Positions 1 through 64,000 of a DNA stretch of 64,000 nt are shown here, piece after piece. A program made the translations under genes and the position numbers. The DNA comes from an uncultured Alphaproteobacteria bacterium (GTDB lineage: Bacteria; Pseudomonadota; Alphaproteobacteria; Rhodobacterales; Rhodobacteraceae). The notes beneath the pieces are model-generated. The model did no database searches. It saw only the letters and a program-made list of their open reading frames with translations, and had not been told where the DNA came from. Numbering within the stretch: position 1 is the first letter of the stretch; every line of letters begins with the position of its first letter. The DNA is taken from assembly GCA_902584635.1 (NCBI GenBank), contig CACIAQ010000006.1, positions 1-64,000 on the forward strand, in the 5' to 3' direction.

Positions 1-279
1 TGCTTTAGCTTAAAAACCAAATCCATTAATACTGCTAGATGACTTTCAAGATCAATTGAGCAGAAGCTGGAAGATTATTGGTAGGGTTTTAGACTTGAGA
101 ATTTAGATATTCCTCAAGTAAGATTATCATCTAGGCCAAGCGATACACTAGATCAGGCTGGCGTAGGCTTATCTGATGCTCTTGATCTTTACCTAAAATT
201 GAAAGGATAGGGGAAAGATTATGTATTCTTTAGGACAGCAAAAAAATCTAAGATATGTTATAGCACGTTTGATAAATAG
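1..279 (+). pseudogene. N-terminal remnant of a tyrosine recombinase/phage integrase
   Basis: Frame 1 reads FSLKTKSINTAR*LSRSIEQKLEDYW*GFRLENLDIPQVRLSSRPSDTLDQAGVGLSDALDLYLKLKG*GKDYVFFRTAKKSK. This resembles the N-terminal part of alphaproteobacterial integrases (SLKTK..., LSEA.ELYL.LKG...). In-frame stops at 40, 82, 208 and 277. Confidence 0.6.
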
Positions 280-359
280 GAGTTATATTTCTATCTAATG
301 ACTCAATTATAGGTTTTGTTTACTCTTGACTTGATAGAAACGAGATTTTAAGAGAATTT

Positions 360-1790
360 ATGGTGATACTCACAAATGAAATGTTGGTCGTTGATTTGGA
401 TGGTACGCTACTCAAGTCTGATATTCTACATGAGTCTTTTTGGTGTGCGTTTCGCAAAAACTGGCAAACGCCTTTTTTGTCAGCTAAAGCGCTATTGCGA
501 GGGAAAGCTGCCTTAAAATCATATCTGCAATCTGAAGCCGATATTGATGTAGTTTCCTTGCCTTACGATAAGTTGGTGATTGAGTTTATCCGTAGGCATA
601 GAGAACAAGGCGGGCGGACTGCATTGGTGACGGCCTCTAATCAGATATTCGCAAAAGAAATCGCCGAACATCTTCAGATTTTTGACGAGGTGCATGGTTC
701 TGGTGTCGCACATAACCTCAAAGGCTCCAATAAAGCCTCGTTCCTTACGCAGCGCTTTGGATCCGGTGGCTTTTGCTACATGGGTGATGCAGCCGCAGAT
801 TTGGCAGTCTGGCGAGTGTCTAACAAGGTTGTGACTGTAAATTCGACACCATCTGTGCGCCTCCAAGCTGAGGCTCTTGGTAAACCATTTGAGCACTTGG
901 AAACAACCGAAAAATCCTTGCACCCCTACATCAAAGTGTTGCGCCCACATCAGTGGCTAAAGAACGTATTAATATTCCTACCCATGTTGGCAGCACATCA
1001 GCTCAATGTGTCAACGACAATGAGCAGTTTATTAGCATTTTTTGCTTTTAGCCTTGTCGCGTCCAGCGTCTATGTTCTGAACGACTTGCTTGATTTGGAT
1101 GCGGACAGAGCACACCCACGTAAACGATTGCGTCCTTTTGCTTCTGGTAATTTACCCATCAGGTTTGGCGGTTTTTTAGCATTGGCTCTACTGTTAGCAG
1201 GTATGTCACTAGCAGCTTTGCTAAGCTGGATGTCCCTACTGACACTCGCTACTTATTATTTCCTCACCAAATTGTATTCGCTATATTTGAAACGCAAGAT
1301 TATTTTGGACATTTGTGTTTTAGCATTACTTTACACAATGCGTATTGTCGCTGGGGGTGTGGCAACAAGTATTGAACTGTCATTATGGCTACTGGCATTC
1401 TTAATTTTCTTCTTTTTCTCACTCGCTGCTGTGAAGCGCCAAACCGAACTAGTGGACATGGCTGAGCGTGGTATATTGATAGCGAAAGGACGGGGCTATC
1501 AGGTAGAGGATTTACCCATCATCAGCACTGTGGGGCTTGCTGCAGGCTATATCTCTGTGCTTGTGATGGCGCTCTATCTGAACTCTACAGCTGTACGAGA
1601 ACTCTATGCCACACCAAACGCTCTTTGGGGCATTTGTTGCGTATTGCTCTACTGGTTAACACGAATGGTATTGCTCACACACCGCGGGTTAATGCATGAT
1701 GACCCCATTGTTTTTGCACTTAAAGACAGGGTTAGCCAGGGGTCCTTTTTGCTAATGTCTGGGTTTGCAATAGCAGGTGTTCTAATATGA
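360..1790 (+). CDS. HAD hydrolase-UbiA prenyltransferase fusion, decaprenyl-phosphate phosphoribosyltransferase (DPPR synthase)-like
   Basis: N-terminal HAD motif VVDLDGTLLKSD; C-terminal UbiA motifs RPHQWLKN and NDLLDLDADRAHPRKRLRPFASG; polytopic membrane C-terminus. Confidence 0.88.
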   Translation: MVILTNEMLVVDLDGTLLKSDILHESFWCAFRKNWQTPFLSAKALLRGKAALKSYLQSEADIDVVSLPYDKLVIEFIRRHREQGGRTALVTASNQIFAKEIAEHLQIFDEVHGSGVAHNLKGSNKASFLTQRFGSGGFCYMGDAAADLAVWRVSNKVVTVNSTPSVRLQAEALGKPFEHLETTEKSLHPYIKVLRPHQWLKNVLIFLPMLAAHQLNVSTTMSSLLAFFAFSLVASSVYVLNDLLDLDADRAHPRKRLRPFASGNLPIRFGGFLALALLLAGMSLAALLSWMSLLTLATYYFLTKLYSLYLKRKIILDICVLALLYTMRIVAGGVATSIELSLWLLAFLIFFFFSLAAVKRQTELVDMAERGILIAKGRGYQVEDLPIISTVGLAAGYISVLVMALYLNSTAVRELYATPNALWGICCVLLYWLTRMVLLTHRGLMHDDPIVFALKDRVSQGSFLLMSGFAIAGVLI

Positions 1791-2209
1791 AGCTATCGGT
1801 ATTGGTTATTCGCTACGCTTTATTTGCTATTCTGGCGACTCTTGCCAACCTCGCTACCCAACGTGTCGCGTTACGGTTTGGCGACAGTGGCATACTTTTC
1901 GTATTAGCGGTTGGTGCGGGAACTACAGTGGGATTGGTCATAAAATATATTTTAGACAAACGTTGGATATTTAGGGACATGAGCGTGGGTGTGAAAGCAC
2001 ACAGCAAGCGGTTTTCGCTTTACTCAGCTATGGGTCTTGTAACCACAGCGATATTTTGGGGCTTGGAAACTGTTTTTTGGTTTGTTTGGCAAACACATGC
2101 CATGCGTGAAATTGGCGCCGTGCTAGGGTTAGGCATTGGCTATGTAGTCAAATACAACTTAGATCGCCGTTATGTATTTATAGATACAGAAAAGGTGCAG
2201 GCCCAATGA
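1787..2209 (+). CDS. GtrA-family membrane protein (polyprenyl-linked sugar flippase-like)
   Basis: Four-TM small protein with GtrA-type pattern (FAILATLANLATQR...VGLVIKYILDKRWIF...GYVVKYNLDRRYVF); ATGA overlap with upstream gene. Confidence 0.85.
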   Translation: MKLSVLVIRYALFAILATLANLATQRVALRFGDSGILFVLAVGAGTTVGLVIKYILDKRWIFRDMSVGVKAHSKRFSLYSAMGLVTTAIFWGLETVFWFVWQTHAMREIGAVLGLGIGYVVKYNLDRRYVFIDTEKVQAQ

Positions 2210-3528
2210 TACTGTCGGGATGGGGACGATATCCACGCATTGACGCAAAGCTTAGCGCCCCTCGCAACGAGAAAGACCTGCGAGCGCTCGTTTTGAAAGG
2301 AAATGCCATTGCACGCGGTAATGGAAGAGCCTATGGCGACAGTGCGGTGAGTACCCAAAACACTCTCCACATGAAGTATTTTAATCGCATGTTGGCATTC
2401 GATGCTGAACATGGACAGTTGGTGGCTCAGGCAGGTGTGCTGCTGGCAGATATTATTGATGTGTTCTTGCCGCTTGGTTGGTTTCCTTACGTCACTCCCG
2501 GCACTAAGTTTGTAACATTAGGTGGAATGATTGCGGCGGATGTTCATGGTAAGAACCATCATAAGGAAGGTAGTTTTGCTAAATATGTTGAATGGATAGA
2601 CTTACTCACTAGTGACGGTAGTATTAAACGCTGCTCAGCTATTGAAAACTCCGATCTTTTTAAATGGACTTTGGGTGGCATGGGTCTTACAGGAATTGTG
2701 CTTCGCGCGGCTATTCGTTTGCGCCCCGTACAATCTGCATGGATTGAACAGCGTACCTTGGTAGCGGACAATATCGGTCATGCCATTGAACTTTTCGAAC
2801 AGTCACATGATGTGACATATTCTGTAGCATGGATTGATTGCCTTCAAAAGGGTAAATCCATCGGGCGTTCACTTATTATGCTGGGTGAGCACGCAGATGC
2901 TCTCATAGTTCCGTCAAAATATCGCAAAACACCGCTACAAATACCCCGCAAGCGCAAGCTCAGAGTCCCTCTAGAGTTTCCAAGTTGGTCATTGAACAGT
3001 CTAAGTGTTCGAGCCTTTAATGAGCTCTACTACTGGAATGGCAAACGAAAACGAGACCAGCAGTTGGTTGATTGGGACAGTTATTTCTATCCATTAGACT
3101 CCATACTGGGCTGGAACAAAATCTATGGACGGCGAGGTTTTGCTCAGTTCCAATGCGTTTTGCCACTCAAAACTGCGGATGATGGCCTGCGAGCCCTCCT
3201 TTCTGCTATTGCAAGTACAAGAGTAGGTTCGTTTTTAGCTGTTTTAAAGCGCTTTGGTGCACAGGACAGTAATTTCTCATTCCCGATGGAAGGCTATTCA
3301 CTGGCGTTAGATTTCCCCGTTAATAAGGGATCTTTGGATTTGATGAAACGATTGGACAGTATCACTCTGGAATATGGTGGTAGGTTTTATCTTGCCAAAG
3401 ACAGTCGCATGTCACGCAACGTTTTTCAGCATTCCGAACCTCGAGCAAAAGATTATTTATCATACAGGAATAAAGGGGCTATTCCTGCCGTTTTTGGTTC
3501 GGCTCAATCAGAAAGGTTGGGACTATGA
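2206..3528 (+). CDS. FAD-binding oxidoreductase, DprE1-like (decaprenylphosphoryl-ribose oxidase family)
   Basis: VTPGTKFVTLGGMIAADVHGKNHHKEGSF, GGMGLTGIVLRA, WNKIYGRRGFAQFQ, GGRFYLAKDSR all match DprE1-type sequence. Confidence 0.88.
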   Translation: MILSGWGRYPRIDAKLSAPRNEKDLRALVLKGNAIARGNGRAYGDSAVSTQNTLHMKYFNRMLAFDAEHGQLVAQAGVLLADIIDVFLPLGWFPYVTPGTKFVTLGGMIAADVHGKNHHKEGSFAKYVEWIDLLTSDGSIKRCSAIENSDLFKWTLGGMGLTGIVLRAAIRLRPVQSAWIEQRTLVADNIGHAIELFEQSHDVTYSVAWIDCLQKGKSIGRSLIMLGEHADALIVPSKYRKTPLQIPRKRKLRVPLEFPSWSLNSLSVRAFNELYYWNGKRKRDQQLVDWDSYFYPLDSILGWNKIYGRRGFAQFQCVLPLKTADDGLRALLSAIASTRVGSFLAVLKRFGAQDSNFSFPMEGYSLALDFPVNKGSLDLMKRLDSITLEYGGRFYLAKDSRMSRNVFQHSEPRAKDYLSYRNKGAIPAVFGSAQSERLGL

Positions 3529-4262
3529 GCAAAGGCATCGCTTTGATTTTGGGCGCACGTAGCGCTATCGCAATGGCAATAGCCCATCTTTTTGCCAAAA
3601 ATGGGTATGACATACAACTTGCCGCTCGAAATCCGGATAGTTTGGCAGCGGATAAATCTGACATTGAGCTACGCTATAAGGTGACTGTGACATGGCATGA
3701 TTTTGACGCTTTAAACATTGCATCACACGAGCAGTTTGTAGAACAACTTCCATTGCTACCAGACATTGCTGTATGCGCCGTAGGTTATATGGGCGATCAG
3801 ACAGAAAACGAGCGAGATATGAAAGTCACCTCAATGGTTATGCGTAGCAACTACGAAGGTCCTGCGAGTATTCTGGCTGTGCTCGCCAATAGTTTTGAGG
3901 CGAGAGGCTCAGGTTGTTTGGTTGGTATAAGCTCTGTTGCTGGCGAGCGTGGACGAGCAACAAATTATATATACGGTTCGGCCAAGGCCGGCTTCACCGT
4001 CTTTCTTTCAGGATTGCGTAACCGGCTTTCAAAAAAAAACGTCCACGTGGTAACGGTCCTGCCAGGTTTCGTTGCGACAAAGATGATTGATGGCATGGAT
4101 TTGCCTTCTAAACTCATAGGACAACCCGAAGAAGTGGCAGTTGGTGTGCTCAAAGCCGTGCAAAAGAAACAAAACGTCATTTATGTCAAGCCTATATGGC
4201 AGCTCATCATGGTGATTATAAGAAATATCCCAGAGCGCTTTTTTAAAAGGATGAATATATGA
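3525..4262 (+). CDS. Short-chain dehydrogenase, DprE2-like
   Basis: SDR fold (ILGARSAIAMAIAHLFA, SSVAGERGRATNYIYGSAKAG) and DprE2-like C-terminus (IIRNIPERFFKRMNI); ATGA-coupled to the DprE1-like gene. Confidence 0.87.
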   Translation: MSKGIALILGARSAIAMAIAHLFAKNGYDIQLAARNPDSLAADKSDIELRYKVTVTWHDFDALNIASHEQFVEQLPLLPDIAVCAVGYMGDQTENERDMKVTSMVMRSNYEGPASILAVLANSFEARGSGCLVGISSVAGERGRATNYIYGSAKAGFTVFLSGLRNRLSKKNVHVVTVLPGFVATKMIDGMDLPSKLIGQPEEVAVGVLKAVQKKQNVIYVKPIWQLIMVIIRNIPERFFKRMNI

Positions 4263-5419
4263 TTATTAGAAAAAAGCAACTCTCATCGCTCGTTATTATT
4301 TTCTTTATGGCAACAACCTATTCTTTTTTTATAATTAATAGGTGGATGGTCACGGACTTGGGCATAATGTCTTATGGAAGGGTTTGGCCGCTTTATGTTT
4401 CATGGTTTGATTTTGGGTTTTTTCGGCGCGGACTGGTGGGCACAATTTTTTCAGGGACAAATCTAAATACGATTTTTGAAAATGAATACGTTTTTGCAAT
4501 TGTAGTGCATCACTTCATAGTTACAATCTTGGTTATATTACTTGTCGTATATTGCTTCCAAAGATCAATAACTAATAGACTTTTTTTGCTAGGGCTCGCC
4601 TTTTCACCGGCTTTAATAATTCATTCCGGCTACAACACTGGCACATTAGATGTGTTCGTGTTGAGTGTTGCAGTTCTGAATATTTTATTCGTGCGTGGCA
4701 CGTTGTTGTTTTGTTTCTTGCTGTTTATCGGTGTGTTGATACACGAACTATTTATTTTTACTATTCCTGCCCAACTTTATGCGTTTTATTTTTTAGATTC
4801 TTGCAAAAAAAAACCATTTCGCTTAACTCTTTTTAATATTGCGCCAGTTATTACTGTGCTTTTAGCCGTTGCTGTGATTGCTTTGTTTGGAAAAACTGAT
4901 TTTTCAGAGGTATCTTACAATGCAATTATGAAACAGAATATCCCCAATGCGTTTAACCAACATGGGCTATGGAGTGGCTATATTGAAATTAATGGTGATA
5001 CATTTAAGGAAAATTTGAAGCACTGCACAAATAACCTAATCTCTCTCTTCGTAGATAATGGTTATCATGCCCACAAATATGGTTATCTTTTTTTTATACC
5101 AGGTGTTTTATATATAATTATTTTGACAGCTCGGGCACTACAGTTGATATCCAGTCGATTAGATATGTTTATAATTGTTTTTGCAGTGTTATTTCCTTTA
5201 TTGGCTGCTTTTGTTGCAGCAGACTTGCATAGGTGGGTGTCGTTAAGCGCAAACATGGCGCTTTTGCTTACATTGCGCTTGATTCGTGATAACGGTTCAG
5301 AAAATTCAAAGTGGAATGCTGTCATATGCATTTTTTGCTTTCTAGCCCCTTTTGGCTCTACAGACTATGACAAGCCTTTTCCAGTTCACCGATTTGCTTT
5401 GGAAAAGCTTCAAAACTAA
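4259..5419 (+). CDS. Polytopic membrane protein of unknown family, candidate GT-C-type glycosyltransferase
   Basis: 386 aa, many hydrophobic segments; SWFDFGFFRRGLVGT in the first extramembrane loop; position equivalent to aftA downstream of dprE2. Confidence 0.6.
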   Translation: MIIRKKQLSSLVIIFFMATTYSFFIINRWMVTDLGIMSYGRVWPLYVSWFDFGFFRRGLVGTIFSGTNLNTIFENEYVFAIVVHHFIVTILVILLVVYCFQRSITNRLFLLGLAFSPALIIHSGYNTGTLDVFVLSVAVLNILFVRGTLLFCFLLFIGVLIHELFIFTIPAQLYAFYFLDSCKKKPFRLTLFNIAPVITVLLAVAVIALFGKTDFSEVSYNAIMKQNIPNAFNQHGLWSGYIEINGDTFKENLKHCTNNLISLFVDNGYHAHKYGYLFFIPGVLYIIILTARALQLISSRLDMFIIVFAVLFPLLAAFVAADLHRWVSLSANMALLLTLRLIRDNGSENSKWNAVICIFCFLAPFGSTDYDKPFPVHRFALEKLQN

Positions 5420-5427
5420 GGTGTACC

Positions 5428-5724
5428 GTGCAAATCTATATGTGGACCTGTTTTTCTGAAACCAACACATTAACAAAATTATATGTGATCAACGATTCCA
5501 TGCACAAAGTCATAGATATTATATGCCCAATTTTTTTTCATTCGTTTAGGCATAGTTTTATAAAAAAATTACGTAATTTAGACTGTCCTTTTGACATTAT
5601 TGGTAGGTTAGGGGAGTGGATTGCCTCTGGGGAAGGGCAGATATATGGCAAAGGTTATGATTTAAATGTACTTAGTAGGTGGATGTTAAAAGTAGATAGC
5701 AAGGTACTGAACAAAATTGAGTAG
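5428..5724 (+). pseudogene. C-terminal remnant of a tyrosine recombinase/phage integrase
   Basis: FFHSFRHSFIKKLRNLDCPFDIIGRLGEWIASGEGQIYGKGYDLNVLSRWM matches the integrase catalytic C-terminus (HxxRH ... GYG.GY). The catalytic domain is incomplete (no upstream R/K box). Confidence 0.75.
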
Positions 5725-6087
5725 TCCAACTAACCCGAGTGCCATCATTGTTAGAAATATACCTCCCCCTCGGAGAATAATACTTTTTCTCAACATGAAA
5801 GAAAACAATATGCCGTGCATTAATCTTCCAATCATAAACATAATAGCTAGACTATGAAGCATATGATTATGTGTTCCAGCTTCTTCGGCAAGATAAAGTA
5901 AAATAAAAAATAAGGGGGCATACTCAATAAAGTTTGCATGACCTCTCACAACCCTATGAACTATCTCTTCATTATCTTTTCCGTAACTAATGAAGTTGAA
6001 AAGAGGGTTTCCTCTAATAGCAAATATTCTAACTGTCAAAAGAAGAAAGAAACCAGTCGCCAAAGATGTATAAAGTTGAGTTATCAT
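5686..6087 (-). CDS. MAPEG-family (YecN-like) membrane protein
   Basis: RVFAIRGNP..., VRGHANFIEYAPLFFILL, GRLMHGI typical of MAPEG proteins. Confidence 0.85.
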   Translation of the reverse strand: MITQLYTSLATGFFLLLTVRIFAIRGNPLFNFISYGKDNEEIVHRVVRGHANFIEYAPLFFILLYLAEEAGTHNHMLHSLAIMFMIGRLMHGILFSFMLRKSIILRGGGIFLTMMALGLVGLLNFVQYLAIYF

Positions 6088-6260
6088 TTTTTTTTATTAC
6101 CTAATTGCATAAACACCTTTAAATGATAATAAATCAGTGCTTTAGGTCAAATAAGTTATGACAGAGGGGATTAGATTTAGATGCTCCAAAACCTGACAGA
6201 AAAGAAAAGTTTTTGAGAAAATAAAACCACATTTAGTTTTTTATGCTGGTCTAGTGAATT

Positions 6261-7178
6261 TTATTCTCTTAATATTGGTCTGGTTAAACAGGTGGGCCCA
6301 CCTTCACATCCAATACACAAAGAATTGCCCTCAAACGTATGCACATATATGCCATTTCTTTGTAGAGCTTTCTTTGTTTCAGGAAAACCAGAGATCATCA
6401 CACATTCACCAGGTTTAATAGCAAGGACATTAATGTTTAGACCTTCACTAGAAATAAACTCATCCTCTGGCGCTCTAATAAAGGTGTAATCTTTTTTTTC
6501 CAATAATTCTACTAAGCCAATGGGCAGAAGAGGCTTAAATGCTAGAGCTTTTTTATCATCCACTACGCTTATAAGTGACATCATATGAAGACAAGCCTCT
6601 GATCCCTTAAAAAAAGGCAGATCAAAAGAAATAACCGTTACATCAAACGCATTCAAAATAAGTTTTATTTGTTCTATTCCTTCTTGATTTGTTCTAAAGC
6701 CTTTCCCCATCGCAACTGTCTTTTTATCTACCCAAAAAATATCTCCGCCCTCTGCGATAGCTGCTCCTGACAATCTCCCTATTATTGGGATATTATTTTT
6801 TTTGTAGAAAGCCTCATGTATTTCCTCTTCCCCTTTTCTGAGCGGTTTTCCAGGAGACAAAAGAATTGCACCTTCTGGTGTCATAAATGATGCATCATAT
6901 GTGAAAATAGAATCTGCAATTCTGTTATTTTTGGGCTTCATCCATAAAATCTTTACACCGAGGTCAGTTAAAATTTTTGTAAATGATGAATAGTTATTAT
7001 CTATTTTTGCAGGGTCAAAAGAGTTGCCATAGTGCCATTTTTTGGGGTTAGCAGTCTTTAAGGCCTCCATCGGTTTCAACATCCCAACGGTTACCAGTCT
7101 ATTTGTCATAGATGAAACTCCAAAAAAAGATTGTTCACCTACATCATTTATTTTTGTATTTTTTTTTCCATACTCCAT
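6261..7178 (-). CDS. Arginine deiminase/amidinotransferase (DDAH-like) family protein
   Basis: EGGDIFWVDKKTVAMGKGFRTNQEGIEQI, CLHMMSLISVVDD, and C-terminal GCEGGPTCLTRPI with putative catalytic Cys. Confidence 0.8.
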   Translation of the reverse strand: MEYGKKNTKINDVGEQSFFGVSSMTNRLVTVGMLKPMEALKTANPKKWHYGNSFDPAKIDNNYSSFTKILTDLGVKILWMKPKNNRIADSIFTYDASFMTPEGAILLSPGKPLRKGEEEIHEAFYKKNNIPIIGRLSGAAIAEGGDIFWVDKKTVAMGKGFRTNQEGIEQIKLILNAFDVTVISFDLPFFKGSEACLHMMSLISVVDDKKALAFKPLLPIGLVELLEKKDYTFIRAPEDEFISSEGLNINVLAIKPGECVMISGFPETKKALQRNGIYVHTFEGNSLCIGCEGGPTCLTRPILRE

Positions 7179-7223
7179 TTAAATCATTCTAATTTTTTAC
7201 TTATTTTTCTAAAGTATGTGCTG

Positions 7224-7646
7224 TTAAAGCCTAGCATATGTACAACTTACTTCCGCCGCGAGTTTATCGGATTCAATATCTTTAATTGTAATACGACCTA
7301 CAACAAGAAGCCGGCCGAGTTTCAATATCTCTGTTTGCAATGAACCTCCTTTTTTCATTAAGGGGCGTAAGTACTTACAAGTAATATCAACTGTTGTTAT
7401 CTCTTGATATTTACCAATTGAGCTGATAACAGCGACAATCATTGCTGTATCGGCTGCACTTACTATAGCCTGCCCGCAAATAATATCGCCTGATCTAACA
7501 AGTTTTTCGCTGTAATTTAGTGTAAATTTACATTTCCATTTTGAAACACTGTCGACTTGAAGTTTTAAATCCTGTATCCACGGAGCGGTAACGTTTTTCA
7601 AAAACTCATGAGCCTCTTTTACTCCAAATATCTTTTCGTTATGCAT
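7224..7646 (-). CDS. Hotdog-fold thioesterase (PaaI-like)
   Basis: RSGDIICGQAIVSAADTAMIVAVIS...VDITCKYLRPLMKKGGSLQTEILKLGRLLVVGRI. Confidence 0.75.
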   Translation of the reverse strand: MHNEKIFGVKEAHEFLKNVTAPWIQDLKLQVDSVSKWKCKFTLNYSEKLVRSGDIICGQAIVSAADTAMIVAVISSIGKYQEITTVDITCKYLRPLMKKGGSLQTEILKLGRLLVVGRITIKDIESDKLAAEVSCTYARL

Positions 7647-7881
7647 CTTTTATGTCCTTTTTCGATAGAAGTTATGTTTGTGATTTTAAAATTATCACTC
7701 CAATTTATTTTTCGATATCCCTGATAAAATGATCTTTTGGATGGTCATCAAATCATATTCAATTTTTTTTGAAAATCTATTGCAAAAACACTTGTAATCT
7801 TGCATAAAGCGGTATTGAATTTGCAAATCATGCAGGCATAAGTACCTAAAAATTTTGTCTGTACAACAGCTTGAGGCAAAA

Positions 7882-9201
7882 ATGAAATTCAAAGAAATTT
7901 TAAAAGATAAACTAAAAAGAAAATATGAATTTACGCTCAAAGCGTCTGAATTAAATAGAGATGTTGATCAGCAGCTAGAGAAAGAGCAACCATCTATTCA
8001 GATGAAAGGTTTCAGAAAAGGAAAGGTTCCTGTAAGCTTATTGAAAAAAATGCATGGCGAGACCTTGTTATCAGAAGCCATGAAACGTGCTACAGACACT
8101 GCTGTAAAAAATCACTTCGATAAAGAGAAAGATAAGCCAGCCTACGAACCAAAAATAGAACTGTTAAATAAAGAGTGGAAAGTAGGGGATGACGTGCAGC
8201 TCTCGATAGAATATGAGTGTATGCCAGTTATACCAAAGTTTGATCTTTCAAAATTAGTTCTGGAGAAACAAATTGCTGAACCTGATAAAAAATCGTTAGA
8301 TGACGCTATGAACAATGTTCGAGAGAGTAGTCTTGACTATAGGCCTGTAAAAGATGGTAATAAATCTAAGAAAAAAGATCAGGTTACACTAGATTTTGAA
8401 GGTTTCAAGGACGGTAAGCCCTTTGAAAACGGTTCTAGCAAAGACTTTCCGCTTGTCTTAGGCTCAAATAATTTCATTCCAGGTTTTGAGGATCAATTAA
8501 TTGGTCTTAAAAAAAATGAGGAAAAAGTGGTAAAGGTTACATTTCCCGAAAACTATGGGAACCAAGAGCTTTCAGGTAAAGACGTGGAGTTCAAATGTAA
8601 AATAAAAGAAGTATTAAGCCCTGTTTTACCAAAAGTTGATGATGAATTAGCAAAGAAGTTTGGTTTGGAGGGCCTTAAGCAACTTAAAGAAAATCTCGAG
8701 AAACAAGTAGAAACTGAATTCGAACAAGCTGCAAGAGTTTTACTCAAAAAGCAATTAATGGATAAGCTCGAGAAAGAACTCAAATTCGAATTGCCAGAGT
8801 CTTTAGTAACAACTGAGGCAAACTCAATAGCTATGAAAAAGGATAAAATAGATAGCAATAGTGCTTCTCCAGATCAAACAGCCAATGTCACAAACGAAGA
8901 TAGAAAGATTGCTGAGCGTCGTGTAAGGGTAGGATTGTTTTTTGCTGAGTTTGGAATAGAGAATAAGTTAGATTTAAACGAGGCTGAGTTGAACACTGCG
9001 TTTGAAGATGAGTCCAAAAAATATCCTGGGCAGGAACAAGACTATCTTAAGTTCATTAAGTCTAATCCCCAAGCCCAGCAAGCTATAAGAGGTCCGCTGT
9101 TTGAAGAAAAAGTGGTAAATAGTATACTTGAAACGGTTACTCTCAAAGAAAAAAAGCTTTCTGTAGAGAAATTCAAAGAGCAGATGGAAAAACTTAACTA
9201 A
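7882..9201 (+). CDS. tig: Trigger factor
   Basis: N-terminal ribosome-binding motif GFRKGKVPVSLLKK, FKBP domain, C-terminal chaperone region; upstream of clpP-clpX. The supplied ORF starts at 7855 (TTG); ATG at 7882 is more consistent with the family. Confidence 0.95.
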   Translation: MKFKEILKDKLKRKYEFTLKASELNRDVDQQLEKEQPSIQMKGFRKGKVPVSLLKKMHGETLLSEAMKRATDTAVKNHFDKEKDKPAYEPKIELLNKEWKVGDDVQLSIEYECMPVIPKFDLSKLVLEKQIAEPDKKSLDDAMNNVRESSLDYRPVKDGNKSKKKDQVTLDFEGFKDGKPFENGSSKDFPLVLGSNNFIPGFEDQLIGLKKNEEKVVKVTFPENYGNQELSGKDVEFKCKIKEVLSPVLPKVDDELAKKFGLEGLKQLKENLEKQVETEFEQAARVLLKKQLMDKLEKELKFELPESLVTTEANSIAMKKDKIDSNSASPDQTANVTNEDRKIAERRVRVGLFFAEFGIENKLDLNEAELNTAFEDESKKYPGQEQDYLKFIKSNPQAQQAIRGPLFEEKVVNSILETVTLKEKKLSVEKFKEQMEKLN

Positions 9202-9228
9202 ATTGTAGAGAAAAAAATAAAGGGAGTT

Positions 9229-9867
9229 ATGATGAAAGATATTAATGATGCTTACATGAATACATTGGTTCCAATGGTTGTGGAACAAAGCGCAAGAGGT
9301 GAACGGGCATATGATATTTTCTCAAGGCTCTTAAAGGAGAGAATTATATTTATTTCAGGACCTATACATGATGGAATGTCGACTTTAGTTGTAGCTCAGT
9401 TGCTATTTTTAGAAGCAGAAAATCCAAAAAAAGAAATTTCTATGTACATTAATTCTCCCGGTGGTGTAGTTTCATCCGGTTTGTCTATCTATGACACAAT
9501 GCAGTACATTAGACCAAAAATAGCTACCATGTGTGTGGGTCAAGCAGCTTCAATGGGATCTCTTTTGCTAGCTGCTGGCGAACAAGGTATGCGATTTTGT
9601 TTACCAAATAGTAGGGTAATGGTTCATCAACCTTCAGGAGGCTTTCAAGGTCAAGCGTCAGATATTGCTCTTCATGCTCAAGAGATTCTTGATCTTAAGA
9701 AGAGATTAAATATGATTTATGTGAAGCACACTGAACAAAAGATAAGTGCAGTAGAAAAGGCTTTAGATCGAGATAACTTTATGACGCCAGAACAATCACT
9801 TGAATGGGGCATCATAGATAAAATTATTGACCGCAGAGAGAGTGCTGAATCAGAAAAAGTGGAATAA
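9229..9867 (+). CDS. clpP: ATP-dependent Clp protease proteolytic subunit
   Basis: [56 protein letters not shown]. Confidence 0.98.
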
Positions 9868-9926
9868 ATATTGCATTTTGATAAAAAAACTTGGCAGAAT
9901 TTATAAACCTACTAATATAGGAAACT

Positions 9927-11195
9927 ATGAGTAAGTCTGGATCGACATCTAATAAAAATACGCTCTTTTGTTCTTTTTGTGGTAAAAGCCAGCATGAAGT
10001 GAAGAAGCTTATAGCTGGACCAACAGTGTTTATATGTGATGAGTGTGTTGAATTATGCATGGATATTATTAAAGAAGAGGTTAAGACAAGCGAAGGGAAG
10101 GATGCAAAATCCCTAATTCCTGCTCCTAAAGAAATTTTTGAGGTATTGAATGACTATGTAATCGGGCAGACTTCTGCTAAGAAAATTTTATCTGTAGCAG
10201 TTCATAATCATTATAAGCGAATAGGGTACTCTCCCAAAAAGGGAGATGTAGAACTACAGAAATCAAATATTATGCTTATAGGGCCGACTGGCTGTGGCAA
10301 AACTCTTCTTGCTCAAACACTAGCGCGTATTTTGGATGTTCCATTTACTATGGCAGATGCTACTACTCTTACAGAAGCAGGTTACGTAGGAGAAGATGTT
10401 GAAAATATTATACTCAAATTATTACAACAGGCTGACTATAATGTAGAAAAGGCACAGAGAGGGATTGTCTACATAGATGAAATCGATAAGATCAGTCGAA
10501 AGACTGATAACCCATCAATTACGAGAGATGTATCTGGTGAAGGCGTTCAGCAAGCTCTTTTGAAGATCATGGAGGGTACTGTTGCTTCTGTGCCGCCTCA
10601 AGGCGGACGAAAACATCCTCAGCAAGAGTTTCTACAAGTTGATACAACTAATATTCTCTTTATTTGTGGAGGTGCCTTCGCCGGTCTTGAAAAAGTAATT
10701 TCTTCGAGAGGTGAATCTAAGAGTATAGGTTTTGGAGCTGATGTTAGTGGCCCAGATAGTAGAAAAATTGGAGATATAATTAGCGATGTTGAGCCTCAGG
10801 ATCTTTTAAAGTTTGGACTTATCCCTGAATTCGTTGGTAGGTTGCCTGTTGTAGCAACCTTAAATGATTTGAATATCGAAGCTATGATCAAAATATTGTC
10901 AGAACCAAAGAATGCACTTGTCAAACAATTCAAAAAATTATTTGAACTAGAGGGTGTAAAGCTCACAATCACTGAGGAGGCGCTGAAAAGTATCGCAAAT
11001 AAGGCAATAAAGCGTAAAACAGGTGCTAGAGCTTTACGTTCTATATTAGAGAAGCTTTTATTGGATTCAATGTTTGAATTGCCTTCATTACAATCGGTTG
11101 AGGAAATAGTAGTAAACGAAGACGCGGTCGATAAAGATACCGAGCCATTGTTGATATATAGCGAAAGTTCTGAGGAACCCGCTTCTGCGTCTTAG
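9927..11195 (+). CDS. clpX: ATP-dependent Clp protease ATP-binding subunit ClpX
   Basis: Zinc finger [26 protein letters not shown], Walker [17 protein letters not shown]. Confidence 0.98.
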
Positions 11196-11207
11196 GGTAA
11201 GCATAAA

Positions 11208-11618
11208 ATGGTTATTAAAAAGGTATTAAAGTTTTTATTCACTTGGTGGAATGGGAATACTGTAGGTACCATGGTATACACTTATTTAAATGGTAAAAAA
11301 GTGGGAGAGGATTACTTCGGTAATCATTTTTATGAAAGTAGAAATAAAAGAAATCGGTGGTGTACCTATTCTTATCAATCTGATGCCTCAAAAATTAGTC
11401 CTGAATGGAATAGTTGGCTAAGGTTTATTACTAATTCATGTCCGACCAAAAACGAAACTACATATGAGTGGCAAAAACCTTTTATTGGTAATTTAACTGG
11501 TCTAGACGGTGCCTATAAACCCGAAATAGTAAGATCTGGAGATAAAAATGAAGATTTAAATGGGTACCAATCTGACTATAAAGCTTGGAAACCAGAGAAA
11601 ATAAAGAATGAAAGTTAA
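11208..11618 (+). CDS. NADH:ubiquinone oxidoreductase NDUFA12 (17.2 kDa subunit)-family protein
   Basis: FTWWNGNTVGTMVYTYLNGKKVGEDYFGNHFYE... and SPEWNSWL. Confidence 0.9.
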   Translation: MVIKKVLKFLFTWWNGNTVGTMVYTYLNGKKVGEDYFGNHFYESRNKRNRWCTYSYQSDASKISPEWNSWLRFITNSCPTKNETTYEWQKPFIGNLTGLDGAYKPEIVRSGDKNEDLNGYQSDYKAWKPEKIKNES

Positions 11619-12054
11619 TACTCTTGATGCTTTGCTTGGTTTCGTAATATTATTGATTACTGGTTTATTTGTTTTTTATGTTTATGTAACAGTCGATAAT
11701 AAATTTTTCAATGCCGAACTTTTTATCTTGAAAGCCCGTTTTGAGAATATAGATGGGATAGTAGTAGGAAGCAAAATAAAGATGTCCGGGGTAAATATTG
11801 GGTCAGTTAAAAGTATTTCAATAGATCCAGAGAGCTTCTATGCAATAGTAACGATGGGTTTTGATAAGGAATTTAATTTTCCAGACGACACTGAAGCCTC
11901 TGTCCAACTGGAGGGTCTATTAGGAGGTAGCTATATATCGATCCTACCTGGGGGCTCAGATGTTATGTTATTAAATGATCAAGAGATTTTGTATACACAG
12001 GGCTCTACAAGTCTTTTAAACTTGATGCTTAAATTCGCGAATACCAGTAACTAA
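11608..12054 (+). CDS. mlaD: MlaD-family outer membrane lipid asymmetry protein
   Basis: N-terminal TM; MCE domain ARFENIDGIVVGSKIKMSGVNIGSVKSI; LEGLLGGSYISILPGG. Confidence 0.92.
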   Translation: MKVNTLDALLGFVILLITGLFVFYVYVTVDNKFFNAELFILKARFENIDGIVVGSKIKMSGVNIGSVKSISIDPESFYAIVTMGFDKEFNFPDDTEASVQLEGLLGGSYISILPGGSDVMLLNDQEILYTQGSTSLLNLMLKFANTSN

Positions 12055-12705
12055 CGACTTCGCTTCGGCAATGTTGATTAGATTTTTGTCGATTACGCAT
12101 GAGCTTAACAACGCGAACTTTGTTTTACTGGCGTTTGTTTTTTTAACAAGAGACACAAACAAACCTCTTGATATTTCCTTCGCTCCCATTGTTTTAAGAT
12201 GATTAGTCATAAATTGAATATCTAACAATGAAAATTTATGTAATGCCAAAATACCCATTAAAGCTATTAACGCTATTTTTGATCCATTTGGACTTTTAGA
12301 ATACATACTTTCTGCAAAAAATACGTTTCCAATGGCTACACCATACAACCCACCTATTAATTTTTTTTCCTCCCAAACTTCTATTGAGTGAGCGTACCCT
12401 AAATCGTGCAAGTTGTTATAAATGCTCACAATTGACTTATTTATCCATGTCTCTTCCCTATTAGCACAGTTAGAGATAATTGTCGGGAAATCATGATTAA
12501 TTGAAAACTCAAAGTTCTTTTTGAAGCACAGCTTTTTTAAGCTCCTTGAGATGTGCAATTTTGAAATAGGAATTACTGCTCTTATTATAGGATTGCACCA
12601 AAAAACCTGATCATCATCGTTGTGGTCTCCCATTGGGAAAATACCATTTCTATAAAGATTTATTATTGTCTTTGGGTTTATTGGTTTATGAGAGTGTGAA
12701 ATCAA
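12016..12705 (-). CDS. aat: Leucyl/phenylalanyl-tRNA-protein transferase
   Basis: YRNGIFPMG...VFWCNPIIRAVIP, YAHSIEVWEEKKLIGGLYGVAIGNVFFAESMYS, LDIQFMTNHLKTMGAKEISR. Confidence 0.95.
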   Translation of the reverse strand: MISHSHKPINPKTIINLYRNGIFPMGDHNDDDQVFWCNPIIRAVIPISKLHISRSLKKLCFKKNFEFSINHDFPTIISNCANREETWINKSIVSIYNNLHDLGYAHSIEVWEEKKLIGGLYGVAIGNVFFAESMYSKSPNGSKIALIALMGILALHKFSLLDIQFMTNHLKTMGAKEISRGLFVSLVKKTNASKTKFALLSSCVIDKNLINIAEAKSLVTGIREFKHQV

Positions 12706-14052
12706 TTACTTTACCTGATCCGCAAGCCAGTGCTCCAGCCAATGGATATTATATTCTCCGCTATTAAAGTCCTCTTCATCTAATATTTTTTTAAAAAGAT
12801 CTACAGTGGTATGAACTCCATCTATAATTAGTTCATCAAGAGCTCGAGATAGCCTGCTAAGAGCCATCGATCTGCTATCTGCATGTACAATTAATTTTCC
12901 TATTAGGCTATCGTAGTGAGAGGGAACCAAAAACCCATTATAAATGGCACTATCCATCCTAATTCCTATACCACCTGGTGAATGGAATTCTTTTATATTT
13001 CCTGGCGAAGGCAAAAAATTTGGAAGGCATTCGGCGTTAATTCGGCATTCTATTGCATGACCTTTAGGACTAAGAGTTTCCTGAGAAAGTGACATACCCT
13101 TTCCAAAAGCTATTCTTATTTGTTCCCTTACCAAATCTATTCCATAAATAGCTTCTGTTATAGGATGCTCAACTTGTAGTCTTGTATTCATTTCAATGAA
13201 AAAAAATTCTTTGTTTTCATATAAAAACTCTATAGTTCCTGCTCCCTCGTATTTCATTTTACTAATAGCATTTGAACAAATACTTCCTATTTTTGCAATC
13301 TCCTTTGAGTTAACTCCGGGGCTAGGTGTCTCTTCCAGTACTTTTTGGTGTCTTCGTTGAAGGGAACAATCTCTTTCTCCCAAATGGACTGCTTTACCCT
13401 TGCCATCTCCAAAAACTTGAATTTCAATGTGTCTAGGTTTTTCCAAGTATTTTTCTATGTATATTGTATCATCGTTAAAGCTCTTTTTTGCTTCTGACTT
13501 TGCTTGCAAAAACAATGTCTCTAATTGATCATCGCTAGATACTATTTTCATACCTATACCTCCACCTCCAGAGGCAGCTTTTAATAGTACAGGGTAGCCT
13601 ATTTTTTTTGCAATAATATAGGCATCATGAATACCTTTGACTTCACCATCGGAGCCTGGAACACAAGGAACGTTAAATGTTTCCATTTGGACTTTCGCAT
13701 TTATTTTGTCACCCATTATATTGATATGAGAAACAGAAGGACCGATAAACTTTATGCCATGGTCTCCCAATATTTCAGCAAATTTTGCATTTTCAGATAG
13801 AAAACCATAGCCTGGATGCACGGCCTCGCTTCCAGTAATTTCACAAGCAGATATAATTGAAGGAATTGAAAGGTAACTTTTTGCACTTTCAGCTGGACCA
13901 ATGCACACGCTTTCATCTGCCATCCTTACGTGCATTGCGTCTACATCAGCTTGAGAATATACTGCAACAGTTTTAATTCCCATTTCCTTACACGTCCTGA
14001 TGACTCGAAGTGCAATTTCACCTCTGTTAGCTATCAATATTTTTTTAAACAT
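12706..14052 (-). CDS. accC: Acetyl-CoA carboxylase biotin carboxylase subunit
   Basis: MFKKILIANRGEIALRVIRTCKEMGIKTVAVYS..., EMNTRLQVEHPITE. Confidence 0.97.
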   Translation of the reverse strand: MFKKILIANRGEIALRVIRTCKEMGIKTVAVYSQADVDAMHVRMADESVCIGPAESAKSYLSIPSIISACEITGSEAVHPGYGFLSENAKFAEILGDHGIKFIGPSVSHINIMGDKINAKVQMETFNVPCVPGSDGEVKGIHDAYIIAKKIGYPVLLKAASGGGGIGMKIVSSDDQLETLFLQAKSEAKKSFNDDTIYIEKYLEKPRHIEIQVFGDGKGKAVHLGERDCSLQRRHQKVLEETPSPGVNSKEIAKIGSICSNAISKMKYEGAGTIEFLYENKEFFFIEMNTRLQVEHPITEAIYGIDLVREQIRIAFGKGMSLSQETLSPKGHAIECRINAECLPNFLPSPGNIKEFHSPGGIGIRMDSAIYNGFLVPSHYDSLIGKLIVHADSRSMALSRLSRALDELIIDGVHTTVDLFKKILDEEDFNSGEYNIHWLEHWLADQVK

Positions 14053-14538
14053 TTACGTTTCTATGACTACAAGTGGTGTATCGAACTCTACAGGGCTCTC
14101 ATTGCTAACTAATATTTCTTTAACAGTTCCATCTAATGTTGAAGGGATCTGATTCATTGTTTTCATGGCCTCAATTATTAAGATTGTATCGCCCTTTTTT
14201 ACCTTTTTCCCGACATGGATAAATGTTGCCTCTTCTGGCGAGGGTGACAAATAAATCGTCCCAACCATTGGAGATTTTATAATGTTACTGTCTGATAACG
14301 ATTTCTGGGAGGTCTCTTTTGAAATAAATTCTTTCTTTTCAGCAGAGCCATAATCAACCCTTATTGACCCTGTTTCTTGATATGCTGGAACAGAAATAGA
14401 ATTGTTAATCTTTATTTTAAGTTTGTGTTTATCGGCTAACTTACGTGTAATTTCTAAAGAAGACAATTTTTTATCTTTTAACATTTTCACTAGGTAATCA
14501 ATAAAAGATTTTTCGATTTCCAATTCATTTTTTTTCAT
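14053..14538 (-). CDS. accB: Acetyl-CoA carboxylase biotin carboxyl carrier protein
   Basis: C-terminal biotinyl domain [15 protein letters not shown]... with [11 protein letters not shown]; upstream of accC. Confidence 0.96.
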
Positions 14539-14637
14539 AGCTAAAGTCCACAGTGGTGTAATATCGGAGAGAAATAAGATGGATCGTTACATTATCAACA
14601 CAATCTTTGCAAGTGAAATTTTGTAGGTCGTTGGAAG

Positions 14638-16845
14638 CTAGCGGTCCCACCAACCTTTTTTACCCATTTTGGAATCTCGACTGCTTTCGTTATTTTCTGT
14701 CGGCTTGTCATCGTCAGTATTTAGCCCCTCTATTGTTTTTTTTGCACTAGCTTTAGTTCGAGTTTTTGAAGTCTTTTCTTTGTTTTCTTTTTGTCCAGAA
14801 TGATCAATTTTTTTGTGACTTATTTTACTACCGCTAATTAAATTAGTATTAGTTGAACTGTCGCTTTCTATCGGAGGTAGCGGTTCATTATGGGTCACTA
14901 CTTTCTTTTCAGTTTGAGTAGGTATGTCCAATTCTTTCTGATGCTTTCTTTTCCTTCTCCTTTTCTTCTTTTTTTGTTCCTCAGCATCTTCTAATTGGCT
15001 TTCGTTAATAGTATTAGCAGACATCTTCTGATTATATTTCAACTCGGGATCTTCCTTTTTATTCTCACTATCTTTCTTTTTGGATCTCGATTTATTCCTA
15101 TCCGTGTTTTTTTTGAATCGCTTTTCACTAAACGCATCCTCTATTAAATAATGTGGAGAAATTAAATTTGTTTCAGCATGTAATTCTATTTTAATTTGAT
15201 ATCGTTGCTCAATAACAAGGATGTGATCTCTTTTGCTATTTATTAAATAGTTTGTTGTCTGGACTGGAGCCTTTACCAATAGAGTATCTTTTATTTTTGC
15301 TCTAGATCCCTCCTTGTCTAAATCCCTTAATATTTGAAGAGCTAATGACTCATCGGAGCGAGTGACACCTGTTCCATGACAAAATGAGCAAGGCATAGTT
15401 GTTGACTCTAGCATCCCTGGTCTCAATCTTTGCCTTGACATCTCAAGTAGGCCAAAAGACGAAATTCTTCCTATTTGCATTCTTGCTCTATCTAGATTAA
15501 TGCAATCTCTCATCATTTTTTCGACGGCAATATTGTTTTTCTTTTCCTCCATATCTATGAAGTCAATAACTATAAGACCAGCTAAATCCCTTAATTTTAA
15601 TTGTCGGGCTATTTCAGAAGCTGCTTCGAGATTAGTTTTAAGTGCAGTTTCCTCTATGCTTCTTTCTTTTGTGGCTCTTCCAGAATTTACATCAATGGCT
15701 ACCAAAGCCTCCGTAATCCCAATCACAATATAGCCTCCTGACTTTAGTTGGACGATAGGATTAAACATTTCCTGAAGATAGTTTTCAACTTCATAGAATG
15801 AGAATATAGGTACCTTCCCATTGTATTTTTTTACATATTTTGCATGTGATGGCATTAGAAGCTTAAGATAGGCTTTAGCTTCCTTATAAGCATTCTCTCC
15901 TTCTACTATTATTTCCTTAATATCTCTATCATATAGATCTCTAATAGCTCTTTTTATAAGGTTTCCTTCAGCATGAATTAAAGTTGGAGCTAGAGAGCTT
16001 AATGTTTGTTCTTTTATTGCCTCCCAAGCTTTGAGCAGGAATTCATAGTCTCTCTTAATTTCTGTTTTTGTGCGTTTTCCACCAGCCGTTCGAATAATTA
16101 AACCGCTATTGGGTTTTAACACTAAGTCTTCAATAATTTTTTTTAACTTTAATCTATCCTTAAGAGCAGTTATCTTTTTTGATATTCCTCCACCCCTCGA
16201 GGAATTAGGCATCAAAACGCAATATCTTCCAGCTATCGAAAGATAAGTAGTCAAAGCTGCACCTTTATTTCCCCTTTCCTCTTTAGTTACCTGAACCAAA
16301 AGTATCTGACGAACTTTTATTACTTCTTGAATTTTATATTTTCTTTGTAGAGGTCTTTTTTCCGGGAAAGGGTCCTCTTCTACTATTTCAGCTGAATTAT
16401 CCCTATCCCCAACATCAACTGTTTGATTATTGTTTAGACCTAATTCACTACTAGCGTTGAGCCCATAAGCCCCTTCAAGACTTTTAATTCCATCTCCTAG
16501 ATAGTCTTTATCTTCGTTTGTAATTATTTCGAGCTCTTTATTTTGAGCACTTTCTTCAGCTTTAAACTGTTCTGCTATCAAGGCCTCCTTGTCAGCTAAG
16601 GGTATCTGGTAATAGTCAGGATGAATCTCTGAAAATGCCAAAAAGCCATGCCTATTACCTCCATAATCAAGAAAGGCAGCTTGTAAAGAAGGCTCTACTC
16701 TGGTCACCTTAGCAAGGTATATGTTTCCTGTAATTTGGTTTTTTTCATTATTCTCAAAGTCAAAATCGTGAGTTTGAGAAGACTCTGCGACAACAACCCT
16801 CGTCTCTTCAGGATGCGCTGCATCAATAAGTAGTTTCTTTTCCAT
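14638..16845 (-). CDS. rne: Ribonuclease E/G
   Basis: S1 domain with acidic insertion, DVNSGRATKERSIEETALKTNLEAASEIARQLKLRDLAGLIVIDFIDME, Zn-link motif MPCSFCHGTG, Lys/Glu-rich C-terminal tail. Confidence 0.93.
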   Translation of the reverse strand: MEKKLLIDAAHPEETRVVVAESSQTHDFDFENNEKNQITGNIYLAKVTRVEPSLQAAFLDYGGNRHGFLAFSEIHPDYYQIPLADKEALIAEQFKAEESAQNKELEIITNEDKDYLGDGIKSLEGAYGLNASSELGLNNNQTVDVGDRDNSAEIVEEDPFPEKRPLQRKYKIQEVIKVRQILLVQVTKEERGNKGAALTTYLSIAGRYCVLMPNSSRGGGISKKITALKDRLKLKKIIEDLVLKPNSGLIIRTAGGKRTKTEIKRDYEFLLKAWEAIKEQTLSSLAPTLIHAEGNLIKRAIRDLYDRDIKEIIVEGENAYKEAKAYLKLLMPSHAKYVKKYNGKVPIFSFYEVENYLQEMFNPIVQLKSGGYIVIGITEALVAIDVNSGRATKERSIEETALKTNLEAASEIARQLKLRDLAGLIVIDFIDMEEKKNNIAVEKMMRDCINLDRARMQIGRISSFGLLEMSRQRLRPGMLESTTMPCSFCHGTGVTRSDESLALQILRDLDKEGSRAKIKDTLLVKAPVQTTNYLINSKRDHILVIEQRYQIKIELHAETNLISPHYLIEDAFSEKRFKKNTDRNKSRSKKKDSENKKEDPELKYNQKMSANTINESQLEDAEEQKKKKRRRKRKHQKELDIPTQTEKKVVTHNEPLPPIESDSSTNTNLISGSKISHKKIDHSGQKENKEKTSKTRTKASAKKTIEGLNTDDDKPTENNESSRDSKMGKKGWWDR

Positions 16846-17173
16846 AGTGAAATCTCGCCTTTAGAGGAAAGAAAATAAATTTTAATTTTTTCCTGTCCAA
16901 ACAATTATTTATCCTCATATCTATTTTTATCAGTCTTAAAAGACAGTTTGTAAAAAAGACACATTTTAATTCTTAGTAAATGCCAGATTTTTTCCACTGG
17001 CTCGCTTCGTTAAAGTAAACAATCAAGACACAATATACAAGCTATTTAGTTATATTTTTATTTCCATTTTGATATTTACAAAGCACAAATACTAGATTTT
17101 ATTCTCTATACATTGTATTTAATATATTAAAGGCTCCATCAATTCTATAACTAGTTTCTTGCGGAGATATTTT

Positions 17174-18271
17174 ATGAGTGCAGAAATACAAAAATATATT
17201 TCTGAGATTTCCAGCTCCCTTAATTTAATTTCAAGGAGGATTGAGTTTGGGACTCTCAATGACAGAATATCTAGAAAGACCTCGGAGTGTGAAAATCCTG
17301 AAATATGGAAAGATCAAACTGTGGCCAAGGGTTTAATGAGAGAGAGGCAAGCATTATTGGAACAATTTGAGACCTTTAGTAAACTCAGAAATGAGTTTAA
17401 TGATATTAAAACATTGTTTGAAATTGGGTCAGATGAAAAAGATGAGTCTCTTTTGATCGAGTTAGAAAGTTCCTTTGTAAGGCTAAAAAATGAGGTTACA
17501 GAGGTACAGGTTCTATCCTTATTGGATGGAGAAGCAGATTCAAATGATGCATTTTTAGAAATAAACTCTGGTGCTGGAGGGACCGAGAGCTGCGACTGGG
17601 CACAAATGCTTGCTAGAATGTATTATAGATGGGCCGAAAAGAAAAAATATAGGCTGGAACTAATTTCTGAAAGTCAAGGTGATGAAGCTGGTATCAAATC
17701 ATGCTGTTATAAGATTATTGGAAATAATGCGTACGGATGGTTGCGGTCAGAGAGTGGAGTTCATCGCTTGGTTCGTATTTCTCCTTTTGACAGCTCATCA
17801 AGAAGACACACTTCGTTTTCTTCTGTTTGGGTATACCCAGTTGTTGATGACAATTTTGATATAGAAATTAATCCATCAGACTTGCGAATAGATACTTTTA
17901 GATCTTCAGGCCCCGGTGGACAGCACGCAAATAAAACCGATTCAGCGGTTAGAATAACACATCTGCCAACAGGTATAGTTGTGACAAGCTCCGAAAAATC
18001 TCAACATCAAAATAGAACTAACTGCATGTCAGCATTAAAATCCCGATTATACGAACTTGAGATGCGCAAACGGAATGAAAGCATCCAAGAGAGTCATAGT
18101 CAGAAGGGTGAAGCAGGATGGGGAAACCAAATAAGATCATATGTTCTTCATCCATACCAAATGGTAAAGGATCTGAGAAGTGGTGAAGAGAGTAGTGATA
18201 GTCAGAAGGTTCTAGACGGCGACTTAGACACGTTCATGTCTTCATTTTTATCTTTAACTTCCTCAAAATAG
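17174..18271 (+). CDS. prfB: Peptide chain release factor 2
   Basis: SPFDSSSRRHTSF, GPGGQHANKTDSAVRITHLPTG; no programmed frameshift seen. The supplied ORF begins at 17159; ATG at 17174 is also possible. Confidence 0.94.
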   Translation: MSAEIQKYISEISSSLNLISRRIEFGTLNDRISRKTSECENPEIWKDQTVAKGLMRERQALLEQFETFSKLRNEFNDIKTLFEIGSDEKDESLLIELESSFVRLKNEVTEVQVLSLLDGEADSNDAFLEINSGAGGTESCDWAQMLARMYYRWAEKKKYRLELISESQGDEAGIKSCCYKIIGNNAYGWLRSESGVHRLVRISPFDSSSRRHTSFSSVWVYPVVDDNFDIEINPSDLRIDTFRSSGPGGQHANKTDSAVRITHLPTGIVVTSSEKSQHQNRTNCMSALKSRLYELEMRKRNESIQESHSQKGEAGWGNQIRSYVLHPYQMVKDLRSGEESSDSQKVLDGDLDTFMSSFLSLTSSK

Positions 18272-18272
18272 C

Positions 18273-18752
18273 TTACTTCTTTTTTTCTGGCAAGTTTTCA
18301 AACGGATTATCTGTGCGCTGCACCGTTCCCTCGAAGTGGGCTCCCGTCTCAATTGCTATAGCCTTGTGAATTATATCACCTTGCACTCTGGCTTTATTGG
18401 TAAGACGGACTTTAAGACCTCGAATGCGCCCAACTACACTCCCATTAATAATGACGTCGTCTGCTACTATTTCGCCCTTTATCTTTGACGTTTCTCCCAC
18501 AGTCAGTAGATGAGCTTGAATGTCTCCTTCTATAACTCCTTCTATCTGTATGTCTCCGGTTGTTAGAAGGTTACCCTTAACTTTTAGATCACTTGACAAA
18601 ACGGATGGCGCAACTTTTGTGAAGACCTTATTTTCTTCAGGCTGCCCAGTTATGTCTTTTTTGGGTTTATCCAGTTCGTTGTCTTTGGGTGGTATTGGCA
18701 CAGGAGCCACCACCATATCTTTAGTTTCAGTTTTCTTTGATTTGCTAAACAT
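18273..18752 (-). CDS. Bactofilin (polymer-forming cytoskeletal protein)
   Basis: SSDLKVKGNLLTTGDIQIEGVIEGDIQAHLLTVGETSKIKGEIVADDVIINGSVVGRIRG repeats. Confidence 0.92.
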   Translation of the reverse strand: MFSKSKKTETKDMVVAPVPIPPKDNELDKPKKDITGQPEENKVFTKVAPSVLSSDLKVKGNLLTTGDIQIEGVIEGDIQAHLLTVGETSKIKGEIVADDVIINGSVVGRIRGLKVRLTNKARVQGDIIHKAIAIETGAHFEGTVQRTDNPFENLPEKKK

Positions 18753-19085
18753 TTTTCTGCCTATGACTTTGATTATTTTTACCCAAGTGTTTATTCCACT
18801 TCCTTATAAGTCAAGTTTTTTTAATTAAACATTAGCACTGTTTAGTGAGTGCATGATAGCCTATTGAACACTTAAAATGATTATAACGATCCAGATTTTC
18901 TTTCGGGTTTACAACTGTTCCAAAAGACTTAGAATTATTCTCGGTAAGCATTTTTAAAAAATTAAACTATCTTTCTGTTTGATACAAATCATTTTTAGAA
19001 TTAAGACAATATTAAATTTTAAAAATACTTTTTGAATCATTCATAAAGGTAAACGGTTTTTATTTAGATAGTTTGTACATTTTAA

Positions 19086-19568
19086 TCAACCGGTCACAGC
19101 CAACTCTTTGCATGCGTTAAAAACCTCATCAATATGACCATCAACCTTAACTTTCCGCCAGATCCTTTTAATTGTTAAGTCTTTGTCAATTAAAAAAGTT
19201 GATCTTTCTGCACCCATATACTTTTTTCCATACATTGATTTCTCTTTCCATGCATCAAGGTCTTGAATTAGCTGTGTTTGAGGGTCAGATATCAAAGAAA
19301 ATTGTAAATTTAGCTTTTCAGAAAACGAAATATGACTTTTCAATGTATCTTTAGATAAACCAAAAATCCTAACTCCTAAAGATTTAAATTCAGAGAAACC
19401 TGCGTTGAAATCGTTTGTTTGTCTGGTGCATCCAGATGTGTTGTCCTTTGGATAAATATATAGGACGGTCCAGTGACCCATTAAATTTTTTTCACTGCAT
19501 GTGTTTAAAATTGTTGCTTCCAGACTAAAACTTGGAAGCCTATCGTTTAAGCCGATCTCGTTTGCCAT
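19086..19568 (-). CDS. bcp: Peroxiredoxin, Bcp/thiol peroxidase family
   Basis: WTVLYIYPKDNTSGCTRQTNDF; MGAERSTFLIDKDLTIKRIWRKV. Confidence 0.92.
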   Translation of the reverse strand: MANEIGLNDRLPSFSLEATILNTCSEKNLMGHWTVLYIYPKDNTSGCTRQTNDFNAGFSEFKSLGVRIFGLSKDTLKSHISFSEKLNLQFSLISDPQTQLIQDLDAWKEKSMYGKKYMGAERSTFLIDKDLTIKRIWRKVKVDGHIDEVFNACKELAVTG

Positions 19569-19650
19569 GCATTGTCCTTACTTTTTTATAGGTTAGCTTC
19601 TTTATGTAGTTTATATTGGAACTATATTTGATAATTAATCAAGAATAAAA

Positions 19651-22600
19651 GTGTTTAAAGTTATTAAAAAGAGTCTAAAAAATTTGAAGAATTTTTTTTC
19701 AAATGCCAGTAAACGTATTTCGTTGCTGGTCTCCTTAGTTTTGTTGCTAACACTTTCTGGAGCTCTAATTTCGCTACTTTTTTTATCAGACTTAAATCTA
19801 GAGAAATTAGAGCAATCCGATTACTTTAAAAGCAAAATTCAACAAGTTTTAGAAAAAAATGAAATACATCCAGAAGGATTTTTATCCATAAATTTCGATA
19901 AATTTAGTATTGCTGAAATAAATATTGAGAAGGCAAGTCACGAAAGCTTTAGTGAAATTGTTGGTTATGAAATCAATTTAAAGGTTGATCTCTTAAAATA
20001 TTGGCTTGGTTTTAGTTTCATTGACGAAGTGTTTATTGGGAAGGTGCAATATAGATTGCCAAATAATTTCAATTTAAATCTAGAAAAAGCCGAGAGCTTA
20101 GATTTGAAACAAGCAATAAATTCTTTTCGAAATTCCCTTAGCAAAATAAATTCTGGATCAATTTACATTAAAAGGTGTGTTTTAAAATTAAGAAACCGTA
20201 CATTTGATTTTAACGAAATTTATATAAGTGAAAGTGCAAAATTATTTCATGCAAAAGCTAATTTAAATCTTAAGCAAAATGCTCAGAAATTAACTTTAAT
20301 ATCAAAAGTTGATTTTTCGATAGAAAATGCAGATATCATCAAGTTTAATCTTGAGCTGCAGGACTATGATTTTTATGATTTTTTACACTTTTATAACGTA
20401 CCTAAAAAGATCAGTTCGTTTCTAGACACGCTTTTTGATAACGCTGCCTTATCTGATAAAAAAATAAATGATATTAGATTTGTTGGCACTTATAACTTGA
20501 ACTCCAATTATCTTAATTTTGGATTAACAAACATAACTGGTGAAATTAAGTTAAAGTCAAGTTTGAAATTGTTAGAGTTATACAAGAGCAGGACCTTGTT
20601 TTTTGGAAAAACAGAACTGTTTTTTAAAGATTACTCTGTATTATTATCTAATATTCAATTTGATATCGCCAGCCGAGAATTTGAAATAAATGGTACAAAA
20701 TTTTCGATAGCTCGGGAAGGTGAATCTATTTTGCCCAGCGTCTCAAAAGTTTTTGGTGTTTTCCCTTTTGAAGGTGGAATAATATCCAAAATAAAACTCC
20801 AAGGAGAAGATCCTGCAAGTTTAAAAGCAAGTATAGACATATTAGAGCCAAAATCTAGGTCGGTTGATGCCGGAGCTTTTGAATTGCTTTTGCATGTTGG
20901 TGAAATAGAAAAAATCAATTTAGATAAAGTCAATCCATTATTAAATTCCATTTTTAAAGGAGAGAAAAAAGAGATTAGTTTATCTAATGCGAATGCTCAA
21001 ATTAGTCTCAATTTAAAAACTAATAATATTGAATTAAATTTTCAAAAAGGAAAAATTGATAAACTGGTTTATATCCAAAATAGTAAACCTTTTGTTGAAC
21101 TTGAAAACATTGAATTCGAAGGAAATTTGAATCAGGGATATGTTGCTATTAGTTCAATAAATAAGATAGAGCCATCGAAGACTAGATATAAGGATGTAAC
21201 AGTAGAATTTAGCCCAACTGGTTCGGTTGAGCTAGATAGAGAAATAACCCTATCTTTCAAGTCGACAATTAATGATCTAATCTCTCTGACACCAAAGAAA
21301 AAAAATGAACCTAAATGGATAAATTATTTAACCACTTCTCAAAGAGAAAATGAGGTTTCAATTATATATTCAAAAGCCATCTCTTTAAGTAAAATTGATA
21401 GTTTTTTGACACCAGAAGAAGATATGTTTGAGGTCAATATAAAAAATTTTCCTGTGCCTATTAGTGATAAAAATATACTTAATTTGGTAACACTTAATCT
21501 CAAAGGCATAGGTGGTACTATTTTTTTTGAAGGAATGTTGTCAGCTGAAAAAAGAAAAATAAAGGGTTCAGTAAACAACGGGCTCTCTAGTTTTTCAGGT
21601 GAAGATTCATTCAAAAACCTCACTATTTCTTTTGAAGATCTTAATTCTGAAATGCTATTCCCATATTTTTCAACATTTTATGTAAAAGGCCCAATTAAAT
21701 TGTCTTTCTCACTGCTTGAAAGGGGTGATGATACTTCAGTGCAAAGTAATATTGATCTCAAAAACGCAGCTGTTTATATACCAGCGTTAGCATTAAAAAA
21801 GACTGAAGGCAAATATGGTCAGCTAAATTTGAACTTTAAAAATAATAACGAGTTCGATTTTAAATACACCCAAAATAAAGTTTTCGTATCTGGATCTGCC
21901 TCACATAAGTCAATTATCGAAATTTCAAAAATAAATTATTCAACTATTAATACTCCCGATATTAAAATTGAAGGCGCAAGTTTTCAAAAATTCGGTGAGT
22001 ACAACCAATTTAAAACCAATAAGGGATCAGTCAGTCTAGATTTTTTAATGCGTTTGAATATTAAGAAAAAGGATAAACCTCTCGATTTTATTTTTAATAA
22101 TATTCTGGTTACGTTTAAAAAAAATAAATTCTTAGGCTCTGTTAGAGGTGAGATCCGATCTTTCGAAGGGCTTAGAGGATATGCAAAAGGAGAGCTTTCA
22201 CCAAATTCAAATCTCGATATAACGATCAGTCCAGGTGCAAATAGTGCAAATAATATTGTGATTTCAGGTGGCGATGCTGGTGAATTATTGCGGAGAGGAA
22301 AATATTATGAAAATGGTTATGGCGGGGTATTCAAAGCATCGATTTTATATAAGAATAAATCTAAAATATCAGGTTCATTGGAGATTGAAGATTTTAGAAT
22401 AAGAAACGCTCCAGTGTTAGCTCAGTTAATTTCTTCTGCTAGCATTATAGGATTACTTAACAACCTTAACGGTACTGGACTGCTGTTTACAAAAATAGAG
22501 GGGGCCTTTGATTATAAAGATGGTGAATTGGTGTTAGAGAATGGTGTTGCGGTTGGCCCATCGCTTGGACTCACAATGAGTGGATACGAAAGATATGGAA

Positions 22601-22845
22601 AAAAGCAGAATGTTGTAAACGTTAATGGGCTAATCTCACCAGTCTATATAGTAAACGGTGTAGTGAAGGCTATTCCTCTAATTGGGAAGGTTCTAGGTGG
22701 AGAAAAAGGAGAGGGCGTGTTTGGGGTTTCTTATAAAGTACAAGGAAATTCTAGCAACCCGAGAGTTTCAGTGAATCCACTCTCGATACTTGCGCCTGGT
22801 GTATTTAGAAAGATATTTAGCATAAAAGATAATAGTAATATGTGA
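19651..22845 (+). CDS. AsmA-like/YhdP-type large envelope protein
   Basis: 1064 aa, N-terminal TM, long beta-rich body, C-terminal ISGGDAGELLRRGKYYENGYGGVF...SGSLEIEDFRIRNAPVLAQLISSAS typical of AsmA-like C-terminal regions. Confidence 0.85.
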   Translation: MFKVIKKSLKNLKNFFSNASKRISLLVSLVLLLTLSGALISLLFLSDLNLEKLEQSDYFKSKIQQVLEKNEIHPEGFLSINFDKFSIAEINIEKASHESFSEIVGYEINLKVDLLKYWLGFSFIDEVFIGKVQYRLPNNFNLNLEKAESLDLKQAINSFRNSLSKINSGSIYIKRCVLKLRNRTFDFNEIYISESAKLFHAKANLNLKQNAQKLTLISKVDFSIENADIIKFNLELQDYDFYDFLHFYNVPKKISSFLDTLFDNAALSDKKINDIRFVGTYNLNSNYLNFGLTNITGEIKLKSSLKLLELYKSRTLFFGKTELFFKDYSVLLSNIQFDIASREFEINGTKFSIAREGESILPSVSKVFGVFPFEGGIISKIKLQGEDPASLKASIDILEPKSRSVDAGAFELLLHVGEIEKINLDKVNPLLNSIFKGEKKEISLSNANAQISLNLKTNNIELNFQKGKIDKLVYIQNSKPFVELENIEFEGNLNQGYVAISSINKIEPSKTRYKDVTVEFSPTGSVELDREITLSFKSTINDLISLTPKKKNEPKWINYLTTSQRENEVSIIYSKAISLSKIDSFLTPEEDMFEVNIKNFPVPISDKNILNLVTLNLKGIGGTIFFEGMLSAEKRKIKGSVNNGLSSFSGEDSFKNLTISFEDLNSEMLFPYFSTFYVKGPIKLSFSLLERGDDTSVQSNIDLKNAAVYIPALALKKTEGKYGQLNLNFKNNNEFDFKYTQNKVFVSGSASHKSIIEISKINYSTINTPDIKIEGASFQKFGEYNQFKTNKGSVSLDFLMRLNIKKKDKPLDFIFNNILVTFKKNKFLGSVRGEIRSFEGLRGYAKGELSPNSNLDITISPGANSANNIVISGGDAGELLRRGKYYENGYGGVFKASILYKNKSKISGSLEIEDFRIRNAPVLAQLISSASIIGLLNNLNGTGLLFTKIEGAFDYKDGELVLENGVAVGPSLGLTMSGYERYGKKQNVVNVNGLISPVYIVNGVVKAIPLIGKVLGGEKGEGVFGVSYKVQGNSSNPRVSVNPLSILAPGVFRKIFSIKDNSNM

Positions 22846-23897
22846 TGGAAGATGATTTAAACTCATATAATTACGATTACCCTGAAGACCTAATAGCGTT
22901 AAACCCTTTAGCTGAAAAAGGTCTGGCTAATATGCTTGTGTATGAGAAAAATAGTTTTTTTCATAAGAAAGTAGATGACTTATTAAAACATGTTTCTAAA
23001 AATGATTTGCTCGTGTTCAATAATACGCGAGTCTTGCCTTGCAGGCTTAGTGGGAAAATAATAAGATTGAACTCTGGAAATCAAGAAACAAAGATTAGCG
23101 TTACTCTTAATAAAGAAATTGAAGGTAGTGTTTGGACCACTTTTTGTAAACCTCTAAGAAAACTTAAAGAAGGTGATATTATCATTTTTTCAGAAAAGCT
23201 GACTGCTAAGGTAATGTCATTTACTTTTGGACAGTGCGTTATGAAATTTGACTCTAGAGGTGAAGCATTGGTATCACGCTTGAAAGATGTAGGTGATATG
23301 CCATTGCCACCATACATAACTAAAAAACGTAGTCCAAAAAAAATAGACTTCAAAAGTTATCAAACTCCCTTTGCTGAGATCGATGGGTCAGTTGCAGCTC
23401 CCACAGCTTCATTACACTTTTCTGATGACTTTTTGATAAGTTTAAAGAAAAAAAATATTTCTTATTGCTTTATAACTTTGCACGTTAGCGGAGGGACTTT
23501 CTTGCCAATTCGGGAAAGAAATATAGATAAGCACAAAATGCATTATGAATACGCAAAGGTTGATAAAAATGCTGCGTTACAAATAAACAATACTTTGAAA
23601 AAAGGCGGAAAAGTGATCGCTGTTGGTACTACAGTGATGAGGGTATTAGAGAGTAATATTTCTGTTGAAAATAATATTCAAGCTTATAGCGGATCAATTA
23701 ATACTTTTATCAAGCCGGGGCACGTTTTTAAAGTTTGCTCGGGGTTATTTACCAATTTTCATCTTCCTAAATCTACCCTTTTCATTCTTGTTAATGCTTT
23801 TGTTGGAAATAAAAAGGCAAAAGAGTTATATAGTTTAGCAATTAAAAATAGATACAGGCTGTTTTCATATGGTGATTGTTGTCTCTTGCTTCCGTAA
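22842..23897 (+). CDS. queA: S-adenosylmethionine:tRNA ribosyltransferase-isomerase
   Basis: YDYPEDLIALNPLAEKGLANMLVYE, DLLVFNNTRVLPCRLSG, HVSGGTFLPIRE, GLFTNFHLPKSTLFILVNAF. Confidence 0.95.
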   Translation: MMEDDLNSYNYDYPEDLIALNPLAEKGLANMLVYEKNSFFHKKVDDLLKHVSKNDLLVFNNTRVLPCRLSGKIIRLNSGNQETKISVTLNKEIEGSVWTTFCKPLRKLKEGDIIIFSEKLTAKVMSFTFGQCVMKFDSRGEALVSRLKDVGDMPLPPYITKKRSPKKIDFKSYQTPFAEIDGSVAAPTASLHFSDDFLISLKKKNISYCFITLHVSGGTFLPIRERNIDKHKMHYEYAKVDKNAALQINNTLKKGGKVIAVGTTVMRVLESNISVENNIQAYSGSINTFIKPGHVFKVCSGLFTNFHLPKSTLFILVNAFVGNKKAKELYSLAIKNRYRLFSYGDCCLLLP

Positions 23898-23953
23898 GGA
23901 TTTGATTTAACTTCTAATGCTATGTGTTATTAAAATATTGGAAAGGGGAGTTC

Positions 23954-25339
23954 ATGGAGTTTGACTTGGTAATTATAGGTTCTGGCCCAGGAGGTTATGT
24001 GGCTGCAATCCGAGCTGCTCAGTTAGGGTTAAAGGTTTCGATAGTTGAGAAAGAGGCTTTGGGGGGTATTTGTCTAAATTGGGGTTGTATCCCTACAAAA
24101 TCCTTTTTAAGGTCCGCCGAGGTGCTGAAAATCATAAAAAGCTCATCAAAATATGGGATAAAAACTCAGCTAGGAGATATAGATATCGGGGAGATTGTCA
24201 AAAGATCTCGTGCAATTGCAAAGAGATTATCATCTGGAGTGGAATATCTTTTAAAAAAAAATAAAGTTGAGATTTTTTATGGTGAGGCATCGTTTAATTC
24301 CACTAAGTCTCTAAAAATTAAATTTAAAAATAATGTGGTTAAAGAAATAACCGCTGAAAACATATGCATTGCCAGTGGCGGTCGTCCGCGGGCATTAAGT
24401 GGTATGCAAAAGTCTAGTGATATATGGTTCTATAAAGAGGCTCTCCAAGTTGATAAAATTCCCAACAAACTCTTAGTGGTTGGTTCAGGTGCTATTGGTG
24501 TGGAATTTGCGAGTTTTTTCGCTCAAATGGGCTCAGATGTTTCCTTATTAGAGTCAAAGCCGAATATTCTCCCTAATGAGGATCTTGATATATCAAACTT
24601 TGTTGAAAAACAGTTTTTGAATAGAGGTATAAAAATTTATAAGGGTCACTCTCTTCTATCTTTTAAAGAAAAAGGTAGTTTTTTCGAAGCTAAATTGAAA
24701 AGTGAAGATAAAATACATACTTTAGAGTTTGAAAAAGCTATTTTAGCCGTGGGCATTATTGGTAATATAGAAAATCTAAATCTTGAATGTATAAACATTA
24801 AATGTTCAGATGGTAGTATAGTAGTTGACGAATATTGTAGAACAAGTGTGGGAAATATTTATGCGATAGGCGATGTGGCTAGTCCCCCTTGGCTTGCTCA
24901 CAAAGCAAGTCATGAAGGTATTTCTGTTGCAGAGCAAGTTGCTGGATTTAAAATTCATCCGATTAAAAAAGATAAAATTCCAGCCTGCACCTATTGTGAT
25001 CCAGAGATTGCCAGCATTGGTCTTACTGAAAAGGAGGCAACTAAAAAGGGTATTGAATTCAAAGTTGGGACTTTTCCTTTCAGCGCTAATGGAAAAGCTT
25101 TGGCTATGGGATATGAAAATGGCTTTATTAAGACAATAATTCATAAAGAAACTGGAGAGTTTTTAGGTGTGCATATGGTTGGGATGGGTGTTACAGAGTT
25201 GATCCATAATTACGCCTTGGCTAAAGAAGCCGAAATAATACAAGAAAATATTGAAAATACTATTTTCCCCCACCCCACACTGTCAGAAGCCATACACGAA
25301 AGTGTATTAAAGGCATCTGATAGAGAGATACACATTTAG
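23954..25339 (+). CDS. lpdA: Dihydrolipoyl dehydrogenase
   Basis: DLVIIGSGPGGYVAAIRAAQLGLK, GGICLNWGCIPTKSFL, HPTLSEAIHES; GGGAG ribosome-binding site upstream of ATG 23954. Confidence 0.95.
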   Translation: MEFDLVIIGSGPGGYVAAIRAAQLGLKVSIVEKEALGGICLNWGCIPTKSFLRSAEVLKIIKSSSKYGIKTQLGDIDIGEIVKRSRAIAKRLSSGVEYLLKKNKVEIFYGEASFNSTKSLKIKFKNNVVKEITAENICIASGGRPRALSGMQKSSDIWFYKEALQVDKIPNKLLVVGSGAIGVEFASFFAQMGSDVSLLESKPNILPNEDLDISNFVEKQFLNRGIKIYKGHSLLSFKEKGSFFEAKLKSEDKIHTLEFEKAILAVGIIGNIENLNLECINIKCSDGSIVVDEYCRTSVGNIYAIGDVASPPWLAHKASHEGISVAEQVAGFKIHPIKKDKIPACTYCDPEIASIGLTEKEATKKGIEFKVGTFPFSANGKALAMGYENGFIKTIIHKETGEFLGVHMVGMGVTELIHNYALAKEAEIIQENIENTIFPHPTLSEAIHESVLKASDREIHI

Positions 25340-25351
25340 TGGTATAGAAAG

Positions 25352-26320
25352 ATGAATAAAAGATTTGAAGTAAGGCATCCAGAAAAACTTAAAAACAAGT
25401 CCTCTCCTATGGAAAAAAAACCTCCTTGGTTAAAGGTAAAAGCTCCTTTGTCCGAAGGATATAAAGAAACTAAGAACCTTGTTAAAAGAAACAACCTTAA
25501 AACTATCTGTGAGGAAGCTAGTTGTCCAAACATAGGTGAATGTTGGTCAAGGGGGCATGCTACGTTTTTGATAATGGGAGATACCTGTACGAGAGGTTGT
25601 GCGTTTTGCAATGTAAAAACAGGAATACCCTCTAAGCTAGATATGTTGGAACCAGACCGAATTGGAATTTCAGTTCAAAAGATGAAACTTAGACATGTAG
25701 TCATAACTAGTGTTGATAGGGATGATCTCTCAGATGGTGGTGCGGCGCACTACGTTAAAACAATTGACGCTATCAAAAGGTATTCGCCTTCCACAACTAT
25801 TGAAATTCTAACTCCAGATTTTTTGAAATGTGATGATGAAGTTGTATTTCCAATATTAAATTCAGCGCCTGATGTTTTTAACCATAATTTAGAAACGGTA
25901 CCTAGCCTTTATCCAACAGTTAGACCCGGTGCTAGATACTTCACTTCGGTAAGACTTTTAAGTAGAGTTAAGGAAATAAAAGGCTCGATTTTTACAAAAT
26001 CGGGTATAATGGTAGGAATGGGCGAAACCAGAATAGAGGTAAGTCAATTAATGGATGATTTAAGGGTGGCAAATGTAGACTTTCTTACTATTGGTCAATA
26101 TTTACAACCTACTCCTAAGCATTTTCCTGTAAAAGAATTTGTAACTCCTGAGACATTTGAACATTATAAAAGGTTGGCATTAGGAAAGGGATTTTTATTA
26201 GTGTCATCAACACCATTAACAAGATCTTCTTTCCATGCTGATGATGATTTTCAACTATTAAAGGAAGCTAGAAGAAAAGTCTCGAATGCTCAAAAAGACG
26301 TTAACAAGAAATGTTTATGA
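25352..26320 (+). CDS. lipA: Lipoyl synthase
   Basis: [39 protein letters not shown]; radical SAM. Confidence 0.97.
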
Positions 26321-26723
26321 TTGCAGCGCTGAAGATCTACTTAATGTAGTAGCTGATGTAAAATCGTATTCAAACTTTATCCCTTTTTGTTCTGATGTCG
26401 ATATTTTCGATAGGTATTTGTCAAAAGAATTGGAATCTTTTTCTGCATGTTTATCAATAAACTTTAAATTTACTACCGAAAATTTTTTAACAAAAGTATC
26501 AGTAGACAGGGAAAGGAGTACTATATCAATAATCGGTGATACTAAGCCATTTAAATCTTTAATAGCGGAGTGGTCTTTTATTGATCAAGACAAATTTTGC
26601 AAAGTTACTTTCTCTCTAGAAGTGTCATTTGCTTCATTAATAAAAGAGAGGCTGGTATCGTTAAGCTTTGAAAAAGTAGCTTCAACTATTGTTGATGCTT
26701 TTGAAAGAAGAGCTAGAGATTGA
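26286..26723 (+). CDS. Coq10/RatA-type START-domain protein
   Basis: [28 protein letters not shown]...; directly follows lipA. Confidence 0.9.
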
Positions 26724-26727
26724 AGTT

Positions 26728-27222
26728 TTAAACGTCTTTTATTACATCTAAGCTCATTTTAAGTGCTTCATGAACACTTTTTTGTTGAATTCTGTTTCTT
26801 TCGATATCACCAAAGTTAAGTTCAGCAATTACTTCAGAGTCATCAGACGATACTCTCACTCCAATATAGACTAATCCCACTGGTTTAAATTCCGATCTTT
26901 TTGGTCCCGCTACACCAGAAATAGCGATTGTTAAAGTTTTAGACTTTGCCTGATAGCATAAACCTTCCAACATTTGTTTAACAGTTTCAGAGCTTACAGC
27001 GCCATAAGAATCTAAAGTCTCATTAGTAACATTTAAGAACCTCTTTTTTGATTCATCTGAATAACAGATAAAGCCATATGAAAAAACATCTGAGGATCCA
27101 GCTATCCCTATAATATTTGCACTTAACAGTCCACCTGTACAGCTTTCTGCTGTCAGCAATTTCATATTTTTCTTAGCACAAATTTCTAATAGTTTTCTGG
27201 ATAATTTTTTGTATTTCAGCAT
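26728..27222 (-). CDS. CinA C-terminal domain protein (nicotinamide-nucleotide amidohydrolase family)
   Basis: LLTAESCTGGLLSANIIGIAGSSDVFSYGFICYSDESKKRFLNV...AISGVAGP. Confidence 0.94.
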   Translation of the reverse strand: MLKYKKLSRKLLEICAKKNMKLLTAESCTGGLLSANIIGIAGSSDVFSYGFICYSDESKKRFLNVTNETLDSYGAVSSETVKQMLEGLCYQAKSKTLTIAISGVAGPKRSEFKPVGLVYIGVRVSSDDSEVIAELNFGDIERNRIQQKSVHEALKMSLDVIKDV

Positions 27223-27687
27223 TTATAAAATGAAAGTTAAAGTTAATAATAGAGCTGAAAAGATGCCCGCTAAAATATCGTCAAACATTACACCAAAAGT
27301 ACTATTCATTTTGTCAAGTAGATATATTGGATAAGGTTTAAATATGTCAAAAAATCTAAAAAAAACGAATGATATTAAACACTTATAAATCTCTGGAGGG
27401 GTGTTTTCGTAAAAAACTAATAAAGGTAATAAAGCGATTGACTGTCCAACGACTTCATCGATTACTATTTCACTTTTATCTTTTTCTTTAAACTCAGTCG
27501 TATAGAGGTGTATTGCAAAAAAGGACAGAATGATTGTCACTAAAATAATAATTAAAAACATTATAACATTTAAATTCGTCGCAAATATGTAAAACAATAT
27601 GGTAGTTAATAAACTTGCAATAGATCCCGGTGCTATTTTAGCTTGTCCGATAAAAAAAAATGTTACGACTAATTTAGCTAATTTCAT
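27223..27687 (-). CDS. pgpA: Phosphatidylglycerophosphatase A
   Basis: KIAPGSIASLLTTILFY...IVIDEVVGQSIALL...FFRFFDIFKPYPI..DDILAGIFSA. Confidence 0.93.
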   Translation of the reverse strand: MKLAKLVVTFFFIGQAKIAPGSIASLLTTILFYIFATNLNVIMFLIIILVTIILSFFAIHLYTTEFKEKDKSEIVIDEVVGQSIALLPLLVFYENTPPEIYKCLISFVFFRFFDIFKPYPIYLLDKMNSTFGVMFDDILAGIFSALLLTLTFIL

Positions 27688-28153
27688 TTAATAGAACAGA
27701 ACATATTGATGCTATCCCTTCCTCTCGTCCTGTGAAACCCAACCGTTCAGTAGTGGTTGCTTTTACATTTATCCTATTTCGTCCCAATGAGCATATTTTT
27801 GAGAGATTAAGTATTAACTGCTCTCTATAGTTATTTAATTTAGGTTTTTCACATATGATTGTTAGATCTATATTAGATAACTCATAATTTCTTTTTTTTG
27901 CTTCTATTATGGACCAACTTAAAAAAATTTCAGAGTCTGAATCTTTCCATCTTGAATCGGAGTCCGGGAAATGAAGCCCAATATCACCAAGGGCCAAGGC
28001 CCCAAGTATGGCGTCGGTCAATGCATGAAGAGCTACATCGGCATCTGAATGCCCAGCTAAGCTTCTATCAAAGGGTATTTCAACTCCGCACAAATTTATT
28101 TTATTTCCTAGTTTGAATGCATGAACATCAAACCCTGTGCCTACCCTAAACAT
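27674..28153 (-). CDS. ispF: 2-C-methyl-D-erythritol 2,4-cyclodiphosphate synthase
   Basis: RVGTGFDVHAF..., GHSDADVALHALTDAILGALALGDIGLHFPDSD. Confidence 0.96.
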   Translation of the reverse strand: MFRVGTGFDVHAFKLGNKINLCGVEIPFDRSLAGHSDADVALHALTDAILGALALGDIGLHFPDSDSRWKDSDSEIFLSWSIIEAKKRNYELSNIDLTIICEKPKLNNYREQLILNLSKICSLGRNRINVKATTTERLGFTGREEGIASICSVLLNEIS

Positions 28154-28874
28154 TTAAAAAAAGTTGCTCCGCAATTTTTATATCCTCTGGAGTAGTTATT
28201 TTTAAGTTATATTCGCTACCACAAATAATTCCGATTTTTTTTTCATCAAGGAAAGCCAAGTTGACGTCATCCGTATATTCTTCTTCACTGCTCAAATGCC
28301 TTCCATGAATATAGTCAAAGTGAAATGCTTGAGGTGTCTGTGCTCTAATCAGAGTATTTCTGTTGGGGCCTAGTTTATTTACTGTTTTTTTATTATTTTC
28401 AATCTTTTGTATATATATTGTATCCGAAATTTCAATGCCTGGAAAAACCACATCAAATTTATCAAGGCCTTTTATACAATTATTTATAATTTCACTACTT
28501 GTGAATGGTCGTGCTCCGTCTTGGATAAGTATTTTTTTGCAACCAATATTTGAAATCATTCTCAGACCATTCTTTACTGAATGAGATCTGGTTTTCCCTC
28601 CACTACATGGAGCTAATAGTTTTGAAGATGAGATTTTAGCGATTGCTTTATCATAAAGTGCTCTATGGCTTTCATTGATTACCACTAGAACAAAATCAAT
28701 TAAAGACTCACATATGAAATTTTCGATATTCTTTTCCAAAACCATCTTATGCCCAAAGTTAAGATATTGTTTTGGCACGGTTGACTTTGACCTGATCCCT
28801 TCCCCTGCGGCGACAATTATCGCACCTGTAAGTTTGTTTTCCATAAAGAATTTATTGTAATTAATATGGTTCAA
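28146..28874 (-). CDS. ispD: 2-C-methyl-D-erythritol 4-phosphate cytidylyltransferase
   Basis: GAIIVAAGEGIRSKSTVPKQYL, GGKTRSHSVKNGL, IQDGARPFTS, TDDVNLA. Confidence 0.94.
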   Translation of the reverse strand: MNHINYNKFFMENKLTGAIIVAAGEGIRSKSTVPKQYLNFGHKMVLEKNIENFICESLIDFVLVVINESHRALYDKAIAKISSSKLLAPCSGGKTRSHSVKNGLRMISNIGCKKILIQDGARPFTSSEIINNCIKGLDKFDVVFPGIEISDTIYIQKIENNKKTVNKLGPNRNTLIRAQTPQAFHFDYIHGRHLSSEEEYTDDVNLAFLDEKKIGIICGSEYNLKITTPEDIKIAEQLFLNV

Positions 28875-28953
28875 GTTTAAATTGATAAACTTAATAAATG
28901 CAATAACTAATAAGTCTTTATTTATGTCATGATACCACGACCCGAGTTGAAAA

Positions 28954-30027
28954 ATGGATTTTAAAGACTTATGGGAATCTGTTCCTTATCCAGCATTCGT
29001 ATTAAATATTAAAAATGAAATTAAGTTAGCTAATCCGCTATCACAGCAATATTGTGAGAACTCTCTTTATCGTTTAATAGGCCAGAATCTAACTAATTAT
29101 ATCGGTCCAAATAGCTCTGTATTCGAGGTGTTAGAAAAAATTAGCAGTAACTCATCTGCAATTGTAAAATTTGATGTGCCTGTAAATTGGAAAAACAAAG
29201 GAAATCAAGTATTTGATATGTACGCAGTCAGCGTAGAAATGGGTTGTAGTAATCTTATATTATTTCATCCTAAGCGTCTAAAGGGTAAGATGGAACAAGC
29301 GTATTTAAATCAAAGCTCTATAAGGTCAGTCAGCGCTATGGGTTCTGTTCTTTCACACGAAATTAAAAATCCTCTTGCAAGCATAATTGGAGCGACGCAA
29401 TTACTTGAAAATTCAAATGTAAAAAATAAGAAAACATTAACACAGATAATTCTGGAAGAAGCTAAAAGAATTGAGAGTATAGTTGATAGAGTTCAACTGC
29501 TAGGAGAGATTAACACATTCGATTTTAACGCTCTAAATATTCACGATGTAATTGATAAAGTGAAAAGAAGTGCTCTACAAGGATATGGTTCACATGTTAC
29601 ATTTGAAGAAAGTTATGACCCCTCGATTCCTAATGTTCACGGTGATTTTGAGCTTCTTACTCAAGCGTTCCATAATATAATTAAAAATTCTTGTGAAGCT
29701 GTTGGAAAGAAGGGCGGAAGGGTAATTATAAAAACGTCTTTTTACTCTGGGTTGGCTCTGGGTTCTTATGGAGAAAAGAATAAAAAACTACAATTAATGA
29801 TAGCTATATCTGATAATGGACCAGGTGTTTCAAAAAATATCGTAACTGATATATTTGACCCATTTAGCACAACAAAAATAGGCGGTTCTGGCCTTGGACT
29901 TCCTTTGGTCGCAAAAATTATTTCTGAGCATGGTGGGTTTGTTGAGCTTGATGAAATTTCAGAAGGAGCATGTTTTAAAATTTATCTACCTGCATTCAAT
30001 ATCTCTGCAAACGAAAGGTCACGTTAG
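28954..30027 (+). CDS. ntrB: Nitrogen regulation sensor histidine kinase NtrB
   Basis: PAS N-terminus, H-box VLSHEIKNPLASIIGATQLLE, ATPase boxes; upstream of ntrC. Confidence 0.92.
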   Translation: MDFKDLWESVPYPAFVLNIKNEIKLANPLSQQYCENSLYRLIGQNLTNYIGPNSSVFEVLEKISSNSSAIVKFDVPVNWKNKGNQVFDMYAVSVEMGCSNLILFHPKRLKGKMEQAYLNQSSIRSVSAMGSVLSHEIKNPLASIIGATQLLENSNVKNKKTLTQIILEEAKRIESIVDRVQLLGEINTFDFNALNIHDVIDKVKRSALQGYGSHVTFEESYDPSIPNVHGDFELLTQAFHNIIKNSCEAVGKKGGRVIIKTSFYSGLALGSYGEKNKKLQLMIAISDNGPGVSKNIVTDIFDPFSTTKIGGSGLGLPLVAKIISEHGGFVELDEISEGACFKIYLPAFNISANERSR

Positions 30028-31439
30028 TGGAAGGAAATATAATAATTGCAGATGATGATAGGTCACTAAGAATGGTATTAGCTCAGGCCTTATCGCGTGC
30101 TGGGTGTAAAGTAAGGGCGACTGGTACTCTTAGTACTCTATGGCGTTGGCTTGAAGATGGTGAAGGTGAAGTCCTAGTAACTGATGTAATGATGCCCGAT
30201 GGAGATACCATAGAGCTTATACCGAGAATAAAAAAGAAGCGACCAAATATGCCTATAATTGTAATGTCTGCAAAAAATAATCTTAACACTGCTATGAGAG
30301 CAAATCAATTTGGTGCTTATCAATATCTACCGAAACCGTTTGATTTAAAAGATTTAATTTCATCCGTGAATACAGCGATGAAATTGAGGTTAAGTTCTTC
30401 ACTTGATTTGAAAGATAATTTGTCAAGTAACGATAGTCATCTCGAAGATAACTTGCCGATAGTTGGTAGTTCGCCTGTAATGCAGAATATTTACCGAATT
30501 TTATCGAAAGTTATAAATACAGACTTCAATATACTTATAGAGGGAAAATCAGGTACAGGAAAAAATTTAATAGCTCGCGTTCTACATGATTTTGGAACAA
30601 GAAGAGATAAAAAGTTTTTAAGCGTCAATCTTTCTCTAATGTCGTTAAATGAGTTACAGGACATTTTTTCACAGAACTTTTCAAATCAAAGTGCCAGTAA
30701 TGTTGGCACTCTTTTCCTAGATGAAGTAAATAATGCAAATTTTGAGGTTCAAAATTTTATTCTCTCTTTTCTTAACAAAAGAGAATCTTCTGAAACAAAT
30801 GATCACAGTATGAAAATTATAAGCTCCTCTAGACAAGATCTTAAAGAATTTATAGAAAATGGAAAATTCCGTGAGGATCTGTTTTATAGACTAAATGAAG
30901 TTTCAATCATAATCCCATTACTTGATGAAAGATTAGGAGATATCCCAGAGCTTGCTAGTCATTTTTTAAAAGAATTTTCAAAAAGTGGGATGGAGCCAAA
31001 ATCTCTTACAAAAAATTCAGTAGATCTCATAAAAAAGAAAAAATGGACAGGGAATGTTAGAGAGCTTAAAAATTTTATTGGCAGACTTTCACTAGTTTCG
31101 AATACTGAAATTATTGATGAAAAAATAACTAGGCATGAGCTTTCAATGATTACCTCTGAAGAAACTGATTTAAATACTTTGGAAGGATCAAAAATATCGA
31201 AATCACTAGAAATACATTTATCTCATTATTTTCGTTCACTCGGAGACAGTTTGCCGGCCCCTGGTCTATATCAAACAGTTTTAAAAGAAGTAGAGATTCC
31301 ATTAATAAACCTCACGTTAGCTCTATGTGATGGCAATCAAATTAAAGCAGCAAACCTTCTTGGAATTAATAGGAATACATTGAGAAAAAAAATTAAAGAC
31401 TATGATTTAGTTGTTACACGTGGTAAAAAATTGATGTAA
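30027..31439 (+). CDS. ntrC: NtrC-like response regulator with AAA+ domain lacking GAFTGA
   Basis: Receiver VLVTDVMMPDGD, AAA+ Walker A GKSGTGKN, Walker B GTLFLDEV, FIS HTH; follows ntrB. Confidence 0.9.
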   Translation: MEGNIIIADDDRSLRMVLAQALSRAGCKVRATGTLSTLWRWLEDGEGEVLVTDVMMPDGDTIELIPRIKKKRPNMPIIVMSAKNNLNTAMRANQFGAYQYLPKPFDLKDLISSVNTAMKLRLSSSLDLKDNLSSNDSHLEDNLPIVGSSPVMQNIYRILSKVINTDFNILIEGKSGTGKNLIARVLHDFGTRRDKKFLSVNLSLMSLNELQDIFSQNFSNQSASNVGTLFLDEVNNANFEVQNFILSFLNKRESSETNDHSMKIISSSRQDLKEFIENGKFREDLFYRLNEVSIIIPLLDERLGDIPELASHFLKEFSKSGMEPKSLTKNSVDLIKKKKWTGNVRELKNFIGRLSLVSNTEIIDEKITRHELSMITSEETDLNTLEGSKISKSLEIHLSHYFRSLGDSLPAPGLYQTVLKEVEIPLINLTLALCDGNQIKAANLLGINRNTLRKKIKDYDLVVTRGKKLM

Positions 31440-31531
31440 ATTTACAACAAAAGGTCAAAAAGATTGTAAACACGATTAAAAAAAGTGAGGCTACAAATAG
31501 TATTTTAGATAAATTTCTATTTTCTAATCTG

Positions 31532-33727
31532 GTGACTTTTACTGTTGTTTTCTTAGGCCCGCTTCTGTCAATAATAACATTTCTAGCTTTTAGTATTATT
31601 GAGGAGTCCTCTAGGCCAGAGTTATTATCGGCTATCATTATATTAGATTTTCTTTATATCTTAACTGTGGGCGTGTTAATCTTATTCAAGGTTTCAAAGG
31701 TCCTTTCTAATCAAAGAGCTAGAGGAGGGGGGTCATCACTTCATCTCAGGATCACCTCAGTTTTTTCAATATTAGCATTATCTCCTGCAATAATTGTAGC
31801 TGTCTTTGCTACGATATCACTAAACTTTGGGTTGGAAGATTGGTTTTCGGAGAAAGTTCAAAGGGTTGTGGGTAATTCATTGGAGTCCGCTCGTGCGTAT
31901 AAGATGGAACATACAAAAAGCTTGAAAAATGATGCCTTCTGGATGTCAAAAGTTTTAACAGCAGAGAAGCAATTCAGGCCGTTTTTGAGCGATGGAGATT
32001 TACGGAAAATACTTAATGTTAATCAGCAAGAGGGTATATCTAAATCATTTTTAATTAACTACTCTGGCGAACTTAAGGTTAGGGGTGAAAGAAGTTATTT
32101 GTTCGATTTTAAACCAGTAAAAGATTTTGATATGTTGGTTGCTAAAAATGAAGGAATAGCGGTTATTGAGGACCTTGAAAACAATGAGTTTAGAGCAATA
32201 GTTTCGATGGAAGCATTTCCAGACAGACTACTTTATGTAACAAGAAATGTTGATGGAGAGGTTTTAGCTTTATTAGATCAAACAAAAGAGACAGTTATTT
32301 TATATGATAAAATCGAGAAAGAACGAGGACAACTTTTGTTTGAGTTTGGACAGCTTTATTTAGGTTTTTCAATCGTATTGATCTTATCTGCTATATGGTT
32401 TGCTCTCTGGATTGCTGAAAGATTAACAAAGCCCGTAAGCAGTTTAGTAACTGCTGTTGCAAAAGTTGCTGATGGCGATTTTACAGTAGAAGTCTCCGAA
32501 GAAAAAGGCAGAGATGAAGTCGCTATTCTTGGTAAAGTATTTAATAAAATGACCAGGCAAATAAAAAAGCAAAGAGATACACTATTATCTATTAACAGTA
32601 AAACAGAAGAAAAAAAGCGTCAATTCGAAGCAGTTCTTGACGGCGCATCGGGTGGAATAATTGGAACAAACGCTGGTGGAGCAATCGAAGTCATAAATGT
32701 AGCAGCTGAAAAAATATTAGGTTTATCTGACAATGAAGGCTTGACTAAAAATTTAAAAGATATTGCTCCCGAATTTATACCCCTATTTAACAAGGCAATG
32801 TTTCTAGATGCAGGCTCAATAGAAGATGAAGTTGAAATTTTTAGAGAAAATATTAAAGAAAAAATATTTTTAAAAATTTCGATTATAAAATCTGAAGAGG
32901 GACAGCTCGAGGGGTACGTTTTCACATTCGATGATTTAACCGATTTGGTTGCTGCTCAACGCTCTGCAGCATGGGGAGATGTAGCTAGAAGAGTTGCCCA
33001 TGAGGTTAAAAACCCACTTACTCCAATAAAACTGGCTGCTGAAAGGTTAAAAAAGTATTTTTTGAGTTTGAATGAAAAAGATAAAGTTTCTGCTTCCCAA
33101 TATGCAAACATGATTATTAGACAAACAGAAAGTCTAAGTCGATTAGTAACAGAGTTTAGTGATTTTTCTAGACTACCATTGCCAAAAAAAACAGAACTAG
33201 ATTTATGTAAGTTAACAGAAAGTGCAGTTTTGTTACAGAAGGTTGCTTATAAAGAAATTATTTTTAAATTCAGAAAGAGCGAAGATTGCATTTTTATCTT
33301 GGGAGACGGGCAAATGCTTAATCAGGCTTTTTTAAATCTTATTAAAAATTCAATTGAATCAATTAACTCTGCAAAGGATGCAGTATTGATTGATAATAAT
33401 AAATCATATGGTCGGGTAGAAGTAGATATCCGTTCTCAAAATGACGAGGTTTGCGTGACCATTCTGGATAATGGAATTGGATTGCCTAAAAATGTTAATC
33501 GCTTGTTTGAACCATATGTAACGATAAAAAAAGAGGGTACTGGATTGGGATTGTCAATTGTAAAAAAGATTATTGAGGATCATTTGGGTAGCTTGTTTTT
33601 AATACCAGGAAGGAGAATGAAGGGATGTGATCATTTTGGAGCAGAAGCAAAAATAATTCTACCTATCATCAATTCTAAGAAACCAAAACAGGATGCAAGA
33701 CTAAGTCTCAAAGAGGATATGAAATGA
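31532..33727 (+). CDS. ntrY: Sensor histidine kinase NtrY
   Basis: N-terminal TMs, HAMP, PAS, AHEVKNPLTPIKLAAERL, ATPase domain; start codon (GTG 31532) uncertain. Confidence 0.92.
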   Translation: MTFTVVFLGPLLSIITFLAFSIIEESSRPELLSAIIILDFLYILTVGVLILFKVSKVLSNQRARGGGSSLHLRITSVFSILALSPAIIVAVFATISLNFGLEDWFSEKVQRVVGNSLESARAYKMEHTKSLKNDAFWMSKVLTAEKQFRPFLSDGDLRKILNVNQQEGISKSFLINYSGELKVRGERSYLFDFKPVKDFDMLVAKNEGIAVIEDLENNEFRAIVSMEAFPDRLLYVTRNVDGEVLALLDQTKETVILYDKIEKERGQLLFEFGQLYLGFSIVLILSAIWFALWIAERLTKPVSSLVTAVAKVADGDFTVEVSEEKGRDEVAILGKVFNKMTRQIKKQRDTLLSINSKTEEKKRQFEAVLDGASGGIIGTNAGGAIEVINVAAEKILGLSDNEGLTKNLKDIAPEFIPLFNKAMFLDAGSIEDEVEIFRENIKEKIFLKISIIKSEEGQLEGYVFTFDDLTDLVAAQRSAAWGDVARRVAHEVKNPLTPIKLAAERLKKYFLSLNEKDKVSASQYANMIIRQTESLSRLVTEFSDFSRLPLPKKTELDLCKLTESAVLLQKVAYKEIIFKFRKSEDCIFILGDGQMLNQAFLNLIKNSIESINSAKDAVLIDNNKSYGRVEVDIRSQNDEVCVTILDNGIGLPKNVNRLFEPYVTIKKEGTGLGLSIVKKIIEDHLGSLFLIPGRRMKGCDHFGAEAKIILPIINSKKPKQDARLSLKEDMK

Positions 33728-35103
33728 GTTATGTACTAGTAGTCGATGACGAAAAAGATATCAGAGATTTAATAAGTCAAATCTTGTTTGAAGAGGGCCA
33801 TACTGTAAAACTGGCACACAACTCATCCTCAGCTATGGATTACATCAATATTGAAGAGCCAGATCTCATTATATTGGACATTTGGCTCAAAGATAGTGAA
33901 ATGGATGGAATAGAGATACTTAAATCAGTAAAACAAAATAACCCTTTATGCCCTGTTGTTGTTATATCTGGACATGGAAATATAGAAATAGCTGTAGCAG
34001 CTGTAAAACAAGGTGCATACGATTTTATAGAAAAGCCATTTAATACTGATCAACTTTTGTTAGTGATAAATAGAGCCCTAGAAACGTCAAGATTGAGGAA
34101 AGAGGTTTTTTCTCTTCAAAATAAAGAAATAAATGAAAGTAAAATGGTTGGTGGAACGGGTGCTTTTAAAATATTAAAACAAAAGCTAGATAAGTTGATT
34201 AAGTCGAATGGACGAATCCTTATCTCAGGTCCGTCTGGGTCTGGAAAAGAAATTGCCGCAAGATATATTCATCAATATTCTCAACGAGCAAATAATAGGT
34301 TTTTAACCGTTGCTTGTGCGTCTATTCAATCCGAAAAAATGGAAGAGCTTCTATTTGGTCAAGAGTTTGATGGTAAAGTAAGTCCAGGTCTTTTTGAAAG
34401 AGCACACGGAGGAACATTGTTTTTTGATGAAGTTGCAGAACTACCTATTGGAACACAAGCAAAAATTTTAAGGATTTTGGTTAATCAAGTTTTCACAAGG
34501 GTAGGAGGAAAGAATATTGTAAGAGTTAATTGTAGAATCATTTCCTCTACCTCCAAGGATTTAGCCTATGAGATAGAGAATGGAAACTTTAAAGAGGAGC
34601 TTTTTCATAGGTTCAACGTGGTCCCAATAAGAATCCCATCTCTTGAAGAGAGAATTCTCGATATACCGTTGCTATCTGCTTATTTCATCGACTGGTTGGC
34701 TATTAATGAAGGCTTGCCAAATAAACAGTTAACTGAAGCTGCTGTTAGAAAGTTACAAAATATGAGCTGGCCAGGAAATATAAGGCAGTTAAAAAATACT
34801 ATTGAAAGAGCGCTAATCTTAGGTTCAAGTAAAACTTTTCTAAACGCCGATGATATTTTTGAATTCGTTGGGAGAGAAAAAAGTAATTTTCAGAGTAATG
34901 TCTTGGATTTTAATAGTGATTTTTTCGTTGAAAAATCACTCAGGTCTGCAAGAGAAGAATTTGAAAGAGCTTATTTGACCTTTCAAATCAGTAAGTTTGG
35001 TGGAAATGTATCTAAAACAGCTAGCTATGTTGGTATGGAAAGATCTGCGCTTCACAGAAAAATGAAATTATTAAATATTGAAAGTACACTTAAAGACAAA
35101 TAA
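33724..35103 (+). CDS. ntrX: NtrX-like response regulator
   Basis: Receiver LIILDIWLKDSEMDGIEIL, AAA+ GPSGSGKE, GGTLFFDEVAELP, C-terminal HTH; ATGA overlap with ntrY. Confidence 0.93.
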   Translation: MSYVLVVDDEKDIRDLISQILFEEGHTVKLAHNSSSAMDYINIEEPDLIILDIWLKDSEMDGIEILKSVKQNNPLCPVVVISGHGNIEIAVAAVKQGAYDFIEKPFNTDQLLLVINRALETSRLRKEVFSLQNKEINESKMVGGTGAFKILKQKLDKLIKSNGRILISGPSGSGKEIAARYIHQYSQRANNRFLTVACASIQSEKMEELLFGQEFDGKVSPGLFERAHGGTLFFDEVAELPIGTQAKILRILVNQVFTRVGGKNIVRVNCRIISSTSKDLAYEIENGNFKEELFHRFNVVPIRIPSLEERILDIPLLSAYFIDWLAINEGLPNKQLTEAAVRKLQNMSWPGNIRQLKNTIERALILGSSKTFLNADDIFEFVGREKSNFQSNVLDFNSDFFVEKSLRSAREEFERAYLTFQISKFGGNVSKTASYVGMERSALHRKMKLLNIESTLKDK

Positions 35104-35124
35104 GGATCTCTTAGGGGAAATATA

Positions 35125-36504
35125 ATGAAAATTATAGTTTGTGGGGCCGGTCAAGTAGGATTGCAAATCGCGAAGCATCTTTCTGATGAAAGGATGGACG
35201 TTATAGTTATTGATAAATCATCTTACCTTATAAAGAAAGTGATTGATGAGCTAGATGTTGCTGCAATCTGTGGCTACGCTTCTTACCCTAACGTTTTAGA
35301 ACGTGCAGGAGCTCACGATGCAGATATGATTATAGCAGCTACAATGTCTGATGAAGTTAATATGGTTATTTGTCAAATTGCACATTCTATATTCTCTATT
35401 CCAAGAAAAATCGCTAGGATAAGATCAGATTTTTACCTTGAAGAAAATTATTCCAGTTTTTATCGCTCTGATCATCTTCCAATAGACGAGATAATTTCTC
35501 CAGAGAAGGAGATAGCCGAAGGTTTGCTAAAAAGGCTAGGAGTTCCGGTAGCTTTCGAGGTTACAGAGTTTTTAGATGGAGCTGCCGTTTTAGTTGGACT
35601 TACTTTAAAAGAGGAATGCGCCGTATTATCGACACCCTTGCGTCAGTTATCTGAACTTTTTTCAACACTGAATGCAATTGTTGTTGGTATAATAAGAGAA
35701 AATAATCTTTTTGTTCCAAATCCTGAAGATGAATTGCAAACTAATGACAGCATATATATTTTTAGCGACAAAAGAGACTTAAACCGTACAATTGAGATCT
35801 TTGATAAAAAAAGTTTTATCGGTAAGTCAATAGTAATTCTTGGGATGGGTGCTATCGGTCTTAATGTTGCTCGGATGTTAGAAAATAAGAAAAATGAAGG
35901 TATAAACGTAAAGGTTATTGAGAAAATTAAAGATAGGGCAGTAGATGCAGCTGATTTGCTTGAAAAGACGGTAGTATTAAATGGAGATGGTCTTGATACA
36001 GAGATTCTAGATGAAGCTAACGTTGGTTTAGCAGATTTCTTTGTAGCTTTAACCGATGATGATAAAACAAATTTGATATCTTGTGCAAAAGCAAAGTCGC
36101 ATGGGTGTAAGTTTACGATGGCATTAATTAATGATCCCTCATTGGATAAAATGATCGCTACTATGGGGATTGATTCTTTTATTAGTCCAAAGTCTATTAC
36201 TGTTTCTTCGATTTTACGTCATATAAGGCACGGCATGGTGAGGTCGGTATATTCTATTGGAAATGGAGAAGCAGAGGTTTTAGAATTTCGAGTGCTTGAA
36301 TCTTCACCAATTGCGGGTAAAACTCTTAAAGACATAGACTTTCCTAAAGACTCCTTGGCTGGATTGTTAAAAAAAGAAGCAGAGGTTTTAGTTCCTAGGA
36401 GTGATACCAAATTCGAAACAGGAGATGTGTTGACTGTTTTTTGTTTAAGGGGTGATATAAGTAAGGTAGAAAATTTGTTTCAAGTGGGCGTAGACTTTTT
36501 TTGA
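35125..36504 (+). CDS. trkA: Trk potassium uptake regulator TrkA
   Basis: MKIIVCGAGQVGLQIAKHLSDE...; duplicated TrkA-N/TrkA-C domains. Confidence 0.95.
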   Translation: MKIIVCGAGQVGLQIAKHLSDERMDVIVIDKSSYLIKKVIDELDVAAICGYASYPNVLERAGAHDADMIIAATMSDEVNMVICQIAHSIFSIPRKIARIRSDFYLEENYSSFYRSDHLPIDEIISPEKEIAEGLLKRLGVPVAFEVTEFLDGAAVLVGLTLKEECAVLSTPLRQLSELFSTLNAIVVGIIRENNLFVPNPEDELQTNDSIYIFSDKRDLNRTIEIFDKKSFIGKSIVILGMGAIGLNVARMLENKKNEGINVKVIEKIKDRAVDAADLLEKTVVLNGDGLDTEILDEANVGLADFFVALTDDDKTNLISCAKAKSHGCKFTMALINDPSLDKMIATMGIDSFISPKSITVSSILRHIRHGMVRSVYSIGNGEAEVLEFRVLESSPIAGKTLKDIDFPKDSLAGLLKKEAEVLVPRSDTKFETGDVLTVFCLRGDISKVENLFQVGVDFF

Positions 36505-36545
36505 AAAAGTGCTAATTTAGCACTAATAACAAGTGGCAGTTGAAA

Positions 36546-36788
36546 ATGGCGTCATCGCAATCAAATTTACAAGATACGTTTCTTAACTCTGTTAGAAAGA
36601 GTAAAAATCCAGTAACACTGTTTTTGGTGAATGGAGTAAAGCTTCAAGGTATTATAACGTGGTTTGATAATTTTTCTGTTCTTTTGAGAAGAGAGGGTAC
36701 GGTACAGCTTGTTTACAAACATGCTATTTCAACCATAATGCCATCTCTACCCCTTGACCTTATAGGTGAGGATGCTGAGGAAGGATAA
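36546..36788 (+). CDS. hfq: RNA chaperone Hfq
   Basis: [60 protein letters not shown]. Confidence 0.97.
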
Positions 36789-36798
36789 TAGTTAGAGT

Positions 36799-38043
36799 TT
36801 GCGTACTTACGTTATTTCTATAATTTTTCAGAGCCAATCAAAAAATTATGTAAAGGATGAATTTTTTAAATTAGCAAACTCTTTAAGTGCTTTGAAAATT
36901 ATAGACAATTGTGTAATTGTTTTATCTAAAAGTGATCCAGCTTTCTATATTTCAAAAGGGCACTTGCAGAGAATTAGAGGTTTTGTTTTAGAAAATAAAA
37001 TCGGGCTTCTCCTGGTTGATAGCCTCCTGACACCTGTTCAGCAAAGAAATCTCGAAAAAAAACTTATGGTAAAAGTTTTGGATAGAACTGGCTTAGTTTT
37101 GGAAATTTTTGGAAGCAGAGCCCAATCTAGCGAGGGAATGCTTCAAGTGGAGTTAGCACATCTGTTACACCAAAAGTCTAGATTAGTTAGAAGCTGGACA
37201 CATCTTGAAAGGCAAAGAGGTGGAAAAGGGTTTCTTGGTGGGCCTGGGGAAACTCAGATTGAATCTGACCGGAGAGTCCTGGCCTCAAAAATCGTCAATA
37301 TAAGGAAATCTATAAGGAAGGTTAAAAATACTAGATGTGTGCAAAGGAGCTTAAGACAAAAAAATAATATACCATTAGTGTCTTTTGTAGGTTATACAAA
37401 TGCAGGAAAATCAACACTTTTCAATGTATTCCCAAATAAGAAAACAAAATCAGAAGATAGACTCTTTTCTACTCTTGACCCTTTTTTGAAAAAGTGCGGA
37501 TTACCAAAAAAAGAATATATTATTTCAGATACTGTGGGTTTTATTAGGGATCTTCCTACTTCTTTGGTAGTTGCGTTTAGAGCAACATTAGAGGAAATTA
37601 GTATTTCTGATCTTATTGTGCATGTAGTAGACGTATCGGATGAGTATGCAGATAAAAATGCTCAGGTTGTTTATAGCACATTAGAAGAATTGGGTATAGA
37701 CACTGGAAATGAAAATCGGATTATAGAAGTCCACAACAAAATAGACATCAGTGAACAGCAAAGATTTTCTCCGTTTTTAAAATCTTTAACAAAGGATAAA
37801 ATATTCGCAATTTCTGCAGAAAAAAAACGAGGTCTAGAAAAGCTTTTCCAAGGAATTGAGATAAATTTGTATAAACATAAAGTTGTAGAAAATATTATTT
37901 TGGGTGCACATGAAACTGAAAAATTAAAGTGGCTCTATCAGAAACAGCTTGTTAAAAATTCTGAATTGAATGAAAACAGAATTAGGCTTGAATTAATTTG
38001 GGATAATGATGAAAAACAAAAGTTTAGTGAAAGCTTCGTGTAG
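36799..38043 (+). CDS. hflX: GTPase HflX
   Basis: VQVELAHLLHQKSRLVRSWTHLERQRGG...GGPGETQIE, G1 GYTNAGKSTLFN; follows hfq. Confidence 0.94.
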   Translation: MRTYVISIIFQSQSKNYVKDEFFKLANSLSALKIIDNCVIVLSKSDPAFYISKGHLQRIRGFVLENKIGLLLVDSLLTPVQQRNLEKKLMVKVLDRTGLVLEIFGSRAQSSEGMLQVELAHLLHQKSRLVRSWTHLERQRGGKGFLGGPGETQIESDRRVLASKIVNIRKSIRKVKNTRCVQRSLRQKNNIPLVSFVGYTNAGKSTLFNVFPNKKTKSEDRLFSTLDPFLKKCGLPKKEYIISDTVGFIRDLPTSLVVAFRATLEEISISDLIVHVVDVSDEYADKNAQVVYSTLEELGIDTGNENRIIEVHNKIDISEQQRFSPFLKSLTKDKIFAISAEKKRGLEKLFQGIEINLYKHKVVENIILGAHETEKLKWLYQKQLVKNSELNENRIRLELIWDNDEKQKFSESFV

Positions 38044-38600
38044 ACGGTTTTATGATTTGAAAGAAAGGAAAGATATCGTTATCTTTTGGAAAAGTGTAGT
38101 TAGGATGGCGTAATGCTATTGAGTTGAGTTTATCATTAAATGTGAGTACTGGATGATCTATTTCTTGAAACGCTTCAGCAATAAGAGAAGAACAAATTGC
38201 TGTTGTAGGATCTCCCGAGCCGATCCCAATTAAGTTTCTTCTGAACTTTTTTGGAACTGGTCAGTTTGAGTATGAATATCTAATAAGATCTAAGATATTT
38301 TTTAAATCGTATTTTGAGCCTATTTTTTTTAAATGGTTAATAAGAATTATTTTTTTTTGTTATTTAAGAATATAGCTCTACAAATTCTTAAGTTATGTTC
38401 CTTATACATATTGAGGTTATTATACTTGCACCCTTCAATAGCTCTACCTCAATTAGACCATACACAAATGCCTCTGTTTTACCAATAAAAATTGCTGCTG
38501 GGACCAATTAGATCCAGTTATAAATTGTATAGCACTAACTGCTCTACTTTGTCCCTATACTAAAATCACATCCCCAGGTTTCAAAGCGGATTTATATCTT
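38024..38600 (-). pseudogene. Degraded YiiX/YaeF-type permuted papain-like amidase
   Basis: Reverse strand reads YKSALKPGDVILV*GQSRAVSAIQFITGSNWS, then (shifted) AFVYGLIEVELLKGASIITSICIR, then FRRNLIGIGSGDPTTAICSSLIAEAFQEIDHPVL...IALRHPNYTFPKDNDIFPFFQIIKPST. Family-like blocks in order, with in-frame TAG at 38555-38557 and frameshifts. Confidence 0.7.
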
Positions 38601-38696
38601 TAATGCTAATCCTGAAATAGGCATCCACATAAATATGTTCTTTCGTAAGAAACTTCGCTAATTGAATTCCAATGAATAGTAATTGCAAGGGTTAAG

Positions 38697-39275
38697 CTAG
38701 CTCTCCATAAGCTGTCGCCAGTGTACTCTACAAAGAGACTCATATAAATCATTTCCTCCGATTTGTATTTGGGACCCATCTTTAACAGGTTTATTGTTTG
38801 CCGATTTTCTTACAACCATGGTTGCTTTTTTCCCGCAATGGCATATTGTTTTTATTTCTTTTAGTTCATCAGCCAAACCGAGGAGAGCAGATGACCCTGG
38901 AAATAAATTACCCTGAAAGTCAACCCGTAGTCCGTAACACAAAACTGGTAGAAAGAGGTCATCAACAGCTCTTGCCAGTTGCCAAACTTGTTCTTTGGTT
39001 AAGAACTGGGCTTCATCAATTAAAACACATGCAATTAGAGAACTTTTTTGCTTTGATTTCACTAGGTTATATAAGTTTTGTCTATTGTTAAATGTATCAG
39101 CTCGCTTTTTTATTCCTATCCTACTAGCTATTTTCCCTTCACCGGATCTATTGTCAATTTCTGCTGTTAAAAGGTAGGGTACCATTCCTCTTTCCTCATA
39201 GTTATGCGCAGCTTGTAACAGAATTGTTGATTTTCCTGCATTCATAGTTGAATAATTGAAAAATAACTTAGCCAT
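38697..39275 (-). CDS. tdk: Thymidine kinase
   Basis: LFFNYSTMNAGKSTILLQAAHNYEERG, IDEAQFL, Zn-ligand CHCGKKATM. Confidence 0.95.
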   Translation of the reverse strand: MAKLFFNYSTMNAGKSTILLQAAHNYEERGMVPYLLTAEIDNRSGEGKIASRIGIKKRADTFNNRQNLYNLVKSKQKSSLIACVLIDEAQFLTKEQVWQLARAVDDLFLPVLCYGLRVDFQGNLFPGSSALLGLADELKEIKTICHCGKKATMVVRKSANNKPVKDGSQIQIGGNDLYESLCRVHWRQLMES

Positions 39276-39278
39276 AAT

Positions 39279-40103
39279 TCATCCTAATTCTAAAATCTCA
39301 CGTGCTTTTTTCCAAGAAGCTACAGGTCTATTGTATTGTTCACAAAGTTCTTTAGCAATCTTTACTAAGCTAGCATTTGAAGGTGCCAATGTCTTTTTAT
39401 CAACTCTGATGTTATCTTCCAATCCAGTTCTAACGTGTCCCCCCAATTTTATGCACCATTCATTTAAAATTCTCTGGTTTTTACCAATCCCTGCTCCACA
39501 CCATAAAGCTTTTGGTAAAAGTCGATTAACTGTTTTTATATAATATTCAAAAACATCAAAATCTGCCGGCATAGCATTTTTTACCCCCATAACAAATTGA
39601 ATATACAAATTTCCTTTTAATTTGTTCTGTTTAGCCAAACTAGCTGCTTGATAAATATGAGATAAATCAAATATCTCTATTTCAGGTTTAACAGAATTTC
39701 TAATCATTTCTTCCGCTAGCCAATCAACAAGATCTGGAGGATTCTCGTAAACTCTTGTTGGAAAATTGTTTGAGCCAACAGTTAACGAAGCCATGTCTGG
39801 TCTTAGACTCAGCATTTTACCTCGGTCAAAACCATGGCCTGAGCGACCACCCGTAGAAAGTTGGATTATCATCCCGGGACAATGGTTCTCAATACCTTCT
39901 TTCAATCTTCTATATTTATCGGGATCGATGCTGGGTGTCCCATCATCATTACGAACATGACAATGGGCTATGCTTGCGCCTAATTCATAGCATTCTTGGG
40001 TGCTTTCTATCTGTTCCGATATGCTTATTGGCACTGCAGGGTTATCTTCTTTTGTAGGGACAGAGCCTGTAATTGCAACACATATGATACATGGATCCTT
40101 CAT
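39279..40103 (-). CDS. BKACE family (3-keto-5-aminohexanoate cleavage enzyme, DUF849)
   Basis: AITGSVPTKEDNPAVPISISEQIESTQECYELGASIAHCHVRNDDGTPS, STGGRSG, GGHVRTGLEDNI. Confidence 0.93.
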   Translation of the reverse strand: MKDPCIICVAITGSVPTKEDNPAVPISISEQIESTQECYELGASIAHCHVRNDDGTPSIDPDKYRRLKEGIENHCPGMIIQLSTGGRSGHGFDRGKMLSLRPDMASLTVGSNNFPTRVYENPPDLVDWLAEEMIRNSVKPEIEIFDLSHIYQAASLAKQNKLKGNLYIQFVMGVKNAMPADFDVFEYYIKTVNRLLPKALWCGAGIGKNQRILNEWCIKLGGHVRTGLEDNIRVDKKTLAPSNASLVKIAKELCEQYNRPVASWKKAREILELG

Positions 40104-40184
40104 CCCTGTAATATAGGTTGAAATAAGGTAAATTAAAAATAAAATATCGGTGGATTATGTGTTCTTATCTTATTAAGGTTAATC

Positions 40185-41021
40185 ATGTATTACGCAGCTT
40201 TTAAATCTAATGCCTACTTACATCATATTGCTTTGAATACTACCCGTCCTTTGGAATTGGCTAAGTTTTATGAAAAGGCATTATCTATAGAAAGGAAATC
40301 AATAAAAGGTGGTTGGGTTTTGTCTGGGGCTAGAAGAAAAATTCTTATACTAGGTAATAAAAAAAATAGCCTTGGATTTGCTAGTTTTGCCTGTCAAGAT
40401 AGCCACTCCTTTAAAGACTTAAAAAGAAATTTCATGGAAAAGGGTGTAAAAACTTTTCAAGATAATAATTCTCTCTTTATTCATGATAATTTCTATATTT
40501 TAGACTGTGATAGGAATAAAATTTATTTTGGGCTTGCTGAAAATAAAAAGGATCAAATTTCAAACTTTCATGCTCCTCTGCAGCATATTACTTTCACCTC
40601 AAAAAACTTAGACGATTTTGTTGACTTTTATGTTAATAAACTTGGATTTAAAATTTCAGATAAAGTAGTCAATAAAAAGGGTCAGCTCACAACTTGCTTC
40701 ATGAGATCAAACCAGGAGCATCACACTGTTGCGTGTTTTTTAAGCGACAAATCGGGTTTAGATCATTATAGTTTTGAAGCAGGAACATGGGAATGGATAA
40801 AGAATTGGTGTGATCATTTTTCTAAGGTAAATATTAAATTAATTTGGGGGCCAGGTCGTCATGGTCCAGGGAATAATCTTTTTGCATTTATAAAAGATCT
40901 TGACGGGAATAAAATTGAGATTTCTGCTGAGTTAGAAATTGTTCATGATAGGCAAACTAAAAAATGGCCTCATGAACCAAAAACGTTAAATTTATGGGGT
41001 AATGCAATAATGCGCTCTTAA
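40185..41021 (+). CDS. Two-domain VOC protein, putative type I extradiol dioxygenase-like
   Basis: LQHITFTSKNLDDFVDFYVNKLGF, HHTVACF, LDHYSFEA, GPGRHGPGNN..DLDGNKIEIS: candidate H/H/E metal site. Confidence 0.75.
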   Translation: MYYAAFKSNAYLHHIALNTTRPLELAKFYEKALSIERKSIKGGWVLSGARRKILILGNKKNSLGFASFACQDSHSFKDLKRNFMEKGVKTFQDNNSLFIHDNFYILDCDRNKIYFGLAENKKDQISNFHAPLQHITFTSKNLDDFVDFYVNKLGFKISDKVVNKKGQLTTCFMRSNQEHHTVACFLSDKSGLDHYSFEAGTWEWIKNWCDHFSKVNIKLIWGPGRHGPGNNLFAFIKDLDGNKIEISAELEIVHDRQTKKWPHEPKTLNLWGNAIMRS

Positions 41022-41902
41022 TGGAGGAAATTATGAATTATGCAAGTTTTGTAAGACTAGGTGAAACCTGTTTTGGAGTTTTCCATCAGGGTAAAATTTT
41101 TGACCTGACCTATCAATTGGCTGGGGGTTCCTCTAGCTTGAAGGAAGCTATTCATTTTGGAAGCATTCCAGATAATATACAAGAATTAGAAAGCTATTTA
41201 GCTAATGTCACAGCCTATGAACCTTCTGATATAACATTTCTACCTGTTATACCAGATCCAGGAAAAATCTTTTGTGTTGGGCTGAATTATGAAAAGCATA
41301 GAAAAGAAACAGAAAGGCCAGAAGTTCAATATCCTACTATTTTTACTCGATTTGCAGATAGCCAAGTGGCGCATCGTGAAGCGGTAATAAAGCCTATTTT
41401 GTCTGATAGAGTGGACTATGAAGGTGAGTTAGCTGTAGTGATTGGGAAAGGTGGAAAAAATATCTCTACAGAAGATGCTATGCAAAGTATTGCGGGATAT
41501 ACTTGTTATAACGATGTATCTATTAGGGATTACCAGAGACATACCAGTCAATTCGTCCCAGGAAAAAACTTCTCAAAAACAGGTAGTTGCGGACCATTTT
41601 TAAAATTGGCATCATCGATAAAAAATTACCAAAGCTTAACTATTAAAACAATATTGAATGGCAAAATTATGCAAGAAGCAAAGCTTGATCAATTGATTTT
41701 CAAAATACCTGAGATAGTCTCCTATATTTCTTCTTTTACTCCTTTAGTCGCTGGAGACGTTATCGTTACGGGAACACCTGGTGGTGTTGGGGACAGGCGA
41801 GATCCACCTTTATATATGAAAAATGGTGATATTATAGAAGTTGAAATTTCGGAAGTTGGTAAGCTAGTTAACCCCGTACTCGACGAAAATATTATCCTAT
41901 AA
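41021..41902 (+). CDS. Fumarylacetoacetate hydrolase (FAH) family protein
   Basis: KIFCVGLNYEKHRKE, DYEGELAVVIGKGGKNIS, GYTCYNDVSIRDYQ, TGTPGGVGDRRDPP. Confidence 0.93.
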   Translation: MEEIMNYASFVRLGETCFGVFHQGKIFDLTYQLAGGSSSLKEAIHFGSIPDNIQELESYLANVTAYEPSDITFLPVIPDPGKIFCVGLNYEKHRKETERPEVQYPTIFTRFADSQVAHREAVIKPILSDRVDYEGELAVVIGKGGKNISTEDAMQSIAGYTCYNDVSIRDYQRHTSQFVPGKNFSKTGSCGPFLKLASSIKNYQSLTIKTILNGKIMQEAKLDQLIFKIPEIVSYISSFTPLVAGDVIVTGTPGGVGDRRDPPLYMKNGDIIEVEISEVGKLVNPVLDENIIL

Positions 41903-41919
41903 ATGCTTCTCAAATTATT

Positions 41920-43512
41920 GTGAAGAAAAATTTCGATGTAATAATTGTTGGAATGGGACCTTCCGGTCTCGTTTTAGCTGGCTTGCTTGCCAACTACGGT
42001 ATTGAGGTTGGTATTTTTGAAAAGAACAAAAGTACTGTCAAAGAACCACGGGCGGTATCTATAGATGATGAGTCTCTCCGAATTCTTCAAAGCTTTTCGT
42101 CGCATCAAGCTGTGTTAAGAAATGTTTCTCAAAATTATGGGTCTCATTACTACGATGCAAAAGGCAAACTATTTTTGAAAGTTGAACCAAATTCATGTGA
42201 GAATGGCTTTTTTAAACGAAATGCTTTTGATCAACCGACTTTTGAAAGCGCATTAAGGAAACATCTGGAGAGTAAAAAAAACATCAACATTAATTTTTCG
42301 CATAAGTTAGTTTCTATAAAAAACGAGACTAAGAGTGTTATCGCGAATTTTGAGGATAGCAAAGGGATAAAAAAAAGTTTTCTGGGAAGGTATCTGGTGG
42401 GTTGTGATGGGGGACAGTCAACTGTCAGAGACCTTATTGGCGTCGTAATGAAGGGTAGTACTTTTAATCAAAAATGGTTGGTCGTTGATATATACAAAAC
42501 CAGAAATTTTTTTAGGCATACGCAAGTTTATTGTAACCCCAAGCGTCCATCGATAACTTTACCTGGGCCTAATGGTATAAGGAGATATGAGTTTAAATTA
42601 AATGATAAAGAGAGATCTGAAAAGTTAAGTGAAGATTTCACGAGAGAGCTTATTACAAGTGTCGGGGTAGATGGAGAAGCAAAGATTAGACGATCACAAG
42701 TATATCAATTTCATGCATTAATCTGTTCAGATTGGAAAAAAAATTCTGTATTTATTGCAGGTGATGCAGCACATTTGTCTCCGCCCTTCGCTGGTCAGGG
42801 AATGAATAGCGGAATTAGAGATGTAGGGAACTTGGGTTGGAAATTAGCGTTGGCTGTAAAAAGACCAAAATCAAGAAATATACTAGAAACCTATTTTCTG
42901 GAAAGAAAAGAACATTGCTGGGCTCTAATTAATTTGGCGATACGTATGGGCAAAATAATGATGCCAAAAAACAGCTTGGAATCCTTTGTTAACGCATCTT
43001 TTTTTAGGCTGATCAAGTTAAATAAAAAATTACTTAGTTATGTGTCTCAAATGAAGTATCGGCCCAAACCTAAAATAAATAAGGGAATTGTTTTTTTTCA
43101 TGGAAAAGAAACAAGAAATGATAAGAAATTAATTGGAACTCTATTTCCACAACCCTTAGTGCAAGATAAGAAAGGAATTTTGTCTAATTTGGATGAGGTT
43201 TTGGGTAATAAATTTTCTTTGATTTGTTACATCAAAAACCACGAGACTTACATCAGTCTGGAGAAATATCTTAATAAATTCTCAAAAACTTGTAGGGTTG
43301 TTGTTTTATTGAACCATTCATGCATGATTTTCCCAAGTAGGCATAAGGTTGTTCGAGATTTTAATAATCTTTTAGAAAAAATGGATACAAGGGTGCCGGA
43401 GAATAGTATTCTTTTAATCCGGCCTGATAAATTAGTCTCCGCAATCTATAAAAAAAATAATCTTCATTATTTATCAAATTTATTAAATAATAACGAGATA
43501 TTTAGTTTTTAG
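41920..43512 (+). CDS. MhpA-like FAD-dependent aromatic hydroxylase
   Basis: DVIIVGMGPSGLVLAGLLANYGIEVGIFEK, EPRAVSIDDESLRI, YLVGCDGGQSTVRD, VFIAGDAAHLSPPFAGQGMNSGIRDVGNLGWKL. Confidence 0.88.
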   Translation: MKKNFDVIIVGMGPSGLVLAGLLANYGIEVGIFEKNKSTVKEPRAVSIDDESLRILQSFSSHQAVLRNVSQNYGSHYYDAKGKLFLKVEPNSCENGFFKRNAFDQPTFESALRKHLESKKNININFSHKLVSIKNETKSVIANFEDSKGIKKSFLGRYLVGCDGGQSTVRDLIGVVMKGSTFNQKWLVVDIYKTRNFFRHTQVYCNPKRPSITLPGPNGIRRYEFKLNDKERSEKLSEDFTRELITSVGVDGEAKIRRSQVYQFHALICSDWKKNSVFIAGDAAHLSPPFAGQGMNSGIRDVGNLGWKLALAVKRPKSRNILETYFLERKEHCWALINLAIRMGKIMMPKNSLESFVNASFFRLIKLNKKLLSYVSQMKYRPKPKINKGIVFFHGKETRNDKKLIGTLFPQPLVQDKKGILSNLDEVLGNKFSLICYIKNHETYISLEKYLNKFSKTCRVVVLLNHSCMIFPSRHKVVRDFNNLLEKMDTRVPENSILLIRPDKLVSAIYKKNNLHYLSNLLNNNEIFSF

Positions 43513-43565
43513 AGTGTATAGTTACAATAAAATTACAAATTATTAACATCTGGGGAGGAAGTTAA

Positions 43566-44594
43566 ATGAAATTATTTTTTAGATTTTTAGTTGCATCTGC
43601 TTCTATACTGTTTCTTTCATTATCTGCATACGCAGGAGAAGTGGTATTAAAGTTCCATTCATTTCCACCAATGCCTGCCAATTCTAACGCAAAATTTGTT
43701 AAACCGTGGAGTGAAAAGGTATTAGCGGAGTCAAATGGAGAAATAAAAGTTGAGATATATCCGGCGATGCAGCTTGGTGGGAAACCACCTCAACTTGTTG
43801 ATCAAGTAAGAGACGGTGTAGTAGACATCGTTTGGACTGTTGCTGGTTATACGCCAGGAAGATTTCCACACTTGGAGGCATTTGAGTTGCCGTTTATGCC
43901 TGCGTCTGCTGAGGCGACATCTCAAGCACTTCAAGAATACGTAGACACTGTAGCTGCTTCTGATCTTAAAGACTATAAGGTTTTAGCCGTTTTTTGTCAT
44001 GCTCCGGGAAAAATTCATACTAAAGAAAAAGTTATAAAGTCTGCAGCTGATTTAAGTGGTATGAAGATGCGTGGTCCTACAAGAGTGATAACTAAAATGT
44101 TAGAAGGCTTAGGGGCAACACCGGTAGGAATGCCTGTTCCTGCAGTTGCTGGGGCACTATCCAAGGGTGTGATCGATGGAATGGTTGTGCCTTGGGAAAT
44201 TATGCCGTCTTTTAAACTTCATGAACTTACAAAAGCACATACGACAGTTTCGGGTTCTAGAGGTCTATATACAACCCCGTTTTTGTTCTTAATGAATAAA
44301 GCGAAATATCAGTCTTTAAGTGATGAGCATAAAAAGGTAATCGATAATAATGCTGGTCTTGCTCTGGCAAAACTTGCTGGACAGCTTTGGGACGGTTTTG
44401 AAGTTCCAGCTAGGAAATTAGCATTAGATGCTGGCGGAACCATACATTCTCTGTCAGGAGCCCCCCTCGCTGAAATGAAGGCAGCTGGTGAAGGACTTGA
44501 AAAGGATTGGATTAAATCAGCTAATGATCGAGGACTAGACGGTTCAATGCTTGTTAAAACTGCGAAAGATTTAATCTCAAAGTATGATAAGTAA
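43566..44594 (+). CDS. dctP: TRAP transporter substrate-binding protein (DctP family)
   Basis: Signal peptide; VVLKFHSFPPMPANSNAKFVKPWSEKVLAESNGEIKVEIYPAMQLGG; strong SD GGGGAGGAAG. Confidence 0.93.
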   Translation: MKLFFRFLVASASILFLSLSAYAGEVVLKFHSFPPMPANSNAKFVKPWSEKVLAESNGEIKVEIYPAMQLGGKPPQLVDQVRDGVVDIVWTVAGYTPGRFPHLEAFELPFMPASAEATSQALQEYVDTVAASDLKDYKVLAVFCHAPGKIHTKEKVIKSAADLSGMKMRGPTRVITKMLEGLGATPVGMPVPAVAGALSKGVIDGMVVPWEIMPSFKLHELTKAHTTVSGSRGLYTTPFLFLMNKAKYQSLSDEHKKVIDNNAGLALAKLAGQLWDGFEVPARKLALDAGGTIHSLSGAPLAEMKAAGEGLEKDWIKSANDRGLDGSMLVKTAKDLISKYDK

Positions 44595-45117
44595 AAACAC
44601 CTTGTTAGATATTGAAGACTCAGAGCGCCCAAATGATATTTTTGGGCGCTTTTTACTTAAAGTTGTAACTTATCTGGCAATCTGCGGAGGTATAGTACTT
44701 GTCGTAATAGTACTTATAAATTTCGTTTCGATAGCAGGGAGAACAATGTTTGACAAGCCTCTTACGGGAGACTTTGAACTTGTTGAAATGGGATGTGCAA
44801 TTGCGATGTTTTCATTTTTACCACTTTGTCAATTTAAGAGTGGGAACGTTATTGTAGATTTTTTTACTATAAATCTTTCGAACAAAATTAAAAACAGCTT
44901 AAATGGGCTCGGAGCTTTTTTATTTTTTTTAGTATCTTCTTTTTTTACATGGAGGATGGTTTATGGAGCCTTAGACATGTATAAGTACAATGAACAAACG
45001 ATGTTACTTCAAATTCCCGTTTGGATTCCATTTGTTCCAGCGGTTATTTCTTTTGGTATTCTATCGATAACCTGCCTTTATACAGCAATAATATTTTTCA
45101 AATCGGCTTTAAAATAG
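44584..45117 (+). CDS. dctQ: TRAP transporter small permease (DctQ family)
   Basis: Four-TM protein with NFVSIAGRTMFDKPLTGDFELVEMGCAIAMFSFLPLCQ; between dctP and dctM. Confidence 0.93.
   Translation: MISKNTLLDIEDSERPNDIFGRFLLKVVTYLAICGGIVLVVIVLINFVSIAGRTMFDKPLTGDFELVEMGCAIAMFSFLPLCQFKSGNVIVDFFTINLSNKIKNSLNGLGAFLFFLVSSFFTWRMVYGALDMYKYNEQTMLLQIPVWIPFVPAVISFGILSITCLYTAIIFFKSALK
44623..44655 (+). terminator. Intrinsic terminator-like hairpin inside the dctQ 5' coding region
   Basis: Perfect 10-bp inverted repeat AGCGCCCAAA (44624-44633)/TTTGGGCGCT (44641-44650), 7-nt loop, followed by TTTT. Confidence 0.75.
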
Positions 45118-45129
45118 AAAACATTTATT

Positions 45130-46449
45130 ATGGATAGACTCTACCTCGGCATAATAGCTTTCCCAATTCTTTTTTCTTTATTGGCTGTGAGGGTTCCCAT
45201 TGGTTTAGCAATGTTGGTCGTTGGCTGTTCAGGAACAATTTTTATAGCTGGTTGGTTGCCAATTATGTCCCAAGTAAAGACAAGTGCATGGCATCTTTTT
45301 TCTAATTATTCATTCACTGTTATTCCTTTATTTTTATTAATGGGAAACTTTGCATCTAAGGCAGGGATGAGTGAATCTCTATTTCGGTTTGCTGGTGCTT
45401 GTCTTGGACACAGAAGAGGTGGGGTGGCTATGGCAGCAGTCGGTGCATGTGCTGGTTTTGGCGCTATATGTGGCTCATCTCTTGCTACAGCAGCTACCAT
45501 GGGTCGCGTGGCTCTTCCTGAGCTACGCAGAATGGGTTATTCTGGATCTTTAAGCACTGGGGCTTTGGCCGCCGGTGGTACCTTAGGTATTTTGATACCA
45601 CCATCAGTTATATTGATAATCTATTCAATTTTAACTGAACAAAATATTGCAAAGATGTTTTTAGCAGCATTTGTACCTGGGATTTTAGCCGCAATTGGAT
45701 ATCTGCTAGCAATAGCGATTTTCGTAAGGATAAAACCAGATTCGGGTCCACCCACAAGCTATGTGGAATGGAGGCAACGACTTAATTTATTTGGGCAAGT
45801 TTGGCAAATACTCGTTATATTTTTTCTTGTAATTGGAGGTATTTATCTTGGGTGGTTTACGCCAACCGAGGGTGCTTCAATAGGTGCGGCCGGTACTGGC
45901 ATTATGGCACTCTTTACAAAAGGCTTCAATTTTAATGATTTAATAGATGTTATTAAGGATACAGCTGTCACATCTGCTATGATTTTTTTAGTATTATTAG
46001 GGGCTGAGTTCTTTAATTCTTTTATTGCACTTACACAAATAACTAATGAATTAGCAACATTTGTGATTAGCAACGAGCTCTCTCCATATCTAGTCGTATT
46101 TTGTATATTAGTTCTATACATTCTTTTAGGGTGTCTTATGGATAGCTTAGCTATGATATTATTAACTATACCCGTATTCTTCCCCATCATTATTGAGTTA
46201 GATTTTGGTATGAGTATTGAGGAGGTTGCAATCTGGTTTGGTATTCTTACTCTTATCGTTGTTGAAGTGGGGCTAATAACCCCACCAGTAGGTTTGAATG
46301 TTTTTATAATTAATAAAATGGCAAAAAATGTTCCAATTTCAGATACTTTTATTGGAGTTTTGCCATTTTTAATAAGCGACCTTATTAGGGTCAGCATACT
46401 GTTTATCTTTCCTGGTATAAGCTTGTTTTTAATTCGGATTTTTGGGTGA
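45130..46449 (+). CDS. dctM: TRAP transporter large permease (DctM family)
   Basis: Polytopic; VRVPIGLAMLVVG, GTLGILIPPSVILIIYSILTEQNIAKMFLAAFVPG, LITPPVGLNVFI. Confidence 0.95.
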   Translation: MDRLYLGIIAFPILFSLLAVRVPIGLAMLVVGCSGTIFIAGWLPIMSQVKTSAWHLFSNYSFTVIPLFLLMGNFASKAGMSESLFRFAGACLGHRRGGVAMAAVGACAGFGAICGSSLATAATMGRVALPELRRMGYSGSLSTGALAAGGTLGILIPPSVILIIYSILTEQNIAKMFLAAFVPGILAAIGYLLAIAIFVRIKPDSGPPTSYVEWRQRLNLFGQVWQILVIFFLVIGGIYLGWFTPTEGASIGAAGTGIMALFTKGFNFNDLIDVIKDTAVTSAMIFLVLLGAEFFNSFIALTQITNELATFVISNELSPYLVVFCILVLYILLGCLMDSLAMILLTIPVFFPIIIELDFGMSIEEVAIWFGILTLIVVEVGLITPPVGLNVFIINKMAKNVPISDTFIGVLPFLISDLIRVSILFIFPGISLFLIRIFG

Positions 46450-46469
46450 AGTAATTTGGAGGTTTTGTA

Positions 46470-47018
46470 ATGAAAAATGAAGAAATAGTGAACTCATTGA
46501 AGGTCATAAAGTGTCAACATGTTTCTCTAGAGGTTAGTAATGTAGACGTTTCTCTAAAGTTTTATAGAGACTTTCTAGGATTAAAGCTCTCAGAAAGGCA
46601 TTATGCCAATGAAAATCCAGCCATACCCTTTGAGATGGCGTTTATGAGACTTGGTAAGCAACATCATGATCTCGTGCTTACGCATGATCCAAAGAGAGAC
46701 TACCCGGAAAAAATATTTAATTCTGGTCCTGCTGGAATTCATCATTATGCATTTGAATGTCCAAATAAAAAAAGTTTCGACATGTATTTGGTAAGGGCAA
46801 AGGAAATGTCCTTAGAAATCGTAAGGGGGCCTGTTCTTCATAGTGCGTATCAATCTAAAGGTGATGGAACGTGGGGAGAAAATTGGAGTTTTTACGTTTT
46901 AGATCCGGATAAGCACCGAATAGAAATTTTTTGTGAAATGGCGAAGATAGACAATGCTGGTTGCTATATAATGGAAAATGGTAAAAAGGTACCTGATAAA
47001 AAGGCAGAAGAAATTTAA
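46470..47018 (+). CDS. VOC-family protein (single-domain extradiol dioxygenase/glyoxalase-like)
   Basis: CQHVSLEVSNVDVSLKFYRDFLGLKLSER, GIHHYAFEC, VLDPDKHRIEIFCE. Confidence 0.85.
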   Translation: MKNEEIVNSLKVIKCQHVSLEVSNVDVSLKFYRDFLGLKLSERHYANENPAIPFEMAFMRLGKQHHDLVLTHDPKRDYPEKIFNSGPAGIHHYAFECPNKKSFDMYLVRAKEMSLEIVRGPVLHSAYQSKGDGTWGENWSFYVLDPDKHRIEIFCEMAKIDNAGCYIMENGKKVPDKKAEEI

Positions 47019-47027
47019 TTAAAATAC

Positions 47028-48497
47028 ATGATGAAAAAGAATTTTGATTGCATCGTTATTGGTTACGGTCCTGTTGGCGCTTTACTCTCAATATTTCTAT
47101 CAAAATTAGGATTGAGTGTTGCGGTAATAGATAAAAATTTAGATGTTTACCCATTACCACGAGCAATACATTTTGACGAAGAAGTTATGCGTATTTTCCA
47201 AATGGTTAATCTTAGCAAGCAGATTTCTAATATCTCAAGAATAGGTACTAAGGGGATGCACTTTGTCGATGAAGAAGACAATATTCTAATGGAAAGAAAA
47301 GGATCAAACTCCATAGGGGAGTTTGGTTGGCAAAAAAGCTGGTATTTTCACCAACCTCAGCTTGAAAGACTGTTGAGGAGTAACGCAGAGAGAGAGAAAA
47401 ACTTCGTCAGCTTTTTAGGGTATGAAACCCAAAAAATAAACCAGAATAGTGATTTAGTAACTGTTACATCATACAGCAAGAGTTTAAAAAAAGAGCTTGT
47501 GCTAAAAAGCAGATACCTGGTTGGTAGCGATGGAGCAAACTCAAATACGAGCGACTTTATAGGGCGAGGAGTAAAAGATTATGGATTAAAAGAAAAGTTT
47601 TTAGTCCTCGATCTAATAGTCGATAATAGATACCAAAACATAAAAAACCTGCCTGACTACACTGTTCAGCACTGTGATAAGCTTAGGCCAGTCACACGTT
47701 GTTATATAAGTAAAAAAAGAAGAAGATGGGAAGTCAAAATATTACCCAGCGATAATGAAGAAGAGTTCTTAAAAAGTAAAACTATATGGAAATTCCTAAG
47801 CAAATGGATAGAAAAGAAAAGTGCAAAAATCGAGCGTAGCCAATTATATACTTTTAGATCAATACTTAAGAAGAAATGGTTTGAAAATAGGGTAATTTTA
47901 GCAGGAGACAGCGCACACCTTTCTCCTCCCTTTCTTGGGCAAGGTATGTGTGCTGGTATTCGTGACGTTGCAGCCTTAGCATGGCGTTTAAAAGGATATG
48001 CCAGCAATGAACTGTCGGCTGATGATTTAGTAAACTATCAAGCAGAAAGGTTTCCACATGTTTCTGTTTTTATTAAGTTGGCTGCCGAAGTAGGCAAGAT
48101 AATGTCCAACCCAGGATTGCTTAAGAAGTCCGAAAAGTCACAAAGCATGCGATTATTTGATTTTCCAAAACCGAGATTAAAAACTGGGTTTTTTTATAAA
48201 TGTTCTTTATCTGGGACACTATTTCCACAATTTATTGAAGATAGTAAAAAAAGCGACGATATCCTTGGGTATAAATTTATTTTACTAGTTTTAGAAAATA
48301 ATGCGTGTTCCGAAGTTAATATGGATTCAAACATATTAACTAAAAAAGTCGCTAAAGGATCTTTAAGAAATTGGATTATTAAAAGCAAAAAGGAAGCGGT
48401 GATTATTCGACCAGATAAATATATTTTTGGCAGCGCGTCCTCAAAAAAAGAAGTAAAGTCACTACTTAATTGTTTTAGTGATATGTACCGAGTTTAA
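47028..48497 (+). CDS. MhpA-like FAD-dependent aromatic hydroxylase (second copy)
   Basis: DCIVIGYGPVGALLSIFLSKLGLSVAVIDK, PRAIHFDEEVMRIFQ, VILAGDSAHLSPPFLGQGMCAGIRDVAALAWRL. Confidence 0.88.
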   Translation: MMKKNFDCIVIGYGPVGALLSIFLSKLGLSVAVIDKNLDVYPLPRAIHFDEEVMRIFQMVNLSKQISNISRIGTKGMHFVDEEDNILMERKGSNSIGEFGWQKSWYFHQPQLERLLRSNAEREKNFVSFLGYETQKINQNSDLVTVTSYSKSLKKELVLKSRYLVGSDGANSNTSDFIGRGVKDYGLKEKFLVLDLIVDNRYQNIKNLPDYTVQHCDKLRPVTRCYISKKRRRWEVKILPSDNEEEFLKSKTIWKFLSKWIEKKSAKIERSQLYTFRSILKKKWFENRVILAGDSAHLSPPFLGQGMCAGIRDVAALAWRLKGYASNELSADDLVNYQAERFPHVSVFIKLAAEVGKIMSNPGLLKKSEKSQSMRLFDFPKPRLKTGFFYKCSLSGTLFPQFIEDSKKSDDILGYKFILLVLENNACSEVNMDSNILTKKVAKGSLRNWIIKSKKEAVIIRPDKYIFGSASSKKEVKSLLNCFSDMYRV

Positions 48498-48531
48498 TAT
48501 TGCTTAAGGATCAAAATGTAAAGTATTGATT

Positions 48532-48948
48532 TTATTTATATTTTACAATTTTATTTCCTTCTGAAAGCCACTCTTTTATTCCTTTAGTATTATAGATATT
48601 GGGAAAATCATTTGTTTTTTCTAACGCTTTCGCAATTGCAGTAGTTCTTCTGCCCGTTCTACAAAAAAGAATTATTCCCTTTTCAGAGTTTGTAATATTT
48701 TTAACTTTGTTAATAAATCCTTTGAAATCGTAAGTTCCATCTTTTTCGAAAAATGTATGGTGATAGCTGTTTTCAATTACTCCAGTTGAAACCCATTCAT
48801 CTCTACGTCTCACATCGATTAGTGGAATGCCTAGCGACATCAACCTCTTAATTTCATCATTTCCTATATTTTTTGTCTCTGCATAACTGTTACCTGTTAA
48901 GATGAAGATAAATAAAAGTATTAAGGTTATGATGCGTTTAAGTTTCAT
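48532..48948 (-). CDS. Exported rhodanese-domain protein
   Basis: Signal peptide; PLIDVRRRDEWVSTGVIENS...GIILFCRTGRRTTAIAKAL. Confidence 0.9.
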   Translation of the reverse strand: MKLKRIITLILLFIFILTGNSYAETKNIGNDEIKRLMSLGIPLIDVRRRDEWVSTGVIENSYHHTFFEKDGTYDFKGFINKVKNITNSEKGIILFCRTGRRTTAIAKALEKTNDFPNIYNTKGIKEWLSEGNKIVKYK

Positions 48949-49037
48949 TTGAATACGAACAGTTGGAATCCAATTACAATACGACTATATTCTACAATAG
49001 GTACTGAACACTAGATATCTATACAGGAAATATTCAA

Positions 49038-50882
49038 ATGGATAAACTCAAATCTTTTATAACTGCGCTATGTATCTTTCTCACTACAAGTGTTTGTATG
49101 GCGCAAAGCGAAATTATATCTCACGGTATTTCAACTTTTGGAGATTTGAAGTACGAAAAAGATTTTAAGCATTTATCGTACGTGAATCCTGATGCTCCAA
49201 AAGGAGGTGAAATTTCTTTTTGGGCGTTTGGATCGTTTGACTCAATGCATCCGTACACGAGGAAGGGAAGAGCAGGAGCATACTCATCAATATTTTTTGA
49301 AAGCCTACTAGAGGGTACATCTGATGAAATAGACTCAGCATACGGATTGATTGCAAAAGAGATTGAATATCCAAAGGACCGTTCATGGGTTATTTTTACG
49401 CTGAGGAGTGAAGTATTATTCTCTGATGGATCGCCTTTAACCGCTAAAGATGTGCTTTTTTCGTATAAATTACTTAAAGAAAAAGGTCTTCCTTCTTTTA
49501 GAGCAGTGTTGGAAAAAGATATTCAATCGGCACAACTTATTTCTGATCGTAAAATAAAATTTATTTTCAATGACGATGTGCCAAAAAGAGATTTAATTAA
49601 TACGGTCGGTGGATTGCCGATTTTTTCAGAAAAATACTTTACAGATAACAAAGTAGATTTTGAAGCATCAACTTTAACTCCTGCTTTAGGTTCGGGGCCA
49701 TATATTTTGGCTAAAGTAGATGTAGGTAAACAGATTATATATAAAAAAAATCCAAACTATTGGGGTAATAATCTCCCAATTAATAAAGGTAGATATAACT
49801 TCGATAAATTTAGAATTGAATACTTCGCAGATTATAATTCTGCTTTCGAAGGTTTTAAAGCTGGTACATATACTTTCAGAAATGAAGCATCCTCAAAAAT
49901 ATGGGCTACAAGTTATGATTTTCCTGCATTGGAAAAGAATTGGGTTAAGAAAACGACACTTCCAGATGGAAATTTATCTTCGGGGCAATCATTTGTCCTC
50001 AATTTGAGACGAGAAAAATTTCAAGATATAAAGGTTAGAAAAGCCATAGGATTAATGTTTAATTTTGAATGGTCGAATAGCACACTTTTTTATGGTCTGT
50101 ATGAACGTATAAATTCATTTTGGGACAATAGTGATCTAAAGGCTTCAGGAATGCCAATAGAACAAGAGCTAGTAATTCTTAATAAATATAAGGATATCCT
50201 TGATGAAAATAACTTTAGCGAGGAAGTTTTTTCATTCCCTAAATCGTCATTAAAACAACTTGATCGAAAAAACTTAAGGCAAGCATCCAAATTATTGGAT
50301 GATGCAGGTTGGGAGGTTGGTGACGATGGTTTGCGAAGAAACTCTGAGGGTAAAACACTTGATGTTGAGATACTAAACGATAGTCAGGCATTTGACCGCA
50401 TAATTAACCCATATATCGAAAACTTAAAAAAGCTAGGTATCAATGCCGCGAATATAAAAATTGATAATGCGCAGATGACTGACAGGCGTAGGAAATTTGA
50501 TTTTGATATGCTAGTTGGTTTCTTGAGTACCCAATTAACACCAGGGTCCGAGCTAGAGCAATATTTCGGATCTGAATCTGCCGATTTTTCTATTTTTAAC
50601 TTAACTGGCGTTAAAGATCAGGGTGTTGATGCAATAATTAAAGAAGTAAGAGCGGCAAAGTCTAGAGAGGAATTGGGGTTCGCAATAAGGGCATTGGATA
50701 GGGTTTTAAGAAATAAAGTCATCTGGGTACCTCAGTGGTTTAAGAATAAACACACAATTGCTTATTTCGATATGTATGAGCATCCTAAAAAATTACCACC
50801 ATATGATATTGGTGTTCTTGATACCTGGTGGATGAATTTTGATAAATATAATGATTTAAAGGATCAGGGTGCTTTAGAATAA
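49038..50882 (+). CDS. yejA: ABC transporter oligopeptide substrate-binding protein (YejA-like)
   Basis: Signal peptide; GISTFGDLKYEKDFKHLSYVNPDAPKGGEISFWAFGSFDSMHPY; first gene of a yejABEF-type operon. Confidence 0.92.
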   Translation: MDKLKSFITALCIFLTTSVCMAQSEIISHGISTFGDLKYEKDFKHLSYVNPDAPKGGEISFWAFGSFDSMHPYTRKGRAGAYSSIFFESLLEGTSDEIDSAYGLIAKEIEYPKDRSWVIFTLRSEVLFSDGSPLTAKDVLFSYKLLKEKGLPSFRAVLEKDIQSAQLISDRKIKFIFNDDVPKRDLINTVGGLPIFSEKYFTDNKVDFEASTLTPALGSGPYILAKVDVGKQIIYKKNPNYWGNNLPINKGRYNFDKFRIEYFADYNSAFEGFKAGTYTFRNEASSKIWATSYDFPALEKNWVKKTTLPDGNLSSGQSFVLNLRREKFQDIKVRKAIGLMFNFEWSNSTLFYGLYERINSFWDNSDLKASGMPIEQELVILNKYKDILDENNFSEEVFSFPKSSLKQLDRKNLRQASKLLDDAGWEVGDDGLRRNSEGKTLDVEILNDSQAFDRIINPYIENLKKLGINAANIKIDNAQMTDRRRKFDFDMLVGFLSTQLTPGSELEQYFGSESADFSIFNLTGVKDQGVDAIIKEVRAAKSREELGFAIRALDRVLRNKVIWVPQWFKNKHTIAYFDMYEHPKKLPPYDIGVLDTWWMNFDKYNDLKDQGALE

Positions 50883-50891
50883 TCATAAAAA

Positions 50892-51971
50892 ATGCTCAGT
50901 TATATATTTAGAAGATTAATTCTTATTGTACCTACATTAGTTGGGATAATGTGTATAAATTTTTTCTTGGTACAGTTTGTTCCTGGTGGTCCTATCGAAC
51001 AAATAATAAGTGACTTAGAAAAAAATAGCTCTTTTCTTGATAGTATCGGCGGAGGCTCTCAAGAAGTAAGAACAAGCGATGGACTTGAATCGTATAAGGG
51101 ATCGGTTGGGTTGCCAAAAGATTTTATTGATGAACTGGAAGCACAATTTGGTTTTGATAAGCCACTTTGGGAACGGTTTTTTTCAATGATGTACGATTAT
51201 ATTACTTTTGACTTCGGGGATAGTTATTTTCGATCAATTTCAGTTATAGAACTTATAATAGAAAAGATGCCTGTTTCTATATCATTAGGCTTATGGACAA
51301 CCCTCTTGGCGTATATGATTTCTATTCCTTTAGGAATAAGAAAAGCTTTATTGGATGGTTCAAGTTTTGACAATTGGACATCTACGCTCATTATAATTGG
51401 ATACTCTATTCCTGGATTTTTATTTGCAATTTTTCTTTTGGTTCTTTTTGCAGGTGGTTCCTATCTTCAATTATTTCCTATCAGAGGACTAGTATCCTCA
51501 AATTTTGAAAATATGTCCTTTTTTGGGCAAATAAAAGATTATTTCTGGCATATTGCGCTTCCAGTCATAGCATCCACAGTTTCAGCTTTCGCTACATTGA
51601 CATTATTAACGAAAAACTCGTTTTTAGACGAAATAAAGAAACAATATGTAATTACCGCAAGATCAAAAGGCTTGAGTGATCGAAAAGTTTTATATGGCCA
51701 TGTTTTTAGAAACGCTATGTTGATAATAATAGCTGGGTTTCCTGGGCTTTTTATTTCAGTTTTTTTTGGATCATCTTTAATTATAGAAACTATTTTTTCT
51801 CTAGATGGATTGGGTCGTTTGGGTTTTGAGGCTGCAGTATCAAGAGACTATCCCGTTGTATTTGGTACTCTTTATATTTTCGGCTTATTAGGATTGGTGG
51901 TAGGGCTTCTCTCAGACTTAATGTACGTCTGGGTCGACCCACGAATTGATTTTGAAAAGAGACAATCTTGA
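50892..51971 (+). CDS. yejB: ABC transporter permease YejB
   Basis: Peptide permease with VPGGPIEQII...GSQEVR insertion, EAA loop region; operon position. Confidence 0.93.
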   Translation: MLSYIFRRLILIVPTLVGIMCINFFLVQFVPGGPIEQIISDLEKNSSFLDSIGGGSQEVRTSDGLESYKGSVGLPKDFIDELEAQFGFDKPLWERFFSMMYDYITFDFGDSYFRSISVIELIIEKMPVSISLGLWTTLLAYMISIPLGIRKALLDGSSFDNWTSTLIIIGYSIPGFLFAIFLLVLFAGGSYLQLFPIRGLVSSNFENMSFFGQIKDYFWHIALPVIASTVSAFATLTLLTKNSFLDEIKKQYVITARSKGLSDRKVLYGHVFRNAMLIIIAGFPGLFISVFFGSSLIIETIFSLDGLGRLGFEAAVSRDYPVVFGTLYIFGLLGLVVGLLSDLMYVWVDPRIDFEKRQS

Positions 51972-53056
51972 GCAAACAACTTAATTGGAAAAGATGGGAA
52001 AATTTTAAAAAAAATAGGCGTGCCTTTTATTCGGCGATTATTTTTGGAATGCTTTTTTTTCTTTCTTTATTTGCAGATTTCATAGCTAACGATAAGCCGT
52101 TATATATTAAGTCTCAAGACAAGCTATATTTCCCTATATTTAATTTTTATTCTGAGGTCGAGTTTGGGGGTGACTTGAAAACGGAAGCAATATACGCTGA
52201 TAGAGAAATACAATGTCTTATTTTAACAGAAGGCAATGATGATTGTTGGGACTCTCCTGAAACCGTTATATCTGAAGGATATAAAAATAAAACAAATAAA
52301 GGAGTAATAATTTGGCCCCTTATTCGGTTCAATCATAATACTATTGCCGATTTAAATGTGCCAGCACCATCTCCACCGGATAGTGAGCATTGGCTTGGGA
52401 CGGATGATACTGCAAGAGATGTTTTAGCAAGGATAATTTATGGGTTTCGTATCTCTGTGATATTTGGGTTAACAGTTACTTTTTTTGCAAGTATGGTTGG
52501 TATTTTTGCAGGTGCGATTCAGGGCTATTTTGGTGGGAAAACGGATTTATTCACTCAGCGTTTTATAGAAATATGGAATTCTGTACCCTCCCTTTACGTG
52601 ATAATTATTTTATCAGCCTTTTTGAGAATAGACTTTTTGATATTAATGCTATTGATAACTTTATTTAGCTGGACGGCGTTGGTAGGTGTCGTCCGAGCTG
52701 AATTTTTAAGAGCTAGAAACTTTGAGTATGTAATGGCAGCGAAGGCTCTCGGTGTATCAACGGGTTCAATTATTTTTAAGCATTTATTGCCTAATGCGAT
52801 GGTCGCAACGCTAACTTTAGTACCGTTTATTCTAACAGGATCTATAGGATCGTTAGCAGCGCTTGACTTTTTAGGTTTTGGTTTGCCCGCTTCGTACCCA
52901 TCGCTCGGTGAACTTACAATGCAAGCAAAGCAAAATCTTCAGGCACCTTGGTTGGGCTTAAGTGCGTTTTTTGTATTTTCTATAATGCTGGCGCTCCTCG
53001 TTTTTATTTTTGAAGGCATAAGAGATGCTTTTGATCCAAGAAAGACTTTTGTATGA
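51968..53056 (+). CDS. yejE: ABC transporter permease YejE
   Basis: FADFIANDKPLYIK, HWLGTDDTARDVLARIIYGFRIS, DFLGFGLPASYPSLGEL; operon position. Confidence 0.94.
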   Translation: MSKQLNWKRWENFKKNRRAFYSAIIFGMLFFLSLFADFIANDKPLYIKSQDKLYFPIFNFYSEVEFGGDLKTEAIYADREIQCLILTEGNDDCWDSPETVISEGYKNKTNKGVIIWPLIRFNHNTIADLNVPAPSPPDSEHWLGTDDTARDVLARIIYGFRISVIFGLTVTFFASMVGIFAGAIQGYFGGKTDLFTQRFIEIWNSVPSLYVIIILSAFLRIDFLILMLLITLFSWTALVGVVRAEFLRARNFEYVMAAKALGVSTGSIIFKHLLPNAMVATLTLVPFILTGSIGSLAALDFLGFGLPASYPSLGELTMQAKQNLQAPWLGLSAFFVFSIMLALLVFIFEGIRDAFDPRKTFV

Positions 53057-54639
53057 GAAAACATCTATTAAGCTTAGAGAATTTATCTATTTATTTAAAT
53101 GGGTTAAAGGGTGACACTAAAAGGTTAGTTTCTAACATAAATATTAATATCCATAGAGGGGAATTTGTTGCGCTAATAGGAGAGTCTGGCTCAGGAAAGT
53201 CTTTATCCGCACTTTCTACTGTTGGTTTGTTACCCTCTGCTATCAAGGCCTCAGGTAAAGGAACTTGGCTAAATCTAAACTATGATTTGGCAGATCATAA
53301 TTCTTTAAAAATGTTTCGTGGAAAGGAAATAGGCTTTATATTTCAAGAGCCTTTAGTGTCTCTGAATCCTCTTCACACTATAGGCAAACAAGTTGGTGAG
53401 TGTATAACAACACATGCACACATTCCAAACGCAGTTCTTAAGGATAAAGTTATCGCACTATTGAAAGATGTAAAACTTGATGATCCAGAGAGACGCTTTA
53501 ATCATTATCCACATCAATTATCAGGTGGTCAACGTCAAAGAGTAATGATTGCAATGTCGCTTTCAAATAAACCAAAGCTTCTAATTGCAGATGAGCCTAC
53601 TACCGCTTTAGACGTAACTATCCAAAAAGAGATCCTTGATTTGTTGCACTCCTTAAGAGCCTCCTATGATCTTTCAATATTATTCATAACGCACAATTTA
53701 AAGATTGTTAAAAATTTGGCTGATCGTTTATATATTATGAAAGAAGGGGAAATAATTGAAAGTGGTAAAACCGAAGATGTTTTTAAAAGACCAACTCATG
53801 CATACACAAAAGACTTAATCGAGCCCAAAATTAAAATTATAAAATCAAGATTAAATTCTTCAAAGATTCTATTATCAGCTGAAAACTTATCAGTTAAGTA
53901 TAAAGGCCCTAGAAGCTTATTTAGAAGCTCGCCTAAAGACTTTTGTGCCTTAAATAAAGTTTTTTTAAATATTAAATTGGGCGAGACGCTTGGAGTTGTA
54001 GGCGAAAGCGGTAGTGGTAAAACAAGCTTAGCTCTATCAATACTTAAGTTGATAGATTATCAAGGAGATATAAAATTGTATCTTTCTGAACCTCGTCTCA
54101 GAAAAAAGGAAAGACTTAAAAATTACAGACGTAATGTTCAAATTGTTTTCCAAGACCCTTTTTCTTCACTCTCACCAAGACTTTCAATTCGTGATATAAT
54201 CGGTGAGGGTGTTATTTCACATCGTATATTTTCTAAAGAACAGGTAGAAGAAAAAATACTATTAGCTCTGAGAAGAGTAGACCTTGACAAAGATACTCTC
54301 GAAAGGTATCCCCATGAGTTTTCTGGTGGACAACGACAGCGTATCGCAATTGCAAGAGCAATAATTATGGAACCGAAGCTCCTAATTTTAGACGAACCAA
54401 CTTCATCACTGGACGCAGCTGTTCAAAAACAGATAATTAAGTTATTAACTGATTTGCAAAAAGACCTTAATTTATCTTATTTGTTTATAAGTCACGATTT
54501 AGAGCTAGTTTCAACTATTTCTCATAGAATGGTTGTAATGAAAGATGGTATGATTGTGGACGAGGGAACTCCGGCAAGACTATTAAGGTATTCAAAAAAC
54601 GAATACACAAAAAGGTTAGTAGAAAGTTCAATTTTTTAA
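53053..54639 (+). CDS. yejF: ABC transporter ATP-binding protein YejF (tandem ATPase domains)
   Basis: Two Walker A (GESGSGKS, GESGSGKT) and two signature motifs (LSGGQRQR, FSGGQRQR). Confidence 0.95.
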   Translation: MRKHLLSLENLSIYLNGLKGDTKRLVSNININIHRGEFVALIGESGSGKSLSALSTVGLLPSAIKASGKGTWLNLNYDLADHNSLKMFRGKEIGFIFQEPLVSLNPLHTIGKQVGECITTHAHIPNAVLKDKVIALLKDVKLDDPERRFNHYPHQLSGGQRQRVMIAMSLSNKPKLLIADEPTTALDVTIQKEILDLLHSLRASYDLSILFITHNLKIVKNLADRLYIMKEGEIIESGKTEDVFKRPTHAYTKDLIEPKIKIIKSRLNSSKILLSAENLSVKYKGPRSLFRSSPKDFCALNKVFLNIKLGETLGVVGESGSGKTSLALSILKLIDYQGDIKLYLSEPRLRKKERLKNYRRNVQIVFQDPFSSLSPRLSIRDIIGEGVISHRIFSKEQVEEKILLALRRVDLDKDTLERYPHEFSGGQRQRIAIARAIIMEPKLLILDEPTSSLDAAVQKQIIKLLTDLQKDLNLSYLFISHDLELVSTISHRMVVMKDGMIVDEGTPARLLRYSKNEYTKRLVESSIF

Positions 54640-54653
54640 AAAAGGATTTAGAG

Positions 54654-55076
54654 ATGAACTATGACGAACAAAATATTTTTGCAAAAATTATCAGGGGTGA
54701 ATTGCCTGCTGAAAAAATTTATGAGGACGAAATGGTTTTGGCTTTTATGGATATAATGCCCAGGTCGCCAGGTCATTTTCTTGTTATACCTAAAGCGAGT
54801 GTACGGAATATTCTAGATATTGATAATGAAAGTCTATGTGCCGTTATTAAAGTAGTGAAAAAGCTTGCGGTTGCATCTAAAAAAGCAATGAATGCAACGG
54901 GTATAACTATCCAGCAATTTAGTGAGGCTGATGGAGGTCAAGAGGTATTTCATTTGCATTTTCATATTATACCTAGATATGAAGGCAAACCAATGGATAG
55001 ACCCGGGCAAATGGTAAAAGATATGTCTGTTTTATCGTTGCAGGCTAACAAAATAAAGGCCGAGTTAGGGGCTTAG
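54654..55076 (+). CDS. HIT-family protein
   Basis: NIFAKIIRGELPAEKIYEDEMVLAFMDIMPRSPGHFLVIPK...VFHLHFHIIPRY. Confidence 0.95.
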   Translation: MNYDEQNIFAKIIRGELPAEKIYEDEMVLAFMDIMPRSPGHFLVIPKASVRNILDIDNESLCAVIKVVKKLAVASKKAMNATGITIQQFSEADGGQEVFHLHFHIIPRYEGKPMDRPGQMVKDMSVLSLQANKIKAELGA

Positions 55077-55086
55077 TTAGATAGTC

Positions 55087-55770
55087 ATGTACGAATATAG
55101 TGGAAGAGCTTTAGTATTTGGTGCTAGTGGTGGTATAGGTCAAGCGTTTAGCCGGTTCCTAAAGGATAAGCTTGGTTCAGAAAATGTGGTAAATGTAAGC
55201 CGATCCATTGATGGGTTTGAGATTTCAGATGAAGAAAAAATATTAAAATTTTCTGAATCAATAGAAGGTTCATTCAATTTGATTATCAATGCAACAGGGG
55301 TTTTGCAAACTACTGAAGAGGGGCCTGAGAAAACGATTAATGTGGTTAAACAAAAATCAATGATTGATATGATGACAATTAATGCAATAGGGCCCGCCTT
55401 ATTATTAAAAAATTTTTCTAAAAAATTGGATAAGACAAAATTTAGTGTATTCGTTAATCTATCTGCCCGAGTGGGTTCCATAACGGATAATAGACTTGGG
55501 GGTTGGATTTCCTATAGGTCATCTAAAGCTGCTCTAAATCAAATCATTAAGACTTCTTCTATAGAGATAAATAGGAGAAATAAAAATGCTATTTGTGTGG
55601 GCCTTCATCCGGGTACAGTTAAAACAAGGTTTACAGAAAAATTTCAAAATACTACTGAAACCATTTCGCCAGACGAGTCTGTTGAGATGATGATGAAAGT
55701 TGTTGAAAACCTTTCTGTGGATGACAATGGGTATTGTTTTGCCTATGATGGAAAGGTAATTCCCGCTTGA
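55087..55770 (+). CDS. Short-chain dehydrogenase (C-factor/CsgA-like)
   Basis: ALVFGASGGIGQAFSRFL, NLSARVGSITDNRLGGWISYRSSKAALNQ. Confidence 0.88.
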   Translation: MYEYSGRALVFGASGGIGQAFSRFLKDKLGSENVVNVSRSIDGFEISDEEKILKFSESIEGSFNLIINATGVLQTTEEGPEKTINVVKQKSMIDMMTINAIGPALLLKNFSKKLDKTKFSVFVNLSARVGSITDNRLGGWISYRSSKAALNQIIKTSSIEINRRNKNAICVGLHPGTVKTRFTEKFQNTTETISPDESVEMMMKVVENLSVDDNGYCFAYDGKVIPA

Positions 55771-55838
55771 ACTTTCCATTTTTACTTTCAGTTTTAGAAC
55801 TTTCACCGCTTCTTTATTAATTGAAAGGTTGTTTATAG

Positions 55839-56708
55839 TTGATAAGTGAAAACACTAAGGGAGCATTTTTAATCTCTCTCGCAGCTGCTTGCTATGTAAT
55901 GAGTGATATTTTCATGAAATTTCTCTCATCTGAAATATCAATGTTTCAAATAACCTTTTTAAGAGGACTGTTAGTAACCTTCTTTCTTTTTTCTTACTGT
56001 TATATGAGTGAGGCATCTTTTTTTATAAAAGAATGGAGAAACCGAATTGTAATAACAATTAGATCAATTTTAGAAGTTATCATGACATATGCATTTCTGG
56101 CAGCTCTGTTCAACATGAATGTAGCCAATGCTAATGCTATTCTTCAATTAATTCCTCTCATGGTTCTGTTGGGATCATTCATTTTTTTACGACATTCACC
56201 AAAGACATACGAATGGATTGCTGTCTTGGTTGGATGTTTTGGTGCAGTTATAATTATTCGCCCGGGAGCATCGGATTTTAACTTCTTTACAATTCATGCA
56301 TTAGTTGCAGTTTTTTGTTTGTCAGCACGTGATCTATTAACTGTAAGATTGAATAAAAATATACCATCAAATATCGTAGCTTTTTATAGCGCACTAATGC
56401 TGACCATCGTTAGCTTTTTATTAAGTAAAGACACCCATCTTTTTGGAAAAGTAGATAATTCTTTATTTATAGTTTATACAGCTATATTTGTTTCTATCGG
56501 TTATACAGCCTCGGTTTCTGCCATGAGATATGGTGAAGTAACATTTGTTTCTCCATTTAGATATACTGCCTTACTATGGGCTAGTGTCATGGGATTTATT
56601 TTTTTTGGTGAGATACCTAAATTTAGTACACTTTTTGGAGGATCTCTTATAATCCTTGCTGGAATCTTTATTTTTTACAAATCAAAAGACAATAAAAAAA
56701 CTATATAA
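55839..56708 (+). CDS. EamA/DMT-family transporter
   Basis: About 10 TM, DMT tandem repeat pattern, FFGEIPKFSTLFGGSLIILAGIF; initiation codon probably TTG. Confidence 0.88.
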   Translation: MISENTKGAFLISLAAACYVMSDIFMKFLSSEISMFQITFLRGLLVTFFLFSYCYMSEASFFIKEWRNRIVITIRSILEVIMTYAFLAALFNMNVANANAILQLIPLMVLLGSFIFLRHSPKTYEWIAVLVGCFGAVIIIRPGASDFNFFTIHALVAVFCLSARDLLTVRLNKNIPSNIVAFYSALMLTIVSFLLSKDTHLFGKVDNSLFIVYTAIFVSIGYTASVSAMRYGEVTFVSPFRYTALLWASVMGFIFFGEIPKFSTLFGGSLIILAGIFIFYKSKDNKKTI

Positions 56709-56729
56709 AAAATATTTATTAAGCTTTAG

Positions 56730-57077
56730 ATGTCAAACCAGGAAACTCTCGAACATATTTTGGATCTTTTAGATGACGAAGAAGGCATTTCATTTAAAAG
56801 AATGTTTGGTGGGTATGGACTATTTAAAAATGGGCTGGCTGTTGCACTGATCCTGCGCTCAGAAATTTTCATGAAAGTTGATCAATCAAATATAAATGAT
56901 TATAAGTCTGCCTTTTCAAAACCATTTACATATAAGAAAAATGGGAAGGATATATCCCTGTCAAATTGGTCAATTCCCTCTGAAATTTTAGAAGATAAAG
57001 ATTTATTTATTGAATGGTTTTTGAAGTCCTATAGGGTTGCTCTTGATAAAAAACTAGGAAAAAAAGTTGAGTATTGA
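56730..57077 (+). CDS. TfoX N-terminal domain protein
   Basis: ISFKRMFGGYGLFKNGLAVALILRSEIFMKVD. Confidence 0.88.
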   Translation: MSNQETLEHILDLLDDEEGISFKRMFGGYGLFKNGLAVALILRSEIFMKVDQSNINDYKSAFSKPFTYKKNGKDISLSNWSIPSEILEDKDLFIEWFLKSYRVALDKKLGKKVEY

Positions 57078-57717
57078 AAGCTGGTTATATCTTATTCTAA
57101 TCTGCCTTATGGGAGCTTCTTCTCCAGGTCCTAGCTTGATAGTGATTTTACGTCACGCAGTTGCTGATGGTAGAGGCGCAGGCATTTACGCCGCAGTAGG
57201 TCATGGCTTAGGCATTTTTATATATGCACTCGTCTCAGCGATCGGTTTAAGTTTTATATTAAATAGTTCTCCAAAGATATTTTCGTTTGTCCAAATTTTA
57301 GGAGCATTATTCTTGTTGTGGATAGGCTTTCAAATACTCTGGGGAAGATTTTCAAAAAAAGACTTATCAAATTTTGGGGAATACAAAACATCGTCATCAG
57401 GCACTACATTAAATCATTTTAGAGATGGTTTTGGTATAGCAATTCTGAATCCAAAAATACTAGCTTTTTTCTCTTCTTTATTTAGTCAGTTTTTGTCGCC
57501 CGAGCAAAACTTTTCTATTCACATATTTATGGCAATTATCGCAGGGTTTATTGATATAAGTGTCTACGTTATCATTGTTTTTCTAGTAACTCTAAAAAGC
57601 TTGCTTAAATTTTATAAAGATAAGATATTCTTTGTGGAGGTTGCGTTTGGATTATTGTTAATCCTCTTGGGTTTTTCTATATTTGTAGTAAGCTTTAATC
57701 TTACTTATTTTGGTTAA
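57067..57717 (+). CDS. LysE-family translocator
   Basis: LMGASSPGPSLIVILRHAVADGRGAGIYAAVGHGLGIFIYAL. Confidence 0.9.
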   Translation: MSIESWLYLILICLMGASSPGPSLIVILRHAVADGRGAGIYAAVGHGLGIFIYALVSAIGLSFILNSSPKIFSFVQILGALFLLWIGFQILWGRFSKKDLSNFGEYKTSSSGTTLNHFRDGFGIAILNPKILAFFSSLFSQFLSPEQNFSIHIFMAIIAGFIDISVYVIIVFLVTLKSLLKFYKDKIFFVEVAFGLLLILLGFSIFVVSFNLTYFG

Positions 57718-57721
57718 AAAA

Positions 57722-59485
57722 ATGAATGAAAATAAAATTGATAGAAAAATTGCTGTTATTTTCGTAACAGATGTCGTTAGTTTCAGTAAGCTTATGGAGA
57801 AGAATGAGGACCAAACTCTTAAAAGTTTTAGGTCATGCAGGGAAATTCTAGATAATTTGTTTAAAGAGCATGGAGGCCGAATTTTTAATACAGCCGGAGA
57901 CTCGGTCCTTGCAGAATTTCAAAGTGCAGTTTCTGCAGTGGTTTGTGCATCTGAATTTCAAAAGTTAATTTCTGAACGAAATTCTAGTGTATCAGAAGAT
58001 AGCGAAATGCATTTTCGAATTGGTATAAATATGGGTGATGTTATAGTAGAAGGCGATAATCTTTATGGCGACGGAGTAAATGTTGCGGCGCGTTTAGAGG
58101 CACTTTCGCAACCTGGTGGGGTATGTTTATCAAAAAGCATACATGATTTTGTTAATCAAAAGACTGAGTTTTTGTTCAATGATATTGGTGAGCAACGAGT
58201 AAAAAATACAGATGTTCATGCGTTCGATCTAGCGCTTAATAATCTTGAAAAACGAGAGGCAAAAAAAGAAGAGAAACTTGATGATATGGATGATGGCGGC
58301 AAACCCCCAGCCATTGCCGTTCTTCCATTCAAAAATTTGAGTAATGATGAAGAGCAGGAGTATTTCGCGGATGGGATTACAGAGGATATAATTGCCAATC
58401 TTTCATTATGGAAAACATTTCCCGTTATCTCGCGGAATTCTAGTTTTTCTTTTAAAAACTCCACTGAGAAATCGGATGTAATCTCGAAAGCACTGGGAGC
58501 GAGGTATTTAGTTGAAGGGAGTGTAAGAAAAGCCGGAAACAAAGTTCGAATTACTGCACAGTTAACTTCAGCAGATGATGATAAACAAATTTGGTCAAAA
58601 AGATGGGATAGGTCGCTTGAAGACATTTTTGAAGTTCAAGATGAAGTATCACGAGATGTAGCTGCACTAATTTCTCCTGCTTTAAAGGACCAGGAGCATG
58701 TAAAGCTAAGCACTAAAGGGAAGAAAAACTTTGGTGCTTGGGATGAATATCTTCAAGGCCTAAACATATATAACACAGAAAATTTTGCTGGATCAACATC
58801 AGGTGATAAGGTTATTGAACACTGTAAGAGAGCAATAGAGCTTGATGCAAATTTTTGTGACGCCTACGTTCTTTATTGTAATGTACTGCAAGGAATGATT
58901 TATAGTCATGAGCATCAAGATAAACGAGAAGAAAACACTAAGCTCTTTCATCAAATGGCGCAAAAAGCAGTTGATACCGACCCTGAAAATCCCGACGCCA
59001 TGTCATCATTAAGCATGTCTTATAGCATAAAAAAAGATCTGAATAAGAGGCTTGAGACAGCTGAAAAGGCATTGGAATTGAACCCAAGCCATCCGCGCTC
59101 CAATTTTTCTTATGGTCAAGCCTTAACAAATTTTGGAAGGAATGAAGAAGCCTTGACCTATGTTAATAAAGCAATTGAGATGGACCCTCAATCTAAAAAA
59201 AATTATGAAGGGTTCTTCCCTCTTTTGTATATTGCTCTGAAAGACTGGGAAAATGCAATAACATGGCTGAACACAGCTCATGAGCGAGGTCCACATTCTA
59301 GATACTTTGGCTGGAAGGCTGCGGTATATGGAAAAATGAATGACTTAGAATCTGCCAAAGAAAATCTAAACTCTTTTCTTAAAGAACGACCTGAGATTAA
59401 AACTTTAGAGGATTATGAAAAGGTTGCACCAACTATAATAAAAGATACGCTATTAGAAGGCTTGAAAATAGCTGGATTAAAATAA
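57722..59485 (+). CDS. Class III nucleotide cyclase domain + TolB-like + TPR protein
   Basis: IFVTDVVSFSKLMEKNEDQTL, GRIFNTAGDSVLAEF, YGDGVNVAARLEALS, IAVLPFKNLSNDEEQEYFADGITEDIIANLS, C-terminal TPR. The supplied ORF starts at TTG 57710. Confidence 0.9.
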   Translation: MNENKIDRKIAVIFVTDVVSFSKLMEKNEDQTLKSFRSCREILDNLFKEHGGRIFNTAGDSVLAEFQSAVSAVVCASEFQKLISERNSSVSEDSEMHFRIGINMGDVIVEGDNLYGDGVNVAARLEALSQPGGVCLSKSIHDFVNQKTEFLFNDIGEQRVKNTDVHAFDLALNNLEKREAKKEEKLDDMDDGGKPPAIAVLPFKNLSNDEEQEYFADGITEDIIANLSLWKTFPVISRNSSFSFKNSTEKSDVISKALGARYLVEGSVRKAGNKVRITAQLTSADDDKQIWSKRWDRSLEDIFEVQDEVSRDVAALISPALKDQEHVKLSTKGKKNFGAWDEYLQGLNIYNTENFAGSTSGDKVIEHCKRAIELDANFCDAYVLYCNVLQGMIYSHEHQDKREENTKLFHQMAQKAVDTDPENPDAMSSLSMSYSIKKDLNKRLETAEKALELNPSHPRSNFSYGQALTNFGRNEEALTYVNKAIEMDPQSKKNYEGFFPLLYIALKDWENAITWLNTAHERGPHSRYFGWKAAVYGKMNDLESAKENLNSFLKERPEIKTLEDYEKVAPTIIKDTLLEGLKIAGLK

Positions 59486-59520
59486 GATCTATCTTTTTAA
59501 CTTAAAATGAGGAGACGGTG

Positions 59521-60630
59521 ATGAAAACTAAAGCAGCTGTTGCATTTGAAGCTTCTAAGCCTTTAGAAATCATAGAATTAGATTTAGAGGGCCCAAAAGA
59601 GGGTGAGGTTCTCGTAGAGATAAAGGCGTCTGGCATTTGCCATACTGATGCTTACACTCTATCTGGAGCAGATCCTGAAGGAATATTTCCATCTGTATTA
59701 GGACATGAAGGAGCTGGGGTTGTTGTTGATGTTGGAAAAAATGTCACCTCTGTATCTGTTGGTGATCACGTCATTCCCTTATATACCCCTGAATGTAGAG
59801 AATGTGAATATTGCCTTAATCCTAAAACAAATCTTTGTCAGGCAATACGGACTACCCAAGGTCAGGGTTTAATGCCCGACGGAACAAGCCGCTTTAGTTA
59901 TAAAGGTAAGCCTATCTTTCATTATATGGGTACCTCTACTTTTTCTCAATTTACAGTTATGCCCGACATAGCGGTTGCTAAAATTTCTAAAAGTGCCCCT
60001 TTTGAGAAAGTTTGTTACGTAGGCTGTGGCGTTACAACTGGAATTGGTGCAGTAATTAATACTGCGAAAGCTGAAGCTGGATGTAGAGCAGTGGTGTTCG
60101 GTTTAGGAGGTATTGGGCTAAATGTTATCCAGGGTCTGAAAATGATCGGCGCCGACATGATAGTCGGTGTGGATATTAATGCTTCTAAAGAGGAGTGGGG
60201 AAAACGTTTTGGAATGACAGACTTTGTCAATCCTTCCGAAGTAAAGGGTGATTTAGCCTCGCACCTTGTCGATCTGACTAAAGGAGGTGCCGATTACTCA
60301 TTTGAGTGTATAGGTAACATTAATATTATGAGGACAGCGCTTGAATGTGCACATAAAGGTTGGGGAGAAAGTATTATAATTGGTGTTGCAGGCTCTGGAG
60401 AGGAAATAAGTACGAGACCGTTTCAATTAGTTACAGGCAGAAGTTGGAGAGGGTCAGCATTCGGTGGGGCAAGAGGCCGAACAGATGTGCCGAAAATAGT
60501 TGATTGGTATATGGATGGAAAAATTGAGATTGATCCAATGATTACGCACGTTATTGACTTTGAAAGAATTAACGAGGGCTTTGATTTATTGCATGAAGGA
60601 AAATCTATAAGATCTGTGGTTACCTATTAA
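59521..60630 (+). CDS. frmA: S-(hydroxymethyl)glutathione dehydrogenase/class III alcohol dehydrogenase
   Basis: SGICHTDAYTLSGADPEGIFPSVLGHEGAGVVVDVG, PLYTPECRECEYCLNPKTNLCQAIR, SWRGSAFGG. Confidence 0.95.
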   Translation: MKTKAAVAFEASKPLEIIELDLEGPKEGEVLVEIKASGICHTDAYTLSGADPEGIFPSVLGHEGAGVVVDVGKNVTSVSVGDHVIPLYTPECRECEYCLNPKTNLCQAIRTTQGQGLMPDGTSRFSYKGKPIFHYMGTSTFSQFTVMPDIAVAKISKSAPFEKVCYVGCGVTTGIGAVINTAKAEAGCRAVVFGLGGIGLNVIQGLKMIGADMIVGVDINASKEEWGKRFGMTDFVNPSEVKGDLASHLVDLTKGGADYSFECIGNINIMRTALECAHKGWGESIIIGVAGSGEEISTRPFQLVTGRSWRGSAFGGARGRTDVPKIVDWYMDGKIEIDPMITHVIDFERINEGFDLLHEGKSIRSVVTY

Positions 60631-61524
60631 CTATTTTTGTATGTCTGATATTTTTATATAAGCAATGATAGAAATCGTTACAATTAGAGCACCTATAATC
60701 ATCTGAAGAGATGGCTGCTCATCTATTGCGAGCCATACCCAAAATGATCCCAATACCAACTCTAGTAGCATTATCAAGCTAACAGTAGAAGCTCTTGTAT
60801 ATTTCGGCGCTATGAGTAATAAAGCAAAGGAAAAGGGTAAAATGATTATCCCCATCGCTATAACACTAAAGGGTGCCGAGAAGTTTAGATTCGGTTCGTT
60901 TGATAGGTAAAAACAAAAGACTCCGCTTATTATACACCCAATAGCCGTTGCAGGCATGACAGATAAATTTGGATATTTTCTGACCATTGTAAACGTGAAA
61001 GAAATACCCAAAGCAGAAATTAATCCATATGAAGCGCCTAGAATGACGGAACCATCAGGTGCATTTTCAGCAGTATCTGATCCACTAACGGCAAAAGAAA
61101 TGCCACACACAGCAAAAATCAATATTAACCATGAAATTAGGTTTTGTTGCTCATTCAAAAAGAAAACTGATAACAAGGCTGTTAAAAGGGGCATCGTCGC
61201 TAGCGCAGTCAAAACAACAATGACAGAAGTTTCACTTACACCAAGAGTAAAACTTACTGAATTAACGGCCATCGCTGCAATAATTAGTACCCCAGGAATA
61301 GAAAGTGTTGTTAGTATCTCACTTTTGTGTCCTTTTCTTCTTGAAAAAAACCAGATGAAAAAGAGAGTAGTACCCATCAGCACACCTCTCCATCCTCCTA
61401 ATTGCCATTTTTCAAGTTCTGATAGTCTCATAAATAGAGTATCTGGTGTTAACAAGAGAACGCCGAAAACGGCAAGTGCTATGCCTTTAGATTTATCGTC
61501 TAAAATATTGAATTTGTTCATCAT
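60631..61524 (-). CDS. EamA/DMT-family transporter
   Basis: About 10 TM, DMT repeat pattern (VIVVLTALATMPLLTALLSVFFLNEQQNLISW). Confidence 0.88.
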   Translation of the reverse strand: MMNKFNILDDKSKGIALAVFGVLLLTPDTLFMRLSELEKWQLGGWRGVLMGTTLFFIWFFSRRKGHKSEILTTLSIPGVLIIAAMAVNSVSFTLGVSETSVIVVLTALATMPLLTALLSVFFLNEQQNLISWLILIFAVCGISFAVSGSDTAENAPDGSVILGASYGLISALGISFTFTMVRKYPNLSVMPATAIGCIISGVFCFYLSNEPNLNFSAPFSVIAMGIIILPFSFALLLIAPKYTRASTVSLIMLLELVLGSFWVWLAIDEQPSLQMIIGALIVTISIIAYIKISDIQK

Positions 61525-61629
61525 TAATTATTTTTGAGAAAAAATGTAAAACTCTCTGCTTATCCTAATCCTTAAAAAAAACCATTAAGAAAAACTTTAA
61601 AACAATCATTAACAGACTATTTCTCCTAT

Positions 61630-63126
61630 ATGAAGAATTTGTTTGTGATTTTAGGTAATCAGCTTTTTCATCCAAAATTGTTGAAGGAAAAAGGTTGCAC
61701 CGATGTATTTATGGCTGAGGACTTTGGTCTGTGCACATATGTGAAGCACCATAAGTTAAAGATCTATTTTTTTCTATGCTCCATGAGAGAATATGCAGAT
61801 GAACTGAGAACAGCTGGTATCAATGTTCATTATTTTAAATTGAGTGAAAGGGATGAAAACCAGACCTATGCAGAATTGCTTTGTTCTTTTTTGAGAGAGA
61901 AGAAGGTAGCTAATTTAAATCTATTTGAGATAGAGGATAAGTCATTCGAGTTGCCTTTTCTTAAAGTACTCGCTAACGCAGGCATCACGTACTCTATCAT
62001 GGACTCACCTATGTTTATGTTTTCAAGAAAGGATTTTTCTGATTTTCATAAAGGATTGAAACAATTTAGGATGAATTCGTTTTATATATTTGGAAGGAAA
62101 AAATTTAATATATTACTGGATAATGATCAAAAACCAGTAGGTGGTAAGTGGTCATATGATGCTGAAAATAGAAAAAAAATTCCAACAAATACGGTAATTC
62201 CTGAGCTCCCCAAATACAAAATCTCTGCGTATCATAAAAGTGTCTCTAGGTTAATAAAACAACACTTTTCCCATCATCCAGGAGAACTTAATGAAATTTG
62301 GTTTCCTGTTCGAAGAAAGGATGTCTCCATTCAACTTGAAACGTTTTTAGAGGAAAGATTAAATTGTTTTGGAGTTTATGAAGATGCTTTAGTTGAGGGT
62401 AAAAACTTCTTATTTCATAGTTGTTTGAGTTTGTTACTCAATATTGGATTAATCACTCCTGATGAAATAGTAGAAAAAACCTTTGAAGTGTATGAAAAAC
62501 ATCAGCTTCCGCTCAACTCGGTCGAAGGTTTTTTGAGACAAATAATTGGTTGGAGAGAGTTTATTAGAGGGATTTATCAAGAAAAAGGAGATTTTCAAAC
62601 TAAATCAAACTTTTTTAAACACAGCAGATCGTTAGCATCTAGTTGGTATCAGGGAACAACAGGAATTCTGCCTTTAGATGACTCTATCAATAAAGCAATA
62701 AGAGATGGTTATAATCATCATATACCACGCCTAATGGTAATCAGTAACATTATGAACCTCTGCGAAATAAATCCAAAATATATCTATAACTGGTTTATGG
62801 AAATGTATATTGACTCGTCCGATTGGGTAATGGTGCCAAATGTGTTCGGGATGGCTACTTACTCAGATGGAGGTTTGATGTCGACTAAACCTTACACCTG
62901 TGGATCCAACTACATTTTAAAGATGAGTAATTATAAACGGGGTGATTGGTGTGATACTTTAGACGGCTTATATTGGCGTTTTATTGAAAAGCATATTGAT
63001 TTTTATAAATCTAATCCAAGATTGTCTTTTATTCATAAAACATTGGAGAGAATGTCTTCCGAAAGAAAGCTTCATATTTTTGAGAAGGCAAAATTATTTA
63101 TTGAGAATAATACCCATGAAGGATGA
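61630..63126 (+). CDS. Cryptochrome/photolyase, FeS-BCP (PhrB/CryB-like, photolyase-related) family
   Basis: [88 protein letters not shown]. Confidence 0.94.
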
Positions 63127-63244
63127 AAAAGTTTGTAAAGTCTGCAAAAAACCTTTTACCTGGCGAAAAAAATGGAAGAAAGACTGGGAGCAAGTTCTCT
63201 ATTGTAGTGAGCGCTGTAGAAGAAATAAAAATAAAGTGAAATGA
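63116..63244 (+). CDS. DUF2256 small zinc-binding-type protein
   Basis: [42 protein letters not shown]; 42 aa, CxxC...CxxxC; overlaps the photolyase stop by 11 nt. Confidence 0.92.
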
Positions 63245-63276
63245 AATATTTCCTATACGCTTTGATGAGCCTTTAT

Positions 63277-64000
63277 TTATTTTTTTTCATATAGTTTCTG
63301 TGTAAACAAAAGGAAAAAGGTTAAAATAGCGCAAATAGAGAGTGTCATAATAACCACGATCGGTGTTCCGTCAAAAAATGTTGATGCTGAGCCACTAACT
63401 ATCAGTGCGATAAATGTGGATAATGCCCCAATAACAGACGACGCATACCCAGCAATGTGTCCAAAGGGATTTATAGCTAAAGCATTTAAGTTGCCAAAAA
63501 TAAAGCCAAAAAAAGAAAAACTCACCATTATAAAGATAGAGAACCACGTTAAGTTAAACGAGAGGTTATTGCTCTGGTATATAAGATTAATTGACGTCCA
63601 GATCATTAATAGTAAAGAAAAAGTTTTAGCGAGCTTAACTGCACTAAATTGCCCTACATATCTTGAGTTTAAATATGACGATAGACCAAGCATGGAAGCA
63701 ATAAGTGCAAAATATAAGGGAAATTTAAATCCAACGTCAAAATAATTAAAATAGAGCGGTTGGCATATGTTTATAAAAGTAAGTAAGCCTCCTAGGAGAA
63801 GGCCTAAACATGTTATATAAATCATTGAAGTTAAATTGCTTAAAACCTCTTTAAAGTGTTTTATAATAGCGAAGAGACTTATCCTCCTCTTTTCCTTCAA
63901 GGTTTCTTCAACATTAACTAAAAGAAAGCTTGTCGTTATAAGCGAAAACAAGATAAAAAACACGATGATATATTTCCAATAAAAGAAAAATAAAATGCCT
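63277..64000 (-). CDS. MFS transporter, Bcr/CflA-like (partial, N-terminus beyond window)
   Basis: VNVEETLKEKRRIS...; multiple TM segments; ORF appears to continue past 64000. Confidence 0.75.
   Translation of the reverse strand, partial: GILFFFYWKYIIVFFILFSLITTSFLLVNVEETLKEKRRISLFAIIKHFKEVLSNLTSMIYITCLGLLLGGLLTFINICQPLYFNYFDVGFKFPLYFALIASMLGLSSYLNSRYVGQFSAVKLAKTFSLLLMIWTSINLIYQSNNLSFNLTWFSIFIMVSFSFFGFIFGNLNALAINPFGHIAGYASSVIGALSTFIALIVSGSASTFFDGTPIVVIMTLSICAILTFFLLFTQKLYEKK

Follow-up and report, generated by a model that had tools for sequence, protein, structure and literature searches.

The window analysed here, a stretch of DNA of 64,000 nucleotides, carried at 360-5419 five open reading frames on the forward strand, confirmed at these coordinates, with each pair of neighbours overlapping by 4 bases (Table 1). 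The gene order was HAD-UbiA, GtrA, DprE1-like, DprE2-like and polytopic membrane protein (gene 5), and catalytic motifs were retained in the HAD-UbiA, DprE1-like and DprE2-like proteins. This cassette is very probably a horizontally acquired, self-contained D-arabinofuranosylation unit of the noeCNHOP or three-component type, which would make a lipid-linked D-arabinofuranose donor and transfer the sugar to a cell-surface target. The donor half is of a known, widespread kind. New here, as read from the sequence, are a gene 5 family without significant database match, which recurs beside the donor module in other orders and phyla, and the nature of the cassette as an insertion, which stands in place of the central part of a tyrosine-recombinase gene that has decayed.

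Table 1. Coordinates and basis of the features at the cassette locus of the window.
Feature	Coordinates	Strand	Basis
Left remnant of tyrosine-recombinase gene, codons about 37-119	1..258	+	78% identical to G018 residues 37-119
Gene 1, HAD phosphatase-UbiA fusion (noeC / ORF15-like)	360..1790	+	NF006088; PF12710 + PF01040; PDB 8j8j
Gene 2, GtrA-family membrane protein, noeN position	1787..2209	+	NF037976; GtrA of IRBG74 noe operon 50% identical
Gene 3, DprE1-like FAD oxidase (noeH)	2206..3528	+	NF053785; M. tuberculosis DprE1; H114, K398 kept
Gene 4, DprE2-like SDR reductase (noeO)	3525..4262	+	NF005489; PDB 21gq_C; S137, Y150, K154
Gene 5, polytopic membrane protein, noeP position	4259..5419	+	no Pfam/NCBIfam/PDB match; own family alignment
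Right remnant of this recombinase gene, codons 327-388	5533..5718	+	74% identical to G018 residues 327-388
Gene for a small membrane protein, by eye MAPEG-like	5686..6087	-	accompanies recombinase in G007 and G018; conserved insertion flank

Searches of Pfam, NCBIfam and PDB agreed with the five genes and the order that had been given in the first-pass annotation. The product of gene 1 exceeded the cutoff of NF006088 (610 bits against 351), contained the Pfam domains HAD (PF12710) and UbiA (PF01040), and had the decaprenyl-phosphate phosphoribosyltransferase 8j8j as its best match in PDB (5.4e-31). The motifs of a phosphatase were found in its HAD part (DLDGT at 12 and GDAAAD at 142, of the GDxxxD pattern), and those of a phosphoribosyltransferase in its UbiA part (the Asp-rich NDLLDLDAD at 241 and YSLYLKRKIILD at 306), so that a putative polyprenyl-phosphate phosphoribosyltransferase with a putative 5'-phosphatase could be assigned. 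The GtrA protein, a probable flippase for the lipid-linked sugar, scored 168 bits with NF037976 (cutoff 50). For the product of gene 3, NF053785 was the best model with 397.6 bits, below the equivalog cutoff of 500, and a full-length match to M. tuberculosis DprE1 was obtained in PDB (4e-77). The catalytic residues His132 and Lys418 of the mycobacterial enzyme were kept as H114 and K398, Cys387 was replaced by Ala and Asn385 by Ser. The product of gene 4 scored 338 bits with the SDR model NF005489 (cutoff 267), and the DprE2 model NF053786 came second with 184.8 bits, below its equivalog cutoff of 250. Its best match in PDB was the DprE2 structure 21gq_C (2.6e-27), and the SDR triad was kept. 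Since both proteins scored under the NCBI equivalog cutoffs, they are named "DprE1-like" and "DprE2-like". Gene 5 had no significant match in Pfam, NCBIfam or PDB.

The reactions of genes 1-4 and the arabinose product are those which we infer from established families. The UbiA part would move 5-phosphoribose from PRPP to a polyprenyl phosphate (probably undecaprenyl phosphate), then the fused HAD part would take off the 5'-phosphate. The 2' position of the lipid-linked ribose would be oxidised by the DprE1-like enzyme and reduced to the arabino epimer by the DprE2-like enzyme, and this epimerisation at C2' would give polyprenyl-P-beta-D-arabinofuranose. The GtrA protein may help to move polyprenyl-P-arabinofuranose to the periplasmic face, and the multi-pass product of gene 5 would transfer arabinofuranose to an envelope acceptor, which could be an O-antigen, a capsule, another surface glycan or a protein. 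No acceptor gene was recognisable within the cassette, and gene 5 differs from genes 1-4 in having a GC content like that of the host; both points count against this explanation. The locus had earlier been read as a compact cassette making a polyprenyl-phosphate pentose for an envelope acceptor, and the core of that reading is supported; it did not include the interrupted recombinase, the break in GC content or the finding that relatives of gene 5 recur with the module.

The same five-gene order, UbiA-GtrA-DprE1-DprE2-polytopic, was found in the noeCNHOP operon on pSym of Agrobacterium pusense IRBG74 (NC_022536; noeCHOP in Azorhizobium), and the earlier link to noe genes was borne out down to this exact rhizobial order. 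The identities between cassette and IRBG74 were 55% for UbiA, 50% for GtrA, 57% for DprE1 and 62% for DprE2. However, the IRBG74 UbiA protein matched the UbiA part only and lacked the HAD part, whereas the cassette has a HAD-UbiA fusion; the last protein of IRBG74 had no detectable similarity to gene 5, and nod genes are adjacent in IRBG74 while none was present within the cassette. In IRBG74, deletion of noeP abolishes Nod-factor arabinosylation (PMC5080398).

Pentofuranose systems of this kind were generalised in 2024, and DprE1/E2 homologues occur in the candidate systems for Araf-containing glycans (PMC11127046). The three-component systems of Citrobacter youngae O1/O2 share with the cassette a HAD-UbiA fusion, a flippase, a multi-pass last enzyme and an auxiliary epimerase, and the Citrobacter fusion, ORF15, makes lipid-linked phosphoribose and then dephosphorylates it (PMC11127046). 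They differ in that a MATE flippase and GT136 stand in place of GtrA and the unnamed gene 5 family, and in that Citrobacter-type systems have either no epimerase or the SDR ORF13, while the cassette has DprE1/E2. In Pseudomonas paraeruginosa, pilin is modified by the D-Araf genes PSPA7_6245-6251 (PMC12369383). By published description this is a D-Araf donor pathway of like kind (PMC11127046, PMC12369383), but the pilin-specific TfpW is encoded with the pilin gene, unlike the cassette. The nearest solved structures to the cassette proteins were DPPR synthase (Rv3806c), DprE1 and DprE2 of M. tuberculosis, in which the phosphatase Rv3807c is separate and unrelated (PMC11127046), whereas the HAD phosphatase of the cassette is fused.

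GTDB genomes were scanned with the DprE1-like protein as query and 80 loci were kept, the best of which belonged to Rhodobacteraceae, Agrobacterium, Rhizobium, Hyphomonadaceae, Thermosynechococcus and Pelagibacteraceae (52-63% identity). Among the loci kept, the order HAD-UbiA, GtrA, DprE1, DprE2 was common to most of the alphaproteobacterial ones and Thermosynechococcus; it was also present in Rhodobacteraceae, Rhizobiaceae and Hyphomonadaceae, and plasmids of rhizobia and Rhodobacterales likewise carried the module. DprE1-like genes existed in 49 of 385 sampled Alphaproteobacteria genomes, the window's own genome included (E 1e-40). In the DprE1 tree the window was placed inside the alphaproteobacterial clade (support 98), adjoined by Pelagibacteraceae with a support of 91, which is under the 95 mark, and M. 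tuberculosis DprE1 was a distant, long branch outside this clade, as drawn by a quick method with which long-branch placement is unsure. In Alphaproteobacteria the four-gene donor module is not unusual, nor is it specific to mycobacteria, to which a special tie was rejected by the DprE1 tree. The gene order Rv3789-Rv3792 in M. tuberculosis is as the first-pass annotation described it, and the module of DPPR-synthase-like, DprE1 and DprE2 proteins plus GtrA that it proposed for the window is supported; the mycobacterial specificity implied by its term "mycobacterial-type" was not upheld, given the tree, the 49 genomes and the rhizobial gene order.

The source of the window was a draft genome of 2.0 Mb in 92 contigs (77.5% complete), with the cassette at the first bases of its contig. 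For ClpX, members of the host's family were 84-90% identical to Leisingera and Ruegeria, for which reason the family is taken as Rhodobacteraceae as GTDB defines it; the window's genus was divergent (74-76%). The GC content was 45-46% in genes 1-4, 36% in gene 5, 34-39% in the right-hand neighbours and 35% in the window. Both the DprE1 module and the gene 5 family were absent from all 21 genus-mates. Two of these operon-free genomes, G007 and G018, had at the same locus a tyrosine-recombinase gene and, next after it and convergent with it, a gene for a small membrane protein, and window positions 1-258 and 5537-6155 matched the two ends of this locus (L146/L147) with 82-89% identity, in the same order and orientation. 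The 5.28-kb cassette with all five genes replaces the recombinase middle, about codons 120-326. The left remnant, whose DNA was 82-85% identical to L146/L147, contained in-frame stops (one TGA and two TAG), and the small membrane protein on the right was 95% identical in G007 and 86% in G018, while the remaining 19 genus-mates gave no match. The recombinase gene was intact in G018, and since the G007 copy also carried stops, its decay may predate the insertion. Horizontal transfer is supported by the GC content (45% against 35%), the absence in 21 genus-mates and the interrupted recombinase gene. A native origin of gene 5 in the genus, suggested by its host-like GC content, was rejected, with no other genus-mate having the family.

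Relatives of gene 5 were found in Alphaproteobacteria, and also in Algoriphagus vanfongensis (L074) and in a MAG of the Desulfobacteraceae (L080), the latter two among the DprE1 loci and retrieved by DprE1 only, not by gene 5. In both, the relative starts directly after DprE2, and in the MAG it is split over two frames. Elsewhere it followed a complete module on the same strand with one extra membrane-protein ORF between (L151), adjoined a complete module on the opposite strand near dTDP-rhamnose genes (L154), or overlapped the end of a UbiA gene (L149). At L114-L118 the relatives and the module lay far apart in the genome, and one carrier (G416) was without DprE1. None was found in viral contigs or plasmids. 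One further candidate (L120), an ORF with one predicted transmembrane segment, was dropped from the family. DprE1 was present in 9 of the 11 other carrier genomes of both samples, compared with 49/385 in the class. In the class sample alone it was present in 4/6 other carriers against 48/384 genomes (Fisher one-sided p = 0.003, with genome size and kinship uncontrolled); within the host's family the co-occurrence (p about 0.02) is partly explained by the high frequency that DprE1 has there (7/15). The presence of DprE1 in carriers even where gene 5 is distant fits a user of the donor. In an alignment of 17 members, R57, H162, D322 and R325 were invariant and G53, G61 and E163 near-invariant, and the G53-R57-G61 motif sits in the loop that follows membrane helix 1. 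In GT-C enzymes, active-site residues are often in that first loop, where an acidic residue is common and not universal, and the position of the motif would resemble this placement.

From its context, gene 5 stands first among the candidates for the terminal arabinosyltransferase, a role that we assign with moderate confidence. For the more specific proposal of an AftA-like GT-C no support came from sequence: gene 5 matched no GT-C family or structure when the protein was searched against Pfam, NCBIfam and PDB, and the family profile found nothing significant in PDB. No homology to NoeP was detected (BLASTP E 0.78; hhalign probability 0.4%), only the position being shared, and in a comparison with membrane proteins encoded around DprE1 loci, grouped into 66 clusters (phmmer, hhalign), only members of its own family matched. 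The AlphaFold model of gene 5 alone had a pLDDT of 43, and that of the Algoriphagus relative, with a three-row alignment, 37, both too low to judge a fold by. It is possible, though rather unlikely, that genes 1-4 make polyprenyl-P-arabinofuranose while gene 5 acts as an EpsG/Wzy-like polymerase or as one more transporter, with the transferase encoded elsewhere in the genome. The missing GT-C match by sequence would suit such a role, together with weak hits to EpsG in 2 of the 17 members (best 0.007) and to NF046093, "cell surface glycopolymer formation", in three of them (best 3e-7, far under the cutoff). However, gene 5 occupies the slot that in noeCNHOP belongs to a transferase gene required by genetic evidence, its family recurs in this slot in other phyla, a flippase candidate already exists in GtrA, and the 9 of 11 other carriers with DprE1 include some in which gene 5 lies distant from it. 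As a transferase, gene 5 might, with the chances evenly balanced, found a new family using polyprenyl-P-D-arabinofuranose in Alphaproteobacteria, Bacteroidota and Desulfobacterota, in cis or in trans with the donor module and without a described member.

A product other than arabinofuranose is improbable. In that case ribofuranose would be kept or xylofuranose made, the oxidoreductases being inactive or acting at another position; the scores of the DprE1-like and DprE2-like proteins below the equivalog cutoffs point in this direction, and both Ribf and Xylf are produced by related systems (PMC11127046). But the Xylf systems use the GalE-like SDR epimerase ORF13 and not DprE1/E2 (PMC11127046), the equivalents of DprE1 His132/Lys418 and the DprE2-like SDR triad are kept in the cassette, and the rhizobial relatives are linked to D-arabinosylated Nod factors (PMC5080398). 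The chance is smaller still that the cassette is an artefact of assembly or binning, by which a high-GC fragment of another alphaproteobacterium was joined at the contig end. Base 1 of the window is the contig start, the GC content steps from 45% to 36%, and the module is missing in all 21 genus-mates, as such a join would predict; yet the step falls within the cassette, where gene 4 meets gene 5, and because both flanks match one recombinase locus in G007 and G018, which a chimera would not restore, a chimeric contig is highly unlikely.

As a probable D-arabinofuranosylation unit that was acquired, the cassette is through its donor half one more example of how a widespread arabinosylation module of Gram-negative bacteria passes from genome to genome. 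At the interrupted recombinase locus, related genomes can be compared clearly with and without a surface-glycan cassette. The five-gene cassette is compact, so that a laboratory strain could be made to carry out both the synthesis of the donor and its transfer. In addition, few arabinofuranosyl transferases are known from organisms other than mycobacteria, and the gene 5 family offers a way to look for this activity by sequence.

In the noeCNHOP operon of Agrobacterium pusense IRBG74, noeN was put forward as a phosphatase (PMC5080398). By gene order, noeN is the GtrA-family gene of this locus, so its product would more likely be a flippase component than a phosphatase. The protein was 50% identical to the GtrA of the window. 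UbiA of the noe operon lacked the HAD part.

UbiA-DprE1-DprE2 was also present in Pelagibacteraceae (L033, L035 and L038-L041), where neither a HAD fusion nor a GtrA match adjoining the module was found; despite this, their DprE1 grouped beside that of the window. Benzothiazinones attach covalently to Cys387 of Mycobacterium tuberculosis DprE1, and Ala occupied this position in the window protein.

The family of gene 5, the candidate terminal arabinosyltransferase, occurred three times in tandem in a single genome from the window's own taxonomic family. The relative downstream of DprE2 in a Desulfobacteraceae MAG was broken across two frames, representing either a pseudogene or a sequencing error.

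In genus-mate G007, which lacks the five-gene operon, the tyrosine recombinase and small membrane-protein genes were both enclosed by an inverted repeat. The window contig begins about 100 bases inside the left arm. Since gene content beyond the repeat was not the same across genomes, the enclosed unit may be a small mobile cassette.

Coordinates of the features discussed
Feature	Locus	Position	Remark
Inverted repeat arms	L146 (G007)	about 10282-10379 and 11900-11997	98 bases, arms 93% identical
Right-arm part of inverted repeat	window	about 6081-6155	partial arm retained
DprE1-like gene	window	2206-3528	
noeN (GtrA family)	L133 (IRBG74)	8582-9004	
Gene 5 family, tandem	L118	6560-10394	
Gene 5 relative	L080	2319-3596
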